Origin: Parafrankia elaeagni
GTDB lineage: Bacteria; Actinomycetota; Actinomycetes; Frankiales; Frankiaceae
Assembly: GCF_000374165.1 (NCBI RefSeq)
Contig: NZ_KB893715.1
Span: 4,679 to 68,678 of the forward strand
Direction: 5' to 3'
DNA length: 64,000 nucleotides
Positions 1 through 64,000 of the stretch are shown piece by piece; the first letter of the stretch is position 1, and every line of letters begins with the position of its first letter. Under the pieces are notes generated by a model, which saw nothing but the letters and a program-made list of their open reading frames with translations, had not been told where the DNA came from and ran no database searches. Made by a program: the position numbers and the translations under genes.

Positions 1-390
1 CCGACGAAGCTGATCGAGATCGTCGAGATCGGCAAGCAGCTGCTCATCACCCGCGGGGCGCTGACGACCTTCTCCATCGCCAACGACGTCGCCAAGTACT
101 TCGCGATCATCCCGGCGATGTTCGCCGGGGTCTACTCCGGCCTGGACACGCTCAACGTCATGCGGCTGGCCAGCCCCGAGTCGGCGATCCTGTCCGCGGT
201 CATCTTCAACGCGCTCGTCATCGTCGCGCTGATCCCGCTCGCCCTGCGCGGCGTGCGCTACACCGCCGCCAGCGCCTCGAAGCTGCTCAGCCGCAACCTT
301 TATCTCTACGGCCTGGGCGGGATCGTCGTCCCGTTCATCGGCATCAAGGCCATCGATCTCCTCGTCCAGTTCATCCCGGGAGTGGGCTGA
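1..390 (+). CDS. kdpB: Potassium-transporting ATPase KdpB, C-terminal end (partial)
   Basis: This is the last 129 codons of the catalytic P-type ATPase subunit of the KdpFABC potassium pump. The gene runs off the left edge of the window, so the phosphorylation-site and nucleotide-binding domains are not visible. The visible part carries the conserved KdpB sequence around the late membrane helices ([20 protein letters not shown] near residues 19-38 of the fragment) and further hydrophobic helices to the end. The TGA stop is 3 bases before the kdpC ATG, which indicates translational coupling. Identification rests on family motifs plus the kdpC neighbour. Confidence 0.95.
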
Positions 391-393
391 ACC

Positions 394-1290
394 ATGTCAT
401 CGCTTCCATCCTGGATTCGTCAGCATCTGGCCGCGCTGCGGGCGCTGCTCGTCCTCACCGTGCTCCTCGGCCTCGCGTACCCGCTGGCGATCCTCGCCAT
501 CGCCCAGATTCCCGGTCTGAAGGACAACGCGGACGGGTCCTTCGTCACCAACGCCGCGGGCCAGCGCGTCGGCTCTTCCCTGATCGGCCAGTCGTTCACC
601 GACGCCGACGGCAACGCGCTGCCCGTCTACTTCCAGAGCCGGCCCTCCGCCGCTGGTGACGGCTACGACCCGACCTCCACCTCCGCGTCCAACCTCGGGC
701 CCGAGGACGTGGTCGACAGCATCGACGATCCGGCCACCCCCGACGAGGACGAGAGGGGGCAGAGCCTGCTGACCCAGGTCTGCGCACGCAGCCTGGCGAT
801 CGGCGAGCGGGAGGGCGTCGACGGCAGCCGCAAGTACTGCACCGCCTCCGGCGTCGGCGCCGTCCTCGCCGTCCACCACGCCGGCCCCGGCTTTGACGGT
901 GCCGCCACCCGCGTGGTCAGCGTCAACGAAGCCTGCCCCACCACCCCGTTTCTCGCCACCTACCAGGGAGTGGCCGTCGACTGCCGCACCCCCGACGACG
1001 ACATCGCCGCCGGCGAGCGGATCCTCGTCCGCGGTGACGCCCCGGACAGGCCGGCCGTGCCCGCCGACGCCGTCACGGCCAGCGGCAGCGGCCTCGACCC
1101 GCACATCAGCCCGGCCTACGCCGACCTGCAGATCCCCCGGATAGCCCGGGAGCGGGATCTGTCCGAGGCCGAGGTCCGTGACCTGGTTGAGGAACACGGC
1201 ACCGGACGGGCGCTGGGTTTCATCGGAGAACCGAACGTCAACGTCGTGGAACTGAACCTCGACCTCGACCGCGCCACGGCGGCCCCCTGA
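394..1290 (+). CDS. kdpC: Potassium-transporting ATPase subunit KdpC, long form
   Basis: KdpC is the single-pass subunit that stabilises KdpB and potassium binding in the KdpFABC pump at the cytoplasmic membrane. One membrane helix is visible at about residues 14-36. The signature stretches follow: [18 protein letters not shown], then [20 protein letters not shown] and a C-terminal ELNLDLD. At 298 residues it is about 100 longer than the usual ~190-200. The extra sequence lies between the SNLGP region and the [10 protein letters not shown] region (about residues 110-215) and contains several cysteines. It starts 3 bases after kdpB. The family call is firm; the role of the insert is unknown. 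Confidence 0.95.
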
Positions 1291-1357
1291 GCCGGCTCAG
1301 AGTCCGGTGGTTGGATGCGCCGGGAGGAGTACGCGGCACGCAGGTAGGAGCGGGCTG

Positions 1358-2068
1358 ATGGGAAGCGGACCTGATCCACACCACGGTGGCCGCGTGCTGT
1401 TCGTCCAAGACGAACCGCAGCTGCTGCGAGCAATGCGCATCACGCTGCACGCCAAGGGATACGAGGTCCGCACGGCGGTCGACGGCGGGCACGCCCTGAC
1501 CGAGGCCGCCGCGCACCCGCCTGACATCGTCGTCCTCGACCTGGGTTTGCCGGACATGGACGGCATCGACGTCATCCGCGGCCTGCGCGGCTGGACCAGC
1601 GTCCCGATCATCGTCCTGTCCGGCCGCACCTCCGGACACGACAAGATCGCGTCCCTGGACGCCGGGGCCGACGACTACATCACCAAGCCTTTCTCCGTCG
1701 AGGAACTCCTCGCCCGGCTGCGCGCCGTCAGCCGGCGAGGAGGCGGCGGCCGCGCAGGATCGATGGCCGACGTGGGCGACTACCGCGTCGACTTCGTGGC
1801 CAAGTCCGTCACCTCCCGAGACGGCGGCCACGAACCCGTCCATCTGACACCGACCGAGTGGCGGCTGCTCGAAGCCCTGCTCAGCAACCCGGGAACGCTC
1901 GTCAGCAGCCGGGCCCTGGTCACCCAGGTCTGGGGGAAGGCCTACGCGGACGACACCTCGTCCCTGCGTCTGTACATCAACAGGCTGCGACGCAAGCTCG
2001 AACCGGACCCCACCCGCCCTCGCTACCTCACGACCGAACCCGGGATGGGTTACCGCTACCAGCCGTAG
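1358..2068 (+). CDS. kdpE: KdpE-type OmpR/PhoB response regulator
   Basis: This is a two-component response regulator that presumably controls the kdp operon. An N-terminal receiver domain (about residues 12-125) has the acidic pocket D18/E19, phospho-acceptor D61 in VVLDLGLPDMDG, the switch serine in VLSGR and conserved K110 in YITKPFS. A C-terminal winged helix (about 140-235) contains LTPTEWRLLEAL and ends GMGYRYQP. The ATG at 1358 was chosen because TAGGAG lies 7 bases upstream and the protein then begins just before the receiver; an in-frame ATG at 1307 has no clear RBS. kdpE follows kdpC by 67 bases. The sensor kinase gene kdpD, usually next to kdpE, is absent here. Confidence 0.9.
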   Translation: MGSGPDPHHGGRVLFVQDEPQLLRAMRITLHAKGYEVRTAVDGGHALTEAAAHPPDIVVLDLGLPDMDGIDVIRGLRGWTSVPIIVLSGRTSGHDKIASLDAGADDYITKPFSVEELLARLRAVSRRGGGGRAGSMADVGDYRVDFVAKSVTSRDGGHEPVHLTPTEWRLLEALLSNPGTLVSSRALVTQVWGKAYADDTSSLRLYINRLRRKLEPDPTRPRYLTTEPGMGYRYQP

Positions 2069-2465
2069 ACGGGCCGACGGCCGATAACGCCCCCACCGTC
2101 GGCCCGCCAACCACCGCACACCAAGGTCGTCCGGCTATCTTGCCTTTCCTGCGGCTGCTGATCCGGGATGGTTCGGCGGGCGCACTTTCGGCATGTCTCA
2201 GACGGTGATGTTAGAAGCCTGTTGAAATTCTCCACGCGGGTGTGAGAGCTCCGTGAGAAGCCCTTTCCTTCCCCTCTCCGCGGGCAGTCCCCGGCGCCGC
2301 TGGCGCTCGGGCAGACCCCGGCGGCCGTGCCGCGCGTAGTTCACAGTGCCTGCGTCCGTGTCGACGGTGATCCGCCCGTGGTGCAGCACCCGGCAGGATG
2401 AGGCGGTCTCAGATGGTCAGTGCATCAGTCCTGGTAGAAGGGTGATCTGCTGATCGGAGGGCTGG
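2069..2465. other. Intergenic region without an intact gene
   Basis: About 400 bases lie between kdpE and the IS30-like remnant. A minus-strand open frame at 2198-2389 encodes a run that looks like coding sequence only near its start (VDTDAGTVNYARHGRRG) and then becomes arginine-rich. I cannot assign it and treat it as possible transposon debris. No clear terminator was found after kdpE. Confidence 0.4.
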
Positions 2466-2759
2466 ATGCGGGGTGGGGAGTTGACCTTGGAGGATTGGGA
2501 GCCGATCTCCAGGGGGCTGGTGGCGGAGTTGTCGCATCGGGCGATCGGGGTGCTGCTGAATCGCAGCCAGTTGTGGCCGTTCCGTGAGGTGACATGGAAC
2601 GGCGGCAACGCGAACTACCGGGCGGCGGACGTGCAGAAGCTTGGCACGCGGGCCGTCGCGCGCTGGCTCGACTGGGAGCGCGTCGACTGGCTGGTGACCG
2701 CGCTCGACCCGCAGGACGACCGGTTGGTGCCGTACCGGCGGGTGACGCGGATCCGGTGA
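2466..2759 (+). pseudogene. IS30-family transposase N-terminal remnant
   Basis: A 97-codon frame whose first 50 residues match the pattern of the IS30 transposase N-terminal helix-turn-helix: LTLEDWEPISRGLVAELSHR, then AIGVLLNRS, then a degraded REVTWNGG...YRAADV. In intact IS30 transposases this reads approximately LTLAEREEISRGL...RAIAARLGRSPSTVSREVRRNGG...YRA and is followed by a DDE catalytic domain of about 250 residues. Here the catalytic domain is missing and the frame ends in unrelated sequence. I infer a fragment of a decayed insertion sequence; no terminal repeats were recognised. Confidence 0.6.
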
Positions 2760-3073
2760 CGCCGCCGCGCCCGCCAGCGCGACGGCTGAGGGTCTTTCCC
2801 TCTGGGCTCACGAACGCCCGGTTCACGGTTGTCGGCCATGAAAACTTATGTGAAGATTGACAAGATCTCACAGAGGCCGGCGGGGTTGGCGGCCGGAAGG
2901 GCTGGCAGTGATGCGGGCATTCGGTCAGACGACAGCGGACCTCGCTCGGCAGGGGGTCGAGCTGCTCTCGTGGGCGTTATTTGTACAGTCCCCGGCCGCG
3001 AGGAGTTCGCTGAGTTCAGCGAACTCAGCGAACTCAGCGAACTCAGCGAACTCAAATTGATTGTGGGTCGAAA
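2760..3073. other. Intergenic region with hairpin and tandem repeat
   Basis: No gene is supported here. The stretch holds the hairpin and 9-bp repeat described at 3003-3053, downstream of the minus-strand TetR gene. Short open frames across the repeat encode only low-complexity SEL/SSL strings and are not real genes. Confidence 0.5.
3003..3053. repeat. 11-bp-arm hairpin merging into four 9-bp tandem repeats
   Basis: GAGTTCGCTGA (3003-3013) is a perfect inverted repeat of TCAGCGAACTC (3016-3026) with a 2-base loop. AGCGAACTC is then repeated four times in tandem at 3018-3053. It sits about 20 bases beyond the stop of the minus-strand TetR gene, so it may act as a terminator, but the tandem expansion is unusual for one. 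There is no T-tract. Confidence 0.85.
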
Positions 3074-3736
3074 CTACCATGGTGGTGTCTGGAATGCTGG
3101 AACCAGGTCGGTCTTGGGTGGTGAACCCGTGGCAGCCGGAGTGGAGGTATCCGGAGCGGGCGCCGAATTCGGCGGCTGCGCTGCTGTGTCCGGGGTGAAT
3201 ATCGCGACTATTGTGTCGATTACTTCTTGGGCCTTCCGTGTGGGAATAAAAACTACGGACGTCGTCAGTCGCAGGAGAATTTCTGCCAGATCCTCCTCGC
3301 GGATGATGCCGGACTGCACCGCCGGTATCTCTTTGACCACAGGCTTGAGGAGCTCCGTCACCAGCTGGATGAACGACGGAAAGTGCTCCCGGATGAACGG
3401 TAGTGCAAAATTCGGCTCGGCCTCCGCCACCATGGCCACCTCGGGATGTAGATCGTGGTATAGAAGAATCGCCCCGCTCAGCACCCGAAAGCGATGCCTA
3501 GGGTCCGGATCTTCTTCTACCGCCGAGTTGATGGTATCGATGAGGGAATCCTGGACGTACTGTCCCAGTGCCGTTAGCAGATCATCCTTGCTTTTGAAGT
3601 ATCTGTAGAGAGTGCCTCGGGAAACCCCGGCGGTGTCGCATACGTCACTCAAGGACAGTCGCTGGGGTCCGCGTCGCGCGATGGTCTTCATCGCGGCCTC
3701 GAGGATCCGGATGTCTGTCTCCTTCGAGCTCGCCAC
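3074..3736 (-). CDS. TetR-family transcriptional regulator
   Basis: A 220-residue regulator. The N-terminal helix-turn-helix is clear at about residues 28-55 (LSLSDVCDTAGVSRGTLYRY followed by FKSKDDLL). The ligand-binding helical part runs to about residue 185. The last 35 residues are a proline/alanine/threonine-rich tail that is unlikely to be structured. Its immediate neighbours are transposon remnants, so the target cannot be read from context. It could act on itself or on the catabolic island beginning at 6303. The family is certain; the function is not. Confidence 0.9.
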   Translation of the reverse strand: MASSKETDIRILEAAMKTIARRGPQRLSLSDVCDTAGVSRGTLYRYFKSKDDLLTALGQYVQDSLIDTINSAVEEDPDPRHRFRVLSGAILLYHDLHPEVAMVAEAEPNFALPFIREHFPSFIQLVTELLKPVVKEIPAVQSGIIREEDLAEILLRLTTSVVFIPTRKAQEVIDTIVAIFTPDTAAQPPNSAPAPDTSTPAATGSPPKTDLVPAFQTPPW

Positions 3737-3930
3737 GGACCAGCGTCTCCCATCCTTGATCGGTACGGCGCCTGGCTGGCTAGCCGCGCCGTATGGCCTC
3801 CGGGCTGTACCCCAGTCCCGTTGACTGCCCCGAGTGTATTAAAGGTCGGGCGGATCAGAGGTCCTGGACATAGCGGTTCACTTGCGGTTAGGGCGGACGC
3901 CGGCGGGGCTAGTGCTGAGTCGAAAATAAC

Positions 3931-4525
3931 TCAGGGTGAGGCTGTGAGGGTGACCTGGTGGCCGAGCTGTTGGAGTTGGTGGACGAGTTTGCGGGTCTGG
4001 TGTTCGGGGGCCTGGCGGCGTTGATGGTAGTCGGGGCCGAGGTCGCGGTAGGTGGATCTGGTCATGGAGCAAGCTCCAGGCGATCACGAGCATGGTGTGG
4101 GAGACCGCGACGCGGGCGCGCTTGCTGTCGCGGTGGGTAGCGATGCGCCGGTAGTGGGCGGACAGGTAGGTGGCCTTCGACCGAGAGGCGGAGGAGGCAG
4201 CTTCCCCGAGGGATCCGCGTAGCCAGGTGTCGTCGCGGCGGGTGCGGTCGGCGTGGTGCTTGCCGGCGGACTCGTTGTTTCCCGGACACAGGCCCGCCCA
4301 GGAGGCGAGGTGGCCTGCGATCGGGAACCGGGCCGTTCCTCCGCCGGTCTCGGCGATGATGATCTGCGCGATGCGGGCGTTGATCCCGGGGATGCCGTCG
4401 AGGCGGTCGACCGCCTCGACGAACGGGGCGATCTCGACCTCGATCCGGGCGGTGAGGTCGGTGATGGTGGTGGTCGCGCTGTCGATGCGGTCCAGCATGG
4501 TGGTGCAGAGGAAGACGGGGCCTGA
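3931..4525 (-). pseudogene. IS110-family transposase, C-terminal remnant with frameshift
   Basis: The minus strand encodes the C-terminal (Transposase_20) half of an IS110 transposase: a helical stretch MLDRIDSATTTITDLTARIE, then IPGINARIAQIIIAETG, then FPIAGHLASWAGLCPGNNES and the serine/arginine-rich segment. The N-terminal DEDD domain is missing. Near 4065 the reading frame breaks. The expected C-terminus continues in another frame as STYRDLGPDYHQRRQAPEH and ends VTLTASP at the TGA at 3931-3933. It is therefore both truncated and frameshifted and cannot be active. The open frame itself runs on past the break as unrelated proline-rich sequence. Confidence 0.85.
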
Positions 4526-4850
4526 TACGACAATGAGGTGACCGGTGCCCTCAGGCAAGCATGATCGGTTTGAAGTGGACACTCAGGCCGAGGGCGGTTG
4601 GCTTCCTTGGTGATGCGGCGCAGGCACGTTCAGGGTTGCGTTTGGTGAAGTGCTCGGCGCCGAGGCCGCGGTGGGGACCTTGTCGGCTCTCTCTGGTGCG
4701 GATGAGCCCGTGTTTGAGTATGGCGGCGGAGGACTGGGGCACTTGTTCCTGCTGCCGTGAACGCGTTCCTCGGTTTCCGTGTTCAGGCTTCCCCGGGTAA
4801 CGCACCTGAAGGGTGTTTCCTGGTTGGGAAGGGAGGTAGAGACGGAGGTA
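4526..4850. other. Region between two IS110 remnants
   Basis: About 325 bases with no supported gene. It probably includes the non-coding left end of the following IS110 element and the deleted part of the preceding one. IS110 elements generally lack terminal inverted repeats, and I could not place the boundaries. Confidence 0.4.
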
Positions 4851-6078
4851 GTGTTCCCGCGCTGCGCGGGACTCGACGTCCATCGGGACACGGTGGCCGC
4901 GGCGGTGCGGATCCAGCCCGGAAAGGATCCGCGAAAGTCGAGGTCCGAACGTTCACCACGACCGGGGGTTCGCTGGGGCTCCTCGCGGACTGGCTGGCCC
5001 AGAACAAGGTCGCGGTCGTGGGAATGGTATCCACAGGGGTTTACTGGAAACCAGCTTTCCACATGTTGGAGGACCAGTTCGAATGCTGGCTTCTCAACGC
5101 CGCTCATGTGCGTAACGTACCGGGTCGGAAAACGGATGTGGCGGACGCCGCGTGGCTCGTGGATCTCGTCGTGCATGGCCTGGTCCGCCCGTCGTTCGTC
5201 CCTCCGAAGCCGTTCCGGGACCTGCGGGACCTCACCCGGGCGCGGCGTACGGTCGTGGAGGAGAAGACCCGTGAGGTGCAGCGGCTGGAGAAGCTGATGC
5301 AGGACGCCGGGGTGAAACTGACGTCGGTGGCCTCCCAGCTGCTGGGTGTGTCCGGCCGGGCGATCCTGGAGAAGATGATCGCCGGTGAACGGAACCCCGA
5401 GTACCTGGCCGAGCTGGCCCGGGGCCGGCTGCGCGGGAAGATCCCGGCGCTGACCGAGGCGTTGGCCGGAACGTTCCGCTCCGGCCAACACGGTTTCCTC
5501 GCAGCCCAGCTGTCGGAACGCATTGACCTGTGTGACGAGCAGATCGAGGAGCTCGACCACCGGATCGAGGTGATGATCACCCCTTTTGCGCAGACGGTGG
5601 ACCGGGTGACGACGATCCGGGGGTGGGCAGGGTCACCGCGATCGTGCTGCTCGCCGAGGTCGGGATCGACATGTCCCGGTTCCCGACCGCGGCGCAGCTG
5701 GCGTCCTGGGCGGGGATCTGCCCGGGGAACCACGCCTCGGGTGGGAAAGGCCTGTCCGGTCGTACCCGTCACGGGAACAAGTGGTTACGTACCGCGTTGA
5801 CGGAGGCGGCGTGGGCCGCGGCCCGGAGCAGGAACACCTACCTGGCGTCGCAGCATGCCCAGGTCCGGGGCCGCCGCGGGATCCAGAAGGCGATCGGGAC
5901 GACCCGCCACGACATTCTCGTCGCCTACTGGCACATCGTCGCCGGTAACACCGTTTATCGCGACCTCGGCGGCGACTGGCACACCCGTCGCCGCCGGAAG
6001 CCGGAGAAACGAAAGAACACCCTCGTCGGCGACCTCGAAAAGCTCGGCTACACCGTCACGATCGAACCCGCAGCCTGA
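4851..6078 (+). pseudogene. IS110-family transposase with two single-base frameshifts
   Basis: Nearly full-length IS110 transposase split over three frames. The start (GTG 4851, GGGAGG upstream) gives the DEDD-domain opening CAGLDVHRDTVAAAVRIQPG. Near 4925-4945 the frame changes to one reading VEVRTFTTTGGSLGLLADWL through GRKTDVADAAWLVDLV to VDRVTTIR. Near 5617-5625, in a G run, it changes again to VGRVTAIVLLAEVGIDMSRF, then ASWAGICPGNHASGGK and the end at 6078. The length (1228 bases) and frame order are consistent with two 1-base deletions in a gene of about 410 codons. It is either a dead element or the homopolymer change is a sequencing error. Confidence 0.88.
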
Positions 6079-6302
6079 CCCCAGACCCCCAGGTCAGCAT
6101 CCGGCACGCGCGGACCAGCCAGCACTGGGTCCCCGCGCGATCCCGCACGCCCCGACCCAGCCCCTCCGTGGTCCGGTAATTCACTCCTCAGCACACTCCC
6201 ACCCGCTGAATTCCAAGCTCTGATCGCCGCCATCAGCACAGGTCATGGCCTCCTGCTTCACCTACCACCCTGATCCAGCAAACCACCGCCGACTGGACCT
6301 GT

Positions 6303-7445
6303 TCAGGCCGAGGAGGTGATGAGAGGCCAGTACCCGCTGCGTCCCGCCGCGATCACCCGGTTTCCCAGCCCCGCGAGCCACTCTGCCTCGGTGCCGGCCT
6401 CGTCCCGCCAGGCCCAGAGCCGCATGGTCGTCAACCGCAAGGGATGCTCCTCGGTCACCCCGATGGCTCCGTGTATCTGATGCGCGATCCGAGCGATCAC
6501 TCCCGCCGACCTGGTGGCCGTTACCCTGGCCGCAGCGACGGCGACGGTAGCCTGAGGGCTGGCGAACCCGCCGAGCAGACATTGCGTGACGGCGGCGTCG
6601 GCGGCGGCACGCAGCGCTGCCACCTCGGCGGCCATCTCCGCGACCTGATGCTGGACGGCCTGGAATCGCGCGATCGGACGGCCGAACTGCTCCCGTTCCC
6701 TCGCGTAGCGAAGGGTCAGATCAAGCGCCCGCATCGCCGCCCCGGCAGACAGCACGACGCGGGCGAGCGCCGCCCGGTGGCGCAGCGAGGTCGCCGCGTC
6801 CGTCGGCCCCCGGGCGAGATCCGCGGAGTCGATGACGCAGTCGACATGCAGAGAACCGCGGGGCTCCCCCGCGAGATTCGCCCCGGGAACGACGGTGCAG
6901 GCAGTGGGATCGATCGAGAGCACGACCGGGTGCTCGCCGAACGCGGCGGTCGGTTCGCCGTCGGCGGAGCGCGGCGCCGGCGCGAGAACCGCGACCCGGG
7001 TCGCCAACCCGGCGCCCGGCACCCGGGTCGCGGTTCCCGTGACGCGGAAGCGGTCGTTGCCCTCGGCCGACACCGTCATGTTGGTCTGATCGGTTGTGGC
7101 GGCGGTGAGCGGTCCACGCGGCACCGGCAGTCCCGCTGCCGCCAGCAGCCAGCCACCGAGCAGGCAGGTTTCCGCGACCGGTACCGGTGCGCTGAACTCG
7201 CCCGCCACGCCCAGCAGGGCCGCGGCCTCGCGCAGAGTGCCACCAGAACCTCCGGCGGACTCGTCGACCGAGATCAGCGTCAGGCCGGACTGTTCCAGAA
7301 CCTCCCACAGAGCGGGGTCCCAGCCGGCGGCGCTCGCGGCGCTGACGGATTCCGGTGTGCACAGGTCGGTGAACAGGTCCCGGGCGGCTTCGGCGACGAG
7401 TGTCGCCTCGTCCGCGGAGTCCTCGGTGGTTTCGGTTGCTGTCAT
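6303..7445 (-). CDS. Acyl-CoA dehydrogenase family protein
   Basis: A 380-residue FAD-dependent acyl-CoA dehydrogenase homologue, expected to introduce an alpha,beta double bond into an acyl-CoA. Visible family features are the C-terminal helical domain with RYAREREQFGRPIARFQAVQ and the segment QIHGAIGVTEEHPLRL. The ATG at 7445 was chosen because it lies 7 bases after the stop of the preceding acyl-CoA dehydrogenase; an in-frame ATG 54 bases earlier would overlap that gene. It is last in a minus-strand operon. Paired neighbouring dehydrogenases of this size often form alpha2-beta2 enzymes in actinobacterial steroid catabolism, which is a plausible model here. Confidence 0.88.
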   Translation of the reverse strand: MTATETTEDSADEATLVAEAARDLFTDLCTPESVSAASAAGWDPALWEVLEQSGLTLISVDESAGGSGGTLREAAALLGVAGEFSAPVPVAETCLLGGWLLAAAGLPVPRGPLTAATTDQTNMTVSAEGNDRFRVTGTATRVPGAGLATRVAVLAPAPRSADGEPTAAFGEHPVVLSIDPTACTVVPGANLAGEPRGSLHVDCVIDSADLARGPTDAATSLRHRAALARVVLSAGAAMRALDLTLRYAREREQFGRPIARFQAVQHQVAEMAAEVAALRAAADAAVTQCLLGGFASPQATVAVAAARVTATRSAGVIARIAHQIHGAIGVTEEHPLRLTTMRLWAWRDEAGTEAEWLAGLGNRVIAAGRSGYWPLITSSA

Positions 7446-7452
7446 TGCTGAG

Positions 7453-8664
7453 TCACCGCATCCCGAGAGCGCGGGCAACGACCCCGCGCAGAATCTCATT
7501 CGTGCCGCCCCGCAGCGTGAATCCGGGCGTGTGCAGGATTGATTCCGCCAGCAGGCGGGGGAGCTCGGTGGGGGCCGACGGGTCCGGCTCGGTTCGGGCC
7601 ACTGTCCGCGCGATGTCCACGATGTCCCCCTCCAACCGGGTGCCGAGGTCCTTGACGAGTGCCGCGGCGACCTCCGGCACCTCGCCCTGTGCCAGTGCGC
7701 CCGCCACGGCCAGGGACATCTGACGCAGGGTCCACACCCGAGCCGTGATCGCGCCGATCATGGCCGCGTCGACGTCCCGGACGGAATCGCCACCTGCGGC
7801 CAGCTCGCCCACGAGTGTCGTGAGCAGCGGCAAGGTGGACAGGTAACGCTCCGGCCCGCTTCGTTCGAAGGCGAGTTCGGAGGTCGCCTGCCGCCATCCG
7901 TCACCTACGGTGCCGAGCACCATGTCGTCGGGTATGAACACCCGGTCGAACACCACCTCGTTGAAGTGGTGTGCGCCGGTGAGTAGCCGGATGGGCCGGA
8001 TCTCCACCCCGGGCTGATCCAGCTCGACGATGAGCTGGCTGAGGCCCGTGTGCCGGACGCGCCCCTCGGGTGGCCCGGTGCGGGCCAGCGCGAAGAAGGC
8101 ATGGGCATGGTGGGCCCCGCTGGTCCACACCTTGCGGCCGGTCAGTTCCCAACCGCCGTCGACCCTGACCGCCTTGCTCCGGACAGCGGCCAGGTCGGAG
8201 CCGGCATCGGGTTCGCTGAGCCCGATACCCCAGTAGCTCTCGCCGCGGGAGATCGCCGGAAGGTACCGGTGCCGCTGCGCCTCGGTGCCATAGCGGAGAA
8301 GGGATGGCGCGATCTGGCGATCGGCGATCCAGTGCGCGGCGACCGGCGCGCCTGAGGCGAGGAGCTCCTCGGTGATGACGTAGCGGTCGAGGGCATCGGC
8401 CCCCTGGCCGCCGTATTCCTTGGGTACCGTCGTGCCCAGGTAGCCTCGGGCCCCCAGCCCGCGGCTGAAGTCCTCATCCCAGCTCGACAGCCAGGCGTCG
8501 TTGTGCGGGGTGTACTTGCCCTGAGCGAGCTGGTCCTGAAGGTAGCCGCGGACCTCCTCGCGTAGCTGCTCATGGCGGACACCGAGCCGGCGGCCGGGCG
8601 GAAAGAGCGTGGAGACCCCGGGGTGGGACGGGGAGCCGGGTCGATCGGTCATGTGTTCGCTCAC
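7453..8664 (-). CDS. Acyl-CoA dehydrogenase
   Basis: A 403-residue acyl-CoA dehydrogenase. It contains the flavin/substrate-binding stretch YWGIGLSEPDAGSDLAAVRS, then WELTGRKVWTSGAHHAHAFF in the middle beta domain, and the C-terminal GGTNEILRGVVARALGMR. The start at 8664 overlaps the end of the E2 gene by 4 bases, indicating coupling; an ATG four codons further in is also possible. It is the probable partner of the dehydrogenase encoded just downstream (6303-7445). The CoA-ester substrate cannot be read from the sequence. Confidence 0.92.
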   Translation of the reverse strand: MSEHMTDRPGSPSHPGVSTLFPPGRRLGVRHEQLREEVRGYLQDQLAQGKYTPHNDAWLSSWDEDFSRGLGARGYLGTTVPKEYGGQGADALDRYVITEELLASGAPVAAHWIADRQIAPSLLRYGTEAQRHRYLPAISRGESYWGIGLSEPDAGSDLAAVRSKAVRVDGGWELTGRKVWTSGAHHAHAFFALARTGPPEGRVRHTGLSQLIVELDQPGVEIRPIRLLTGAHHFNEVVFDRVFIPDDMVLGTVGDGWRQATSELAFERSGPERYLSTLPLLTTLVGELAAGGDSVRDVDAAMIGAITARVWTLRQMSLAVAGALAQGEVPEVAAALVKDLGTRLEGDIVDIARTVARTEPDPSAPTELPRLLAESILHTPGFTLRGGTNEILRGVVARALGMR

Positions 8665-10148
8665 GCCCTCAGGAGTGCCAGGTCGGGCTCTTCGATCAGA
8701 GCGGACAGGGTGCGCATGAATGCGCCGGCCTCCGCGCCGTCGGCCACCCGGTGATCGAAGGCGCAGGTGAGGGACGCGGTCCGGCGGGCCGTGACCTGGC
8801 CGTCGATGACGACCGCCCGTGGTTTCACCGAGCCGACCCCCAGGATCGCCGCCTCGGGGTAGTTGACGACGGGAATTCCCTCGTCGAGACCCAGCGCGCC
8901 GAAGTTGGACACGGTGAAGGTGGAGCCGGTCAGCTCGGCTGGGGTGGACCGGCCCTCGCGTGCCGCCGTGGCCAGCCGGGCGATCTCCTCGGCCAGTTGC
9001 AGGGTGGTCAGCCGCTGGGCGTCGCGCACCACCACGACGAGCAGGCCGCGATCGGTCGCGGTGCCGACGCCGAGGTGCACCGAGCCGTGTCGGCGGATGG
9101 CCGGGCCGTCCTCGACGAAGGTCGAGTTCAGCTCCGGATGGGCGACCAGCGTCTGTACCAGCAGCCGGGCGATGAGAGCGAACGGTGTGATGACCTTCGG
9201 GGCGCCGGCCTGCTCGGCCGCGGTGGCCAGCCGAGCACGCACTTCCAGCAGCCGCGTGCAGTCGACAGCGACCGTGCAGGTGGCGTCGGGTATCCGGGTC
9301 CGGGAGAGGGTCATGCGTTCGGCGATTCGCGCGCGGATACCCCGGACCGGGATCAACTCGTCCGCCCTCGGCCCGCTTCCGGCGGGCAGACGGGGGGCGG
9401 CACCGTCGACCGTACTGACCGGGCGGGGCTCGGCCGCGGCGGCGGTCTCGGCCATGGCAAGTACCTCGGCGCGGGTGATGATCCCACCCGCGCCCTTCCC
9501 TGGGGCGAGCGCGGCGAGGTCGACGCCGAGCCGACGGGCGAGGAGGCGGACCGGCGGCTTCGCCAGCGGCTGACCGGCCGACAGCCGGGTCCCGTTGCTG
9601 CCGGCCGGGCTGGTCTGCGGCGTCTGCGTCGTCTGCGGTGCCTTGGTGATCGGCGCCGGACCGCCCGGAACCGCGGACCTCTGGCCGACAGGTCGGCCGG
9701 TCCGGCGCCGTCGGCGCGTGCCGCGGTCCTGGTCCTCATCCACGCCGTAGCCGACCAGCGTGGGAGTGCGGCGGCCGGCCGCTCGGGTGCCTGTGTCGAA
9801 CGTGGTGTCCCCATCGGCCGGGGTCGTGGGAGGGGCGGCAGGCCTGCCGGCCTCGGTGGCCCCGGATCCGACCTGGATCCGGACGAGCAGGGAACCGACC
9901 TCGAGGGTGTCGCCCGCCTTGCCGCGGCGCTCAAGCAACCGACCGGCGAACGGGGAGGGGATCTCGACACTGGCCTTCGCCGTCTCAAGCACGCACAGGT
10001 TCTGGTTCAGATCGACAGTGTCGCCGATCTCGGCCAGCCACTCGACGACGGTGGCCTCCTCGAGACCCTCTCCGAGGTCCGGTACCAGGAACTCCCGGAC
10101 ACCGGCCGACGCCGGCTCGGAGCTCAGCGTGCGCGCCTGATCAGACAT
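8661..10148 (-). CDS. 2-oxoacid dehydrogenase E2 component (dihydrolipoyl acyltransferase)
   Basis: A 495-residue E2 subunit of a 2-oxoacid dehydrogenase complex, transferring the acyl group from E1 through a lipoyl arm to CoA. Domains in order are: a lipoyl domain at about residues 17-95 with the lipoylation lysine in VLETAKASVEI; a proline/threonine-rich linker; a peripheral-subunit-binding domain (VRLLARRLGVDLAALAPG); and a catalytic domain ending with the active-site motif DHRVADG. The ATG at 10148 overlaps the end of the E1 beta gene by 8 bases. With E1 alpha and E1 beta it forms a branched-chain-type complex; no E3 gene is present nearby. A long open frame upstream of 10148 is only the shadow of the E1 beta gene. 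Confidence 0.95.
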   Translation of the reverse strand: MSDQARTLSSEPASAGVREFLVPDLGEGLEEATVVEWLAEIGDTVDLNQNLCVLETAKASVEIPSPFAGRLLERRGKAGDTLEVGSLLVRIQVGSGATEAGRPAAPPTTPADGDTTFDTGTRAAGRRTPTLVGYGVDEDQDRGTRRRRRTGRPVGQRSAVPGGPAPITKAPQTTQTPQTSPAGSNGTRLSAGQPLAKPPVRLLARRLGVDLAALAPGKGAGGIITRAEVLAMAETAAAAEPRPVSTVDGAAPRLPAGSGPRADELIPVRGIRARIAERMTLSRTRIPDATCTVAVDCTRLLEVRARLATAAEQAGAPKVITPFALIARLLVQTLVAHPELNSTFVEDGPAIRRHGSVHLGVGTATDRGLLVVVVRDAQRLTTLQLAEEIARLATAAREGRSTPAELTGSTFTVSNFGALGLDEGIPVVNYPEAAILGVGSVKPRAVVIDGQVTARRTASLTCAFDHRVADGAEAGAFMRTLSALIEEPDLALLRA

Positions 10149-11127
10149 CGTCGTATCCCAAGGAGCGCTCAATGGTGTCGAGGAGCCTGTCGGTGCCCGG
10201 CAGCCAGGCCTGTTCCAACCGGGCCGGTGGATAGGGCGTGTCGAAGCCGGTGGCCCGCAGCACCGGCGCCTCCAGGTTCCAGAAGAGCTCCTCCTGGACG
10301 CGCGCGGCGATCTCCGAGCCCATCCCGAGGGTGCGGGGCGCCTCGTGCATGACCACGCACCGCCCGGTCTTTGTGACGGACTCGGCGATGGTCTCGAAGT
10401 CCAGCGGAACCAGGGAACGAAGGTCGACGACCTCGACGTCCCAGCTGTACTCCTGCTGTGCGATCTCGGCGGCCTGCAGGGCGGTGCCGACCAGCCCGCC
10501 ATAGGTGACGACTGTGACGTCACCGCCAGTGCGCCGCACGGCGGCCCGGCCGATCGGCTCGGTCCTCGTGTCGGTGTCCACCTCACCCTTGCCCCAGTAC
10601 CGGCGCTTCGGCTCGAGATAGACGACCGGGTCCTCGGACTCGATGGCGTCGCGCAACAGAGAGTACGCGTCCGCCGGGGTGGAGGGGGCCACCACGTGCA
10701 GACCTGCGGTGTGCACGAAGTAGGTCTCGGTGGACTCCGAGTGGTGCTCGGGGGAGCCGATGCCACCGAAGGACGGGACCCGGATCGTCATGGCGCTGGA
10801 CACGCCGCCCCGGGTGCGGTTGCGGTACTTGGCGACATGGCTGAAGATCTGGTCGAACGCCGGGTAGGAGAAGCCGTCGAACTGGATCTCCGGAACTGGC
10901 CGGAACCCCCGGATCGCGAGCCCCAGGGCAACGCCGATGATCGCCGACTCGGCGAGGGGGGTGTCGAAGCACCGCTTCGTGCCGAACTCGGACTGCAGGC
11001 CGTCCGTGACCCGGAAGACGCCGCCCTGACGGCCTACATCCTCGCCGAAGACGAGGACCTTGTCGTCGTCGGACATGGCGTCCCGCAGCGCGGTGTTGAT
11101 CGCCTGGACCATGCTGAGTGTGGGCAT
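10141..11127 (-). CDS. 2-oxoacid dehydrogenase E1 beta subunit (transketolase-like)
   Basis: A 328-residue E1 beta subunit, the half of the thiamine-diphosphate heterotetramer that decarboxylates the 2-oxoacid. Characteristic stretches include LVFGEDVGRQGGVFRVTDGL, then FDTPLAESAIIGVALGLAI, EIQFDGFSYPAFDQI and the C-terminal LRATGFDTPYPP. The ATG at 11127 is 4 bases after the E1 alpha stop. The E1 alpha-E1 beta-E2 order is typical of branched-chain 2-oxoacid or related dehydrogenases in actinobacteria. The substrate could be a branched-chain 2-oxoacid or an island-specific oxo acid. Confidence 0.95.
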   Translation of the reverse strand: MPTLSMVQAINTALRDAMSDDDKVLVFGEDVGRQGGVFRVTDGLQSEFGTKRCFDTPLAESAIIGVALGLAIRGFRPVPEIQFDGFSYPAFDQIFSHVAKYRNRTRGGVSSAMTIRVPSFGGIGSPEHHSESTETYFVHTAGLHVVAPSTPADAYSLLRDAIESEDPVVYLEPKRRYWGKGEVDTDTRTEPIGRAAVRRTGGDVTVVTYGGLVGTALQAAEIAQQEYSWDVEVVDLRSLVPLDFETIAESVTKTGRCVVMHEAPRTLGMGSEIAARVQEELFWNLEAPVLRATGFDTPYPPARLEQAWLPGTDRLLDTIERSLGYDDV

Positions 11128-11131
11128 GTCT

Positions 11132-12214
11132 TCACCCCCTCTGGGCGAGTTCGGCGGCGAGCTCGGCTCGCTGCGCGGAGAGAGCGGGCGTCGGCGCGGC
11201 GAAGACGTGGTCGAAGGCTTCGAGCGGGGACGGATCGGGAGCGTCGAAGACGACGTTCCGCAGCCGCGTGCGCAGTTCGGCCGCGCGGGCCAGCGCCCCC
11301 TGCTGCAACTCGGCACTCCACAGGTTCCGGTAGGCGAGATAGCGGCCAAGTCGGGTGATGGGGTCGCGCGTCTCCCAGTCGGCCAGTTCCTCGGCGGGGC
11401 GGTAGCGGGTGGGATCATCGCTGGTCGTGTGCGCGCCGATCCGATAGGTGACAGCTTCGATGAGGGTGGGTCCCCCTCCGGCGCGAGCCCGGGCGGCGGC
11501 CTCGGCGGTGACGGCGAGGCAGGCGAGCACATCGTTGCCGTCGACGCGGACGCCCGGCATGCCGTAGCCGACGGCCTTGTGCGCGATGGAGGGAGCGCGC
11601 AGCTGGTCTGCGAGGGGCACACTGATCGCCCAGTGGTTGTTCTGGACGTAGAAGATGCAGGGCGCCTCGTACACGGCCGCGAAGTTGAGGGCCTCGTGCA
11701 CGTCGCCTTCGCTGGTGGCGCCGTCGCCGATGAAGGCGACCGCCACGCCGCCGTCGTTGTTGAGGGTACTGGCCATAGCGGCGCCGACGGCGTGCAGGGC
11801 ATGGGTACCGATGGGGATGGAGAGGGGAGCGCAGTTACGTTCGGTGAAGCCAGCGCCGCCGTGGAGAGTGCCGCGCCACATGTGGCCGAGTCCACCGGGG
11901 TCGATCCCGCGGACGAGGAACACGCCCAGCTCGCGGTACTGGGGGAAGAGCCAGTCCGTGTCCTGCAGCGCGGCGGCGGCTCCGACCTGGGCCGCCTCCT
12001 GGCCGCGGCACGACGGGAAGAGCGCGAGCTGACCCTGCCGCTGCAGGTTGACGAACTCCGCGTCGAGCTCGCGAGTCGCAACCATCGTCTCGTACAACCA
12101 CGTCAGTTGGTCGGGCGCGACGTCAGGGTCGTCGCCGATCGGAGCGCCGTCCGGCGCGATCAGCCCCACCAGCTCGACGTCGCCGGCCGGTGCCTCGATG
12201 ACACCCACCATCAC
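11132..12214 (-). CDS. 2-oxoacid dehydrogenase E1 alpha subunit
   Basis: A 360-residue E1 alpha subunit. The thiamine diphosphate-binding motif is present from GDGATSEGDVHEALNFAA to the closing NN of YVQNN. The phosphorylation-loop-like region YRIGAHTTSDDPTRYRP is typical of branched-chain E1 alpha. It is first in the five-gene minus-strand operon E1 alpha, E1 beta, E2 and two acyl-CoA dehydrogenases (12214 down to 6303), with gaps or overlaps of a few bases throughout. The 228-base AT-richer region upstream probably holds the promoter. Confidence 0.95.
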   Translation of the reverse strand: MMVGVIEAPAGDVELVGLIAPDGAPIGDDPDVAPDQLTWLYETMVATRELDAEFVNLQRQGQLALFPSCRGQEAAQVGAAAALQDTDWLFPQYRELGVFLVRGIDPGGLGHMWRGTLHGGAGFTERNCAPLSIPIGTHALHAVGAAMASTLNNDGGVAVAFIGDGATSEGDVHEALNFAAVYEAPCIFYVQNNHWAISVPLADQLRAPSIAHKAVGYGMPGVRVDGNDVLACLAVTAEAAARARAGGGPTLIEAVTYRIGAHTTSDDPTRYRPAEELADWETRDPITRLGRYLAYRNLWSAELQQGALARAAELRTRLRNVVFDAPDPSPLEAFDHVFAAPTPALSAQRAELAAELAQRG

Positions 12215-12442
12215 ATGCCCCTCTCGGATCGGTCACAGGTCGCGTGGCGGTTGTCATGGCCCGTCGACTCGTCTGCGTATAACGTCTATCAGACAAATAA
12301 ATCAAATTATGTTTAATTTGCTTTTTGAAGGGTCTCGTCGCGCGGACCGTAGGCGTGGAGTGCACCTCCACAGCCGCGGTCTGAGGGAACGGGGACGGCG
12401 GCGGCCGGTCACGGGGGGTCGTCCGAGCCTCGCGTCCGGCTG
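12215..12442 (-). promoter_or_regulatory. Probable promoter region of the E1/E2 operon
   Basis: A 228-base gap upstream of E1 alpha. It includes an AT-rich stretch at about 12280-12330, unusual for this GC-rich DNA, with an imperfect inverted repeat AAATTA-TG-TTTAATTT near 12303. This is inferred to be the operon promoter/operator; no -35/-10 pair was assigned with confidence. Confidence 0.45.
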
Positions 12443-13273
12443 TCAACGCCCGTGCCAGACCGGCGGGCGCTTCTCAGCGAAGGCCCGGGCGCCCTCCTTG
12501 GCGTCGTCGGACTGCCGAACGGGCGCGACCAACACCTCCTGGCGGCTGAACGCCTCCGCAACGGGCCATTCGGTCGACTCGGTCAGCACCTTCTTGGACA
12601 CGGTTACGGCCAGTGGCCCGTTGGCGGCCACCCGGCGGGCGAGGGCAAGCGCGGCGTCGAGCGTGCTGCCGGCCGGGACGACCCGGTTGACGAGCCCCAG
12701 TTCGTAGGCCCGCCGAGCGGAGATGTCGTCTCCGGTCAGCACCAGTTCCATCGCCTGCGCGGTCGGTAGCCGCCGGGCCAGGCGGATCAGCCCACCGCCG
12801 TTCGCCGTGAGCCCGCGACGCACCTCGGGCAGGCCGAAGCGGGCATCCTCGGCGGCAACGATCATGTCGCAGGCCAGCGCGATCTCGAATCCGCCGGCAA
12901 GGCAGTGGCCCTCCACCGCGGCGATCAAGGGCTTTGTCGGCTGCTGCCAGATGAGGCCCGCGAATCCACGGGGCGCGACGCGGGCGTCTTCGCCGCGCAG
13001 GAACGCCTTGAGGTCCATGCCGGCGCTGAACGTCCCGCCCGCGCCCGTGAGGACGGCGGCGGTGAGATCCTCCCGTGACTCGAACAGACTGAAGGCGGCG
13101 CCGAGGGCGGCGGAGGTGGCGCGGTCCACCGCGTTGCGGGACCGGGGTCGATTGATCGTGACGGTGAGAACTCCCTGGTCGGCACTGAGCAGCACGACCT
13201 CCGACAGGCTCGCCGGAACACCCTCGGACGCGGCAGCCTCACCTGAGACGGTACGGGACAGGGCCTCGGACAT
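12443..13273 (-). CDS. Enoyl-CoA hydratase/isomerase family protein
   Basis: A 276-residue crotonase-fold protein. Typical features are VLTVTINRPRSRNAVD at the start of the fold, the oxyanion-hole segments (TGAGGTFSAGMDLKAF and VEGHCLAGGFEIALACD) and FGLPEVRRGL, where the glutamate is the usual catalytic residue. It lies 30 bases downstream of the thiolase gene on the same strand, so the two and the upstream acyl-CoA dehydrogenase (14559-15713) probably form one beta-oxidation transcript. The exact substrate is unknown. Confidence 0.92.
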   Translation of the reverse strand: MSEALSRTVSGEAAASEGVPASLSEVVLLSADQGVLTVTINRPRSRNAVDRATSAALGAAFSLFESREDLTAAVLTGAGGTFSAGMDLKAFLRGEDARVAPRGFAGLIWQQPTKPLIAAVEGHCLAGGFEIALACDMIVAAEDARFGLPEVRRGLTANGGGLIRLARRLPTAQAMELVLTGDDISARRAYELGLVNRVVPAGSTLDAALALARRVAANGPLAVTVSKKVLTESTEWPVAEAFSRQEVLVAPVRQSDDAKEGARAFAEKRPPVWHGR

Positions 13274-13303
13274 GGTTCCTCCGGGATCGTGACGCGGGCG
13301 CGA

Positions 13304-14494
13304 TCAAAGCCGTTCGATGATCGTGGCGTTGGCCATGCCACCGGCCTCGCACATGGTCTGCAGGCCATACCTGCCGCCGGTGTCCTCCAACGCGCCGAGC
13401 ATCGTGGTCATCAGCCGGGTGCCGGAAGCCCCGAGCGGGTGACCGAGCGCGATTGCGCCGCCCCTCGGGTTCACGCGGGAGAGGTCGACACCGAACTCGG
13501 CGGCCCAGGCCAGGGGCACCGACGCGAACGCCTCGTTGACCTCCACATGGTCGATGTCGTCGATCGACAGCCCGGACCTGGCGAGGATCTTTCTGGTCGC
13601 GGGAATCGGGCCGGTCAGCATGCTCACCGGGTCATCGCCGCACACCGCATAGGAGTGGAAGCGGGCCCGGGGCCGCAGCCCGAGGGAGGCCGCTCGCTCC
13701 GCGCTCATGATGAGGAGGGCGCTGGCTCCATCGGTGAGCTGCGAGGAGTTGCCGGCGGTGACGCTCCAGGAGATCTCCGGAAAACGTGCGGACATGGCCT
13801 CGGACTCGAAGGAGGGCTTGAGCTTTCCCAGCCTCTCGACGGTGGTCCCGGGACGGATCGTCTCGTCGGTGGTGACCATGCGCAGCCCCGCCTCGGTTCG
13901 GACGGTCACCGGCACGATCTCCCGGTCGAAGTGGCCGTCCGCGGCCGCGGCGGACGCACGGGCGTGCGAGGCCACCGCATAGGCGTCGAGGTCCTCGCGG
14001 CCCAGCTTCCACCGGGCGGTGACGAGTTCGGCGGCGACCCCCTGCGGCACCAGCCCCGGGGCGTAGCGCTCGTTGACCAGCGGGCCGTATGGATCAGCGC
14101 CCATCCGGGCCGAACCCATCGGCACCCGGCTCATGGACTCGATCCCGCCGGCGATCACGATGTCGTAGGCGCCGGCGGCGACACCGTGGGCGGCGAAGTG
14201 CGCGGCCTGCTGACTCGACCCGCACCGACGGTCGATCGTCACCGCCGGCACGTGATCGGGAAAGCCGGCCGCGAGCCAGGCCATCCGCCCGGGGCAGGCC
14301 GCCTGCTCGCCGCCCTGACTGACGCAGCCGATCAGCACGTCCTCGACCAGCCCCGGGTCGAGGCCGCTGCGGTTCACAAGCGCTTGGAGGACCTGAGCCA
14401 GCAGGTCGACGGCGTGCAGCGAGGACAGCGCCCCGCCCGGTTTGCCCTTGCCCATCGGTGAGCGAACGGCGTCGATGATCACGGCCTCGGCCAC
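13304..14494 (-). CDS. Thiolase (acetyl-CoA C-acyltransferase)
   Basis: A 396-residue thiolase carrying out the last beta-oxidation step, cleaving a 3-oxoacyl-CoA with CoA. The nucleophilic cysteine is C91 in DRRCGSSQQA. The C-terminal catalytic histidine is in GGAIALGHPLGASGTR, and the second catalytic cysteine is in TMCEAGGMANA, slightly different from the usual CxGGG. It lies between the acyl-CoA dehydrogenase (64 bases upstream) and the enoyl-CoA hydratase (30 bases downstream). Chain-length preference cannot be inferred. Confidence 0.95.
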   Translation of the reverse strand: MAEAVIIDAVRSPMGKGKPGGALSSLHAVDLLAQVLQALVNRSGLDPGLVEDVLIGCVSQGGEQAACPGRMAWLAAGFPDHVPAVTIDRRCGSSQQAAHFAAHGVAAGAYDIVIAGGIESMSRVPMGSARMGADPYGPLVNERYAPGLVPQGVAAELVTARWKLGREDLDAYAVASHARASAAAADGHFDREIVPVTVRTEAGLRMVTTDETIRPGTTVERLGKLKPSFESEAMSARFPEISWSVTAGNSSQLTDGASALLIMSAERAASLGLRPRARFHSYAVCGDDPVSMLTGPIPATRKILARSGLSIDDIDHVEVNEAFASVPLAWAAEFGVDLSRVNPRGGAIALGHPLGASGTRLMTTMLGALEDTGGRYGLQTMCEAGGMANATIIERL

Positions 14495-14558
14495 GGCATC
14501 CTCCTGTCTTCAGCACCCCCGTCGGGCGCTTCGCGCGCGGCGGGGGTGCGCGAGATGG

Positions 14559-15713
14559 TCACAGGCCCAGGGACTTTCCGATGATCGTCTTCATGATCTC
14601 GCTGGAGCCGCCGAAGACCCTGGCGACCCGTGCGTCCGCCCAGGCCCTGGCGACCGGGTACTCGGCCATGTAGCCGTAACCCCCGAACAGCTGCAGGCAG
14701 GAGTCGACGACCCGGCCCTGCATCTCGGTGCAGAACAGCTTGAGTGTGGCCGCGTCCACCGGGGTCAGCTCGCCTCGGTCATGCGCCAGCAGCGCCTGGT
14801 CCATAAGCGCCTGGCCAGCCGCCACGTCCGTGGCCGCAGCGGCAAGCACGAACTTGGTGTTCTGGAACGCGCCGACGGTGGTGCCGAAGGCGGCCCGGCC
14901 GCGAACGTACTCGACGGTTCTTTCTACCACCGCGGCTGCACCGGCCTGCGAGTTCAGGGCGATCGACAGCCGCTCCTGAGGCAGGTGCGACGTCAGGTAC
15001 GTGAAGCCCCGGCCCTCCTCGCCGAGCAGGTCGGCCACCGGCACCCGGACGTCGTCGAGGAACAGCTCGACCGCCTCCTGCGCGTGCAGGCCGAGCTTGC
15101 GCAGCGGCTTGCCCCGTTGGAAGCCCGGGACGTCGGGACGCATGACCAGCAGCGAGATGCCGCGGTGGCGCTGGGCCGGGTCGGTCTTCACCGCGGTGAT
15201 GAACAGGTCGGCGTTGAGGCCGCCGGTGATGAACGTCTTCGAGCCGTTGACGACGTAGTAATCACCCTCGCGGCGGGCGGTCGTGCTGATGCCGGCCAGA
15301 TCCGAGCCCGCACCCGGCTCGGTGAGCGCCAGGGCCGCCACCAGCTCTCCGGTCGCGAGACCGGGCAGCCACCGCGCCTTCTGTTCCTCGTTCGCGTGGT
15401 GGACGAAGTACGGGACGCTGATGTCGGTGTGCACTCGCAGGCCGCCCAGCGCGTAGCCGGCCCGGCCGACCTCCTCGTTCACCACGGCGTTGAACAGGAA
15501 GCCGGCTCCGCCGCCCCCGTACTCCTCCGGGATGCCCAGGCCGAGTATGCCCAGGTCACCCGCGCGGTGGAAGAACTCCCGGGGCGGCCGACCAGCTTCC
15601 TCCCAGGTGGCGTAGCGCGCCCCGACCTCTTTGGCGAGGAAGTCGCGGACCGTCGTGCGGAAGGCTTCGTGCTCGTCGCCGAAGACAGTCCTCTTCACCC
15701 TGCCGCCCCTCAT
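14559..15713 (-). CDS. Acyl-CoA dehydrogenase
   Basis: A 384-residue acyl-CoA dehydrogenase. It carries the family signatures ALALTEPGAGSDLAGIST and YYVVNGSKTFITGG, then the C-terminal QLFGGYGYMAEYPVARAW and RVFGGSSEIMKTIIGKSLG, with the catalytic glutamate expected in this last region. The ATG at 15713 was chosen because translation further upstream would run through the promoter. The region just upstream carries the TTGAACGAT-type motif seen at other promoters in the window. It is first of a likely three-gene transcript with the thiolase and enoyl-CoA hydratase. Confidence 0.93.
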   Translation of the reverse strand: MRGGRVKRTVFGDEHEAFRTTVRDFLAKEVGARYATWEEAGRPPREFFHRAGDLGILGLGIPEEYGGGGAGFLFNAVVNEEVGRAGYALGGLRVHTDISVPYFVHHANEEQKARWLPGLATGELVAALALTEPGAGSDLAGISTTARREGDYYVVNGSKTFITGGLNADLFITAVKTDPAQRHRGISLLVMRPDVPGFQRGKPLRKLGLHAQEAVELFLDDVRVPVADLLGEEGRGFTYLTSHLPQERLSIALNSQAGAAAVVERTVEYVRGRAAFGTTVGAFQNTKFVLAAAATDVAAGQALMDQALLAHDRGELTPVDAATLKLFCTEMQGRVVDSCLQLFGGYGYMAEYPVARAWADARVARVFGGSSEIMKTIIGKSLGL

Positions 15714-16259
15714 GCTACCCGCTCGACTAGTGAACGTAATATACAGTGATCGTTCAACTTGTTGCACCAGTCCGCGAGGCGGTGTGCTGGGGCCGTCCGG
15801 GTTCGCGGCACTGGGGGGTGCCGCCACAGGCGCGCGGGCGACGGGCGATCTTCCCAAGGGCTCGGCGAGTTGCCGGAGAGTGCGGAAGGTACATCTTGAG
15901 CACACAGTGTTCATCGCGTACTCTTCACCTGGTTGTGACGCCAGTCACCGGATGATGCCGTGCGGGCTGGACGCCGCGGACGCGAGGGGTGCCGATATCG
16001 ACGCATACTGACCAGCGGAGATGGTGACGCGGGCAGCCGGCCGATGTCAGCCCTGCCAGTACCGCTCCCGTGATGGCCGTGACCGGGGTCCCCTTGCTTC
16101 GCGTGCCAGTTCAGCGCCGTCGGCAGCGGGATCCCGGTTCGTTGTCTCCTCAACGTGTTCGCAGCCGACGCAGGTACCCCGCCACCAGGACCCGAATCGG
16201 GCCCTGGTGGCCGTCGCAGCCCGCGCCGGTCGCGGGTCGGTCAGGAAGGCCCACGGGCA
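15714..16259. promoter_or_regulatory. Divergent promoter region, acyl-CoA dehydrogenase / Liv transporter
   Basis: 546 bases between divergent genes with no convincing gene. TGAACG (15731-15736) and CGTTCA (15751-15756) form an inverted repeat with a 14-base spacer. On the minus strand the motif TTGAACGAT is followed by a plausible -10 TATATT for the acyl-CoA dehydrogenase. The rest of the interval up to the GTG at 16260 shows nothing else clear. Confidence 0.55.
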
Positions 16260-19100
16260 GTGGAAGAAATCATCAAGTTCATCGTTCTAGGGTTCGGGGT
16301 CGGGGCGATCTACTCGGTCGCGGCCCAGGGGCTCGTCCTCACATACCGAGGCTCAGGCGTCCTGAACCTCGCGCACGGTGCCATGGCGCTGCTGGCCGCC
16401 GCTCTGTTCGTCGAGTTACGAGAGCAGAACGGGGTTCCGCTGGCCCTGTCGTTCCTCATCGCCGTGGCCGTGGCGGCGTTGCTGGGCCTCGTCATCTACT
16501 TCGGAGTCATGCGACCCCTGCGCAAGGCGTCGCCGCTGGCCCGGCTGGTGGCCACACTCGGTGTGCTCGGCATCGTCCAGGCATCCGCCGACCTCCGCTA
16601 CGGCTCGGACTTCCAGTTCGTCTCGGCTATCCTCCCGACCAGCACCTGGACCATCTCCGGTGACATCAAGGTCGGCTCCGACCGGATCTACCTGCTGCTC
16701 ATCGCCATCGTGGCGACCGCCGCGCTGTGGGTGATCTACCGGTTCACCGCGTTCGGACGGGGCACCAACGCCGTCGCCGAGAACCAGCGCAGCGCCGCGG
16801 CGCTCGGCGTCTCGCCGGACGTTCTCGCCGCCGCGAACTGGGCGCTCGGCGGTGCGCTCGCCGGGGTCGCCGGCGTTCTCATCGTCCCGATCACAGGTCT
16901 CGCCCCGGCGTCGCTGTCCCTGCTCATCGTCCCGATGCTCGCCTGCGCCATGGTCGGGTCGTTCGCGTCGTTCCCGCTGACACTGCTCGGCGGTGTACTG
17001 ATCGGTGTCGCGCAGTCGTTGATCGGCCGCTATGTCGAGACTCCGGGCTGGTCCGACGCGGCGCCGTTCCTCGTCATCATCGGTCTGCTGGCGGCCCGGG
17101 GACGGGCCCTGCCGCTGCGTGGCTTCCTGACGGACCGGCTGCCCAGAGTGGGGGACAGCAGCGGCTCTCGTGTCCCAGCCGCGGTCGGCGTCGTCGTTGC
17201 CCTGGTGCTCATCCTGACCCTGCCGGTCAACGGTGTGAACGCGGTCATCACGACCATCGTCGTGGCGATGATCGCGTTGTCGATCGTGGTGGTGACCGGA
17301 TACGCCGGGCAGGTGTCCCTGGCCCAGTACGCGTTCGCCGGCCTCGGCGCGTGGATCTCGGCCCGCCTCGCCGACACCGCTGGCCTGCCGTTCCTCGCGG
17401 CCCTCGTCGTCGGTGTGGCCGCGGCGGTGCCGATCGGCCTGCTCTTCGCGCTGCCCGCGCTGCGCACGAGGGGTATCAACCTCGCGGTCGCGACGCTCGG
17501 GCTGGCGGTCGCCGTCGACCGGCTGATCCTGAACAACAAGGACCTCACGGGCGGATTCGAAGGAACCAAGGTCGACCCGCCGTCTGTGTTCGGTCTCAGC
17601 ATCGACTCCACCGCGCACCCGGAACGCTACGCGGTGTTCTGCCTGGTGCTGTTCCTGCTCGCCGCGTTCGGAGTGACGAACCTGCGTCGCGGCCGGGCGG
17701 GCCGCAGGCTGCTCGCGACCAGAGCGAACGAACGTGCCGCCGCCTCTCTGGGCATCAGCACGATCGGGGCCAAGCTGTACGCGTTCGCGCTGGCCGCGGC
17801 GATCGCGGCCGGTGCCGGAGTGCTGCTGGCCTTCCGCTACAGCAACGTGGGCTTCTCCGGATACACCGTCTTCGATTCGATGAACATCGTCGTCCTGAGC
17901 TTTCTCGGCGGTGTCGGTTACATCGGAGGCGCCGTATTCGCCGGCTCGCTGGGTGTCGGTGGTGCGCTGACCGAGTTCATCGGCCAGGTCATCGACTTCA
18001 ACAGGTACGCGACGCTGGTGACGTCGGCAGGGCTCGTGCTCATGGTCATCAACGATCCGAACGGGGCGGCCTTCCGCGCCGGACGGATCGCCACCGCCGT
18101 GCGCAACCGCGTCGCGACCCGGCGGATCGGGTCAGCGACCGAATCGGCGGTCGACAGCTCCGCGGAGCTGGTGGCCGAGCGATGCGAGCCCGCGGTGCTC
18201 TCCGTCGAAGGCATCTCCGTCCGCTTCGGCGGCGTGGTGGCCCTGAACGATGTCAGCGTCCAGGTCCGGCCTGGGGAGATCGTCGGGCTGATCGGGCCGA
18301 ACGGCGCCGGGAAGACGACCTTCATCGACGCCGTCACGGGTTTCTCCCGAACCGGCGAGGGCCGGGTCGTGCTGAACGACGAGGCGATCGGGCACCTGTC
18401 GGCCCGCGCGCGGGCCCAGCGAGGTCTTGGCCGCAGCTTCCAGAACCTGGAACTGTTCGAGGACATGACGGTCGCGGACAACCTGCGCGCCGCCTGCGAT
18501 GACCGGGACCGGCTCGCCTACTTCAGCGACCTGGTGCGCCCGGGCCGCCGGCCGCTGCCCCCCTCCGCGCAGCGGGCGGTCCGCGACTTCGGACTGGGCG
18601 GCGACCTCGACCGCACCCCGGGCGAACTGCCCTACGGACGGCGGCGTCTCGTCGCCATCGCCCGCGCGGTGGCTCGCCACCCCTCGATCCTGCTGCTCGA
18701 CGAGCCGGCCGCCGGACTCGACGAGACGGAGTCCGCGGAGCTCGGTGGACTGCTGCGCCGCATCGCGACCGACTGGGGCACCGGCATCCTGCTCGTCGAG
18801 CACGACATGGGGCTGGTCATGTCGCTGTGCGACCGGGTCGTCGTCCTCGATTTCGGCACCCTGCTGACCGCCGGAACCCCGGCTGAGGTCCGGGCCGACG
18901 ATCGGGTGCGGGCGGCCTACCTCGGCCGTTCCAGCGGCGAGCCGGCCGGTGGGACGGCCGGTGGGACGGAGGGCCCGGCCGCGGTGGCCTCGTTCTCCGC
19001 GCCGGCGCGCGCGAGTGGGACGACGGCGGTGGTTGCCGCCGAGTCCGGGTCCGGGCCTGCGAGCCCCGAGGCCGTCACCTCCATCCCGGTGAAGCAGTGA
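16260..19100 (+). CDS. LivH-LivM-LivG fusion: branched-chain-amino-acid-type ABC transporter, two permeases plus ATPase
   Basis: A 946-residue membrane protein combining three subunits that are normally separate. Residues ~1-290 are a LivH-like permease (GAIYSVAAQGLVLTYRGSGV...LNLAHG). Residues ~305-600 are a LivM-like permease (GYAGQVSLAQYAFAGLGAW). Residues ~640-890 are a LivG-like ATPase with Walker A GPNGAGKTT, a signature in the form LPYGRRR, Walker B ILLLDEPAAGLD and H-loop VEHDM. A Gly/Ala/Thr-rich tail follows. GTG 16260 was chosen because it begins directly before the first hydrophobic helix with a purine-rich AGGAAGG upstream; an ATG 105 bases earlier would add a charged, proline-rich leader. 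The gene overlaps livF by 4 bases. The substrate is probably a carboxylate related to the surrounding catabolic genes. Confidence 0.93.
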   Translation: MEEIIKFIVLGFGVGAIYSVAAQGLVLTYRGSGVLNLAHGAMALLAAALFVELREQNGVPLALSFLIAVAVAALLGLVIYFGVMRPLRKASPLARLVATLGVLGIVQASADLRYGSDFQFVSAILPTSTWTISGDIKVGSDRIYLLLIAIVATAALWVIYRFTAFGRGTNAVAENQRSAAALGVSPDVLAAANWALGGALAGVAGVLIVPITGLAPASLSLLIVPMLACAMVGSFASFPLTLLGGVLIGVAQSLIGRYVETPGWSDAAPFLVIIGLLAARGRALPLRGFLTDRLPRVGDSSGSRVPAAVGVVVALVLILTLPVNGVNAVITTIVVAMIALSIVVVTGYAGQVSLAQYAFAGLGAWISARLADTAGLPFLAALVVGVAAAVPIGLLFALPALRTRGINLAVATLGLAVAVDRLILNNKDLTGGFEGTKVDPPSVFGLSIDSTAHPERYAVFCLVLFLLAAFGVTNLRRGRAGRRLLATRANERAAASLGISTIGAKLYAFALAAAIAAGAGVLLAFRYSNVGFSGYTVFDSMNIVVLSFLGGVGYIGGAVFAGSLGVGGALTEFIGQVIDFNRYATLVTSAGLVLMVINDPNGAAFRAGRIATAVRNRVATRRIGSATESAVDSSAELVAERCEPAVLSVEGISVRFGGVVALNDVSVQVRPGEIVGLIGPNGAGKTTFIDAVTGFSRTGEGRVVLNDEAIGHLSARARAQRGLGRSFQNLELFEDMTVADNLRAACDDRDRLAYFSDLVRPGRRPLPPSAQRAVRDFGLGGDLDRTPGELPYGRRRLVAIARAVARHPSILLLDEPAAGLDETESAELGGLLRRIATDWGTGILLVEHDMGLVMSLCDRVVVLDFGTLLTAGTPAEVRADDRVRAAYLGRSSGEPAGGTAGGTEGPAAVASFSAPARASGTTAVVAAESGSGPASPEAVTSIPVKQ

Positions 19101-19828
19101 CCGACAGGACCGCGAAAAGGGAGAAGGGAACCATGCCGGTGGGTACTGCTGCCATCGAGGCTGTCGAGCTGTGCGCGGGCTACGACCGGCAGCCCGTGGT
19201 CAAGGATCTGAACCTGTCCGTGGCTCCGGGGGAGATCGTGGCATTGCTGGGGCCGAACGGCGCAGGCAAGACCACGACGCTGCTCACCCTGGCCGGCGAA
19301 CTCCCCTCGATCGGCGGTCAGACGCGGTTGTTCGGCGAGCGGGCGTCCGGCCCGTTGCACCGACGTGCGCGACGCGGCCTGGCGCTCATCACCGAGGAGC
19401 GGTCGGTCTTCATGGGGATGTCGGTCCGTGACAACCTGCGGATCGGGGGTGGCTCGGTCGAGGGGGCCCTGGAGATCTTCCCGGAGCTCACCGATCACCT
19501 CGGCCGCAAGGCCGGGCTTCTTTCGGGCGGGCAGCAGCAGATGCTCACCCTCGGGCGCGCGCTCTCCCGCCGTCCCAGGGTGCTCCTGGCTGACGAGCTC
19601 TCCCTGGGCCTGGCGCCGGTCATCGTCGACCGGCTGCTCGACCAGGTCAGCGGCGCCGCCAAGGATGGTCTTGCCGTGCTGCTCGTCGAACAGCACGTCT
19701 CCGCGGTGCTCGGGGTGGCCGACCGGGGGTATGTGCTGGTCCACGGTCGGGTGCAGCTGGAGGGGACGAGCGCCGAGCTCTCGGCGGACGGGAGACTGGA
19801 GCAGGCGTACCTGGCATCGGCCTCGTGA
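19097..19828 (+). CDS. LivF-type ABC transporter ATPase
   Basis: A 243-residue ATPase of a Liv-type importer. It has Walker A GPNGAGKTT, a Q-loop region (TEERSVFMGMSVRDNL), signature LSGGQQQML, Walker B VLLADELSLGL and the switch histidine in VEQHVSAVL. The GTG start overlaps the stop of the LivHMG fusion gene (GTGA), so the two are translationally coupled and together give two permease domains and two ATPases. No substrate-binding protein gene is adjacent; the nearest are at 35945 and 63008. Confidence 0.93.
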   Translation: MTDRTAKREKGTMPVGTAAIEAVELCAGYDRQPVVKDLNLSVAPGEIVALLGPNGAGKTTTLLTLAGELPSIGGQTRLFGERASGPLHRRARRGLALITEERSVFMGMSVRDNLRIGGGSVEGALEIFPELTDHLGRKAGLLSGGQQQMLTLGRALSRRPRVLLADELSLGLAPVIVDRLLDQVSGAAKDGLAVLLVEQHVSAVLGVADRGYVLVHGRVQLEGTSAELSADGRLEQAYLASAS

Positions 19829-20098
19829 CGGGCGTCGGTGCGCGGGTCACGGACTCCACGCTGCGACCAGGCCCTCGAGGCGTAACCGGGCAGATGGAGA
19901 TCATCTCGATGTCGCGGTGCTCGATCAGACACCGGGTGAGCGGGTGACCGCCCTCCCGAGCCCGCCTCACATCGTCGCCGTCGGATGACCGGGCCGGGCT
20001 GATCTCCTGGGAGCTGTCCCGGGTCAGCCCCGCCGGGCGCGGCATTCCACGCGTGCCGCCGGTCTTGGAACGGGCGGCCAACAAGAGAGGTTGCACGC

Positions 20099-20860
20099 AT
20101 GGTCGGAAGACTTGCCGGCAAGGTGGCCCTGATCACGGGGACGGGCGGCGGGCAGGGGCGCGCTGCGGCCCTGCGCTTCACCGCCGAGGGCGCTGTTGTG
20201 GTCGGCTGCGATGTCAACGTGGCGGGCAGTGAGGAGACCGTCGAACTGGTCACGAAGGCCGGCGGCACGATGGTCGCCATGGCCCCCGTGGACCTGGGCG
20301 ATCCCGAGGCCGCGAGGACCTGGATCGACGAGGCGGCCGGAGTCCACGGCCGGGTCGACGTGCTCTACAACAACGCCTCGGCGGCCCGGTTCGGGAGCAT
20401 CGCCGAGCAGAGCGTCGAGGACTGGCAGTTCACCGTACGCAACGAGCTCGACCTCGTCTTCTACGCGACCAAGTTCGCGTGGCCGTACCTGGTGCGGTCC
20501 GGCGGGGTGGTGCTCAACACCGCCTCCGTCGCCGGCCTGGTCGGTAACCGGACCCACCCGATCGGGGCGCATGCCGCGACGAAGGCCGCGGTCATCGCAC
20601 TGACGAGGCAGACGGCCGCGGAAGGTGCCCCGCACGGCATACGCGCGGTGGCGATCAGCCCGGGGACGATCGAGACTCCGGGGACGGCGGAGCTGTACGC
20701 GGATCCGGCGATGCGCGACGCGCTGTTCGGCAGCAGCCTGATCACTCGGGCGGGGAGGCCGGACGAGGTCGTGAACCTGGCGGTCTTCCTGGCTTCCGAC
20801 GAGGCGTCCTTCATCACCGGGAGCAACGTCGTCGTCGATGGCGGGCTGACGACGCTCTGA
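20099..20860 (+). CDS. SDR-family oxidoreductase with substituted catalytic tyrosine
   Basis: A 253-residue classical-type short-chain dehydrogenase/reductase. The Rossmann nucleotide motif is TGTGGGQG (residues ~14-21), the NNAS motif is present, and the C-terminus FITGSNVVVDGG is typical. In place of the usual YxxxK catalytic pair the sequence reads HAATK, so the tyrosine is replaced by histidine while the lysine is kept. Either activity is altered or the protein is no longer a dehydrogenase. It lies 270 bases downstream of livF on the same strand and could be a separate transcript. Confidence 0.88.
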   Translation: MVGRLAGKVALITGTGGGQGRAAALRFTAEGAVVVGCDVNVAGSEETVELVTKAGGTMVAMAPVDLGDPEAARTWIDEAAGVHGRVDVLYNNASAARFGSIAEQSVEDWQFTVRNELDLVFYATKFAWPYLVRSGGVVLNTASVAGLVGNRTHPIGAHAATKAAVIALTRQTAAEGAPHGIRAVAISPGTIETPGTAELYADPAMRDALFGSSLITRAGRPDEVVNLAVFLASDEASFITGSNVVVDGGLTTL

Positions 20861-20967
20861 GCCGGGCCGCGGCGGGGTCGGGCCAGCGCGGCGTGTGAGC
20901 CCGGCCCCACCGCAGCCTGATCGCCACAGCTCATCCCGGTTGCCGCGGGGCGGCCGGGGATGGCCTG

Positions 20968-21543
20968 CTACAGGAAGATGGCCAGGTTTGGCGTACTCAG
21001 GATGCTCTCGTCGAGAAGGATCACACGGCGGGCGACGCGCCAGCCGTCGGGCGTGCGGCGCACCACGTCCCGGCGCTCGGCCGGGATCAGCACGAACCCG
21101 GGTACCGAACCCCTGTTGCGGGTCACCAGAAGGTTGCTGACCACCGTCACCTCCTCCGCCTTGTCCGTCCTGGTGACCAGGATGTTGGTGACGAAGCGCC
21201 GAGTCCGCGACGGCGGGTCCTCGGCCCACGGGCTGGTGGTGTGGGTCAGCCGGGTCACCCGAGCCGACAGCGAGCCGAAGTCCTCCTCGAAGTGGCCTAC
21301 GACGCTGTCCACTCCGTCGCCCTCCTGGCGGGTCACGGTGACCCGCAGCGGCGCCCGGTAGACGAGATCGGGGGCGAGGACTCCCAGCCACTCGGTCAGG
21401 CGGTTGGTGTCGAGCAGTCGTGCCTCCTCGTAGAGGAACTGCACCACCTCGTTGTAGAGCGGGTCGCCGACGGGGATCGAGGCTCCGGTCATCGTCGCTG
21501 TTCCGGTCGAAGACGCGGGCGTGGCCGCGGTGTCGACGCTCAT
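20968..21543 (-). CDS. Aromatic-ring-hydroxylating dioxygenase beta subunit
   Basis: A 191-residue small subunit of a Rieske non-haem iron dioxygenase. It has the NTF2-like fold pattern: YNEVVQFLYEEARLLDTNRL near the start, WAEDPPSRTRRFVTNILVTR in the middle and the terminal LDESILSTPNLAIFL. It is encoded 85 bases after the alpha subunit (21629-23059) and is a close paralogue of the beta subunit at 43243. The ATG at 21543 was chosen because it begins just before the conserved region and follows GGAGGAACGGCGG; sequence further upstream is the shadow of the alpha gene end. Confidence 0.93.
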   Translation of the reverse strand: MSVDTAATPASSTGTATMTGASIPVGDPLYNEVVQFLYEEARLLDTNRLTEWLGVLAPDLVYRAPLRVTVTRQEGDGVDSVVGHFEEDFGSLSARVTRLTHTTSPWAEDPPSRTRRFVTNILVTRTDKAEEVTVVSNLLVTRNRGSVPGFVLIPAERRDVVRRTPDGWRVARRVILLDESILSTPNLAIFL

Positions 21544-21628
21544 CCGCCGTTCCTCCTCATCGTCCTGATGCACCTCTCGTCTCGGTGCCTGCGGCACCTG
21601 AACGTCCTCCTCACAGCCGAGGAAGGTG

Positions 21629-23059
21629 TCACCAGGGCCTGCCCAGCAGGAAGTCCCGATACCGAAGCCACCACAGCCACTGGTTGTCGTCCTTGGTGAA
21701 GCCGTCGAAGACCTGGCCGCCGCCAGGCCAGTCCTGTGGCCTGTTCTCGCCGAGCAGGGCGTGGTACTTGATCGTCTGACGGCGTCCCATTCCGCCAAGT
21801 CCGGCCCGGCTCATCGCCGGCCACGCCTCGGCGTCATCCTGCTCGATGGTTCCGCTGGTGCCCAGCGTACGAACGGACACCTTCAGAGCGTCGTTCTTCA
21901 ACTGCTGCGGTGCATCCTTCTCGACCAGCAGATAGTTGATGAACTCGAGTTTGTCGACCCCGCAGGGCTGGTACGTGTGGATACTCGTGGCCGCGCTGAG
22001 TCGCGTCTGCCCATCGGGTCCGACGAACGGCTGGTAGATGAACGCCACCAGCATGTTCGGAAACATGCCGCCGACCTGGGGAGGACATTCTGCGAGCAGG
22101 CGGATCTGCGTTTCGGACAGCTGGTTCGGCAGGTCCTCGACCATCTCCGGGGTGAGGCCGGCCGGGGGCAGCATGCGCAGGCGGCTCATGGAGTCCATAC
22201 CCTCGGCCGATGTCCCCATCAGCAGCGAGAAGACGGTCTCCAGAGGGATGCAGCGCAGCCCGTGGCCCTCCGCGCTCACGTCGACCCCGTACATGGCCGG
22301 GGCGAGTTCGGCGACCTGGTCGCCGGTCATCGTGGCGCCGCCGCCGATCACTCCGAGCTCGAGCAAAGACCGATGCAGCGACAGGGTGTGGTAACCATCC
22401 CCGGCGGACTGCTCGCCGGCCGCCTTCCAGTTGGCGTCGACGATGTAGCGCTGCGGCGGCCCGAGCACCTCCATCCCGCCAGCCGTGCGGTTGAACAGAA
22501 GATCGTAGTACCACTTGATGTCGCCGAGCCAGATGTCGAGGCTTGGCGCGTCGTGGTCCCACGTGGCGAAGACGAAGCCGCCGTAGACCTCCACCCGGGC
22601 CCGCACCAGCCCGAGCTCGGAGGTCGGGCGGACGTCGCCGTGCATCTGCTCCTTGCGTACCGGCGCACCGCGGAAAGCGCCCTGGTTGTCGTAGATCCAG
22701 CCGTGGTAGACGCAGCGGAACTGTCGGGTGCTCCCCTTCTCCGTGCGGCACACCTCCATGCCCCGGTGCGCGCAGACATTGAGAAGGACGTTGATCGTGT
22801 CGGTACGGCCGCGCGTGATGATGACCGGGTCCGCTCCAAGCTTGCGCGTGACGAAGTCACCCCGGTTGGGGATCTCGCTCTCGTGGCAGACGATGAGCCA
22901 GGCCCTGTTCCACAGCCGATCAAGCTCGAGCGAGTAGATCTCCGGGTCGCTCAGTAACCGCAGCGAGACCTCGCGCTTCTCGACATCGATGAGATCCTCG
23001 ATCGCGGTCCCATCGGACAGCGTCATTCGTAACGGGCCACTTTCCGTCAACGCGGACAT
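21629..23059 (-). CDS. Rieske aromatic-ring-hydroxylating dioxygenase alpha subunit
   Basis: A 476-residue catalytic subunit that would add O2 to an aromatic or related ring using electrons from a ferredoxin. The Rieske [2Fe-2S] ligands are C96, H98, C116 and H119 (NVCAHRG and CVYHGW). The catalytic iron histidines are in GDGYHTLSLHRS, with an upstream aspartate/asparagine region DANWKAAGEQ. The ATG at 23059 has GGAAAGGTGATC just upstream. The paralogue at 41803 shares long identical stretches. No ferredoxin is adjacent; candidate electron partners are at 54526 and 60878. The promoter carries a TTGAACCGAT motif. Confidence 0.95.
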   Translation of the reverse strand: MSALTESGPLRMTLSDGTAIEDLIDVEKREVSLRLLSDPEIYSLELDRLWNRAWLIVCHESEIPNRGDFVTRKLGADPVIITRGRTDTINVLLNVCAHRGMEVCRTEKGSTRQFRCVYHGWIYDNQGAFRGAPVRKEQMHGDVRPTSELGLVRARVEVYGGFVFATWDHDAPSLDIWLGDIKWYYDLLFNRTAGGMEVLGPPQRYIVDANWKAAGEQSAGDGYHTLSLHRSLLELGVIGGGATMTGDQVAELAPAMYGVDVSAEGHGLRCIPLETVFSLLMGTSAEGMDSMSRLRMLPPAGLTPEMVEDLPNQLSETQIRLLAECPPQVGGMFPNMLVAFIYQPFVGPDGQTRLSAATSIHTYQPCGVDKLEFINYLLVEKDAPQQLKNDALKVSVRTLGTSGTIEQDDAEAWPAMSRAGLGGMGRRQTIKYHALLGENRPQDWPGGGQVFDGFTKDDNQWLWWLRYRDFLLGRPW

Positions 23060-23115
23060 GATCACCTTTCCGGAGCCCCGTGTGGGTGTCTGAGACGAAA
23101 GACACCACATCGACG

Positions 23116-23150
23116 GGTTGAAAGTACGACATGTACACGATCGGTTCAAC
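23116..23150 (-). promoter_or_regulatory. Promoter/operator of the Rieske dioxygenase operon
   Basis: GTTGAA (23117-23122) and TTCAAC (23145-23150) form an inverted repeat with a 22-base spacer, 58-91 bases upstream of the alpha-subunit start. Read on the minus strand, TTGAACCGAT lies between a -35-like TAGACA and a -10-like TACATG. It matches the motif found at other promoters in the window. Confidence 0.5.
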
Positions 23151-23282
23151 TTGTCTACGTCGAGGCCGTGATTCCGCCGGTGGCCATCCCGGAAACGGCC
23201 GTCGGCGCCGTCCGCCCGGGACGGGCCGGCGACAATTCGGACACGGACGGGCCCGACGGCGCGATCTCCTCCCTCGCCACCC

Positions 23283-24128
23283 TCACAGCTGCGGAGCGGC
23301 ACCCACGATGTTGCGTAGTGTGCCGACTCCTTCGATGGTCGTCTCGACCACGTCGCCGGGCTGTAGGTAGCGGCCGCTGGCATGGGCGATGCCGGCCGGA
23401 GTGCCGGTGAAGATCAGGTCGCCGCTGCCCAGCGAGGTACGGGCATCGACGAACGCGAGCAGCTCGTCGATGTTCCAGACCATGGAGCCCGTGCGGTCCT
23501 TCTGCCGAACCTCGTCATTGACCCGCAGGGTCAGGTCGAGGTCGGGGTTGTCGCCCAGCTCGTCGCGGGTGACGATCCACGGCCCGATCGCGCTGGTGTC
23601 GTCCAGCGCCTTCGACGAGAACATGTCCATGCCGGTCACCGAACCGCCGAACTGCAGGTCGCGGGCGGAGACGTCGTTGCCCGCGGCGTATCCCAGCACA
23701 TCGGTGCTGGTGGGCGTGTGCCCCCGGCTCTCGGCGGTACCGACGATGACGACCAGCTCGATCTCGTAGTCCAACTGGGTGGTGAGAGCGGGGTAGCGGA
23801 TCTCGTCGGTGGGGCCGATGATCGAGCGGAACGGCTTCAGGAACGCGGCGGGCCGGGCCGGCATGTGCAGACCCAGTTCCTCGACGTGGCTGCGGTAGTT
23901 GGCGCCGGCGGCGACGATCGTGCGGCCGCGCTCCACCGGGGGCCGCAGCCGCACGCCTGCGAGCGGGCGGGGGTCTCCCGCGAACGTCAGTGCGGCTGCG
24001 CTGCCGGCCACGGTGACGGCTGGCGCCCAGGACTCGAAGGTACCGGCGATGGGCTGGACAGTGCCCGCGGCGGGATCGGCGACCCCCCAGTAGACCTTGC
24101 CGCCTTCGTCGCACAAAGCGATCTTCAT
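23283..24128 (-). CDS. Fumarylacetoacetate hydrolase (FAH) family protein
   Basis: A 281-residue FAH-superfamily protein, a group of metal-dependent hydrolases, hydratases and decarboxylases that often act on ring-cleavage products. The metal ligands are expected in LDYEIELVVIVG (the two glutamates) and the downstream aspartate in GNDVSARDLQ. The C-terminal LIFTGTPAGIAH...LQPGDVV is typical. It is transcribed toward and may be co-transcribed with the Rieske pair (gap of about 220 bases to the alpha start). A second, distinct FAH protein is at 52454. Its exact reaction is unknown. Confidence 0.92.
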   Translation of the reverse strand: MKIALCDEGGKVYWGVADPAAGTVQPIAGTFESWAPAVTVAGSAAALTFAGDPRPLAGVRLRPPVERGRTIVAAGANYRSHVEELGLHMPARPAAFLKPFRSIIGPTDEIRYPALTTQLDYEIELVVIVGTAESRGHTPTSTDVLGYAAGNDVSARDLQFGGSVTGMDMFSSKALDDTSAIGPWIVTRDELGDNPDLDLTLRVNDEVRQKDRTGSMVWNIDELLAFVDARTSLGSGDLIFTGTPAGIAHASGRYLQPGDVVETTIEGVGTLRNIVGAAPQL

Positions 24129-24149
24129 GGTTCCTCCGCGATCGTGGTC

Positions 24150-24585
24150 AGATCACCGCCGCGCCGAGGGACTCGGCGAGCTTGGCGAGGTCGGTTGAGG
24201 GATCGACGAGCAGATCGATCTAGCGACGGCTGGGCAGCGCCGCGGAGCGAAGCTGCAACCGTGCCGCGGACACCTCGCCCCGCAGGAGTCCTTCGACGGC
24301 GGCACCCGTGACCGGGAGAAGGAAGCTCGCGGCCCGTCACTGACAAAGGAGGACGCGACCGTTGAAGCCCTCCGCCCCCAACGCGAACGCGGTAGTGGCG
24401 GAGGCGACCCTGGCACCGGGGACCCTGGCATCGGCGAGGGCAAGGCTCCGACAGCTTGCCTGGCGAAATCGCTGGGGGGACCAGTCACCGTCTTCCTCCA
24501 GTGTGCCGCAGGTCAGGACGGCCGTGTCAGCCCTCGCGGTCAGCGCACTCTCCACCGGCCGAGCTGTACGATACGGATGTGACAA
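24150..24585 (-). pseudogene. Decayed open reading frame (possible oxidoreductase remnant)
   Basis: On the minus strand one frame stays protein-like across two in-frame stops. It opens ARADTAVLTCGTLEEDGDW and runs to FNGRVLLCQ, then TGA (24337-24339). It continues as FLLPVTGAAVEGLLRGEV up to a TAG near 24221, and ends LLVDPSTDLAKLAESLGAAV before a TGA. The last stretch resembles the C-terminus of the ferredoxin reductase at 54526 (LVDPSTDLAALTGA). I infer a broken gene, but the family of the larger part is not recognised. Confidence 0.4.
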
Positions 24586-24883
24586 AGTTTGTGCAAATAG
24601 GCTAGCATTTCTGATATTCGGTCGCCTGTGGACGTGATGTTCGACACTTCGGCTACTCGGGTCAGGGCAGTGGGCCCCTCGCGAACGCCACGCACGGGGG
24701 TGTCGAGGCCTGTCCGGAGCTTGCGATCAGCGTGCGTAGGCCGTCGCGGAGAGACGAGCCCGGCCAGGCCGGCCCCCTCTGGGCCGTGAGATCCGCCGGC
24801 CCGTGAGCAGTGCCCGCCGCGCCCCGCCTCCAGCGTCGAAACCGGGAGCCGCTGCCGTCGGTCCTGGATCGAGCCGCGGCGGG
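24586..24883. other. Intergenic, no gene seen
   Basis: About 300 bases between the decayed frame and the enoyl-CoA hydratase end. An AT-rich stretch at 24570-24620 (GTGACAAAGTTTGTGCAAATAG) looks like an old promoter for the decayed minus-strand frame. Nothing else is supported. Confidence 0.35.
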
Positions 24884-25669
24884 TCAGGCCCCGATGAAGC
24901 GGGCCGGCCGCTTCTGCTTGAACGCCTCCTGGGCCTCGGTGAAGTCCGCGGTGGACTGGACGATCGCCATGTGCGACGAGATCAGGTCCAGGCTGGCGCG
25001 CAGATCCATCCGTTCGGACTGGTAAACGGTCCGCTTGATGATCCCGGCCGCCACCGGGGAGACAGCGGCGAGCCGGGCGGCGAACGCGTAGGTCGCGTCC
25101 AGGAGTTCGGCGTCGTCGTAGGCGCGGTTGACCATCCCGATCCGCTCCGCCTCGGTACCGTCGATCGTGTCGCCGCTGAGGAGCAGCTCCAGCGCCTTCG
25201 CCGGACCGACCAGCCGGGGCAGGAAGTAGCACCCGCCGTCCCCGGGAACCAGGCCGACCTTGATATATCCCTCCGACAGCCGCGCCGAGCGGGCGGCGAA
25301 CCGGATGTCGCACATGAGAGCCATGTCGAGGCCTGCGCCCACGGCCACCCCGTTCAGCGCGGCGATCAGCGGCTTGTCCAGATCGGCGACCGCGCGGGCG
25401 ACCTGGTGCACGCCTTCGGTCAACATCCGTTTGCGGGCCAGCGGCGTCGGTTCGATGCTGGCCAGTACCGAGAGGTCGATCCCGGAACAGAACGCGTCGC
25501 CGGCGCCGCGCACCACGACGGCGCGCACTGCGTCGTCCGCCGCGGCGGCCCGCAACGCCTCGGCCCAGAGATCGATCATCTCGAGGGTGAAGGCGTTCTT
25601 GCGGTGGGGCCGGTTGAGCAGGATGGTCGCGATCGCGTCGTCGACGGTGTACTGCAGGTCCTCGGCCAT
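24884..25669 (-). CDS. Enoyl-CoA hydratase/isomerase family protein
   Basis: A 261-residue crotonase-fold enzyme. Visible features are ATILLNRPHRKNAFTLEM, the first oxyanion-hole segment GAGDAFCSGIDLSVL, the second NGVAVGAGLDMALMCD and the EGYIKVGLVPGDGG region. The C-terminus AFKQKRPARFIG is typical of the family. I chose the ATG at 25669 (MAEDLQYTV) because it starts at the fold; an ATG at 25732 would extend translation through the promoter motif. The 5' end, promoter and first seven codons are duplicated at 27398-27507 by the neighbouring insertion sequence. Confidence 0.92.
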   Translation of the reverse strand: MAEDLQYTVDDAIATILLNRPHRKNAFTLEMIDLWAEALRAAAADDAVRAVVVRGAGDAFCSGIDLSVLASIEPTPLARKRMLTEGVHQVARAVADLDKPLIAALNGVAVGAGLDMALMCDIRFAARSARLSEGYIKVGLVPGDGGCYFLPRLVGPAKALELLLSGDTIDGTEAERIGMVNRAYDDAELLDATYAFAARLAAVSPVAAGIIKRTVYQSERMDLRASLDLISSHMAIVQSTADFTEAQEAFKQKRPARFIGA

Positions 25670-25758
25670 CAAGCCTCCGAAGTCGGTGGTAGTGGGAGCC
25701 TCCATCCTACTTATGTAACAAAGATTGTTCACTATGTGTCATTGGCGGTCCGTGTGAC
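25649..25758 (-). repeat. Left 110-bp direct repeat flanking the IS1634-type element
   Basis: 110 bases, identical base for base to 27398-27507 and abutting the left terminal repeat of the element. It contains the hydratase's first codons, its start codon and its probable promoter, with a perfect AACAA-AGA-TTGTT palindrome (25717-25729) and a GTGAACAAT motif on the minus strand. The duplication leaves the hydratase gene with an intact promoter. Confidence 0.95.
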
Positions 25759-27397
25759 CTGACTTGGCTCACGTTAGTGCGGTCCTCCGCGGGCCTGGAC
25801 GATGTTGTCGATGGCCTCGCGGAGGTCGTCGGGTAGTGGGTCGGCGGCGGTGATGGTGTGCTCGCCGGCCTGGATCTGGATGGTGCGGTAGCGGCGGGTG
25901 GTGCGGACGAACCGGCGGATCGACCAGCCGGTGGCCTGCTCGACGAGGCGGGAGACCGCGAGGGCGGCGAAGACGATCGTCAGGTGGGCCTCGATCGATT
26001 CGCGTTTGCGGTGGTAGATGGGCCGGGCGGCGAGATCGCTCTTCGACATCCGGAACGATTTCTCGATGGTGTAGAGCCGGTGGTAGGAGTCGAGGACGAA
26101 CTCCGGGGTCGGGTCGGGCAGGTTGGTGATGTAGCCCTTGAGGCCGGCCAGCGCCCGTGCCTTGGTCTCCAGCGTGCGGTTGACGGACTTGTCCGCGCCG
26201 GTGAGGCGGACGAACCGGTTGCGTTTGATCGGGGTTTTCCCAGCGACGGCCTTCTCGGCCTTGGCGACCTGTTCGTCGATGCCGCGCAGGGTGCGCCGGG
26301 CCCGGCCGGCGGAGTACTGGTAGTAGATGACCTGGTCACGGCGTTGGTCGGTGGGGCTGGCGGGCCAGGGCTGGGTGAAGACCTGCCCGTCGGGGAGGTC
26401 TTCACCGGGATGGTCACGCCGCCACGCGGCGACGACGTAGGGCACCTCGGGGATCTTCATGCCGAGGATGAACGACAGGCCTTCGGCCTCGATGGCCTTG
26501 CGGTTCGCCTCGGAGATCATGCCGGCGTCGGCGACGACGGTGACGTCGGGTAGTTGGTGGGCGGTCTTGAACGCCCGGATCACGGGGAGCATGGTGTGGG
26601 TCTCGGCCTTGTTTCCCTCGAACGCGTCGACCATGAGCGGGAAGCCTGCGGCGTCGGTGAGCAGCCCGATCGTGATCTGTGGTTCCAGGCGGCGTTCCTT
26701 GGAGAAACCCGGCTCACGGAACCCGTCGCCCTCGTCGGTCTCGAAGTAGAGCGTGGAGACGTCGTAAAGCACCAGAGAAGCTGGTCCCAGCGCCGCGTGC
26801 GCCGCGGCCCGCCGTGACAGCGACTGCCGCCAGGCGTCGGTGCCGTAGACCGGCAACCGCCGCTTGACCGTGGCGTACGAGGCCGGCTCGATCCCGGTCT
26901 CCTCCAGGACCCGCAGGCTGTCCTGCTTGGACGTCGGTTCGATGATCCGCGCCAGCACCAACTGGCGGAACACCTCGTCGCCCTCGGACGCCTCACCGAA
27001 TCCCAGCAGGTCATAGGCACGGCCGAGCGCGTCCCACAGCGCGGCGGACCGCGTCGAGGTGATCGGTAGCGGCCCACCCGCCGCCGGCGCGTCCAGACCC
27101 AGGTCAAGCTCACCCTGACCGCGGGCGAGGCGCTGCCGCGCGACCGCCTTCAACGCCTCCAACGCCGCGTCGTCGTGCGCCGAACCGATGTGCTCCAGCT
27201 CCAACGAGCCCCCACGCGACGAGTACACGATCTGCACCGCCCGCGCCCCGGACTTCGTCTTCACCGTCCGCACATACGGAGACACCCAGCCAGCGTAGAG
27301 CCCGCCGGTTAGTGCGGACTTTTCACCTTCCCGTGCGACAACACCCCAGGTCACAGACCCGCGATCTTGTTGGAACGATCAACGTGAGCCAAGTCAG
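25759..27397 (-). mobile_element. IS1634-family insertion sequence
   Basis: A 1639-bp element bounded by perfect 17-bp terminal inverted repeats: CTGACTTGGCTCACGTT at 25759-25775 and its reverse complement at 27381-27397. It carries one transposase gene on the minus strand. It is flanked directly on both sides by identical 110-bp sequences. IS1634 from Mycoplasma mycoides is known to create long, variable-length target duplications, and this copy fits that behaviour. All parts appear intact. Confidence 0.92.
25774..27354 (-). CDS. IS1634-family transposase
   Basis: A 526-residue DDE transposase of the IS1634 group (IS4-like superfamily). The N-terminus opens WVSPYVRTVKTKSGARAVQI followed by a HIGSAHDDAALEALK-type segment usual for the group. 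Candidate catalytic aspartates lie in LYDVSTLYFETDEGDG and VTVVADAGMISEANRKAI. The C-terminal glutamate is in the YTIEKSFRMSKSDL box, followed by HLTIVFAALAVSRL. The frame is uninterrupted and the stop codon overlaps the left terminal repeat, so the enzyme is probably functional. Confidence 0.93.
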   Translation of the reverse strand: MTWGVVAREGEKSALTGGLYAGWVSPYVRTVKTKSGARAVQIVYSSRGGSLELEHIGSAHDDAALEALKAVARQRLARGQGELDLGLDAPAAGGPLPITSTRSAALWDALGRAYDLLGFGEASEGDEVFRQLVLARIIEPTSKQDSLRVLEETGIEPASYATVKRRLPVYGTDAWRQSLSRRAAAHAALGPASLVLYDVSTLYFETDEGDGFREPGFSKERRLEPQITIGLLTDAAGFPLMVDAFEGNKAETHTMLPVIRAFKTAHQLPDVTVVADAGMISEANRKAIEAEGLSFILGMKIPEVPYVVAAWRRDHPGEDLPDGQVFTQPWPASPTDQRRDQVIYYQYSAGRARRTLRGIDEQVAKAEKAVAGKTPIKRNRFVRLTGADKSVNRTLETKARALAGLKGYITNLPDPTPEFVLDSYHRLYTIEKSFRMSKSDLAARPIYHRKRESIEAHLTIVFAALAVSRLVEQATGWSIRRFVRTTRRYRTIQIQAGEHTITAADPLPDDLREAIDNIVQARGGPH

Positions 27398-27507
27398 GTA
27401 CTGCAGGTCCTCGGCCATCAAGCCTCCGAAGTCGGTGGTAGTGGGAGCCTCCATCCTACTTATGTAACAAAGATTGTTCACTATGTGTCATTGGCGGTCC
27501 GTGTGAC
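27398..27507 (-). repeat. Right 110-bp direct repeat flanking the IS1634-type element
   Basis: Identical to 25649-25758. It contains a displaced copy of the enoyl-CoA hydratase promoter and first seven codons, pointing into the insertion sequence. It joins at 27508 to what was presumably the original upstream sequence of the hydratase, next to the TetR gene. Confidence 0.95.
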
Positions 27508-27665
27508 GCGGGCGACCTCGGCGGCGGTCGGGCGCTGCGTTCGCCTTCCGGGTGGCGCCCTCTGGTGGTGGTGCCGTCGACGTCGAAGCCGCGGATCTGT
27601 CCGCTGGACGGTCAGATGGCGCGGATCGAGAACTTCCTGGAACCGGAGGTCAGGGTGAACCGGGG

Positions 27666-28325
27666 TCAGGGCACGGGTCGGGTCCGCCGCGTCGCGTACC
27701 CGTCGAGCAGCGCCTGGTCGAGTAGCGCTCCGTCGAACAGGCCGGCGGCGACGAGTCGTACCCGCGCACGCACCTCGTCCTGTTCCTCCGGTGCGACGTC
27801 CGCGAGCAGGAAGATGAAATCCTCCAGGGCCACCCAGCCGAGCTGGAGGGCGGCGGAGACGGCGACGGCCGTCTTCGCATCGAGATCCGGTGCAGGTAGC
27901 CCCCGCCGCGCGGCCAGGACTCCGAGAGCATGGCGCGGCACGGAGACACCTTCGTCGATCTCGACCCGGGCCGCTTCGATGTCGCCCTCGATCAGTAGCC
28001 GGATGACTGCCCGCCAGTAGCGGACGTCGGATGCCAGGGCGAGCGCGGGGGGGACGTCATGGAGGCCCGCCTGTTCCATCGAGCGTCGGTAGTGGTCCGC
28101 GGCGAGCTCCCGCATCGCGGCGCGGACCAGGGCGTCCTTGGAACCGAAATAGTGGTGGACCTGGCCGTGGTTCACGCCGGCCCGCCGTGCGACATCACGG
28201 ACGCTCATCGCGCGGGCCCCGACCTCGGCCAGAAGATCTCCTGCGGCGTTCAGAAGCGCGGCCTCGACCGGTTGACGACCACGACCCACCGGTGACCCTG
28301 TCATCCTGCCGATTCTAGAGCGCAT
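27666..28325 (-). CDS. TetR-family transcriptional regulator
   Basis: A 219-residue TetR regulator. The helix-turn-helix is visible at about residues 40-68 (MSVRDVARRAGVNHGQVHHY followed by FGSKDALV). The ligand domain runs to the C-terminus. The start could be the ATG at 28325 or the one at 28304; neither has a strong RBS. Before the insertion of the IS1634-type element it lay directly upstream of the enoyl-CoA hydratase. It is a candidate repressor for the TGAAC-N-GAT promoters around it. The effector is unknown, possibly an acyl-CoA. Confidence 0.9.
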   Translation of the reverse strand: MRSRIGRMTGSPVGRGRQPVEAALLNAAGDLLAEVGARAMSVRDVARRAGVNHGQVHHYFGSKDALVRAAMRELAADHYRRSMEQAGLHDVPPALALASDVRYWRAVIRLLIEGDIEAARVEIDEGVSVPRHALGVLAARRGLPAPDLDAKTAVAVSAALQLGWVALEDFIFLLADVAPEEQDEVRARVRLVAAGLFDGALLDQALLDGYATRRTRPVP

Positions 28326-28449
28326 GCGGGACGGCGGTGAGGCGCTGTCCCGCTGAGGCCGCCGACGCTCCGTTCATTGTGCGGTCGCGGCGCACCTCAC
28401 CGCTGCTGCGTGTTGTTCCGGCCTTCCGCGTGCGCGGCTCCGATCGCCG

Positions 28450-29364
28450 TCAGCCGCCGACGGGCCGGACGGACTTCGGCAGCTCGGGAGAGATGGCCTT
28501 GTGGCCCCATACGCTGAGCTCCTCCGGGTTGAGCTCGCTGAAGACGGGGGTGCCGCCGTCCTCGAGGCCGCCGCTGAGGTACTCGATGCCGAAGCCGCTG
28601 GGAGTCTTCAGGTAGACCGAGTAGACCGGGTCCTGGTTGTGGCGTCCCAGGGAGAAGTGGATCCCGTGACCCCGTTCCAGCGCGAGGTCCTGAGCGATGC
28701 CCACGTCGTCGAGGTCCTTGACCGCGATGCCGATGTGGTGAATACCGTGGTGACCCGGAATAACGGCGTAGGCGACGTTGTGGCTGGTGGGGTTGAGGCT
28801 GGCGGCCCAGAAGCCGATCTGGCCGCGCTTGCCGTTGTGGCCGTGACCGAACAGCCGGAACCCCATCACCTCGGACAGGAAGTGGTCGAGCTCGACGGGG
28901 TACTCGGGCATGGTCAGGACGAGGTGGCCGACGCCGGTGAGGCCGGCGAGGAACCCGCTGTGCGGACGGCCGGGCAGGAAGGAGTGCAACTGGTACTTGA
29001 GACCATAGAAGATCTCGTTCTGGTAGCCTGCCGGATCCTTGAACCTGGCGACCTCCATGACCCCACGCTTCTCGGCGAGCTCCTCGCCGCCGAGCTCGAC
29101 GTCGACACCGGCCTTCTCGAGAGTGGCCAGCGCCTCGTCGTAGGCGCGTCGACCGGTCAGCTCCCAGCCGAAGTACGAGATCTTGTCGGTCTCGCCCGGG
29201 TGCACGGCGATGCGGTAGCGGCGGTCGTCCATCCGCAGGTAAATCGTCTCGTCGTCCGGGCGGGGGTCGGCCAGGCCGAGCCCGAGGACCTCCGGACCGA
29301 ATGTCGCCCACTCCTTGAACGTGGGCGACTCCACGCCGACGTAGCCAATTCCGAGAATATCCAT
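28450..29364 (-). CDS. Extradiol ring-cleavage dioxygenase (BphC/HsaC type)
   Basis: A 304-residue type I extradiol dioxygenase with two vicinal-oxygen-chelate domains, expected to open a catechol-type ring next to the hydroxyls using Fe(II). The metal ligands are visible as H in GVGHLVLTMPE, H in IHHIGIAVKD and E in GFGIEYLSGG. The ATG at 29364 has GGGAGGA upstream, and the protein begins directly at the fold (MDILGIGYVGVES). It resembles the 2,3-dihydroxybiphenyl and 3,4-DHSA dioxygenases. The natural catechol substrate is unknown. Confidence 0.93.
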   Translation of the reverse strand: MDILGIGYVGVESPTFKEWATFGPEVLGLGLADPRPDDETIYLRMDDRRYRIAVHPGETDKISYFGWELTGRRAYDEALATLEKAGVDVELGGEELAEKRGVMEVARFKDPAGYQNEIFYGLKYQLHSFLPGRPHSGFLAGLTGVGHLVLTMPEYPVELDHFLSEVMGFRLFGHGHNGKRGQIGFWAASLNPTSHNVAYAVIPGHHGIHHIGIAVKDLDDVGIAQDLALERGHGIHFSLGRHNQDPVYSVYLKTPSGFGIEYLSGGLEDGGTPVFSELNPEELSVWGHKAISPELPKSVRPVGG

Positions 29365-29537
29365 TTCTCTGGTCCTCCCGCGGGTTCCAGTAGCTGAGCG
29401 GCCCCTGCCCTGGGGCACTCGCCCTCCGTCCGGAGGGAACAAGCCGACGCAACATAGTCACTTAGGGCATTATTTGTCTAATCCGTGTAGCGATGGCCTC
29501 GGGTCAAGGCGGCGGATCGATCCGGTCCCACCCCCAG

Positions 29538-29573
29538 CCCTCGCCCTCGCCCTCGACCTCGACCTCGACCTCC
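29538..29573. repeat. Hexanucleotide tandem repeat
   Basis: Six consecutive 6-bp units: CCCTCG three times, ACCTCG twice, then ACCTCC. They lie in the leader region upstream of the extradiol dioxygenase and just past the end of the DMT-transporter gene. No function is assigned. Confidence 0.8.
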
Positions 29574-29599
29574 GGTGCCACTGTGACTAATTATGTTAC

Positions 29600-29609
29600 A
29601 TCTGTTCAT
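29600..29609 (-). promoter_or_regulatory. ATGAACAGAT motif upstream of the extradiol dioxygenase
   Basis: Read on the minus strand, ATGAACAGAT is followed by a -10-like CATAAT. It lies 236 bases upstream of the dioxygenase ATG and at the 3' edge of the DMT gene. It is one of the recurring motif copies. Confidence 0.4.
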
Positions 29610-30736
29610 CTAGTCAGGGGAATTCCGCGTCCGCCGGACTGCTCGGGGACCTGCCCGGACCCGGCGGTGTCCGTAGCCGAATGATCTTGGCCGCCCTCGG
29701 CGTCCACGTTCTGTTCCGGTGCCGGGGGGCGCTGTCCCCGCGGGCGGAGACTGGCGACCGCCGTGCCGACCAGGGCCACGATCGCGCCGAGAACGGTGCT
29801 GACAGTGAGGTGGCGGCCGGACACCGGCATGACCAGGTCCAGCGCCGCGGCACCGATGAGCTGGCCGGCGATCGTCGCCATGGAGACGCCGAGCGCACCC
29901 AGTCTCGCGACCACGGTGGTCGCCGCGCACACGTAGATCGCTGCGATCACCCCGCCGGTGTACAACCAGACGTCCGTCGGCCAGGCGAGTGCCGGGTGGG
30001 TGACCGCCAGAATGACGAGGGCGGCCACCAGACCCACGTAGAAGGAGGCCAGGGAGGCCACCAACGGCGTGCCGACGGCCATGCTCAGCCGGCCGTTGAC
30101 CGGCTGCTGGAGCCCGGCGACGAATCCCCCGGCGACCAGGAGTGCGAGGATCGGCAGGTTACCACCGTTCCCCAGGCCGTCGGAGGTCGCCAGCAGGACC
30201 GCCCCGATGGCCAGCGCGGCCCCGCCGACCCGCGTCCTGGTAACGGGGTGCCGCCCTGATGGTCCGAAGCCGATCCTGTCCGCGGTCAGCCCCCCGGCCA
30301 CCAGGCCGGCCGCGGCGCACACGCTGACCAGGGAGACCCCGACACGCGGGGCACCCGCGGCATTGGCAGTCGCGGCCGACACGCCGGCGAGGCCACCGGT
30401 CCAGTACCACCAGCGGGTGCCGGTGGATCGCAGCCGGCGCAGCGCGGCGCGGGGGCGGAGGGCGAGGACTACACCGGTAGTCAGCCCCGCGGCGACGGCG
30501 AACGAGACTGTGGTCGCAGCCAGCGCCGAGTGCATCCGTACCCCGAGCTCGCCGTTCAGACGGGCCTGGACCGAGACAAGACTGCCGGCCAGCGTCACCA
30601 GGACGAGCAGGGGAACGGTCGACCCCGCGCCTGGGGACCACCGGCGCGGGGCGTGGGCGGTCCGGGCGTCCCGCCGGACCCGCGGCGGGCGCGTCGATTG
30701 ATCCGGCCGGTTCGCGGCCGGTTCACGAACGGACAT
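29606..30736 (-). CDS. DMT-superfamily (YdcZ-like) membrane transporter
   Basis: A 376-residue integral membrane protein with about ten hydrophobic helices arranged as two similar halves, the pattern of YdcZ/DMT-type transporters. Halves begin near PLLVLVTLAGSLVSVQARLN and near ILALLVAGGFVAGLQQPVNG; the matching QxxLNG/QQPVNG motifs support the internal duplication. The N-terminal 40 residues are basic and Pro/Arg-rich, and the C-terminal 45 are polar. Its start overlaps the end of the quinone oxidoreductase gene by 14 bases. It may export or import a pathway compound; the substrate is unknown. Confidence 0.82.
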   Translation of the reverse strand: MSVREPAANRPDQSTRPPRVRRDARTAHAPRRWSPGAGSTVPLLVLVTLAGSLVSVQARLNGELGVRMHSALAATTVSFAVAAGLTTGVVLALRPRAALRRLRSTGTRWWYWTGGLAGVSAATANAAGAPRVGVSLVSVCAAAGLVAGGLTADRIGFGPSGRHPVTRTRVGGAALAIGAVLLATSDGLGNGGNLPILALLVAGGFVAGLQQPVNGRLSMAVGTPLVASLASFYVGLVAALVILAVTHPALAWPTDVWLYTGGVIAAIYVCAATTVVARLGALGVSMATIAGQLIGAAALDLVMPVSGRHLTVSTVLGAIVALVGTAVASLRPRGQRPPAPEQNVDAEGGQDHSATDTAGSGQVPEQSGGRGIPLTR

Positions 30737-31667
30737 CTAGTATGATCTTCCCGATCGCGGCACGCCCGCGTAGCAGGGTCAAGGCCGTCTCGATCTCGGT
30801 CAGCGGGACGACGTGGCCGACCGGAACCCGAATGTGCCCGTCCGCGATGGCCGTCAGGACGGCAGTGATCCCTTCCGCGGCACGTGCGGGGGCCGCGCGC
30901 ATCCCGGCGTAGCCGAGCAGACGCAGCGCGTTGCGGTAGAAGGTCCGGGCGGAGAAGGCCGTCTGCGGGCCGGCCGACACTCCGTAACTCACGATGCGTC
31001 CGGACACCGCGGTCAGCTCGACTGCCGCCGCGAGGAAGTCGCCGCCGAGCGGGTCGAGGACCACCGTCGGACGGAGGTCCGCAACCGTCGCGACCAGGCC
31101 TGCGGCGTCACTCACCAGGACACCGTCGGCTCCCAGCTCGGCGGCGGCATCCCGCTTCGCCTCGCTTCCGACCTGCGCGTACACGGCAGCGCCGGTCAGC
31201 TTCGCGAACTGCACCGCGATGCTCCCGACGCCTCCGGCGGCGCCCAGGACCAGGACCCGGTCGCTGGAATCGACCTGGGCGACGGTCTGGACGATGCGCA
31301 ACGCGGTGACTCCGGCGACCGGGACACCGGCCGCCGCGGCGAGATCAACTCCCTCCGGTACGGGGTAGACGCACGCGCGGGGTACGACGACGGCCTCCGC
31401 CCACGTTCCGTCCCGGAGCATGCCCAGCCCGGCACCCTGCACCACGACCGGATGGCCGTCGAGGTACCCACTGCCCTCGATGCCGAGAGTCCGTGGGAGT
31501 CGCCTGGTGTCGCCCACCTGCCCGGCCGCGGCGTAGGTGTCGAGCGGATTCACCGCCGCATAGGAGAGCGAGACCAGGACCTCGCTGTCGCCGGGCTCGG
31601 GAAGCGTGACCTCGTCGACCCGCGGCGGTGCGCCGGGGGCGAACACCCGGACCGATCGTGCGATCAC
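30723..31667 (-). CDS. Quinone oxidoreductase-like zinc-independent MDR enzyme
   Basis: A 314-residue medium-chain dehydrogenase/reductase of the quinone reductase type. The N-terminal GroES-like domain includes SYAAVNPLDTYAAAG. The NADPH-binding Rossmann motif is VLGAAGGVGSIAVQFAK. The C-terminus GRAAIGKIILDV is typical. Structural-zinc cysteines are absent. It is first of a two-gene minus-strand unit with the DMT transporter. A pair of nested palindromes (31748-31779) lies upstream. It could reduce an enone or quinone intermediate. Confidence 0.88.
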   Translation of the reverse strand: MIARSVRVFAPGAPPRVDEVTLPEPGDSEVLVSLSYAAVNPLDTYAAAGQVGDTRRLPRTLGIEGSGYLDGHPVVVQGAGLGMLRDGTWAEAVVVPRACVYPVPEGVDLAAAAGVPVAGVTALRIVQTVAQVDSSDRVLVLGAAGGVGSIAVQFAKLTGAAVYAQVGSEAKRDAAAELGADGVLVSDAAGLVATVADLRPTVVLDPLGGDFLAAAVELTAVSGRIVSYGVSAGPQTAFSARTFYRNALRLLGYAGMRAAPARAAEGITAVLTAIADGHIRVPVGHVVPLTEIETALTLLRGRAAIGKIILDVRS

Positions 31668-31747
31668 TGTCGCTCGCTCCCTTCCGATCGGCGACGCCTG
31701 GTGTCAAGGAGGCTGCGCCGTCCCTGGCGCGAGAGTCGCGGCAGACC

Positions 31748-31781
31748 TTCACCATATACATGGTGAACATGATCTGTTCTA
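31748..31781 (-). promoter_or_regulatory. Overlapping palindromic operators upstream of the quinone oxidoreductase
   Basis: TTCACCAT (31748-31755) and ATGGTGAA (31760-31767) are perfect inverted arms around 4 bases. Overlapping this, GAACA (31765-31769) and TGTTC (31775-31779) form a second palindrome that includes the TAGAACAGAT motif read on the minus strand. They lie about 80-115 bases upstream of the gene start. Confidence 0.6.
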
Positions 31782-31865
31782 GAGGTTGAAGGGCTGGTCT
31801 CCTGGGCTCGGGCCCAGGAGGTCGGTGCCCGAAGTGCGGCATGCGCCGCCGACGGTGGCGCAGAC

Positions 31866-31884
31866 CTAGTCAGCTGACTAGACT
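31866..31884 (+). promoter_or_regulatory. Operator palindrome overlapping the -10 of the flavin monooxygenase gene
   Basis: CTAGTCAGCTGACTAG (31866-31881) is a perfect 16-bp palindrome. It overlaps a -10 sequence TAGACT (31879-31884) placed 7 bases before the ATG at 31892, the usual arrangement for a leaderless actinobacterial transcript. Similar palindromes are at 33053-33066 and 45033-45056. Confidence 0.75.
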
Positions 31885-31891
31885 CCCTGGA

Positions 31892-33055
31892 ATGGGTCGT
31901 GACATAGCCACTCTGGTGGGGGAGATCGACGCGGTGCGGGCGGAACTGGGGGCGACCGCTCAGCAGGCCGAGGATGAGCGCACGGCGCCCGGCGCCCTGG
32001 TCGAGCTGATGCGGGGGCTGCGGGTGCCGATGGTCAAGGCGCCCGAGTCGGTGGGTGGCGATGAGCTGTGTCCTCCGGATCAGGTGCGGTACTTCTCGGC
32101 GTTGGCGTACGCGAACCCGACCGCCGGCTGGATCGGGTTCGTCCACGCCGGGGCGACCGGGATGATCGGAGCGGGTCTGCCGGAGGCTGGTGTCGAGGAG
32201 GTGTTCCGATCAGGCGTGCCCTTCTGTGCCGGGGTGGCGGCCGCGTCGGGAACCTGCCGGTGGGTCGGGGGTGGATGGCTGCTCGACGGGCACTGGCGGT
32301 TCGCCAGTGGGGTGCGCCATGCGGAGTTCGTGATGTTGGGGGCCCGGGCGGCGGAGGTGGAGCCCGATGGCGTGCCGGGTTTCCGGCGGCTGGTGGTGCC
32401 GATCTCCGCGGTGACGCTGAAGGACGACTGGCACGTCATGAGCCAGAAGGGGACGGGCAGCGTCGACGTCCTCGTCTCGGACGTCTTCGTGCCGGACCAT
32501 ATGACGCTGCGGCAGGGCACGGACATGCCGCGCGGGGGTCCGCTGCACAGCGGGCTTCCCGGCATTGTCTATGTGGCGGGCGAGAACTTCGGCTTCACCC
32601 ATGGGGTGGCCACTCGTTTCCTTGACGAGCTGGCCGAGCTCGCGGTGAACACGTCTCGGGGGTCGGAAGGGACGTTGGCTGACCGTGGGGCGTTCCGGTA
32701 CGAGTTCGGGAGGGCGGTTCTGCGGGTCGAGGCGGCTCGGACGTTGGTGGTCTCGGCCCTGACGGAGGCGTGGCGGACCTGTCTGGAGGATGGTGCGGTG
32801 AGCCCCCGTCAGGCCACGTTCGTCGCCGGCGCGCTGGCCGCGGGTACCGCTGATGCGGTGGAGGCGGTCACCCACCTCTTTCCGTTCGCGGGCGGGAGCG
32901 CGTTGCGGGAGTCCAGCGTGCTGCAACGGTGTCTGCGCGACGCGCAGGGCTCGCAGCAGCACATCCTGGCCTCCAGCATCTCCTACGAGAAGGTCGCAGC
33001 CGCCTTTCTGGAGAAGGTGGCGTCCTCACAGCGGCGTCCTCACAGCGGCGTCTAG
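31892..33055 (+). CDS. HsaA-like flavin-dependent monooxygenase (acyl-CoA dehydrogenase fold)
   Basis: A 387-residue protein of the group D flavin monooxygenase/HsaA type, which hydroxylates phenols using reduced flavin from a separate reductase. Visible signatures are ANPTAGWIGFVHAGATG, WLLDGHWRFASGVRHAEFVM, WHVMSQKGTGSVDVLVSDVF and the C-terminal QQHILASSISYEKVA. It lacks the acyl-CoA dehydrogenase C-terminal catalytic signature. ATG 31892 was chosen because it lies 7 bases after a TAGACT -10 sequence and begins at the fold. It heads a plus-strand cluster with an extradiol-type protein, matching a hydroxylate-then-cleave logic. The FMN reductase at 53804 is a possible partner. Confidence 0.85.
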   Translation: MGRDIATLVGEIDAVRAELGATAQQAEDERTAPGALVELMRGLRVPMVKAPESVGGDELCPPDQVRYFSALAYANPTAGWIGFVHAGATGMIGAGLPEAGVEEVFRSGVPFCAGVAAASGTCRWVGGGWLLDGHWRFASGVRHAEFVMLGARAAEVEPDGVPGFRRLVVPISAVTLKDDWHVMSQKGTGSVDVLVSDVFVPDHMTLRQGTDMPRGGPLHSGLPGIVYVAGENFGFTHGVATRFLDELAELAVNTSRGSEGTLADRGAFRYEFGRAVLRVEAARTLVVSALTEAWRTCLEDGAVSPRQATFVAGALAAGTADAVEAVTHLFPFAGGSALRESSVLQRCLRDAQGSQQHILASSISYEKVAAAFLEKVASSQRRPHSGV

Positions 33056-33066
33056 TCGTCTGACTA
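33053..33066 (+). promoter_or_regulatory. TAGTC-N4-GACTA operator copy
   Basis: TAGTC and GACTA arms around GTCT, overlapping the stop codon of the flavin monooxygenase gene and 45 bases before the next start. It is a weaker copy of the 31866 palindrome, suggesting an internal regulatory site. Confidence 0.55.
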
Positions 33067-33110
33067 AGTCCGGGCTAGGGTCGAGGTGGTCCCAGGATGA
33101 AGGGCGGTAC

Positions 33111-34058
33111 GTGGTGGCGCTGAACGGGGTGCTTGACGTCGAGCTGACAGTGCCGGACCCGGAGGAGCTGGCGTCCTTCTGGCTTCGGCGTGGGCTGGCC
33201 CGTGGCGGTGAGGGGGTTCTCGGTACCGAGACGCGCCCGGTGCAGCTTCGGCTGGCCGACGGTCCCTACCGCCATCTGAGCGACCTGCACCTCGGCTGTG
33301 ACGAGGAGGCCGACCTCGTCGGCGTCCGCGACCGGCTGGTGGCCATGGGGGTCGAGACCCGGCTGGGTGACGGCGTGCTGCGGTGTGTCGATCCGATCTT
33401 CGGCCATGCTGTGACGATCGAGGTCGGCAAGCCCGAGCCGGTCCGGTCGGAGAACACGCGGCCGGGTAACCGCCCGGGGGAGACCGGTCGGTGGGACGCC
33501 GCCCCGGACGCGGTCATGGAGGAACGCCCGCGGGTGCCCCGGCGACTGGCCCACGTGGTGCTCTCCACTCCGGATGTCCCGGCTTCGGAGCGGTTTTACG
33601 TCGACGGGATCGGGTTCAAGGTGACCGAGCGGGCGCCCGGTGGGGCCGGCGTGTTCACACGCTGTTCGCCGGAGCACCACAATCTGCTTCTGCTACGCAC
33701 GCGGGCTGTCCCGCACATCAATCACTACGCCCTGGAGATGGATGACGTGGACGCGATCGGCAAGGCGGCCCAGGCGACCCTGGACGAGCGGCCTGAGAGT
33801 CATGTCGTCGGCCTCGGGCGCCATGTCGCGGGCGGCAACCTGTTCTGGTACCTTCTCGACCCCGCGGGGACGATGTTCGAGTTCTTCAGTGACATGGACC
33901 AGATCCGCGACGAAGACCGTTGGGCCGCGGAACTTGCCAGGCGGCCCGCGCCGTCCGCCTCGCCCGTCAAGACGTGGGGTCCTGAGCCGCCGAGGATTTT
34001 CTGGGTTCCCGCGGATCTGGCGGAGATCGCGGCCGGCCGTGAGGCGGAGGGACTCTGA
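33111..34058 (+). CDS. Vicinal-oxygen-chelate/extradiol dioxygenase-like protein
   Basis: A 315-residue two-domain VOC protein. Possible metal ligands in the C-terminal domain are H in RRLAHVVLSTPD, H in HINHYALEMDD and E in GTMFEFFSDMD, the H-H-E set of type I extradiol dioxygenases. The N-terminal half is shorter and diverged. GTG 33111 was chosen because GAAGGG lies just upstream and the protein then begins at the first VOC strand; the long open frame upstream is the shadow of the previous gene. It follows the HsaA-like monooxygenase by 55 bases and probably acts on its product. Confidence 0.85.
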   Translation: MVALNGVLDVELTVPDPEELASFWLRRGLARGGEGVLGTETRPVQLRLADGPYRHLSDLHLGCDEEADLVGVRDRLVAMGVETRLGDGVLRCVDPIFGHAVTIEVGKPEPVRSENTRPGNRPGETGRWDAAPDAVMEERPRVPRRLAHVVLSTPDVPASERFYVDGIGFKVTERAPGGAGVFTRCSPEHHNLLLLRTRAVPHINHYALEMDDVDAIGKAAQATLDERPESHVVGLGRHVAGGNLFWYLLDPAGTMFEFFSDMDQIRDEDRWAAELARRPAPSASPVKTWGPEPPRIFWVPADLAEIAAGREAEGL

Positions 34059-34074
34059 TGGGTCAGGGAAACTG

Positions 34075-34854
34075 ATGGACCTGGGTATCCACGGTCGCCG
34101 GGCGATGGTGTGCGCGTCGAGCCGGGGGCTTGGCCGGGCGTGCGCGAACGCGCTCGCCCGGGAGGGCGCCGCCGTCGTCGTCAATGGCCGGACCGCGGCC
34201 GATGTCGCGGAGACCGCGGCCGCGCTGGAAGCCGAACATGGGGCCGAGATCATCCCGGTGGTCGCCGATGTGACGACGGCCGAGGGTCGGGCGGCGCTGC
34301 TCGTCGCCTGCCCGGAGCCCGACATCCTCGTTCTCAACAGCGCGGGCCCGCCTCCGATGCCCTTCAGTCGGATCGACGGCGAGATATGGGAGCGGGAGCT
34401 GCACGCGCTGATGGTCGCGCCGCTGCTCCTGCTGCGGGAGGTGCTTCCCGGTATGCGCCGTCGGGGTTTCGGTCGGATCGTTGCGATCACCTCGGCGATG
34501 GTGAAGTCGCCGCATGCGCTGATGAGCCTTTCCCACGCATCCCGCACCGGCCTCACCTCCGTCCTGAAAGGCCAGTCCCGGCATGTCGCGCGGGACAACG
34601 TGACGATCAACCAGCTCCTTCCCGAGCGGATCGACACCGGCCGGCAGCGTGAGCTCGCGGAGCACGCGATGAAGGCTCGGGGAATCACCTGGGAGGAGGT
34701 GCGGGCCGAACAGATCGCCTCGATCGCCGCGGGCCGACTTGGAACTCCCGACGAGTTCGGGGATGCCTGTGCCTTCTTGTGTTCGGCGCAGGCCGGATAC
34801 ATCAGTGGCCAGAGCTTGCAGCTCGATGGTGGCAGTTACGAAGGGCTGTGGTGA
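34075..34854 (+). CDS. Atypical SDR-family oxidoreductase
   Basis: A 259-residue short-chain dehydrogenase-like protein with the nucleotide motif ASSRGLGRA and the N(S)AG motif NSAGPP. The usual YxxxK active site is replaced by the stretch SHASRTGLTS, so both the tyrosine and the lysine are absent at the expected positions. The C-terminal YISGQSLQLDGG is typical. The gene lies 16 bases after the VOC gene and 7 bases before the next SDR, in an operon. Activity as a standard dehydrogenase is doubtful. Confidence 0.87.
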   Translation: MDLGIHGRRAMVCASSRGLGRACANALAREGAAVVVNGRTAADVAETAAALEAEHGAEIIPVVADVTTAEGRAALLVACPEPDILVLNSAGPPPMPFSRIDGEIWERELHALMVAPLLLLREVLPGMRRRGFGRIVAITSAMVKSPHALMSLSHASRTGLTSVLKGQSRHVARDNVTINQLLPERIDTGRQRELAEHAMKARGITWEEVRAEQIASIAAGRLGTPDEFGDACAFLCSAQAGYISGQSLQLDGGSYEGLW

Positions 34855-34861
34855 CTTTCTG

Positions 34862-35683
34862 ATGACAGGACGACTGGCAGGCAGGATTGCCATGATCACG
34901 GGTGGTGCCCAGGGGCAGGGCGCGAGCCAGGCCCAGCTGTTCGTCGAGGAGGGCGCGACGGTCGTCATCGCCGACATCCACGACGAGGCGGGCGAGCGCC
35001 TGTCCGCCGAACTCGGCGAACAGGCCGTGTTCCAGCATCTCGACGTGACGGACGAGGAGGGCTGGGCCCGCGCGGTCGGTCGCGTGCTCGAGGAGTTCGG
35101 CCGGATCGACATCCTGGTGAACGGCGCGGGGATCAACCTGACGGCCTGGCTGGAGGACACCTCGGTGGAGGACTTCCTGCGGCTCGTCAAGGTCAATCAG
35201 CTCGGGCCCTGGCTCGGCATCCGCGCGGTCGCCGCGCCGATGCGCGCCGCCGGCGGCGGCGTCATCGTCAACATCGGCTCCGCCTCGGTGGCCGCCGGCC
35301 TGATCGGGAAGACGGCCTACGCCGGCAGCAAGCACGCGCTGCGCGGCATCAGCAGGATCGCCGCGGGTGAGCTCGGCCGCTGGGGAATCCGGGTGAACGC
35401 GGTTCTGCCCGGTGGTATCTACACCCAGATGTCCGTTGACGACGGAAGTCTGCCCCCGGACATCAACAAGAACTTCGCCGGGCAGCCGATCCCCCGTATC
35501 GGTTATCCCGAGGAGGTCGCCCGAGCCGTCCTCTTTCTCGCCTCGGACGAGTCCTCGTACAGCAGCGGTGCGGAGATTCTCGTCGACGGGGGCATGACGG
35601 CCGCGCCGTTGAAGTCACCCATCCCGAAACATGTTCCGCGTGACGTCGCCGAGCTCGTTCGAGAGAAGAGCGCGGGCCGATAG
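34862..35683 (+). CDS. SDR-family NAD(P)-dependent oxidoreductase
   Basis: A 273-residue classical SDR with cofactor motif TGGAQGQG, NGAG, a serine in NIGSASVAA and the complete catalytic pair YAGSK. The C-terminus SGAEILVDGGM is followed by a 20-residue extension. It lies 7 bases after the atypical SDR. It could oxidise a ring alcohol, for example a dihydrodiol, before or after the Rieske step. Paralogues in this window are at 20099, 34075, 56001 and 58192. Confidence 0.92.
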   Translation: MTGRLAGRIAMITGGAQGQGASQAQLFVEEGATVVIADIHDEAGERLSAELGEQAVFQHLDVTDEEGWARAVGRVLEEFGRIDILVNGAGINLTAWLEDTSVEDFLRLVKVNQLGPWLGIRAVAAPMRAAGGGVIVNIGSASVAAGLIGKTAYAGSKHALRGISRIAAGELGRWGIRVNAVLPGGIYTQMSVDDGSLPPDINKNFAGQPIPRIGYPEEVARAVLFLASDESSYSSGAEILVDGGMTAAPLKSPIPKHVPRDVAELVREKSAGR

Positions 35684-35944
35684 CCTGAAAAGGACTCACT
35701 GAAGGCAGCGAGCCGGCGGGGGATTGCCCCGTCGGCCTCCTTGCCGTTCCGTCGGAGGGATCGCATGGGCGGCCTCGGCGCGAGGGCTTCCAGAGCTGCT
35801 GAGTCGACCACGTCCGTCGCTGAGGCGGGTTGAACAGATTTCGAATTAGTTGTACTGTCTGCTGCGCCGCCCAGGAATATGGGGTGGATCACACGGACAG
35901 GGGAGGGGCCCCGTCCGCGTTTTCAGTAATTGAGGAGATACCCT
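35684..35944 (+). promoter_or_regulatory. Promoter region of the second Liv operon
   Basis: About 260 bases. A weak hairpin (GCCGGCGGGG 35712-35721 with CCCCGTCGGC 35727-35736) may end the SDR transcript. The motif TTGAACAGAT is at 35830-35839 in plus orientation. The RBS GAGGAG lies just before the GTG start at 35945. Confidence 0.5.
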
Positions 35945-37171
35945 GTGCGTCGATTAACCCTGGGAATTCTCGGTACCGCGGCATCGCTGGTTCTGGTCAC
36001 GGCCTGCGGCGGCTCGTCCGGCTCGTCCGGCTCGTCCGGCACTATCAAGATCGGACTCATCACGTCGCTGAGCGGACCGTTGGCGGCGCAGTTCGTCGGT
36101 GTGGACAAGGACTTCAAGGCCCGGATCGAGGTGGAGAACGCCAAGGGTGGGGTCAACGGGCGCCGTATCGAGGTCGTCGTCGCAGACGACGCCGGTTCTT
36201 CCCAGGGCAATCTGACGGCCGCACAGAAACTGGTCCAGTCGGACCATGTGGTGGCGGTCGCCAATGAGTCGGCGTTCGTCTCGGGGTCCATCCGCTACCT
36301 CAACCAGGCGAAGATCCCGGTGTTCGGCGGCCTGTACTCAGGGCCGTTCTGGGGCAAGGAGCCCTACCGGAACATGTTCGGCAGTTGGGGCAGCGCCGAC
36401 CCGGACAGCGTGCCGTTCACGACGATCGGTGCCTACCTGAAGTCTATCGGATCGAGGTCCGTCGGGTCGATCGGCTACTCCGACTCGCCCTCGTCGAAGG
36501 TGGACGCGGAAAACCAGGGTGCATCGACCACCGCGGCCGGACTCGCCACGCCCATCATCAACACGAGCACCCAGATCGGCAGCAACGACTTCTCCGGTCT
36601 CGCGCTCAGCCTCAAGGATGCGGGTGTCGACACCGTCATCACCGCGCTGGGCGGCCCCGCGAACGTGGCGCTGATCACCGCGGCCAAGCAGGCCGGCGCG
36701 CCGATCACACGCGGGTTCCTCATCTCCACGTACTCCCCGTCGATCCTGGGCTCGGCGGCAGAGAGCGTTCTGCAGGGCATGGATTTCGGGCTCTACTACG
36801 CTCCGCAGCAGCTCGGCTCCCCGGCGACGAAGGCCGTCCAGGCGGCGCTGGAGAAGTATGCGGGCCTGGGTAAGGACACCTTCTATGCCTTCGACATCAT
36901 GGGCTGGCTCTCCGCCTCGGCGATCATCGCCGGGCTCACCGCGGCCGGGGACGACCCGACACCGGCGTCGATCATCTCCTCGATGCGCACCGTCAGCGAT
37001 TTCGACGCCGACGGACTGCTGCCCGCCAAGGTGAACTTCGCCGACTTCGGCAAGGGCAGCTCCGAGGGCCTCGGCGCGAACGGCTGCACCTTTGTCGTCC
37101 GGCTCACCGGCGACACCTTCGTGCCACAGAACGGTGGCAAGCCGATTTGCGGCGAGCCGATCAGCGAGTGA
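35945..37171 (+). CDS. Liv-type ABC transporter substrate-binding lipoprotein
   Basis: A 408-residue periplasmic-binding-type lipoprotein. A lipoprotein signal peptide ends at LVLVTAC (cysteine about residue 22) and is followed by a flexible GSSGSSGSSG linker. The mature part shows the Peripla_BP_6 pattern: IKIGLITSLSGPLAAQFVGV, NAKGGVNGRRIEVVVADD and VVAVANESAFVSG. GTG 35945 was chosen because GAGGAG precedes it and it gives a compact signal peptide. It is first of the operon with LivHM, LivG and LivF (to 41105). The ligand is probably the island's growth substrate. Confidence 0.93.
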   Translation: MRRLTLGILGTAASLVLVTACGGSSGSSGSSGTIKIGLITSLSGPLAAQFVGVDKDFKARIEVENAKGGVNGRRIEVVVADDAGSSQGNLTAAQKLVQSDHVVAVANESAFVSGSIRYLNQAKIPVFGGLYSGPFWGKEPYRNMFGSWGSADPDSVPFTTIGAYLKSIGSRSVGSIGYSDSPSSKVDAENQGASTTAAGLATPIINTSTQIGSNDFSGLALSLKDAGVDTVITALGGPANVALITAAKQAGAPITRGFLISTYSPSILGSAAESVLQGMDFGLYYAPQQLGSPATKAVQAALEKYAGLGKDTFYAFDIMGWLSASAIIAGLTAAGDDPTPASIISSMRTVSDFDADGLLPAKVNFADFGKGSSEGLGANGCTFVVRLTGDTFVPQNGGKPICGEPISE

Positions 37172-37339
37172 CCGCCGAGCAGCGAATGGCCCCGAGCTGG
37201 GGCCGGCTCTGAGGCAGTCCTCCCGCGCACCGTGACCTGTGGCACGCCGGAGGACCCGGACGGGCAGCAGCACCTGCCCCACCCGGCACCCAGCGTTCGA
37301 TCCGACGCATCTGATCCGACGTCCAAGGAGCAGCCGGAC

Positions 37340-39433
37340 GTGACCCAGTACATCATCGCCGGGTTGGTGAGCGGCAGCATCTACGCGCTGGCGGCACTCG
37401 GCCTCGTCTCGACCTATCTGTCGGCCGGCGTACTCAACTTCGCCTACGGCGCCTACGCGTTCTTCGCCGCGCGGCTCTACTTCTACCTGCACGTCGAGCA
37501 GGGGTGGGGCATCCTCCCCGCCGCGGCGCTGGTCATCCTGGTGGTGTCGCCGCTGGCCGGGCTCGTGCTGTGGGCACTCCTGTTCCGCGGTCTCGCCCGC
37601 TCGCCCACCCTGGTCAAGGTCGCCGCGACCATCGGGCTCTCCGTCGCCATCCCGCCGGCGGCGCAACTGCTGTTCGGCAAGGAAGAGATCTACGGTGCCC
37701 CACCCGGCCTCGCGCCGCGGCCGGTCGACGTGTATCACCCGTTCGGCGTCGCCATGACCCTCGACCAGGTCATCGTAATCGCCTGCCTGGTCGCCGTGCT
37801 CGCCGTCGGCGCGTTCGTACTGCGATTCACCAACGTCGGTCTGGTGGTACGAGCCGTCGTCGACTCAGAGACCATGACGACGCTGACGGGAGTAAATCCG
37901 CAGGTCGTCAGCGCCGGGGTGTGGTCAGTGAGTTTCGTCCTCTCCGGGCTCGCCGGGATCCTGGTCGCGCCGACCCTCGGACTGCAGTCGGACAGTTTCA
38001 CGCTGTTGACGGCCACGGCGTTCACCGCCGTCGTCATCGCCAGGATGCGGTTCCCCGGCCGTGCCGTCGTCGTCGCGCTCCTGATCGGCGTGGCGACCGC
38101 GTTGGTCCGCAAGTGGGCGCCCGCGGACAGCTCGCTCGCCGACAAACTGATTCCCTCGGTGCCGTTCATCTTCGTCGTGCTGTTCATCCTGCTCGGATCG
38201 CGCCAGGTCCGTGAGCCGCGGGGCGAGCACGAGACCGCCCTCGGCGTCGCCCTGGCCCGGGAGGACGAACGCCGGGCGAGGCGGGCCACGGGCGCGCGCC
38301 GCGGCCCGCTCGGCATCGCGGTGGGTAACCCGGGTGCGGTGGCGGCGATCGTGGCCGTTCTCGTGCTGCCGGCGGTGCTGAACAACTTCTGGTTGGGCCT
38401 GGTGGCCTCGGGGCTCGTCCTGGGCATCGCCATGCTGTCGTTCACGCTCGTGACCGGTGAGGGTGGCTTCATCTCGCTGGCGCAGGTGTCCTTCGCCGGG
38501 CTCGGCGCGGCCGCCGTCGGCCAGCTGACCGCCGAGAACGGCTTTTCCCCGCTGCTGGCGCTGGTCTGTGCCGGGGCGGTGGCGCTCCTGCTCGGGTTGC
38601 TGGTCGGCGTGCTGACGGTGCGCCTGGGCGATCTCTACATCGCCGTGATAACGCTGACCTTCGGTCTGTTGCTGGACAGCCTCGTGTTCCGATCCGAGCA
38701 CTTCTACCGCAGCGGCGCCGGGGTGGACGTCGCGCGCCCCTCTTTCGCCTCCGGTGACGTCGCCTTCGCCTACTTCGCCCTGGTGGTGTTCGCGTTGCTG
38801 GCGCTGTTCGTCGTGAACCTGCGCCGGTCCACGACCGGCCTGGGAGTCGTGGCGGGCCGGTGGAGCGTGCCCGGAGCCCGGACGCTCGGCCTCAACACGA
38901 CCGCGTTGCGCGCGCTGCTCGTCGGGGTCGGCGCCGGTGTGGCCGCGATCGGCGGCGGCATGCTGGCCATGTACCAGCAGGCCTCGCTGCTGGACTCCTT
39001 CGCTACCCCGATCGGACTGATCTGGCTGACCGTCGCGGTGGCGGTGGGCATCCGCAGCGTGCCCGGCGCGGCCGCGGCCGGCCTGTCGCTGACAGTCATT
39101 CCCGGGCTGGTGACCCAGTACCTGCCCGCCTCCTGGACGCCGGTGCCCACGTTGTTGTTCGGCCTGGCCGCGATCGGCATGGTGCGACAACCGGACGGCA
39201 TGGCGGCCGATCTCGGCTCGCTGGCTGACCGGGTGGCCCGGGGAGCGCGGCTGGTCTTTGGTCGTGGCGCCGGCGGGACGCCGACCATCACCCCGTCAAC
39301 GGCAGTGGCCACAGTTCCGGTGGCCGGAACGGACAGTGAGCCGGTGAGCACGCGTCCGGGCGGCGCCGTCGGTGCCATCCGGGGGGGCGGCTCCGCGCCG
39401 CGCGAAAAGCTGGGTCCGGAGGAGCGAGCGTGA
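37340..39433 (+). CDS. LivH-LivM fused branched-chain-amino-acid-type ABC permease
   Basis: A 697-residue protein with two fused permease domains. The LivH half is at residues ~1-290 (GSIYALAALGLVSTYLSAGV...LNFAYG), and the LivM half at ~330-620 (LVTGEGGFISLAQVSFAGLG). It ends with a polar tail. GTG 37340 was chosen because AAGGAG lies 9 bases upstream and the hydrophobic part starts at once. It overlaps LivG by 4 bases. Unlike the transporter at 16260, the ATPase is a separate gene here. Confidence 0.93.
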   Translation: MTQYIIAGLVSGSIYALAALGLVSTYLSAGVLNFAYGAYAFFAARLYFYLHVEQGWGILPAAALVILVVSPLAGLVLWALLFRGLARSPTLVKVAATIGLSVAIPPAAQLLFGKEEIYGAPPGLAPRPVDVYHPFGVAMTLDQVIVIACLVAVLAVGAFVLRFTNVGLVVRAVVDSETMTTLTGVNPQVVSAGVWSVSFVLSGLAGILVAPTLGLQSDSFTLLTATAFTAVVIARMRFPGRAVVVALLIGVATALVRKWAPADSSLADKLIPSVPFIFVVLFILLGSRQVREPRGEHETALGVALAREDERRARRATGARRGPLGIAVGNPGAVAAIVAVLVLPAVLNNFWLGLVASGLVLGIAMLSFTLVTGEGGFISLAQVSFAGLGAAAVGQLTAENGFSPLLALVCAGAVALLLGLLVGVLTVRLGDLYIAVITLTFGLLLDSLVFRSEHFYRSGAGVDVARPSFASGDVAFAYFALVVFALLALFVVNLRRSTTGLGVVAGRWSVPGARTLGLNTTALRALLVGVGAGVAAIGGGMLAMYQQASLLDSFATPIGLIWLTVAVAVGIRSVPGAAAAGLSLTVIPGLVTQYLPASWTPVPTLLFGLAAIGMVRQPDGMAADLGSLADRVARGARLVFGRGAGGTPTITPSTAVATVPVAGTDSEPVSTRPGGAVGAIRGGGSAPREKLGPEERA

Positions 39434-40308
39434 GCGAGATCGTGCGGGACGACTCCGGGCAGCAGCACGGGAGGGCGGCCGAGGGCGATCCGGCGGCAGG
39501 CTCCGCGCCGCCAGCCCCGCTTCTCGAGGCCCGCGACGTCGTGGTGCGCTTCGGTGGTCTGGTCGCGGTGGACACCGTGTCGCTGAAGGTGCCGACCAGG
39601 TCGGTGGTCGGGCTCGTCGGGCCCAACGGAGCCGGTAAGTCGACGCTGTTCGCCGTGCTGTCCGGACTGCAGCGGCCGCAGTCGGGCCAGGTGCGACTCG
39701 GTGGCGTGGACGTCACCGGGGCCACCGCCCAGGCCCGTGCTCGCCGCGGCCTGGCTCGCACCTTCCAGCACCCGGAGATCTTCTTCACGCTGACGGTCCG
39801 GGAGCACCTGCTCGTCGCCTACCGCGCCCGGCACGCCCGGCGGCGTCTCGTCACCGACCTGCTGATGACGCCCTCGCGGTGGCGACGCGACGTCGGCGAG
39901 GAGGATCGGGTCGACAGCCTGCTCGACCAGCTGGAGCTGCGGGGCGTCGAGGATCGTCGCGCCGCCGCGTTGCCGCTGGGGATGCTCCGGCGCCTTGAGG
40001 TGGCTCGCGCGCTCGCCGCCGAGCCCACCCTGCTGCTGCTGGACGAACCGTCCTCCGGCCTGGACGTGGGGGAGACCGAACGGCTCGGCGAGGTCCTGCG
40101 GGCCGCGGTCGATTCCGAGGGGCTGTCGCTGCTCATGGTCGAACACGATCTGGGCCTGGTCCTGGGTCTCAGCGATCACGTGTACGTCCTCGACTTCGGC
40201 AAGCTCGTCGCCGACGGCACTCCCGCGGAGATCCGGGCCTCCAGCGTCGTGCGGGACGCGTATCTCGGAACCGCCGGGGACCTCGACCAGAGCCAGGGAG
40301 CGTCATGA
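39430..40308 (+). CDS. LivG-type ABC transporter ATPase
   Basis: A 292-residue ATPase with Walker A GPNGAGKST, the LivG segment RRGLARTFQHPEIFFTLTVR, a signature region in the form LPLGMLRRLEVARALA, Walker B LLLLDEPSSGLD and H-loop VEHDLGLV. The usual LSYGxxR signature is degenerate here (LPLGMLR). The first 35 residues are a polar extension. It overlaps the permease gene by 4 bases and LivF by 4 bases, so all three are coupled. Confidence 0.93.
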   Translation: MSEIVRDDSGQQHGRAAEGDPAAGSAPPAPLLEARDVVVRFGGLVAVDTVSLKVPTRSVVGLVGPNGAGKSTLFAVLSGLQRPQSGQVRLGGVDVTGATAQARARRGLARTFQHPEIFFTLTVREHLLVAYRARHARRRLVTDLLMTPSRWRRDVGEEDRVDSLLDQLELRGVEDRRAAALPLGMLRRLEVARALAAEPTLLLLDEPSSGLDVGETERLGEVLRAAVDSEGLSLLMVEHDLGLVLGLSDHVYVLDFGKLVADGTPAEIRASSVVRDAYLGTAGDLDQSQGAS

Positions 40309-41105
40309 TGAACCCGCCAGGCGCCAGTACGTCCTCCGTCGACGCGTCGTCCGAGGAACCGGCGGGCGAAGCGGTGCCGTTGCTCACCGTGGAGGGCCTG
40401 TCTGTGACCTACGGGGCGGCCCAGGCGCTGTTCGGGGTGTCGCTCCAGGTACGACGGGGACAGGCCGTCGCCGTCCTTGGAGTGAACGGCGCGGGGAAGT
40501 CGAGCCTGGCGCAGGCCGTGTGCGGCCTCACTCCGCCGTCGGCCGGCCGGATCGTCTTCGACGGAGCGGACGTGACCGGCCGGTCGGCGGCGCGGATCAG
40601 CCGGCTCGGTCTGGCCTATCTGCCTGAGGGACGCGGGATCTTCCGTGGGCTGTCGGTACAGGACAACCTCCGGATGTTCTTCCGGGGCGCGGGGAGGGCC
40701 GGCTCCGCGCAGGCATGCGTCACCGCGTATGAGATGTTCCCGCGCCTCGCCGAGCGCCGTCGACAGACGGCCGGCACGCTCTCCGGCGGCGAGCAGCAGA
40801 TGCTGGCGCTCGCGCGGGTACTCGCCGCGGGACCGCGGCTGGTCATCGCCGACGAACCGTCGCTCGGTCTGGCACCGAAGCTCATCGACATGGTTTTTGA
40901 GGCCCTCGCGACCGCGCGTGACGCGGGAGTCTCGATCGTGCTGATCGAGCAGTACGTGCACCGGGCACTGGCCTTCGTCGACACCGCGGTCATCCTCAAC
41001 CGGGGCGCGGTGACCTGGAGCGGTCCGGCCGCCGAGGCCGGTGACGAGGTGCTCGTCCATTACCTGGGCGAGAAGCCGACGGCGGATGTCAGCCGGTCCG
41101 GCTGA
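40305..41105 (+). CDS. LivF-type ABC transporter ATPase
   Basis: A 266-residue ATPase with Walker A GVNGAGKSS, the segment LAYLPEGRGIFRGLSVQDNL, signature LSGGEQQML, Walker B LVIADEPSLGLAP and switch region IEQYVHRAL. It is last of the Liv operon starting at 35945. The start is an ATGATG pair overlapping the LivG stop. A 25-residue polar N-terminal extension precedes the ATPase fold. Confidence 0.93.
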   Translation: MMNPPGASTSSVDASSEEPAGEAVPLLTVEGLSVTYGAAQALFGVSLQVRRGQAVAVLGVNGAGKSSLAQAVCGLTPPSAGRIVFDGADVTGRSAARISRLGLAYLPEGRGIFRGLSVQDNLRMFFRGAGRAGSAQACVTAYEMFPRLAERRRQTAGTLSGGEQQMLALARVLAAGPRLVIADEPSLGLAPKLIDMVFEALATARDAGVSIVLIEQYVHRALAFVDTAVILNRGAVTWSGPAAEAGDEVLVHYLGEKPTADVSRSG

Positions 41106-41214
41106 AACTGGCCGGACAGGGTTCGGGTCGACGCCGCAGGAAACGCGGCGCATCCAGGTGAGTTCGACATGCGTTTGTTGTGGACGACAGTGAGCCACGC
41201 GGCATCGTCCTCAG

Positions 41215-41781
41215 GTGGAGGAGTACGCGGATGCAGGTACCGAGCCGATGGTGGCGTACCGGGCGTTGCTGGAGACCTGTCCGGCGGACCGCATCGTCAT
41301 GGGCGGCGTCTCCGCTGGGGGGAACCTGGCGGCGGCAATGACGTTGCGTGCCCGCGACGAGGGCCTGCCGTTTCCCTCGGCGGCGATTCTTCTGATGCCC
41401 GAGGTCGACCTCACCGAGTCGGGGGACTCGTTCCAGACAAACCTTGGTATCGACACGGTCCTGATCAGGAGCCTGATGCCGGCGAACCAGCTTTACGCAG
41501 CCGGCCACGATCTCAGCGACCCCTACCTGTCACCGCTGTTCGGTGACTTCTCCAAAGGCTTCCCGTCAACCTTCCTCGCCACGGGGACCCGCGACCTGTT
41601 CTTGTCGAACACGGTGCGGATGCACCGAATCCTGCGCGGCGCCGAGATCACCGCTGACCTGAACGTGTTCGAGGCGACGCCCCACGGTGGTTTCATGGTT
41701 CCCACCGCCGAGGCCGAGGAGTTGAGAGCGGAGGTGAACCGGTTCATCCAGATTCAGTGCCCAGGTGTTGATGTCTCGTGA
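41215..41781 (+). pseudogene. Alpha/beta hydrolase (HSL/esterase family), N-terminally truncated
   Basis: 188 codons matching the C-terminal two thirds of a hormone-sensitive-lipase-type esterase. The nucleophile elbow is GGVSAGGN, the acid residue is in ATGTRDLFLSN and the histidine is in EATPHGGFM. The N-terminal third, including the HGGG oxyanion-hole motif, is missing, and no other frame supplies it; the in-frame codon upstream is a stop (TGA 41191). A GTG at 41215 opens the remaining frame. It is probably a remnant. It sits between livF and the second Rieske alpha gene. Confidence 0.65.
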
Positions 41782-41802
41782 TTCAGAAGAAAGGCCGCAT
41801 GA

Positions 41803-43239
41803 ATGTTAAGTGATCAAGGGTTTCGGGTTCACCGTGGACCGGCGCTTTCGGACGGAAAGCGCATGGCTGACATGCTGAGCATCGAGACGTTCGAGGTCTC
41901 GATGAGGGTCCTGCAGGATCCGGAGATCTACCAGCTGGAGCTGGCGAAGCTCTGGTCGAGAACCTGGGTCCTCCTCGCCGCGGAGAGCGAGATACCGAAC
42001 CCTGGGGACTACGTGACCCGCCAGATCGGTGACGACCCGGTCATCGTGGTGCGGGACCGGGACGGCAGTGTCAACGTGATGCTCAACGTCTGTGCCCACC
42101 GAGGGATGCAGGTGTGTCGGGCGGAGGTCGGCAACGCGTCCCACTTCCGCTGCGTCTACCACGGATGGGTGTATGGCAGGAAGGGCGACTTCCGCGGTGC
42201 GCCGGTGGCGCACGAGCAGATGTGGGGTGACATCACCCCCAAGTCGGGACTTGGCCTGAAACGCGCTCGGTCCACCACGTACGCTGGAATGATTTTTGCG
42301 ACCTGGAACCTTGACGGTCCGTCACTCGATGAGTTTCTCGGTGATATCAAGTGGTACACGGACCTCATGTTCGACCGGTCCGAGCAGGGCATGGAGGCCG
42401 TAGGGCCGCCGCAGCGCTTCGTCATCGACGCCAACTGGAAGACCGCCGGTGAGCAGTTCAACGGTCCGGATGGGTATCACAGCCTCACGCTGCATCGGTC
42501 GTTGCTGGAGCTGAAGGAGGGCGGGCGCCGTATTCTGGGCCCCACCGACGAGGACGGGCTCTCTCGTGACGTGGCACCCGGGCTGTACGGCGTCGATGTC
42601 AGCGCCAACGGACACGGTCTTCGTTGTACCCCGCTCGACTTCGTCTACCCGATGGTGGCCGGGGATGTCGACGTGGCCGCGCTCAGTCCGATCGGGAAGC
42701 TGCGCCTGCTCCCGCCCCCCGGTATGACCCATGACATGCTTCCCGAGATCGAGCGGCGTTTCACTCCCGACCAGATCAGGATTCTCGCCGAGTGCCCACC
42801 GGTGGTCGGTGGGTTGTTCCCCAACGTCGGGGTCACGAACTTCCACCTGCCGATGCCGGACGGCACCTGGTCGGCCGCGACGAGCTGGCACGCCTTCGTA
42901 CCCCGGGGAGTCGACTCGTTCGAGTTCATCAACTGGGTGACGGTCGAACGTGGCATTCCCGAGGAAGCCAAGCGGGAGGTTCGGCAGGCGACGCTGCACA
43001 GCCTCGGAACCAGCGGCGTGGTGGAGCAGGACGACGCGGAGATCTGGCCGTCGGTGCAACGCTCCGCCCGCGGGTGGATAGGTCGGAACCAGACGCTGAA
43101 GTACCAGGCGCGGGTAGGTCTCAACAAGCCGGACGACTGGCCCGGTGGTGGCCTCGTCTACGAAGGCGCGAGCAAGGACGACGGCAGCTGGAACTTCTGG
43201 CTCCAGTGGCTGAAGTACATGGTCGGCGAGGAGGCCTGA
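41803..43239 (+). CDS. Rieske aromatic-ring-hydroxylating dioxygenase alpha subunit
   Basis: A 478-residue paralogue of the alpha subunit at 21629. Rieske ligands are C97, H99, C117 and H120 (NVCAHRG, CVYHGW). Catalytic iron histidines are in DGYHSLTLHRS. The shared late motif LGTSGVVEQDDAEIWPS is almost the same in both. ATG 41803 is taken; MADMLSIETF at 41863 is an alternative start and aligns with the start of the conserved region. It is followed 3 bases later by the beta subunit. The two paralogous sets may act on different ring intermediates. Confidence 0.95.
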   Translation: MLSDQGFRVHRGPALSDGKRMADMLSIETFEVSMRVLQDPEIYQLELAKLWSRTWVLLAAESEIPNPGDYVTRQIGDDPVIVVRDRDGSVNVMLNVCAHRGMQVCRAEVGNASHFRCVYHGWVYGRKGDFRGAPVAHEQMWGDITPKSGLGLKRARSTTYAGMIFATWNLDGPSLDEFLGDIKWYTDLMFDRSEQGMEAVGPPQRFVIDANWKTAGEQFNGPDGYHSLTLHRSLLELKEGGRRILGPTDEDGLSRDVAPGLYGVDVSANGHGLRCTPLDFVYPMVAGDVDVAALSPIGKLRLLPPPGMTHDMLPEIERRFTPDQIRILAECPPVVGGLFPNVGVTNFHLPMPDGTWSAATSWHAFVPRGVDSFEFINWVTVERGIPEEAKREVRQATLHSLGTSGVVEQDDAEIWPSVQRSARGWIGRNQTLKYQARVGLNKPDDWPGGGLVYEGASKDDGSWNFWLQWLKYMVGEEA

Positions 43240-43242
43240 ACG

Positions 43243-43830
43243 ATGACGACGCGGACGATCGAGGGCACCACCACCGTCGGGACGCCGGAGGTCTCGGGGG
43301 CCAGGCGGGGCGCCCGGGTCCCGGCGCGGGATCCCATCTACCTTGACATCCTGGACCACCTCGACGAGGAGGCGTTGCTGCTCGACCATGACGACCTGAC
43401 CGAGTGGCAGCAGCTTCTCGCGCCGGACTACACGTACAAGGTGCCGGTCCGTCTCACGCGCAGGCGAGGGGAGGGCCTCGGTTTTGACGACACGATGTAC
43501 CACGTCGAGGACGACTACACGACGACGGGCCTGCGGATCGCCCGGCTGACCGCGACCGAGAGCGGGTGGGCCGAGGACCCGCCCTCGCGGATGCGTCGGT
43601 ACGTCACCAACGTCCGGGTCCACCGGGCAGCGGTGGCCGGCGAGTTCGAGGTGACCTCCTACCTGCTGGCGCTGCGCAACCGCTGGGACAACTCGCACTC
43701 GGAGGTCATCTCGGGGGAGCGGCAGGACCTCCTGCGCCAGCTCGACGGCGGCGGTTTCCAGCTGGCCCGGCGGGTGCTCTACCTGGACCAGTCAACGCTG
43801 GGAACACCGAACCTGGCCGTTTTTCTCTGA
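43243..43830 (+). CDS. Aromatic-ring-hydroxylating dioxygenase beta subunit
   Basis: A 195-residue small subunit, paralogous to 20968-21543 (shared WAEDPPSRMRRYVTNVRVHR-like centre and STLGTPNLAVFL end). It starts 3 bases after the alpha subunit stop and ends 110 bases before a strong hairpin terminator. It forms the alpha-beta oxygenase with the preceding gene; no ferredoxin or reductase is encoded next to it. Confidence 0.94.
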   Translation: MTTRTIEGTTTVGTPEVSGARRGARVPARDPIYLDILDHLDEEALLLDHDDLTEWQQLLAPDYTYKVPVRLTRRRGEGLGFDDTMYHVEDDYTTTGLRIARLTATESGWAEDPPSRMRRYVTNVRVHRAAVAGEFEVTSYLLALRNRWDNSHSEVISGERQDLLRQLDGGGFQLARRVLYLDQSTLGTPNLAVFL

Positions 43831-43940
43831 CCGGACGGCGTCCCACCGCACGCTGCGTCGGCCGTTCCGGCCCGCGCGGCGCGGGGTGGAACGCCATCCC
43901 TGAGCCCGCGGATTGGTCGGCCGAGGCGTCGTTACATGCC

Positions 43941-43980
43941 CGAGCGGGGTGACGGTCGTCGTTGACCGTCACCCCGCTCG
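43941..43980. terminator. Bidirectional terminator hairpin
   Basis: A perfect 17-bp inverted repeat (43941-43957 with 43964-43980) around a 6-base loop GTCGTT. It lies between the convergent ends of the dioxygenase beta gene and the VOC gene. There is no T-tract, as is common in actinobacteria. Confidence 0.85.
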
Positions 43981-43992
43981 CCGGCTGTCGCG

Positions 43993-44970
43993 TCAGGACA
44001 GCGGCGAGTACTCCACGAACTCGAAGAGAAGGTTCTCGACGGCCTTCGGGTCGACCTGAATGCGTTCGCCGGGCACCGCCGCGCTCGGAGCCATCTCGGT
44101 GAAGCCGGTGCCCCGCGCCTCGAGGTCCTTGCGCTTGGCGTCGAGATCGGTCACCGCGATCCGGGTGGCGTAGGGCCCCGGGCCCCAGGTCGCCAGGTAG
44201 CGCCCGACCGCGCTGTCGCCGTCGAACGGTTCGATGAGCTCCACGACCGAGCTGTGGCGCAGGCCCATCCGCATGCGCGCACGCCGGTAGCCTTCTTCGG
44301 CGATGACCTCCACCGGCCCGTCCGGCTCCCAGTCGAGGTAGAGGGACACCCGCCGCAGCGTGTCATCGAGATCGCGAACGATGTGGCTGCGGGCGACGAC
44401 CCGGATGATCTCGCCGGGGGCCGCGTCGCGAGGCTCGGGCGGCGGGTCCTGGAGCGCCGCGTCGGGTAGCCGCAGGGCCTGCAGCGGGAGGACCTCGATA
44501 GCGAGGCCGCCGTCGTAGCTGGGGTCGTAGCGCAGGGATTCGGGCGGTATCCCGATCCAGATGCGGTCCATCGGCATCTCTTCGGACGTGGGCGCCAACC
44601 GGTAGGGCACCCGCCGGCGGACCAGCTTCCCGATCAGCTCATCGAAGTCCCTCGTGGCCAGGAGGGTGGCGTGCAGCTTGTGGGGGCGGAACCCGCCCTG
44701 GAAACGATCCAGTTCGGCGAGGTGCTGCGGGAAGAAGGGATCGTCCGGCTGGTCCAGGTCGCGGTGACCCTGCGGCTCGATCACGGTGGGTGCCACCGCG
44801 AAGGATGGATGTACCCGGGCGAACCAGGCCACGTAGGCGTGCCGCTGCGGGGCCTGCCGCCACTGGGGTTTCGGCTCGCGCAGGCCCAGGGCCTTGACGA
44901 ACGTGGTCATGGTGGCGTCAGGATCGGGAACCATGAAATCCGCGCCGATCATCAGATCGAACACACGCAC
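43993..44970 (-). CDS. VOC-family (glyoxalase/dioxygenase-like) protein
   Basis: A 325-residue protein with paired beta-alpha-beta-beta-beta-type modules of the vicinal-oxygen-chelate superfamily. The N-terminal module starts DLMIGADFMVPDPDATMTTF and the C-terminal one is near YATRIAVTDLDAKRKDLEAR...NLLFEFVEYS. Metal ligands are not as clear as in the two extradiol proteins; the final glutamate is plausible, as is H in KLHATLLATRDF. The GTG start at 44970 has GGAG upstream. The long palindrome at 45033-45056 is its probable operator. The function is unknown. Confidence 0.72.
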   Translation of the reverse strand: MRVFDLMIGADFMVPDPDATMTTFVKALGLREPKPQWRQAPQRHAYVAWFARVHPSFAVAPTVIEPQGHRDLDQPDDPFFPQHLAELDRFQGGFRPHKLHATLLATRDFDELIGKLVRRRVPYRLAPTSEEMPMDRIWIGIPPESLRYDPSYDGGLAIEVLPLQALRLPDAALQDPPPEPRDAAPGEIIRVVARSHIVRDLDDTLRRVSLYLDWEPDGPVEVIAEEGYRRARMRMGLRHSSVVELIEPFDGDSAVGRYLATWGPGPYATRIAVTDLDAKRKDLEARGTGFTEMAPSAAVPGERIQVDPKAVENLLFEFVEYSPLS

Positions 44971-45032
44971 GCTCCACTGTGGTCGGGTGGCGTTGAAGTC
45001 GAGCTGAGCCGAGCCGAGCCGGCTCGAAACGG

Positions 45033-45056
45033 AAGTCTAGTCAGTTGACTAGACTT
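45033..45056. promoter_or_regulatory. 24-bp near-perfect operator palindrome
   Basis: AAGTCTAGTCAG (45033-45044) mirrors TTGACTAGACTT (45045-45056) at 11 of 12 positions. Minus-strand TAGACT (45039-45034) could be the -10 for the VOC gene. It contains the same TAGTCAG-type core as 31866-31881 and 33053-33066, indicating a shared regulator. Confidence 0.8.
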
Positions 45057-45444
45057 TGCGCCAGGCCTGCCGCCATCCGGCATCGTCCGGTGGCCGGGCT
45101 CGTCGGAGTCACGCTTCGTGCGCCGCGGGGCCGGCTGATCGGCTCCGCCGACGTCGGGTTTCCTCGCCGCCGCGTGACGGATCCACTCCACCGGGAGTCG
45201 GCTGGCCGAGCCGTCCCGCCGTGGCGATCTCACCTGTCGCGGGCCTGTCGCTCAGTCGTTGACCCGAAGGTGGGCCGGGTCGACGCGCCTGGTCCGGCCG
45301 TATCGAGGTGCTGGAGCAGGGGCGCCGCGGATCCGGGCGCCGTCGGCGGGCTGCCCGTGGCGCACTGAGCCGGGTGAAGCTGAGCTGGGTGAACTGGCGG
45401 CCGGGCTGTGGAAACCTCTTCCGACGGGTGCTAGTGTCCGAACA
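45057..45444. other. Intergenic region upstream of the UGSC gene
   Basis: No gene is supported. It ends with a -10-like TAGTGT at 45432-45437, 7 bases before the ATG at 45445, which suggests a leaderless transcript for the UGSC gene. Confidence 0.45.
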
Positions 45445-47142
45445 ATGGACGCGCAGTATGAGGTTGTATGGCCGCTGGGGCGGCGGGTCGCCGACGTCGG
45501 AGTTCCGGCCCTGCCACCGCGGGTCGCCGATCTGAACAGCGCCGTCGTCGTCGAACTGTGGGACCACGTCTTCCGCGGCGACGAGGTGTTCCCCGCGGTA
45601 CGCGAAGAGATGCGTCGGCGTTATCCCGGTATTCGCTTCGTCGACTACAACGCGTTCGGTAACTTCCACGTCGCCGACGAGGAGGAGACGCTGGCGCGTC
45701 TTCCCGAGTTCCTGCGCGCGCAGAAAGCGGACGCCGTCATCGCCGGCGTCGGTCATTGAGGCTCCTGCACGCCTGCCGTGTTGCGGGCTTCTTTCACCGC
45801 CGAACAGGCGGGTGTTCCGGCGATCTCGGTCGTCGGTAGCCTTTTCCAGTCGGCGGCCGTCATCGTCGCGCGCTATCTCGGCTTGGAGGAGGTTCCGCTC
45901 GCGGTGTATCCGGGTCGGATCACGGCCGACTCCGCCGAAGAGCTGACGGAGAAGGCGCGGACCACCCTGACGGACCAGATCGTGGCCGGTCTCACCGCGG
46001 GGTCGCCGCGGCTGGCGCCGCCGCCGCCGGAGCCGGAGCCACGCGAGATCGTCTTCCGCGGTTCGATCGACGAGGTGAACGACCACTTCTACGACCGGAT
46101 GTGGACCGACGGCCTGCCGGTAATGCCACCGACCATCGACCGGGTCGAGCAGTTTCTCGCCCACACCGACCGCGCCCCCGACGAGATCATCGCCGAGATG
46201 CTGCCGGACCGGCGCGCCGCGACGGTCTGGAACGTGGCGGCCAACGGGGTCATGGCCGGCTGCCGACCGGAGTACATGCCGGTGCTGCTGGCCGCGGTCG
46301 AGGCGATCGCGGACCCGGCGTTCGGCCTGAAGGACAGCGGCGGCGGCGCCGGCTGGGAGCCCTTGGTGATCATCAACGGGCCGGTGATCAAGGAGCTCGA
46401 CTTCAACACCGGCACCGGTGCGCAACGGATGGGGCGGCGTGCGAACACCTCGATCGGCCGGTTCCTGCGTCTCTACATCCGCAACCTGGCCGGGGTCCGC
46501 ATCCCTCCCGGGGAGAACGACAAGGCCGGGCTGGGGCGCAGCTTCCACGTCGCGATCGCCGAGGACGAGGACACCGTGGACTCGGTCGGCTGGCCCACCT
46601 ACGCCGAGGATGTCGGCGTCGCCCGGGGGCAGAGTTCCGTGACGGTCCACGGGATACTGGGCGAGACCGTCCCCTACGGCGACCACGAGGGGTCGACGAA
46701 CGACCCGGAGACCTATCTCGTGCCGCTGGTCGAGTCCTTCGGCAAGGGGATGCTCGGGCAGTGGGTCTGGATCGGCCTGGCCTGGGCGGAGTGGCATCCG
46801 ATGCTGCTGCTCAGCCCGCACTGCGCCCGGGTGCTCTCCTCGCACGGATGGACCAAGGACCGGGTTCGCCAGCGCATCTGGGAGGATGCCAGGGTTCCCG
46901 CCCGCCGGGTTCTCGCCAACGGGCGCTGCGTCAATCTCGACCTGGCGGAGCAGGTCCGGTCCGGAAAGGTGTCGCCCGAGTTCCTGCTCTCTGACGACCC
47001 AGACCGACTGATCCCGACGCTGTTGCGGCCCGAGGACCTGCGCATCGTCGTGGCGGGCAACCCGGACATGTACTGGCAGCGGGGATTCTGCGGCCACGTC
47101 CACGGCAATCCGGTGACGAAACTGATCGTCCCGAGACGCTGA
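45445..47142 (+). CDS. UGSC-family selenoprotein candidate (in-frame TGA read as selenocysteine)
   Basis: A continuous 565-residue protein if the TGA at 45757-45759 is read as selenocysteine (position 105). The frame before it ends DAVIAGVGH. The next codons are TGA-GGC-TCC-TGC (U-G-S-C), then TPAVLRASFTAEQAGVPA, which is exactly the motif that names the UGSC family, known from marine and other bacterial selenoproteins. The second part (about residues 200-565) is a conserved uncharacterised domain with DGLPVMPPT, GWEPLVIINGP and a C-terminal HGNPVTKLIV. Codons 45758-45791 can fold into a SECIS-like stem with loop CCUGC. Without Sec insertion only a 104-residue fragment would be made. A redox role is inferred. 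Confidence 0.85.
45757..45791 (+). promoter_or_regulatory. Selenocysteine TGA and SECIS-like hairpin
   Basis: The TGA at 45757-45759 starts a hairpin. An upper stem CACG (45768-45771)/CGTG (45777-45780) closes a 5-base loop CCTGC. The lower stem pairs 45758-45765 with 45783-45791, with one bulged C (45784) and one U-U mismatch. Bacterial SECIS elements lie at this position, immediately 3' of the UGA. The fold was worked out by hand. Confidence 0.65.
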
Positions 47143-47145
47143 AGT

Positions 47146-47196
47146 GGGCCGCATACGGTGGGCCGAAGATGTCCTTCGGTCCACCGTGTGCGGCCC
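47146..47196. terminator. Terminator hairpin after the UGSC gene
   Basis: A 23-base inverted repeat (47146-47168 with 47174-47196) around a 5-base loop, with two G-T type mismatches. It begins 4 bases after the UGSC stop codon and separates it from the convergent ABM gene. It supports 47142 as the true end of the UGSC transcript. Confidence 0.85.
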
Positions 47197-47287
47197 GGCC
47201 GGAGAACTCAGGCCGGGGCCTGCATCTCCGGGGGATCAATCGGTTGGAGCACTTCCATCAGGGTCGGTCGACCGGCGGAGACCTCGC

Positions 47288-47596
47288 TCAGACCGCGCCC
47301 TTGCCGTCGGCGGACTCGGGATACGGCTTCATGATGACCGCCTGGGTCGGGCCCTCCACGAGATCGGCCGTGCGGGCCCGAATGACCCTGACCCCCTCGC
47401 CCTCCGCGTGCGTACGCAGGGCCGCGCCGTTCGTCCACTTCTCCACCAGGTAGACACCGTCCCGGTTGGTGTGTACCGCGTAGAGCTCGCAGCCTTCCTC
47501 CTTGTGCACGTCCACGGCGGCTTCCGCGTAGATCGCGGCTACCTGTTCGGCCAGGCCGGGCTTTGGCCTGATCGTGGCGGTGACGACTATGGTCAT
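47288..47596 (-). CDS. Antibiotic-biosynthesis-monooxygenase (ABM)-domain protein
   Basis: A 102-residue single-domain protein of the ABM/YgiN type, a dimeric alpha-beta barrel. It begins TIVVTATIRPKPGLAEQVAA and contains GCELYAVHTNRDGVYLVEKW. Members include quinol monooxygenases and many uncharacterised proteins. ATG 47596 was chosen because AAGGGA lies upstream; an earlier ATG in the same frame has none. It lies downstream of a long palindrome that separates it from the aldo/keto reductase operon. The function is not assigned. Confidence 0.85.
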   Translation of the reverse strand: MTIVVTATIRPKPGLAEQVAAIYAEAAVDVHKEEGCELYAVHTNRDGVYLVEKWTNGAALRTHAEGEGVRVIRARTADLVEGPTQAVIMKPYPESADGKGAV

Positions 47597-47672
47597 GGCT
47601 CTGGTTCCCTTTCGTTCGTATTCCTGGTGCCGCACCGGGGCATCGCGGTTGTCCGCGTTTCTCGCCGGAGCC

Positions 47673-47726
47673 GCGGATGTGATGAGCCGGGTGGGGATCG
47701 ATCCCCACCCGGCTCATCACATCCGC
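47673..47726. terminator. 54-bp perfect palindrome
   Basis: Two 27-base arms (47673-47699 and 47700-47726) that are exact reverse complements, centred on an ATCGAT. It lies between the end of the aldo/keto reductase gene and the start of the ABM gene, both on the minus strand. In RNA it would form a very stable hairpin, probably a terminator for the P450-AKR operon. The absence of a loop spacer makes it unusual. Confidence 0.85.
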
Positions 47727-47770
47727 AATCCCGCCCGTCGGAGCTGATGTCCCGAAGGGTGAACGGTGGC

Positions 47771-48883
47771 CTACGGTCTGCCGTGGCGTCGGCGTAGTCC
47801 GGCGTCGGCGAGCGCGGGTGGCTGGTAGCCGCCGTCGGCCGCCGTGGCGTTGAACCCTGGTGGCGCGATTGTGTCGAGACGGTTGAGTGTCTCCGCGTCG
47901 AGCCGGACCTCCGGGACGCCGAGCAGGTCCTCCAGGTGCGCCTGCGTGCGTGGGCCGATGAGCACGGAGGTGACCGCGGGGTGGTTCAGAGCGAAGCCGA
48001 TCGACAGTTCGGCCATCGTCAGGTTCGCGTCCCTGGCAATCTCCGCGATCTGCTCGACGGTGTCGAACTTCCGCTGGTTCTCGGGGCGTGAGAGGTCGTA
48101 GCGGGCGAACATGTTCCGGTTGCGGGGCGCCGAAGGCTGCTCCATGCCGCGGCTGTACCGCCCCGACAGCCAGCCGCCGGCCAGCGGCCCCCAGGTGATG
48201 ACCCCCAGGCCGTACTGCTCGCACACGGGGAGCACGTCGCGTTCGATCCCGCGGGCCAGCAGCGAGTAGGGCGGCTGCTCGGTGAGGAACCGCTCGCGCC
48301 CGCGCCGATCGGCTACCCACTGCGCCTCGACGATCTGGTGGGCGGGGAAGGTGGACGAGCCGATGGCACGGACCTTGCCCTGCTGGATCAGGATGGACAG
48401 GGTGCCGAGCAGCTCGTCCAGGCCGGTGTTCGGGTCAGGCCGGTGCGCCTGATACAGGTCGATGTAGTCGGTGCCGAGCCTGCGCAGGCTGTCCTCGACC
48501 GCGCGGATCACCCACTTGCGCGAATGGCCGCGGTCGTTCGGCCGGCCGCTCATCGGGATGGTGAACTTCGTGGCGATCACGACGTCGTCCCGGCGGCCCC
48601 TGACGGCCTTGCCAACGATCTCCTCTGACTCGCCGACCGAGTACTGGTCGGCGGTGTCGATGAAGTTGACGCCTGCGTCCAGCGCGCGGTTGACGATCGC
48701 CACGCACTCGTCGTGGTCGGGGTTCCCGTACTTTCCGAACATCATCGCGCCGAGGCACAGGGAGCTGACCGCGATCCCGGAGTCGCCGAGGATGCGGTAT
48801 TCGGTCCGGGGGCGGACGGTGGGGACGTCGATCGCCCCTGACGCCGCCCCCGGCTCCACGACAGAGGTCGTGGTGGCGCTCAC
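47771..48883 (-). CDS. Aldo/keto reductase
   Basis: A 370-residue NADPH-type aldo/keto reductase with the catalytic residues visible as D and Y in DTADQY, K in VIATKF and H in YQAHRPD. The GTG at 48883 overlaps the P450 stop in a GTGA junction; a GTG three codons earlier is possible. It is co-transcribed with the P450 and may reduce or oxidise the product of the P450 reaction. A terminator palindrome follows. Confidence 0.93.
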   Translation of the reverse strand: MSATTTSVVEPGAASGAIDVPTVRPRTEYRILGDSGIAVSSLCLGAMMFGKYGNPDHDECVAIVNRALDAGVNFIDTADQYSVGESEEIVGKAVRGRRDDVVIATKFTIPMSGRPNDRGHSRKWVIRAVEDSLRRLGTDYIDLYQAHRPDPNTGLDELLGTLSILIQQGKVRAIGSSTFPAHQIVEAQWVADRRGRERFLTEQPPYSLLARGIERDVLPVCEQYGLGVITWGPLAGGWLSGRYSRGMEQPSAPRNRNMFARYDLSRPENQRKFDTVEQIAEIARDANLTMAELSIGFALNHPAVTSVLIGPRTQAHLEDLLGVPEVRLDAETLNRLDTIAPPGFNATAADGGYQPPALADAGLRRRHGRP

Positions 48884-50100
48884 ACGTCCCACTGGAGCCA
48901 GAGTTCCTTCAGGCCGGCGACATTGCCGCCCTGGCTCGTCACCGTGGTGCCGGGCTTGAGCCGGTAGCTGGGGATGCGACGCAGGATCTCCTGGTGGGCG
49001 ATGGTGAGCTCGAGACGCGCCAGGTGGGACCCGACGCAGCGGTGCGGGCCGGCGGCGAAGGCCAGGGTCCGGCCCGGGGGACGGTCGAAATCGACGATCT
49101 CCGGGTTGTCGTACACCCGCGGGTCGCGGCCGGCGGCCCGGCTGACGAAGACGACCCGTTCGCCCTCCCTGAACGAGATGCCCTTGTAGTCGAAGTCCCG
49201 GGTGCAGGTACGGCCCGCGGTCACCAGCGGCTCCCAGCGCAGCAGCTCCTCGACGGCGCGCGGGATCACCTCAGGCTCGGCGATCATCCGGTCCCGCTGC
49301 TCGGAGTGCGCGGCGAGATAGGCGAACTGGTAGCCCATCGCGCCCTGCACCGTGTCCAGACCGGCCAGGAACAGCAGATAGGCGATGTCGAGGAGGTGCT
49401 CGTCGTCGAGCTTCTCGCCATCCACCTCGGAGTCGATGAGCACGGAGATGATGTCGTTGTCGCGCTTGGCCTTGCGCTCCTCCAGCAGCGCGGCGAGGCG
49501 GCCCCGCGTCGCCACCCCGATCGCCGCCCGCTTGCTGCCGTCCGGGTCGTCGGCGACACCGTGCAGGAGGCCGTGGTTCCATTCGGTGAACTTCTCGGCC
49601 TCCTCCAACGGGATGCCGAGCATGTTCACAAACATCTGTGTGGGCAGCGGCTTCGCGAACTCGCTGATGAACTCGCACTCACCCTTGTCGATGAAGGAGT
49701 CGATGAGGTCGTTGCACAGGGTGCGGATCTCCGGTTCCAGGGCGCGCATGCGGTTGGGAGCGAAGACGGGGGAGAGCAGCGTCCGGTACTTGGTGTGCAC
49801 CGGCGGGTCGACCTCGAGCGGCAGCATGGGCCGCTTGGCACCCTGTCCGGCCGGCACGCTCACCGACGGCGACGTGGACAGCAGCTGATAGTTCTGGTAG
49901 CCCCACAGGACTTCCTCATGGCCGGTGAAGAGCCAGAATCCGCCGTAGTTGTCACTGTGCTTGATCGGGCACTCCCGCACCAGGCGGTCATACACCGGGT
50001 AGGGGTCCTTGCCGAAGTTCGGGTCGTGATGGTCGAACTTCCTGACGAAGCCGTCGATCTCCTCCGTCGAGAGCTCTCTGGTGACCGGGAAATCAGCCAT
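48880..50100 (-). CDS. Cytochrome P450
   Basis: A 406-residue soluble bacterial P450. The haem-binding loop is FAAGPHRCVGSHLAR with the axial cysteine, the ExxR motif is in EELLRWEPL and the I-helix oxygen motif reads LAGLDTVQG, with V where T is most common. ATG 50100 has GAGGAG upstream. It is the first gene of a P450-aldo/keto reductase operon. The 3Fe-4S type ferredoxin at 60878 and the reductase at 54526 are possible electron donors. The substrate is unknown. Confidence 0.95.
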   Translation of the reverse strand: MADFPVTRELSTEEIDGFVRKFDHHDPNFGKDPYPVYDRLVRECPIKHSDNYGGFWLFTGHEEVLWGYQNYQLLSTSPSVSVPAGQGAKRPMLPLEVDPPVHTKYRTLLSPVFAPNRMRALEPEIRTLCNDLIDSFIDKGECEFISEFAKPLPTQMFVNMLGIPLEEAEKFTEWNHGLLHGVADDPDGSKRAAIGVATRGRLAALLEERKAKRDNDIISVLIDSEVDGEKLDDEHLLDIAYLLFLAGLDTVQGAMGYQFAYLAAHSEQRDRMIAEPEVIPRAVEELLRWEPLVTAGRTCTRDFDYKGISFREGERVVFVSRAAGRDPRVYDNPEIVDFDRPPGRTLAFAAGPHRCVGSHLARLELTIAHQEILRRIPSYRLKPGTTVTSQGGNVAGLKELWLQWDV

Positions 50101-50234
50101 GAATTTTCTCCTCTGGGACCGGACGACCGCCTCATCCGGGTTGACAACGTTTTCGTGACGACGTTCCTGCGCTCCGAGGGCGGCCCCCGGCGCCCGGGTG
50201 CGCCGCATCCGGTGCTGAGCCGCCTGGAGGTGCT

Positions 50235-51083
50235 CTAGGCGGGCGCGTCGGCGGTTGCCGGAGCCCGCCTGGCGAGCCAGTCCTCGATTTCCGGCATCGT
50301 CCGGTTCGTCGGCATGGCGAGGACGATGCGGTCCACCCCCAGCTCGGCGTAGCGCTCGAACCATCCGGGCTTGAGCCCTGGCGGCGAGACGCTCACCTCG
50401 AGCGCCGGCAGATCGGCCCGCCGCTTGACCTCCTCGGCCGCCTTCCGCAAGCCGGCCAGGTTCTGGCTGGTGGCGTCCGGATCGAGCATGAAGCCGTACC
50501 AGCCGAGGCTGTCGGCGACCGCCCGCCGATGGGCCGGCACGCTGCGGCCCCCCATCACGATCGGGATGTCGCCACGGACCGGTCGGGGATGGGCGTCGAC
50601 GCCGTCGAAGGAGACGTAGCGCCCGTGAAACGTCGGTTCCGGCTGCGTCCACAGCGCCCGCATCGCCGCCAGGTACTCGGCCGTCCGGCTCCCGCGGTCG
50701 GCCATCGGCGCCCCCACGGCCGCGAACTCCTGCTCCAGGTAGCCGACGCCGACGCCGAGCTGCAGCCGCCCCTCGCTCAGCACGTCCAGCGACGCCGCCT
50801 CCTTGGCCAGCGCCACCGGATTGCGCTGCGGCAGCAGCAGAACTCCGGTGCTGAGCAGGATCGTGGAGGTCGCCGCGGCCGCGAAGGTCAGCGCGCAGAG
50901 TGGGTCGAGCATCCGGTCCGTCGGTTCCATCGGGGACGGTGGCACCCGGGGGGAGGGCAGCACCATGTGCTCGCCCGCCCAGAGGGAGTCGTAGCCGAGT
51001 TCCTCGGCCAGCCGCGCGACCCTCGTCAGGCCGGCGGGGTAGGAGCAGAGCCCGAGGTTGATCCCGAACAGGCCGATCTTCAT
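50235..51083 (-). CDS. LLM-class (F420-dependent-type) oxidoreductase
   Basis: A 282-residue luciferase-like monooxygenase-fold protein. It opens MKIGLFGINLGL and contains LAEELGYDSLWAGEHM and RLQLGVGVGYLEQEF, typical of the actinobacterial F420-dependent group. ATG 51083 was chosen because GGAGGG lies about 10 bases upstream; the longer open frame adds only a basic, non-conserved leader. It lies 135 bases upstream of the P450. It could act on a ketone or alkene intermediate with F420 or FMN. Confidence 0.9.
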   Translation of the reverse strand: MKIGLFGINLGLCSYPAGLTRVARLAEELGYDSLWAGEHMVLPSPRVPPSPMEPTDRMLDPLCALTFAAAATSTILLSTGVLLLPQRNPVALAKEAASLDVLSEGRLQLGVGVGYLEQEFAAVGAPMADRGSRTAEYLAAMRALWTQPEPTFHGRYVSFDGVDAHPRPVRGDIPIVMGGRSVPAHRRAVADSLGWYGFMLDPDATSQNLAGLRKAAEEVKRRADLPALEVSVSPPGLKPGWFERYAELGVDRIVLAMPTNRTMPEIEDWLARRAPATADAPA

Positions 51084-51351
51084 CGACACACGGCCCTCCG
51101 GCGTAACACCGGGAGACCTCGGGGATCCCGTACCGACATGATCAACCTCTCGGGTCGCATCCGCTCCGGCCCGCGGACCGGGAAGCGGCGATGGCCGCAC
51201 CGAAGCCTGCCGCCGTACCGGCCGACAGCCCGGATGACGGTCAGGGGCGACTGCCCTGTTCGAAACATATTAAACTGAAGTTGTTTAAACCGTCTATTAC
51301 TCTTCGCGGGTCGTGGCACCTGTCCGTTGTCCGATTCCCGGGCGGCAGCCG

Positions 51352-52368
51352 CTAGGGCTCCTCCACGGCGATGGGGGTCGCGACCGGAGACGCCGCCACG
51401 TCCACGAGGATCTTGCCGATCGCACGGCGGTCCGCCACCTCCCGCAGCGCGCGGGCGACGTCGTCCAGGGGATACACGCCGCCTATGCGCGGCCGCAACC
51501 GGCCGGTGGCCAGCAGATCGAAAACCTCCGCCCGATGCTTCGGCGCGACCTCGGGCAGATGCGTCATGATCGTGCGGTTCTCGAAGCCGGTGATCACTAC
51601 TCCCTTGAGGAGAACGAGATTGAGAGGAATCCGCGGGATCTCCCCCGACGCGAAGCCGACGACCACGTACCGTCCGCCCCATCGCAGGGCCCGCAGGCTC
51701 TGCTCCGCGGCCGGTCCACCGACAGGATCGAGAACCACGTCCGCGCCGGCACCGGTGATCTCCTTGATCCGCTTCTTGAGATCTTCGGTGGCGTAGTTGA
51801 CGGTCGCCTCCGCACCTGCGGCCCTGGCGACGGCGAGCTTCTCCTCGGACGACGCGGCCGCGAGCACCCGCGTTCCCATGGCCACAGCGATGTCGACGGC
51901 CGCGAGCCCGATTCCGCCGGCGGCGCCGAGAACGACCACCCAGTTGTCCGGCCGGACGTGGGCGAAGGTTCGCAGCGCGTGGTAGCACGTCGTGTAGGTG
52001 ACGCCGAAGGCAGCCGCCTGCCGCCAGTCGATCCCCGCCGGCAGCCTCGTCAGCCGCCACGCCTCGAGCACGGTCTCCTCAGCGAAGGCCCCGTGGGTGG
52101 TGACCCCGATGACGGCATCACCGACGCGGACGTTCCCGACATCCGGTGCCACGTCGACCACGGTGCCGCTGAACTCACTGCCCGGGACGAAGGGGAGCGG
52201 AATCGACACCTGATAGGTGTCGGCGATGCGCAGCAGGTCCGGGTAGTTCACCGCGGCAGCCCTGACGGCAACCCTCGCTGTCCCGGGCGCCAGCACGACG
52301 TGTCGATCGATCTCCTCGACGACGACGCCCTCGGGTTCGCCGTACGTGTGCACTACCGCGGCTCGCAT
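51352..52368 (-). CDS. NADPH:quinone oxidoreductase family MDR enzyme
   Basis: A 338-residue medium-chain dehydrogenase/reductase with VNYPDLLRIADTYQ in the GroES-like domain, the cofactor motif VLGAAGGIGLAAVDIA and the C-terminal RRAIGKILVDV. Zinc-binding cysteines are absent. ATG 52368 was chosen because the protein then begins at MRAAVVHTYGEP. It is 85 bases downstream of the FAH gene and probably co-transcribed with it. It is distinct from the enzyme at 30723. Confidence 0.9.
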   Translation of the reverse strand: MRAAVVHTYGEPEGVVVEEIDRHVVLAPGTARVAVRAAAVNYPDLLRIADTYQVSIPLPFVPGSEFSGTVVDVAPDVGNVRVGDAVIGVTTHGAFAEETVLEAWRLTRLPAGIDWRQAAAFGVTYTTCYHALRTFAHVRPDNWVVVLGAAGGIGLAAVDIAVAMGTRVLAAASSEEKLAVARAAGAEATVNYATEDLKKRIKEITGAGADVVLDPVGGPAAEQSLRALRWGGRYVVVGFASGEIPRIPLNLVLLKGVVITGFENRTIMTHLPEVAPKHRAEVFDLLATGRLRPRIGGVYPLDDVARALREVADRRAIGKILVDVAASPVATPIAVEEP

Positions 52369-52453
52369 CCGACCGCTTCCCTTCGTGTCTCCCCGTGACG
52401 GCTCTCCCGAGGCGCCGAACAGCACGCTGTCGCCCGGTCGGCGCCGGCCGCGA

Positions 52454-53419
52454 TCAGGCGGGGCGGGCCAGGCAGGGGCCGATGTCCAGGAGCGGCGGGC
52501 CTTCGACGATGCGCTGGGTTATCTCGCCGAGGTGCTCCACCCGGAAGGTGAGGACGTCGCCCACCCGCAGGCCCTCCTTCGGGAGGGCGGCGTCCTGCCT
52601 GCCCCACTTCTCCGCGAGGCAGCCGTTTCCGCAGGTGCCACACCCCAGCACGTCCCCGGTGACGACCCGGGTGCCACGGGCCGCGTAGGCGACCATCTGC
52701 GCGAAGCTCCAGCCCATGTTGTCCAGGCGGTCGGCGCCGAAGGGCTTGCCGTTCACCTCGATCTCCATCGCCAAGGAGAACGAGGGGCCGCTGGCGAAGG
52801 GTGCGAGCTCGTCGGCGGTCACGAGGTAGGGGCCGAGCGTCGTAGCGGTGTCCTTGCCCTTGGCCGGGCCCAGATCGCCCTGCATCTCCCGGAACTGCAG
52901 ATCACGCGCCGACCAGTCGACGAGGATGGTGTACCCGATGATGTGTTCGCCGGCCTGCTCCACGCTGAGGTTCGCGCCGGGCCGGCCGATCACCGCGGCG
53001 ACCTCCAGCTCGAAGTCGAAGCTCCTGGAACCCGGAGGTACCGGGACGTCGTCGTCGGGGCCGATGGTGGCCACCGGATTGGTGAAGTAGAAGAGCGGCT
53101 GGCGATAGAAGACCTTCGGTGGCCTGCCGTTCGGGCCCTGGTTCAACGAGGTGCCCACGATGTGCTGTTCGAACGTCATGAAGTCGCGGACCGACGGTGG
53201 CGTGGGAATCGGAGCACGCAGGCGGGCCTGCGTGAGCTCGACGACGCTGGCCGGTTCCCGCAGCGCGAGGCCGCCCGCGTCGCGCAGCGTCGCGGCATCG
53301 TCCAACAGATCCACCAGGCGGCCCGCACCCGGGATCTCGTAGAGCTGGTCGCCATGCGCGACGCCGACCCGGTCCCGGCCGGTCTCGTCGTCTGTCAGCT
53401 GGTAGGTCGCGAAGCGCAT
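52454..53419 (-). CDS. Fumarylacetoacetate hydrolase (FAH) family protein
   Basis: A 321-residue FAH-superfamily protein with metal ligands expected in SFDFELEVAAVIG and the downstream VDWSARDLQ. It has a lower-complexity Gly/Cys segment GCGTCGNGCLAEKWG near the end of the fold and an N-terminal cap domain. It is larger than and different from the FAH protein at 23283. It likely hydrolyses a C-C bond in a ring-cleavage product or decarboxylates an oxo acid. The promoter region upstream carries a TTGAACGAT copy. Confidence 0.92.
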   Translation of the reverse strand: MRFATYQLTDDETGRDRVGVAHGDQLYEIPGAGRLVDLLDDAATLRDAGGLALREPASVVELTQARLRAPIPTPPSVRDFMTFEQHIVGTSLNQGPNGRPPKVFYRQPLFYFTNPVATIGPDDDVPVPPGSRSFDFELEVAAVIGRPGANLSVEQAGEHIIGYTILVDWSARDLQFREMQGDLGPAKGKDTATTLGPYLVTADELAPFASGPSFSLAMEIEVNGKPFGADRLDNMGWSFAQMVAYAARGTRVVTGDVLGCGTCGNGCLAEKWGRQDAALPKEGLRVGDVLTFRVEHLGEITQRIVEGPPLLDIGPCLARPA

Positions 53420-53803
53420 GTACTCATCTCCGGAGCAGTTGGTGGAACCGTCATCACATCGCTCCCGGTTCGGAACGATCTCGGCCAGCTCATGAGCGGA
53501 AACTGGTCGGAACCCGTCCAGGTCACCGGTGGCCTGGGAGACAGGTTAGACGAACAGTGTGCCTTACGTACTACCCTGAGGATCCCTCCTCGGGAAAAAT
53601 CGTTCTCTACCCAGAGGGCTTGCAAAGTAGACAGATATCGTTCAATATGTCAAGTATCGATCGGCATCGTGGCTTCCGGTGCGGCGGCCCGTGGATCTCG
53701 GGCTCTCGGTCCTCGCGGCAGACGGCAGCGCGGTCTCGCGCCCGGCTGTGGGCGGCGCGGGCAACGGAGGGGTCCGTGCTCGATGGTTTCGGAGAGGTAA
53801 GAG
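53420..53803. promoter_or_regulatory. Divergent promoter region, FAH / FMN reductase
   Basis: 384 bases without a supported gene. Minus-strand ATTGAACGAT (53646-53637) lies between a -35-like TTGACA and a -10-like TACTTT in a good spacing, so it probably drives the FAH gene. On the plus strand GGAGAGG lies just before the FMN reductase ATG. Confidence 0.55.
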
Positions 53804-54466
53804 ATGAAACCTCTGATCGTTGGCCTTGGGGGCACGCTCCGATCGGGATCATCGTCGGAGACGGCGATGGAGCTGGCGTTGGAAGCAGCTCGTGACCGGG
53901 GTGCTGAGACTCTTTCCTTCACAGCCAAGGACCTCCAGCTCCCGCACTACGATCCTTCGGCGCGCGAGCGCACCGTCGACCAGCAGCGGCTGGTGGACGC
54001 GTTCCGGCGGGCCGATGGTCTCATCCTTTCGAGCCCGGGATATCACGGTGCCGTGTCCGGTTTGATCAAGAACGCACTGGACCACGCCGAGGACCTGGCG
54101 AGGGACGACCGTGTCTATTTCTCGGATCTTCCCATCGGATGCATCGGTGTCGCGTACGGGACCCAGGCCGCCACGAGTGTGGTGCAGAATCTTCGGACGA
54201 TCGTCCACGCCCTGCGGGGGATGCCCACCCCCTACGGGGCGGCGGTTGTGATCGCCGAGACGAACTACAGGCAGGGCGAGTGGATCGACCCGGGAACCCG
54301 GGCGGGGCTGATCCTGGTGGGCACCCAGGTCTCCACCCTCGCCGCCGCGCTCGCTCCACATTTGAGGCCGGCCAGTATCGCCCTCCGCTCCGAGGCGGGC
54401 CGTGGCAGTCTCGGGGAATCGGGCCGCGGCACCTGCGCGACCGAAACTCCTCATCTCCGTGCGTGA
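53804..54466 (+). CDS. NADPH-dependent FMN reductase
   Basis: A 220-residue flavodoxin-fold FMN reductase with GGTLRSGSSSETAMELAL at the flavin phosphate loop and LILSSPGYHGAVSGLIKNAL, typical of the NADPH-dependent FMN reductase family. The last 40 residues are less conserved. It can supply reduced flavin to a separate monooxygenase such as the HsaA-like protein at 31892. It is convergent with the ferredoxin reductase gene; the pair share a terminator. Confidence 0.9.
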   Translation: MKPLIVGLGGTLRSGSSSETAMELALEAARDRGAETLSFTAKDLQLPHYDPSARERTVDQQRLVDAFRRADGLILSSPGYHGAVSGLIKNALDHAEDLARDDRVYFSDLPIGCIGVAYGTQAATSVVQNLRTIVHALRGMPTPYGAAVVIAETNYRQGEWIDPGTRAGLILVGTQVSTLAAALAPHLRPASIALRSEAGRGSLGESGRGTCATETPHLRA

Positions 54467-54472
54467 GCTGAC

Positions 54473-54538
54473 GACCGGAGCGTGACGGCCTGACACGCTG
54501 ACCGCGCCGGTGATGGTTCAGGCCGTCACGCTCCGGTC
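54473..54538. terminator. Bidirectional terminator between convergent genes
   Basis: Perfect 21-bp inverted repeat, 54473-54493 with 54518-54538, with a 24-base spacer. One arm overlaps the last codons and stop of the ferredoxin reductase gene and the other lies 7 bases after the FMN reductase stop. Confidence 0.85.
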
Positions 54539-55782
54539 AGAGCGGCAAGATCGGTCGAGGGGTCCACGAGCACAGCCGGGTCCGCCGTCGTGCCATCCCG
54601 GATCAGGCGGCGCAGGGCACGCACGTCGTCGGACCGGTTGATGCCCACCGCGCCGGTCACCACGCCGCCGCGATCAAAGATGGCGATTCCGTCGAGCGCG
54701 TCCAGGTCGCCACGCACGCGGACGCGGTCGTCGAACGACGGCCATCCGCATATCTGCAGGTTGACGTCGTACTGGTCCGACCAGCACCACGGGACCTCGG
54801 TGACCTTCTCCTGGTACCCGAGCATGGCCCGAGCCGCGGACGCGCCCTGGTGCTGGGCGTGCTGCCACTGCTCGGGCCGATGAGTGCCGCCGAACCGGGG
54901 CCGTGGGGCCCGTGCGACATCGCCAGCCGCGAAGACGCCGGGTATCGAGGTCGCGCAGTGCTCATCGACGATGATCCCGTCGGCCACGACGGCGCCGGCC
55001 CGCTCGGCGAGGTCGGTGTCCGGGACCATGCCGATGCCGAGCACGACTACCTCGGCCTCGATACGTGTGCCGTCAGTCCCGGTGGCGACCGTTGTCGCGC
55101 CGGTCCGCTCCAGCCCGTGGAGGCCGACGCCAGTCCGAAGGTCGACACCGTGAGAGCGGTGGATATCGCGGTAGATCGCTGCGACCGACGGTGGGAGAAC
55201 CCGGCTCATCGGGGTGGATGCGGCCTCGATGACGGTGACCTCGCAGCCCAACGTGCGCGCGCTGGCGGCCACCTCCGCGCCGATGAAACCGGCGCCGACG
55301 ACCAGGACTCGAGGACGAGTGGCCAGCGCGTCGCGCAGGGCGACCGCATCGTCTCGCGACCTCAGCGTGAAGACCCCCGCCACGCCGTCGGCCTGAGGCA
55401 GGGTCCTGGCCTTTCCCCCGGTCGCGAGCAGTAGCCGCCCGTACCGCAGACAGTCCCCGTCGTCGAGCCGGACGAGCCGGGCCACCGGGTCGATCGCGAC
55501 CGCCTGGACGCCGGTGCGCAGCTCGATCTGGCGTCGGGTGAACAGCGTCAGAGGACGCAGAAGCTGGCGCTCGGGCGGTGTCTCGCCTCGTAGGACGTCC
55601 TTGGAAAGCGGTGGACGCAGGTATGGCACATGGGACTCCCCGCCCACAAGCACGACGCGTCCCTCGAAGCCGGCGGACCGGAGTCCGAATGCCGCGCTCA
55701 CCCCGGCGACTCCTGTGCCGATGATCACGCAGCTCTCGGTCGAGCTCAACGGGCCGGCGGGCCCCACGGCGGAGTAGGTCAC
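54526..55782 (-). CDS. FAD-dependent ferredoxin/rubredoxin reductase
   Basis: A 418-residue pyridine-nucleotide-disulfide-type reductase with the FAD motif VIIGTGVAGVSAAFGL, the NAD(P) motif LVVGAGFIGAEVAASA and the C-terminal segment FAAGDVARAP. The C-terminal reductase domain ends LVDPSTDLAALTGA. GTG 55782 was chosen because GGAGG lies upstream. It would pass electrons from NAD(P)H to a ferredoxin for the P450 or Rieske oxygenases. It is convergent with the FMN reductase. Confidence 0.93.
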   Translation of the reverse strand: MTYSAVGPAGPLSSTESCVIIGTGVAGVSAAFGLRSAGFEGRVVLVGGESHVPYLRPPLSKDVLRGETPPERQLLRPLTLFTRRQIELRTGVQAVAIDPVARLVRLDDGDCLRYGRLLLATGGKARTLPQADGVAGVFTLRSRDDAVALRDALATRPRVLVVGAGFIGAEVAASARTLGCEVTVIEAASTPMSRVLPPSVAAIYRDIHRSHGVDLRTGVGLHGLERTGATTVATGTDGTRIEAEVVVLGIGMVPDTDLAERAGAVVADGIIVDEHCATSIPGVFAAGDVARAPRPRFGGTHRPEQWQHAQHQGASAARAMLGYQEKVTEVPWCWSDQYDVNLQICGWPSFDDRVRVRGDLDALDGIAIFDRGGVVTGAVGINRSDDVRALRRLIRDGTTADPAVLVDPSTDLAALTGA

Positions 55783-56000
55783 GCGCTGCCTCCAACATGC
55801 CTGATCGGCCGGCGGGTCGGGCATGACATGCGGTCGGCCCTTGTCGGCGTTCGTCGAAGGTACAGATGAGACAGATTATGTGCAAATAAATCCGACGGCG
55901 TTAGGCTGAGCCGCGATGCCACCTGCCACCGGCGTCGGCGGTCCGCTGACGGGCCGGGTCCCGCGGGAGCCTGGTGGATAGAGGGGAGGTCGGGCGGGCG

Positions 56001-56738
56001 ATGGTGCCTGACACAGGACGGCTGGCGGGAAAGGCCGCGCTTGTCACCGGAGCGGGCAAGGGGATCGGCCGGGGCATCGCCCGCCGGTTCGCGCGTGAGG
56101 GGGCGGCGGTCCTCGTCGCCGAGATCGACGAGGCCGCCGGTGCCTCGGTGGCCGCCGAGATCGCCGAACTGGGCGGACAGGCGGTGTTCCTGCCCTGCGA
56201 CGTGCGCGAGAAGCAGCAGGTGGTCACAGCTGTCGAGGAGACCTCCCAGAGGTTCGGTAGCCTCGACATTCTCGTGAACAACGCGATCGCTCTGTCGCCG
56301 AACGTGGTGCTGGAGGAGAAGTCCGACGAGATGCTCAGCTCGGTGCTGACTTCCGGGTTATGGGCGACCTGGTGGGCGATGCGGGCCGCGCTGCCGGCGA
56401 TGCGAGCCGCCGGTGGCGGTCGCATCATCAACTTTTACTCGATCGACGCCGAGGCCGGTGCCTGGCTGCACTCCGACTACAACGCGGTGAAGGACGCAAT
56501 CCGCGGCCTGACCAGGTCGGCCGCGATGGAATGGGCACGTGACAACGTCCTTGTCAACGCCATCGCGCCGGCCGTGGCCGGCAATCCTCTCGGTCGGGTC
56601 GGCGATCCGGAGGAGGACATCGCGCCGGTGGCGGTATTCCTCGCCTCCGAGGACGCCCGCTACGTCACCGGGGAGACCATCCACGTCGACGGTGGGCAGC
56701 ACCTTCCCAGATACCAGAGCCGCCCCCCCGGCCTTTAG
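56001..56738 (+). CDS. SDR-family oxidoreductase with shortened substrate loop
   Basis: A 245-residue classical SDR with TGAGKGIG, NNAI, and the catalytic pair in SDYNAVK. After the NAIAPAV segment it jumps quickly to GNPLGRVGDPEEDIAP, so the substrate-binding lid is about 20-30 residues shorter than usual. ATG 56001 was chosen because GGAGG lies about 10 bases upstream; a GTG at 55974 is an alternative. It stands alone between minus-strand genes. Confidence 0.9.
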   Translation: MVPDTGRLAGKAALVTGAGKGIGRGIARRFAREGAAVLVAEIDEAAGASVAAEIAELGGQAVFLPCDVREKQQVVTAVEETSQRFGSLDILVNNAIALSPNVVLEEKSDEMLSSVLTSGLWATWWAMRAALPAMRAAGGGRIINFYSIDAEAGAWLHSDYNAVKDAIRGLTRSAAMEWARDNVLVNAIAPAVAGNPLGRVGDPEEDIAPVAVFLASEDARYVTGETIHVDGGQHLPRYQSRPPGL

Positions 56739-57078
56739 TCCCGCGGCACCGCTGATCCGACTCGGGCTCATCCAGTGCAACGCCTGAGCACATATGCACT
56801 GTCTGTTCTAGATGCAATGTCGATCACTTGGCGGGGCGGGTGTCGGGCGGCCTGTGGCCGGTCGTTCACAGGCGAGAGACACGGGAAGCCTGCTGACCGT
56901 CGGCGGCGGCGTGCGCTGACGAAGGCCCCCCGCCGGCTGTCCTCCCATCGGGCTCGCTTCCCGGATCGGCATCAGCTACCGATATCAGACCAGACGACTA
57001 TCTGGCCAGACGACAACGAACGGTGCCGCCAGCGGCACCGTTCGTTGTCGTGGACCCTCGCTCGTCAGGGTCTGAGAA
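56739..57078. other. Intergenic region with motif copy and terminator
   Basis: 340 bases without a gene. It contains TCTGTTCTAGA around 56801-56812, a copy of the TAGAACAGA motif not positioned before any minus-strand start nearby, and the terminator at 57011-57050. Confidence 0.45.
57011..57050. terminator. Bidirectional terminator hairpin
   Basis: Perfect 18-bp stem (57011-57028 with 57033-57050) and a 4-base loop CCAG, between the convergent SDR and amidohydrolase genes. Confidence 0.9.
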
Positions 57079-58083
57079 TCAGAGTTTGAGAAGGGGGATG
57101 GCGTTCTCGCTGCGGATCTTCGCCTGGTCGGCCTCGGAAAGGCCGAGGCCGTCGGTGAGGTCACCGTCGTGGACGTCGGACCCGGCGAAGTTGTCTCCGT
57201 AGAGCATCTGGTCGACCCCGACCTCGTCGATGATCGCCTTACGCATGATCGGCGAGTGGATGTCGAGATCGTAGTAGAAGTGCGGGTTGTACTCGATCAG
57301 TTCTTTCTTGTTCTTCGAGTCCGGAGCCATCGTCTTGTTCGTCTGGTTGAACCGGCCGAGCTGGAACGGCACGAAACCACCAGCATGCGTGATGAGGATC
57401 TTCAGGTCGGGGAAGTCGTCGAGGACCCCGCCGTTCGTCATGTACCAGTAGAAGAGTGTCTCATCGCTGTTCATACCGATGATCGACGTGGTGTCGAACG
57501 GGTCGTCACACGCCCGGTCACCCCACGTCACCGACTGGTTGAAGCCGTGCACGAACACCAGCACACCCAGCTCGGAGATCTTCTCCCAGACCGGGTACAG
57601 TGCCGGGTCGTGGGCGTGGCGGCCGCCGAAGTTGTCCCCGCCGATGCTCACGCCCTGCGCCCCGAGCTGGGTGACGGCACGTTCGAGTTCCTTCGCCGCG
57701 GCCTGGGGGTCCTGCATCGGGATCTGCGCCCAGAAGTAGAACCTCTCCGGGTTTGACGAGCAGTACTGGGCGAAGCTGTCGTTGACCGTCTGCGCCCACC
57801 GGGTCGCGAAGTCCACATCGGTGTGGTACATGACCATGTGGAGCGGCATCGAGAGCACGACCTTGTCGATGCCCGCCCGGTCGAACGCAGCCAACCGCGG
57901 CTCCGGCTTCCACAGCTCCAAAAGCTGGTCCTGGGTCTTCGGGGTCGGCCCGCCCGGGTACCGCTTCGTGCCCAGCTTCCAGTCACCGATCCGCAGCGTA
58001 CCGTCGTCCCAGAACGGACCCCAGTGCTCGTGCTGGTCGAACATCTCCGGGGTCATCTGATGCGCATGCAAATCAATCAACAT
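57079..58083 (-). CDS. Amidohydrolase family protein (ACMSD-like)
   Basis: A 334-residue metal-dependent hydrolase/decarboxylase of the Amidohydro_2 type. The metal-binding HxH is in LIDLHAHQM, with later histidines in LVFVHGFNQ and LITHAGGF, and the aspartate in LYGDNFAGSD. Relatives include 2-amino-3-carboxymuconate semialdehyde decarboxylase and 2,3-dihydroxybenzoate-type decarboxylases. It lies 108 bases downstream of the mycofactocin-type SDR and may decarboxylate an aromatic or muconate-type intermediate. Confidence 0.92.
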   Translation of the reverse strand: MLIDLHAHQMTPEMFDQHEHWGPFWDDGTLRIGDWKLGTKRYPGGPTPKTQDQLLELWKPEPRLAAFDRAGIDKVVLSMPLHMVMYHTDVDFATRWAQTVNDSFAQYCSSNPERFYFWAQIPMQDPQAAAKELERAVTQLGAQGVSIGGDNFGGRHAHDPALYPVWEKISELGVLVFVHGFNQSVTWGDRACDDPFDTTSIIGMNSDETLFYWYMTNGGVLDDFPDLKILITHAGGFVPFQLGRFNQTNKTMAPDSKNKKELIEYNPHFYYDLDIHSPIMRKAIIDEVGVDQMLYGDNFAGSDVHDGDLTDGLGLSEADQAKIRSENAIPLLKL

Positions 58084-58191
58084 GCTACGAACTCCTTTTG
58101 GATAATGTGCCGGGGGCGGGTGGTGCGAAACGCATTCTCTGTGACCGCCATTTCGATCATCGCTGTCGGCCGTTCGCGTACCGGGCTGTGC

Positions 58192-59049
58192 CTAGGAGAG
58201 GTTCGGCTGCTTGAGAGTGGCGCCGGCGTCGACCTTGAGCTGTAGACCGGTGACGTACCTGGACTCGTCGGACGCGAGAAAGAGGACGGCGTTGCTGACC
58301 TCTCGCGGGCTGATGTACGGAACGTTGGGCATGGCCTGCAGGGATGCGAAGGCCGACTCCGCGTCCTCGCGGGTCGGCGCCTCGAGATCCGGCCGGAACA
58401 GGCGGTACATCGGTTCGGACTGCAGCATGCCGGTGTCGCAGTTCGTCGGGTGCACCGCGTTGACCCGGATCATCTCCGGGGCGAGCGCCAGCGCGAGATC
58501 CCGTACCAGCGGCACGATCGCGCGCTTGGCGTGGGCGTAGCCGGCACCGCCTGGACCGTTCGTGGGGCTGTCCGTATGGCCGACGACCAGGGAGGCCACG
58601 GAACCGGTGGCGATGATCGAGGCTCCGGCGCCAAGGTGGGGCAGAGCCGCCGAGATAGTGTTGATCACCCCGACCAGGTCGACCTCGACCGTTTCCAGGA
58701 ACGCGGCGGCCGGTAGATCGGCACCCAGCGGGCAGAGCCCGGCGTTGGCGACAACGATGTCCAGACGGCCGAGTTCGGCGATGCCGTCCGCGACAACGGA
58801 GACGAGAGCCGCCCGGTCCCGCACGTCGGCGGTGCGTGCGATGATCCGCCGGTCCAGCTTCTCGACCAGTGCGACAGTCTCGGCCAGATCGTCCGCGGTG
58901 GCGAGGGGGTAGTTGGCGAACTCGGTCTGCTCGCAGATGTCGACCGCGATGATGTCGGCACCCTCCTCGGCCAGCAGGAGTGCGTGGCTCCGGCCCTGCC
59001 CCCGGGCGGCTCCCGTAACGAAAGCGACCTTTCCTGATACTCGACCCAT
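58192..59049 (-). CDS. Mycofactocin-coupled SDR oxidoreductase
   Basis: A 285-residue SDR with the insert that marks the mycofactocin-associated family: VDICEQTEFANYPLATADDL followed by AETVALVEKL. It also has TGAARGQGRS, NAGL, YAHAK for the active site and the ending YVTGLQLKVDAG. Proteins of this group hold NAD tightly and pass electrons through mycofactocin. ATG 59049 was chosen over an earlier ATG because it begins at MGRVSGKVAF. A TAGAACAGT motif lies 75-85 bases upstream. It probably oxidises an alcohol in the pathway. Confidence 0.93.
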   Translation of the reverse strand: MGRVSGKVAFVTGAARGQGRSHALLLAEEGADIIAVDICEQTEFANYPLATADDLAETVALVEKLDRRIIARTADVRDRAALVSVVADGIAELGRLDIVVANAGLCPLGADLPAAAFLETVEVDLVGVINTISAALPHLGAGASIIATGSVASLVVGHTDSPTNGPGGAGYAHAKRAIVPLVRDLALALAPEMIRVNAVHPTNCDTGMLQSEPMYRLFRPDLEAPTREDAESAFASLQAMPNVPYISPREVSNAVLFLASDESRYVTGLQLKVDAGATLKQPNLS

Positions 59050-59568
59050 AGTGGCTCCCTTCAGTCGCCACACCCCGGGCTACCTGGTCGGCCAGCCGAG
59101 ATGGCGAGAGTCATACTAGACGCAGACTGTTCTACATGTTCAAGTCTTGGATGGTAGTCGTGACGTTCTGGTGAGTGCCAGGGCGTTCCTCGGGACCGGC
59201 GCCCTCGCCGGCCTCCGGAGTCGTGGGCTTCGTCCTGACCTGTGCTCGCCCTGGCTGCGCGATGCACTCCTGTGCACGATCCGGACGAGCGTGTCGACGC
59301 CTGCCGTGGTTCGGGGCGCTCGTGTCGGGCCGTCGCCGCCGACCGTGTCCGGCCTCTGTCGGGACGCGGCTGGGACCGGTCCACAGACTGACCGCTTGAC
59401 GATCAATGACGCAATACGTAATATACAAAATGCGTTAAAGTTGTTACGTCGTACTGGCTGGCAGGTCGGGACCACCTCGGACCGCCGGCCGATCTCCATG
59501 TCGTGCCGGTACGAACGAGGAACCGGTGCGACGTGGTACAGCGGCGACCCCCCAGTTAGGAGACAGCG
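59050..59568. promoter_or_regulatory. Divergent promoter region, SDR / amidohydrolase
   Basis: 519 bases without a supported gene. Minus-strand TAGAACAGTC (59134-59125) lies inside a promoter-like spacer between TTGAAC and TAGTAT. A second AT-rich stretch at 59405-59455 carries ACGTAA (59416-59421) and TTACGT (59444-59449) as an inverted repeat and probably serves the plus-strand amidohydrolase. An RBS-like AGGAG lies at about 59559. Confidence 0.5.
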
Positions 59569-60798
59569 ATGGCCAGTCCGTCCACGACCCCCAGTTTCAC
59601 CGATCGTGCTCAGCTGGACTGGATGATCTCTGTTGACGATCATGTTCTCGAACACCCGAGGGTGTGGCTGGACCGCCTGCCGGCCAAGTACGCGGAGGTA
59701 GCCCCCCAGGTCGTCCGCGAGGGCGACGAAGAGTACTGGGTGTACGAGGGGAAGAAGGTCCCGACGACGGGGCTCGGTGCCTCGGCCGGGCGAGCCCGGT
59801 CCGAGTTCACCACCAAGCCGCTGCGGTTCGACGAGATGCGGCCGGGATGCTACGACTCGAAGGCCCGGCTCGAGGACATGAACGTCGACGGGGTGCTCGC
59901 CTCGCTCTGCTTCCCGTCCTTCCCCCGCTTCTGCGGCCAGGTCTTCCACGAGGCCGAGGACCGTGAGCTCGCCCTGCTGTGCGTGCAGGCCTACAACGAC
60001 TGGATGATCGACGAGTGGTGTGGCTCGGCGCCGGGGCGGTTCATCCCGCTGACGCTGATCCCGCTGTGGGATCCGCAGCTCGCGGTCAAGGAGATCGAGC
60101 GCTGCAAGGACAAGGGCGCCAGCGGCTTCTGCTTCTCCGAGGGCCCCTCCGCCCTCGGCCTGCCGTCGCTGTACGACGCCGGGCGCTACTGGGACCCGGT
60201 GCTGAAGGCGGCCGAGGACACCGGCATGGTGGTCTGCACCCACATCGGGTCGTCGTCGCGGATGCCGACCACCGCGCCCGACTGCCCGATGATGGTCAGT
60301 GTGGTGCTGCAGCCCCTCAACGCCATGAACAACCTGACCGACTGGCTGTTCAGCGGTGCCCTGGTACGTTTCCCGCAGATCAAGGTGGCGCTCTCCGAGG
60401 GCGGCATCGGCTGGATCCCGGCGACTTTGGAGCGTGCCGCCTACGTGTTGGACCGGCACCGCTACTGGGCCGGCAAGGACGGCGTTTCGATCAAGGGCCA
60501 GGACGGCGCGTCGCTTCCCCCCGAGGTGCTCGACGCCGACCTGCACCAGCTGTTCCGTGATCACATCTACGGCTGCTTCATCGACGAGGAGTTCGGGGTC
60601 GCGAACCTCGACGCCATCGGCATCGACAACGTCATGGCGGAGACGGACTACCCGCACTCCGACTCGTCCTGGCCGAACTCGCGCAAGGTGATCCATGCGC
60701 GGCTCGCCGGCCGCACCGACGAAGAGGTGTACAAGATTCTGCAGGGCAACGCGATCCGGGTCTTCGACTTCACTCCGGCGCCGATCCCGCAGGTCTGA
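59569..60798 (+). CDS. Amidohydrolase family protein
   Basis: A 409-residue Amidohydro_2 protein of a subgroup in which the first metal motif reads MISVDDHVLEHP instead of HxH. Further candidate ligands are H in VVCTHIGSSS, E in VALSEGGIGWIP and D in MAETDYPHSDSSWP. It starts an operon with ferredoxin, DUF35 and thiolase-type genes. It is not closely alike to the amidohydrolase at 57079. It is likely a decarboxylase or C-C hydrolase. Confidence 0.92.
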   Translation: MASPSTTPSFTDRAQLDWMISVDDHVLEHPRVWLDRLPAKYAEVAPQVVREGDEEYWVYEGKKVPTTGLGASAGRARSEFTTKPLRFDEMRPGCYDSKARLEDMNVDGVLASLCFPSFPRFCGQVFHEAEDRELALLCVQAYNDWMIDEWCGSAPGRFIPLTLIPLWDPQLAVKEIERCKDKGASGFCFSEGPSALGLPSLYDAGRYWDPVLKAAEDTGMVVCTHIGSSSRMPTTAPDCPMMVSVVLQPLNAMNNLTDWLFSGALVRFPQIKVALSEGGIGWIPATLERAAYVLDRHRYWAGKDGVSIKGQDGASLPPEVLDADLHQLFRDHIYGCFIDEEFGVANLDAIGIDNVMAETDYPHSDSSWPNSRKVIHARLAGRTDEEVYKILQGNAIRVFDFTPAPIPQV

Positions 60799-60877
60799 GA
60801 CTCGCCGTCCGTTGTCACCACCGACAGGAAGGGCGGGCCCCAGCTCACGCGGGGCCCACAGTGAGGAGGTCGCTCCC

Positions 60878-61069
60878 GTGCGCGTCACCGTCGACCACGA
60901 CAAGTGCCAGGGGCATGCCCTGTGCTTTGGACTGGATCCCGAGAACTTTCCGCTCGACGATCTGGGCTACTCGGCGGTGGACGAACGGGTGATCCCTCCC
61001 GGCAGTGAGGACAACGCCCAGCGGGCCTACCAGGGCTGCCCTGAGCGGGCCATATCGGTGCACCTGTGA
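60878..61069 (+). CDS. 3Fe-4S ferredoxin
   Basis: A 63-residue ferredoxin with the variant cluster motif CQGHALC and the distal CP in GCPERAISVHL; the central ligand position is H rather than C, as is frequent in actinobacterial P450-linked 3Fe-4S ferredoxins. GTG 60878 was chosen because GAGGAGG lies 8-14 bases upstream; in-frame starts further up are shadows. It overlaps the DUF35 gene by 4 bases and can serve the P450 at 48880. Confidence 0.93.
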   Translation: MRVTVDHDKCQGHALCFGLDPENFPLDDLGYSAVDERVIPPGSEDNAQRAYQGCPERAISVHL

Positions 61070-61581
61070 CGCTGGCGGGAGCGGGGAGACCGTCCGCCGG
61101 CGCTCCGGCGCCCGCGGCCGAGATCCGCGAGGCTCCGGTGGGTGCGCGCATTCCCTGGCCGCAGTGGTCGGTGGACACCACGTACTTCTGGCGGGGTGGA
61201 GCGGACGGAGTGCTGCGCATCCTGCGCTGTGCGAGCTGCGCCCGGTTCGCGCACCCACCGACTCCTTCGTGCCGCGCCTGCGGACATGAGGGCCTGGGCC
61301 CGGCTCCGGTCAGCGGGCGGGCGACGGTCTTCTCCTACACGGTGAACCGGCAGCGGTTCATCCCGTGGCTGGAGGTTCCGTACGTGCTGGCGATCGTCGC
61401 CCTCGCCGAGCAGGACGACGTGCACCTGACCACCAGGCTGGTCGACGTCGAGCCCGAGGACGTGTGGATCGGTATGGAGGTCGGGGTCGTGTTCGAGCAC
61501 CACGGGCGGGACGACGGCGCTGGCGGCGCCGATGACGTCTACCTCCCGCTGTTCTCGCCGCGGGCGGTGCGGCATGGGTGA
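61066..61581 (+). CDS. DUF35 OB-fold/zinc-ribbon protein (acyl-CoA associated)
   Basis: A 171-residue protein with a rubredoxin-like zinc ribbon (CASC...CRAC, about residues 50-73) followed by an OB fold with FSYTVNRQRFIPWLEVPYVL. Proteins of this type pair with thiolase-like partners and form part of aldolases, for example ChsH2-DUF35 with Ltp2 in cholesterol side-chain removal. The GTG start overlaps the ferredoxin by 4 bases, and its end overlaps the next gene by 8 bases. Confidence 0.93.
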   Translation: MTLAGAGRPSAGAPAPAAEIREAPVGARIPWPQWSVDTTYFWRGGADGVLRILRCASCARFAHPPTPSCRACGHEGLGPAPVSGRATVFSYTVNRQRFIPWLEVPYVLAIVALAEQDDVHLTTRLVDVEPEDVWIGMEVGVVFEHHGRDDGAGGADDVYLPLFSPRAVRHG

Positions 61582-62755
61582 CCGGCGTCCCGAGGACGGC
61601 GCCGTGATCGGCGGCGTCGGGCTCTCGCGGCTCGGCCGCCGGCTGGGCCGGTCCGACCTGGACCTGACCACGGAGTCGTGCCGTCGTGCCGTCGCCGACG
61701 CGGGCCTCACCCTGGCCGACATCGACGGCTTGGTGGGCTGGCCCGGGGAGTACCCGGCTGCCCCCGGATTCTGCGGTCCCGCGACCGGCCGGGTCCAGGA
61801 CGCTCTCGGGCTCGAACTGGTCTGGCACGCCGCCGTCCAGGACGGCCCGAGCCAGCTCGCCGCCGTGATGTCCGCCGTGTTCGCGGTGTCGTCGGGCTAC
61901 GCCCGTCACGTCCTGGTCTACCGGACCACCTCGGAATCGACCGGGCAGCGCGGGGGCGGGCGCAACACGACCTCGCCGGCGGACGTCGTCGGAGTGGTCG
62001 GGCTCCAGGAGTGGTTGCGGCCCTTCGGTTCGGTCACGGCGGTGCACTGGCTGGGACAGGTGGCGCAGCGGTACTTCCACCTGTACGGCGCCACCCGCGA
62101 GCAGGTGGGCGGGCTCGCGGTGTCCTCCCGGCGGCATGCCGGTCGCAACCCGGACGCGGTCTACCGGACGCCCATCACCATCCAGGACTACCTGGACGCC
62201 CGGATGATCTCGGACCCACTCTGCCTGTTCGACTGCGACGTGCCGGCCGACGGCTCGGTCGCGATCGTGGTCTCGGCCGCGGACACCGCGGCGGACCTGC
62301 GTTCGCCGGTCCGGATCGCGGCCCTGGGCAGCGCGCTGTCGACCCGTCCCTTCTGGGACCAGTGGTCCCATCCGCTGGACTTCCCGTCAGCGGACGCCGC
62401 CCGCCAGATGTGGACGCGTACGGATCTGCGTCCGTCCGACGTGGACGTCGCCCAACTCTATGACGGGTTCTCCATCCTGACGCTGATCTGGCTGGAAGCC
62501 CTCGGTTTCTGCGGCCGCGGGGAGGCCGCGCAGTTCGTCGCCGGGAGCAGCCGCATCGATCTCGATGGTGAGCTGCCCCTGAACACCGGCGGGGGCCAGA
62601 TGTCCGGCGGCCGGGTGCACGGCTACAGCCTGCTCTACGAGGCCGCGGTCCAGCTGCAGGGGCGGGCGGGCGAGCGCCAGGTGGCGGGGGCCGAGGTGGC
62701 GGTGGTGGGGGCCGGTGGCGGACCGCTGGGAGGCTGTTTCCTGCTCACCGCCTGA
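61574..62755 (+). CDS. Thiolase-like lipid-transfer/Ltp2-type protein
   Basis: A 393-residue thiolase-fold protein of the Ltp/SCP-x group. It has YDGFSILTLIWLEALGF and NTGGGQMSGGRVHG, typical of the group, while the thiolase nucleophilic cysteine is not apparent. With the DUF35 partner it likely forms a retro-aldolase or a thiolase complex that removes a short side chain from a ring-bound CoA ester. ATG 61574 overlaps the DUF35 gene by 8 bases. It is last in the operon from 59569. Confidence 0.92.
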   Translation: MGDRRPEDGAVIGGVGLSRLGRRLGRSDLDLTTESCRRAVADAGLTLADIDGLVGWPGEYPAAPGFCGPATGRVQDALGLELVWHAAVQDGPSQLAAVMSAVFAVSSGYARHVLVYRTTSESTGQRGGGRNTTSPADVVGVVGLQEWLRPFGSVTAVHWLGQVAQRYFHLYGATREQVGGLAVSSRRHAGRNPDAVYRTPITIQDYLDARMISDPLCLFDCDVPADGSVAIVVSAADTAADLRSPVRIAALGSALSTRPFWDQWSHPLDFPSADAARQMWTRTDLRPSDVDVAQLYDGFSILTLIWLEALGFCGRGEAAQFVAGSSRIDLDGELPLNTGGGQMSGGRVHGYSLLYEAAVQLQGRAGERQVAGAEVAVVGAGGGPLGGCFLLTA

Positions 62756-63007
62756 TTCCACGGCTACCGCGTCCCACGGCTACCGCGCCGGGACGCCGTA
62801 CTTCGTCGGCCCGTGTTTCCCTCTCGTGGAGGAGGCATGGGCCTCGACGTCGTTGCCGGGAGCCGTGTGCCCGTACCCGACTGCCGACCACACGCCGTGA
62901 CTTTTTCGGCACGTCCACGGAGACTCTCGACGACGTCTTCCATTGCACTAATGAAACGAAGTATGTTCCCGCTGTCTCAGTTGTCTTGTTCACATAAGGG
63001 GGTAGTG
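62756..63007 (+). promoter_or_regulatory. Promoter region of the third Liv binding protein
   Basis: About 250 bases. An AT-richer stretch (62945-62965, ATGAAACGAAGTATGTTC) is likely the promoter. AAGGGGG just before the GTG start serves as the RBS. Confidence 0.4.
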
Positions 63008-64000
63008 GTGGCTGTCCGCAAGGGGGCAACCCGTTTAGTTTCACTGAGTCTGGGACTCACGCTTGCCGCGTCCTTAGGCCTGGCGGCATGTGGCAGTGAC
63101 GACGACTCGTCGGACGCCTCGTCCGGCGGTGCCACAGCGGTCGGTCCGGAGCCGACCGGGCCGCCGATCAAATTCATGATCATCTCGCAGTTGACGGCGG
63201 CGAACCAGGCCGATACCACGATGTCCGTGGCGGCGGCGGAGGCCGCGGCGGCTTCGATCAATGCCAGGGGTGGCGTCAACGGCAGCCCGATCCGCATCGA
63301 AGCCTGTGACGACAAGTTCAACCCGAACACCGCCACGGCCTGTGCCCGTCAGGCTGTGACCGATGACGTCGTCGCGGTGGTCGGTGGAATCAGCGGCCAG
63401 GGCGACGCGACGAACCCGATCCTGGAGGAGGCCAACATCCCGGCGGTCGGCAACTACGCCATCTCGCCGTCCGACTTCTCCAGCGAGATCGCCTTCCCGC
63501 TGATGGCGGGTGCCCCCACGGCGATCGCGGGAGCGGCGCGCGCACTGGCGCAGGCCGGTGCGGAGAAGGTCAGCATCGTCTACACCGATATCTCGCAGGG
63601 CGCCGCGTCCACGGCGTTCGTCGAGGTCGGCCTCAGGGGCACCGGCGCGGAACTCGGTGCCAAGGTTCCGGTCCCGCTGGGCTCCACCGACGTGGCTCCG
63701 CTCGCCGCGGCGGCGGCTCGGGACTCCGACGGCATCGTGATCGCTCTGCAGCCCTCGGAAACGATCAAGTTCATTCAGACGGCCCGCCAGGCCGGCATCG
63801 ACCTGCCGTTCGCGACGCCCTCCATCGACGCGGACCTGGTGGAGAAGCTGGGTGCGGCCGCGGAGGGACTGACGGTCGCCAGCCTGTACGCGCCGCTCAC
63901 CTCGGACGTTCCCGGCATGAAGGCCTTCAAGGCGGACATGGAGCAGTTCGCGCCGGACGCCAAGCTCAGCGACTGGTCGGTAGGCGCCTGGCTCGCGGTG
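63008..64000 (+). CDS. Liv-type ABC transporter substrate-binding lipoprotein (partial)
   Basis: 331 visible codons; the gene runs off the right edge. A lipoprotein signal peptide ends at LGLAAC (cysteine about residue 28), followed by an acidic/serine linker. The mature part follows the Peripla_BP_6 pattern: INARGGVNGSPIRIEACDD, then VVAVVGGISGQGDATNPILE, and KVSIVYTDISQG. The start is GTG 63008 (GTG 63005 is equally possible). It is a third Liv-type binding protein in the island, differing from the one at 35945. No other transporter genes are visible before the window ends. Confidence 0.93.
   Translation, partial: MAVRKGATRLVSLSLGLTLAASLGLAACGSDDDSSDASSGGATAVGPEPTGPPIKFMIISQLTAANQADTTMSVAAAEAAAASINARGGVNGSPIRIEACDDKFNPNTATACARQAVTDDVVAVVGGISGQGDATNPILEEANIPAVGNYAISPSDFSSEIAFPLMAGAPTAIAGAARALAQAGAEKVSIVYTDISQGAASTAFVEVGLRGTGAELGAKVPVPLGSTDVAPLAAAAARDSDGIVIALQPSETIKFIQTARQAGIDLPFATPSIDADLVEKLGAAAEGLTVASLYAPLTSDVPGMKAFKADMEQFAPDAKLSDWSVGAWLAV

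Follow-up and report, generated by a model that had tools for sequence, protein, structure and literature searches.

The comparative data strongly support selenocysteine (Sec) decoding of an in-frame UGA, codon 105, in a gene of the window, that is, the whole analysed stretch of 64,000 nucleotides, which corresponds to positions 4679-68678 of contig C46 in genome G000. From its sequence, this gene very probably encodes one full-length selenoprotein, in which a UGSC domain is fused to a separate, unnamed partner domain (Table 1). On the contig the gene occupies C46:50123-51820, between a divergent VOC/glyoxalase-type gene (43993-44970 of the window) and a convergent ABM-domain gene (47288-47635). 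Its frame starts at the ATG at 45445, meets the TGA of codon 105, followed directly by the residues G-S-C, and is then open until the TGA at 47140-47142. The TGA therefore sits exactly at the U of a U-G-S-C motif, as originally predicted. As for the accompanying description of two open stretches split by one TGA, the TGA is indeed single; the listed start of the second stretch, 45778, is just its first GTG, and the frame is open from 45760 onwards.

The sequence is protein-like on both sides of the TGA, as had been proposed. The Pfam profile PF24696, whose gathering score is 25 bits, matches each half separately, at opposite ends of the domain (26.5 and 33.4 bits), and reaches 94.1 bits when the whole domain is read across the TGA. 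This is the only PF24696 match in the whole genome, with one TGA inside it. The UGSC domain shows the family signature of Sec or Cys followed by G-x-C, and in an alignment of 65 sequences, Sec or Cys at position 105, G106 and C108 are each found in 64. The earlier label of UGSC family nevertheless suits only the first third of the protein, the remainder being the partner domain. As the score against the equivalog NF041046 is 54.5 bits, below the curated cut-off of 125, the fusion protein is not filed as a member of that family. A PDB profile search with the UGSC domain returned six weak matches, the best with an E-value of 0.093.

Table 1. Coordinates of the fusion gene, its predicted elements and the selenocysteine machinery of the contig (window positions unless a contig or locus is named).
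Feature	Position	Strand	Support or remark
UGSC-partner fusion gene, predicted selenoprotein	45445..47142	+	565 residues counting one Sec; Sec = residue 105
UGSC domain, residues 6-184	45460..45996	+	PF24696, 94.1 bits
In-frame TGA, probably read as Sec (U of U-G-S-C)	45757..45759	+	homologue codons and SelB distribution
Candidate bacterial SECIS apical stem-loop	45771..45788	+	GCCUGC-CGUGUU-GCGGGC; 11 nt after UGA
Partner domain, ~residues 210-565	46072..47139	+	conserved WxDGLP, MAGC (C273), R339, E373, W383
Hairpin after stop, between convergent genes	47145..47197	+	24 bp, unbroken, -53.4 kcal/mol, z -8.4
selD	C46:104573-105478	minus	SelD profile, 393 bits
selC (tRNA-Sec)	C46:105542-105633		82.3 bits; ARAGORN tRNA-SeC
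selA	ORF L045:15549-16979 = C46:105548-106978		TIGR00474, 394.5 bits (cut-off 267.9)
selB	C46:107062-108792		271 bits (cut-off 242.25)

To evaluate the in-frame TGA we used fused homologues from a species-genome collection, chosen by similarity to the fused query; at least 80 were retrieved and at least 582 candidates were confirmed. Among the 80 listed, 65 have TGA as the aligned codon, 13 encode Cys there and one encodes Gly (L127, with the motif GASG), and one locus with a broken frame could not be aligned (L119). Thus, the Sec/Cys column that the original prediction expected at position 105 is present in 78 of the 80. Each of the 65 TGA homologues has only that TGA in frame, and 62 of them lack any other stop, a TAA or TAG being also present in L151, L165 and L172. 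The listed taxa include Chloroflexota, Pseudomonadota, Actinomycetota, Acidobacteriota, Bacillota, Bacteroidota, Verrucomicrobiota and Thermodesulfobacteriota, and the closest protein among the matches listed, at 49-50% identity, comes from a Chloroflexota MAG. As 65 homologues carry the same TGA, a sequencing error is very unlikely. It is also very improbable that translation ends at the TGA, be it a genuine stop codon or one that arose by recent mutation, leaving a pseudogene or a protein of 104 residues: the unremarkable hairpin of the window's own gene (see below) and the odd composition of its contig would fit such a loss, but the same codon is TGA in homologues from several phyla, mostly without any other stop, some 460 codons downstream of it are still open and conserved, and a complete sel cluster lies on the contig.

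In a tree of the window protein and 64 of the 80 loci, built by a quick method and including six of the 13 Cys loci, the Cys rows need three changes; two actinobacterial Cys proteins, from Curtobacterium and Nocardioides, sit, in this quick tree, within an otherwise-Sec set of 14 rows that also holds the window protein. Separately, a Bacteroidales-rich branch (L153-L161, L163 and L171) shows CG[IL]CT[PI]KE instead of UGSCTPAV.

The distribution of SelB follows that of the TGA. In a comparison covering the genomes of 44 of the 80 listed loci, SelB scored over its cut-off in 26 of 30 genomes with a TGA homologue versus none of 14 with Cys or Gly (Fisher p 2.7e-8); the four TGA-bearing genomes in which it was not found at this threshold are all MAGs (L116, L117, L132 and L143). 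Together with the occurrence of Cys at 13 of the 15 listed loci without TGA, this makes it hardly conceivable that the codon specifies an amino acid other than Sec or undergoes general readthrough, in favour of which nothing was found.

A whole-genome search, as suggested by the original prediction, recovered selA, selB, selC and selD, all of them on the window's own contig. With these genes, the Sec/Cys column and the association between SelB and TGA, the claim that this actinobacterium inserts Sec is upheld by the comparative evidence. The whole cluster lies outside the window, within C46:104573-108792 (L045:14500-18814), with selD about 53 kb past the end of the fusion gene. Since the listed selA start overlaps the tRNA gene, the true start should be further in. 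A second tRNA-Sec match over the cut-off (contig C45, 48.8 bits) was rejected, as it is a tRNA-Ser. The seven matches to formate dehydrogenase alpha in the same genome have no inner stop, and therefore no second Sec client was found among these genes.

The region following the codon was evaluated for RNA structure across the family, with the caveat that shared ancestry inflates all the folding, loop and codon-preference statistics that follow. First, at 61 TGA sites the 45 nt that follow the codon fold better than GC-matched stretches taken from the same genes (mean z -1.72), which is not so at the 13 Cys sites (+0.25; Mann-Whitney p 4e-6). Second, GU-containing loops occur at 55 of 63 TGA sites but at none of the 13 Cys sites, CGUGUU being the commonest loop (26/63), and all six pairs of a fixed stem register form at 39 of the 63. 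Third, codon choice points in the same direction. The common stem of PAVLR-type genes is GCCYGC-CGUGUU-GCGGGC, and among the 44 genes of PAV[LMVA]R type, 29 of 33 use TTG for Leu, a codon with a gene-wide share of 12%, and 43 of 44 use CGG for Arg, compared with 27% gene-wide. By contrast, the two Cys homologues whose peptide is PAV[LA]R have CGC. The candidate stem-loop of the window has six pairs, one of them G-U, the loop CGUGUU and an energy of -9.0 kcal/mol for the 18-mer. The window's own 45 nt are not unusually stable alone (z +0.14), its hairpin has a synonymous-shuffle value of 0.08, with 25 of the 63 TGA sites below 0.05, and in longer stretches of the window the free minimum-energy fold differs from the family stem.

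A second hairpin, of 24 bp, follows the far stop, its first paired base standing three positions past the last base of the stop codon. The original prediction was right about its existence; its role as a terminator, probably shared by the two convergent genes, is plausible, although 47145-47197 has no run of T.

We then turned to the partner domain. For the residues after 184, neither Pfam nor NCBIfam gave a family match better than expected by chance, and no PDB sequence matched, but C273 is kept in 64 of 65 aligned sequences. Fusion is one of two arrangements of this domain. Of 396 genomes of the phylum, 29 contain PF24696, in many cases with one TGA. The stretches fetched for the 29 UGSC loci L056-L084 include the partner domain in 27 cases, L082 and L083 being the exceptions, and in two of the 27 (L080 and L081) it is fused. 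Among the nine relatives of the order with matches, eight have a CGSC-type UGSC gene, and thus Cys at this position, beside a separate partner gene, while the ninth (G025) gave a match of 47 residues only. Close relatives lacking both Sec and Cys, which would have spoken against the original prediction, are thus not what was found. Flags of one TGA in these relatives had raised the possibility of Sec there, but it was rejected, because in these split UGSC genes, whose motif is CGSC, the TGA is the genuine end of the gene.

Because they are neighbouring genes elsewhere, the UGSC protein and its partner very likely work as one enzyme, as judged from gene arrangement. By a motif rule, 13 of 21 scored split partners (fused L080 being left out, and five more loci having no anchor) start with a thioredoxin-like CxxC/S...VPT stretch, with CxxS instead of CxxC in two of the 13. 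The best NCBIfam match for one such N-terminus is thioredoxin, although weak (E 0.048). The CxxC partners found beside stand-alone UGSC genes are those of L058, L060, L061, L062, L064, L065, L067, L070, L071, L073 and L077. Side-by-side split genes and thioredoxin-like stretches thus offer a lead to the chemistry of the enzyme. We also observed fused proteins with neither Sec nor Cys at the motif, which reads GASG or MGTS instead (L127:4001-5635, L081:1447-3195 and L177:7827-9551), and therefore the partner domain may function without the redox pair.

A mechanism can be proposed, tentative in its chemistry. SelB and tRNA-Sec from the selD-selC-selA-selB cluster of the contig very probably decode UGA 105 as Sec, possibly helped by the short hairpin just 3' of it. 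The selenol of U105 and C108 of the UGSC domain would form a UxxC redox pair. The selenol would then attack or reduce a small organic molecule, taken up from outside and bound to the partner domain; C108 would resolve the intermediate as an Se-S bond, and a thioredoxin system would reset the enzyme. What can be read directly is the UxxC, a third conserved Cys in the partner (C273) and the repeated association of the two domains, either fused or encoded side by side; the chemistry as a whole, from selenol attack or reduction to thioredoxin reset, is a possibility to which we give somewhat less than an even chance. It competes with another explanation, namely, that the protein has a general role in thiol redox or detoxification, in the manner of a peroxiredoxin or thioredoxin, and is not a catabolic reductase. 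The UxxC motif suits such a protein, which we consider quite possible, if less likely than not; however, the fused protein has no thioredoxin family match at E ≤ 0.001 among Pfam and NCBIfam profiles, and its homologues have many uptake and catabolic neighbours. Among 147 of the 148 proteins adjoining fused genes, called with a simple ORF caller and after dropping one long protein, we counted 24 TctC, nine SBP_bac_5, four luciferase-like monooxygenases and two SelA, these being raw counts without a background rate.

TctC is found in 11 of 135 proteins one gene further out, where thioredoxin-reductase profiles match six of the 135 (E ≤ 1e-20); a regex for TrxB found one among the neighbours of the 80 loci, and in Variovorax SRS16, trxB lies three genes before the UGSC-partner pair. 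The window itself holds Rieske dioxygenase subunits, a P450, an LLM oxidoreductase, an aldo-keto reductase, an amidohydrolase and a branched-chain-type ABC uptake system. Transport and catabolic genes likewise surround the gene, or the gene pair, on plasmids of Acidovorax, two Variovorax, Sporomusa and Natrinema (annotation was present in five of the six plasmid regions fetched). Given these uptake and catabolic genes, both around homologues and in the window, a catabolic setting appears to be common for the UGSC family, again from counts without a background rate, and not unusual as first thought. The same census included five FGE-sulfatase, five GldK-type and five sigma-70 matches, perhaps from the Bacteroidales-rich branch, their loci not having been assigned.

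The expectation that automated annotation would break the gene in two was borne out in a relative, Acidovorax sp. T1, where the annotated CDS stops at precisely the TGA of the UGSC motif and the table of genes, known to be incomplete, has no CDS for the remainder. This Sec-type UGSC-partner gene (L174:8640-10400) resides on the conjugative IncP plasmid p2-T1, about 6 kb from IS1071. With the window copy falling below the NCBIfam cut-off and the CDS of a relative ending at the active site, a catabolic enzyme may hide in many genomes.

The Sec trait appears to be an exception in its order, in which SelB scored over the cut-off in one of 36 genomes, that of the window, and in none of the other 35. 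The contig is also deviant: stretches of it differ in tetranucleotide profile by 0.11-0.19, where 16-kb controls average 0.091 (sd 0.014) and reach at most 0.130. The GC content of these stretches is 0.67-0.70, compared with 0.70-0.74 in 17 control stretches (one of which holds 6,000 N and measures 0.485 with them and 0.727 without). On these grounds the Sec trait looks acquired together with its client, and we regard C46 as a region that is mosaic or was gained by horizontal transfer. Alternatively, the contig could be contamination, with the selenoprotein and the sel genes coming from another actinobacterium. This rival, although unlikely, is a live one: the contamination of the assembly is 5.46%, the deviant profile and GC content would fit it, and the matches listed for congeners include none to the window region that is both long and close. 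Against it, two stretches at the far end of C46 are 93% identical to a genome of the same genus, G017, which along one typical contig shows 91-98% collinear identity, and the sel cluster, with a GC content of 0.735, is typical of the genome in composition, unlike the rest of C46. Either way, gene and machinery are on one contig. What we take to be kdpB/kdpC-like genes stand at the start of this otherwise catabolic contig (394-1290 of the window and L047:2843-5965).

Published work describes how the entire Sec trait has moved from one bacterium to another, also among actinobacteria (PMC5029168). Another report states that all Frankia genomes in its study contained selenoproteins, and mentions neither selA nor selB (PMC4531530); our order-wide SelB count neither confirms nor denies that statement. 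It is tempting to speculate on a transferable catabolic island with its own extension of the code, in which selD-selC-selA-selB travels with a Sec enzyme into a lineage without Sec decoding, this enzyme being a selenol reductase, fed by thioredoxin, for a small molecule that the cell imports, with glycine reductase as its working analogue, and having stayed unnamed since annotation can cut it at the active site. Taken in full, this scenario is improbable at present. One sel system in 36 genomes of an order, on the contig of its client, is nonetheless a good test case for the spread of the 21st amino acid.

As far as our literature searches show, this member of the family is new. To the same extent, the evidence for the fused subfamily, from co-occurrence and at codon level, is also new, as are the break in a relative's annotation and the sporadically occurring sel cluster near its client. 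The glycine/sarcosine reductase and FarB-type systems are anaerobic multi-subunit complexes. GrdB/PrdB (PF07355) and FarB of the proposed fluoroacetate system FarB/FarE (PMC10838667) resemble the fusion protein in that a Sec protein acts with a partner on a small substrate, which shows that such a pair can do chemistry of this kind; the likeness is in the manner of working and no homology is claimed, PF07355 having no match in the fusion protein at E ≤ 0.001 in a Pfam profile search. With the UGSC selenoprotein family (PF24696; NF041046), whose functions a 2026 review lists among those largely uncharacterized (PMC13188914), the fusion protein shares the domain match across the TGA, the U-G-S-C motif and the Sec/Cys exchange, and differs in having about 380 extra residues that hold the partner domain. 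UGSC-containing selenoproteins are an established family, already in print in 2008, with 255 Sec and 21 Cys forms in the GOS data, in a survey that also mentions a UGSC/Unknown_1 fusion (PMC2398784). That report rests on aquatic metagenome data; in both cases a UGSC selenoprotein is joined to a conserved domain of unknown function.
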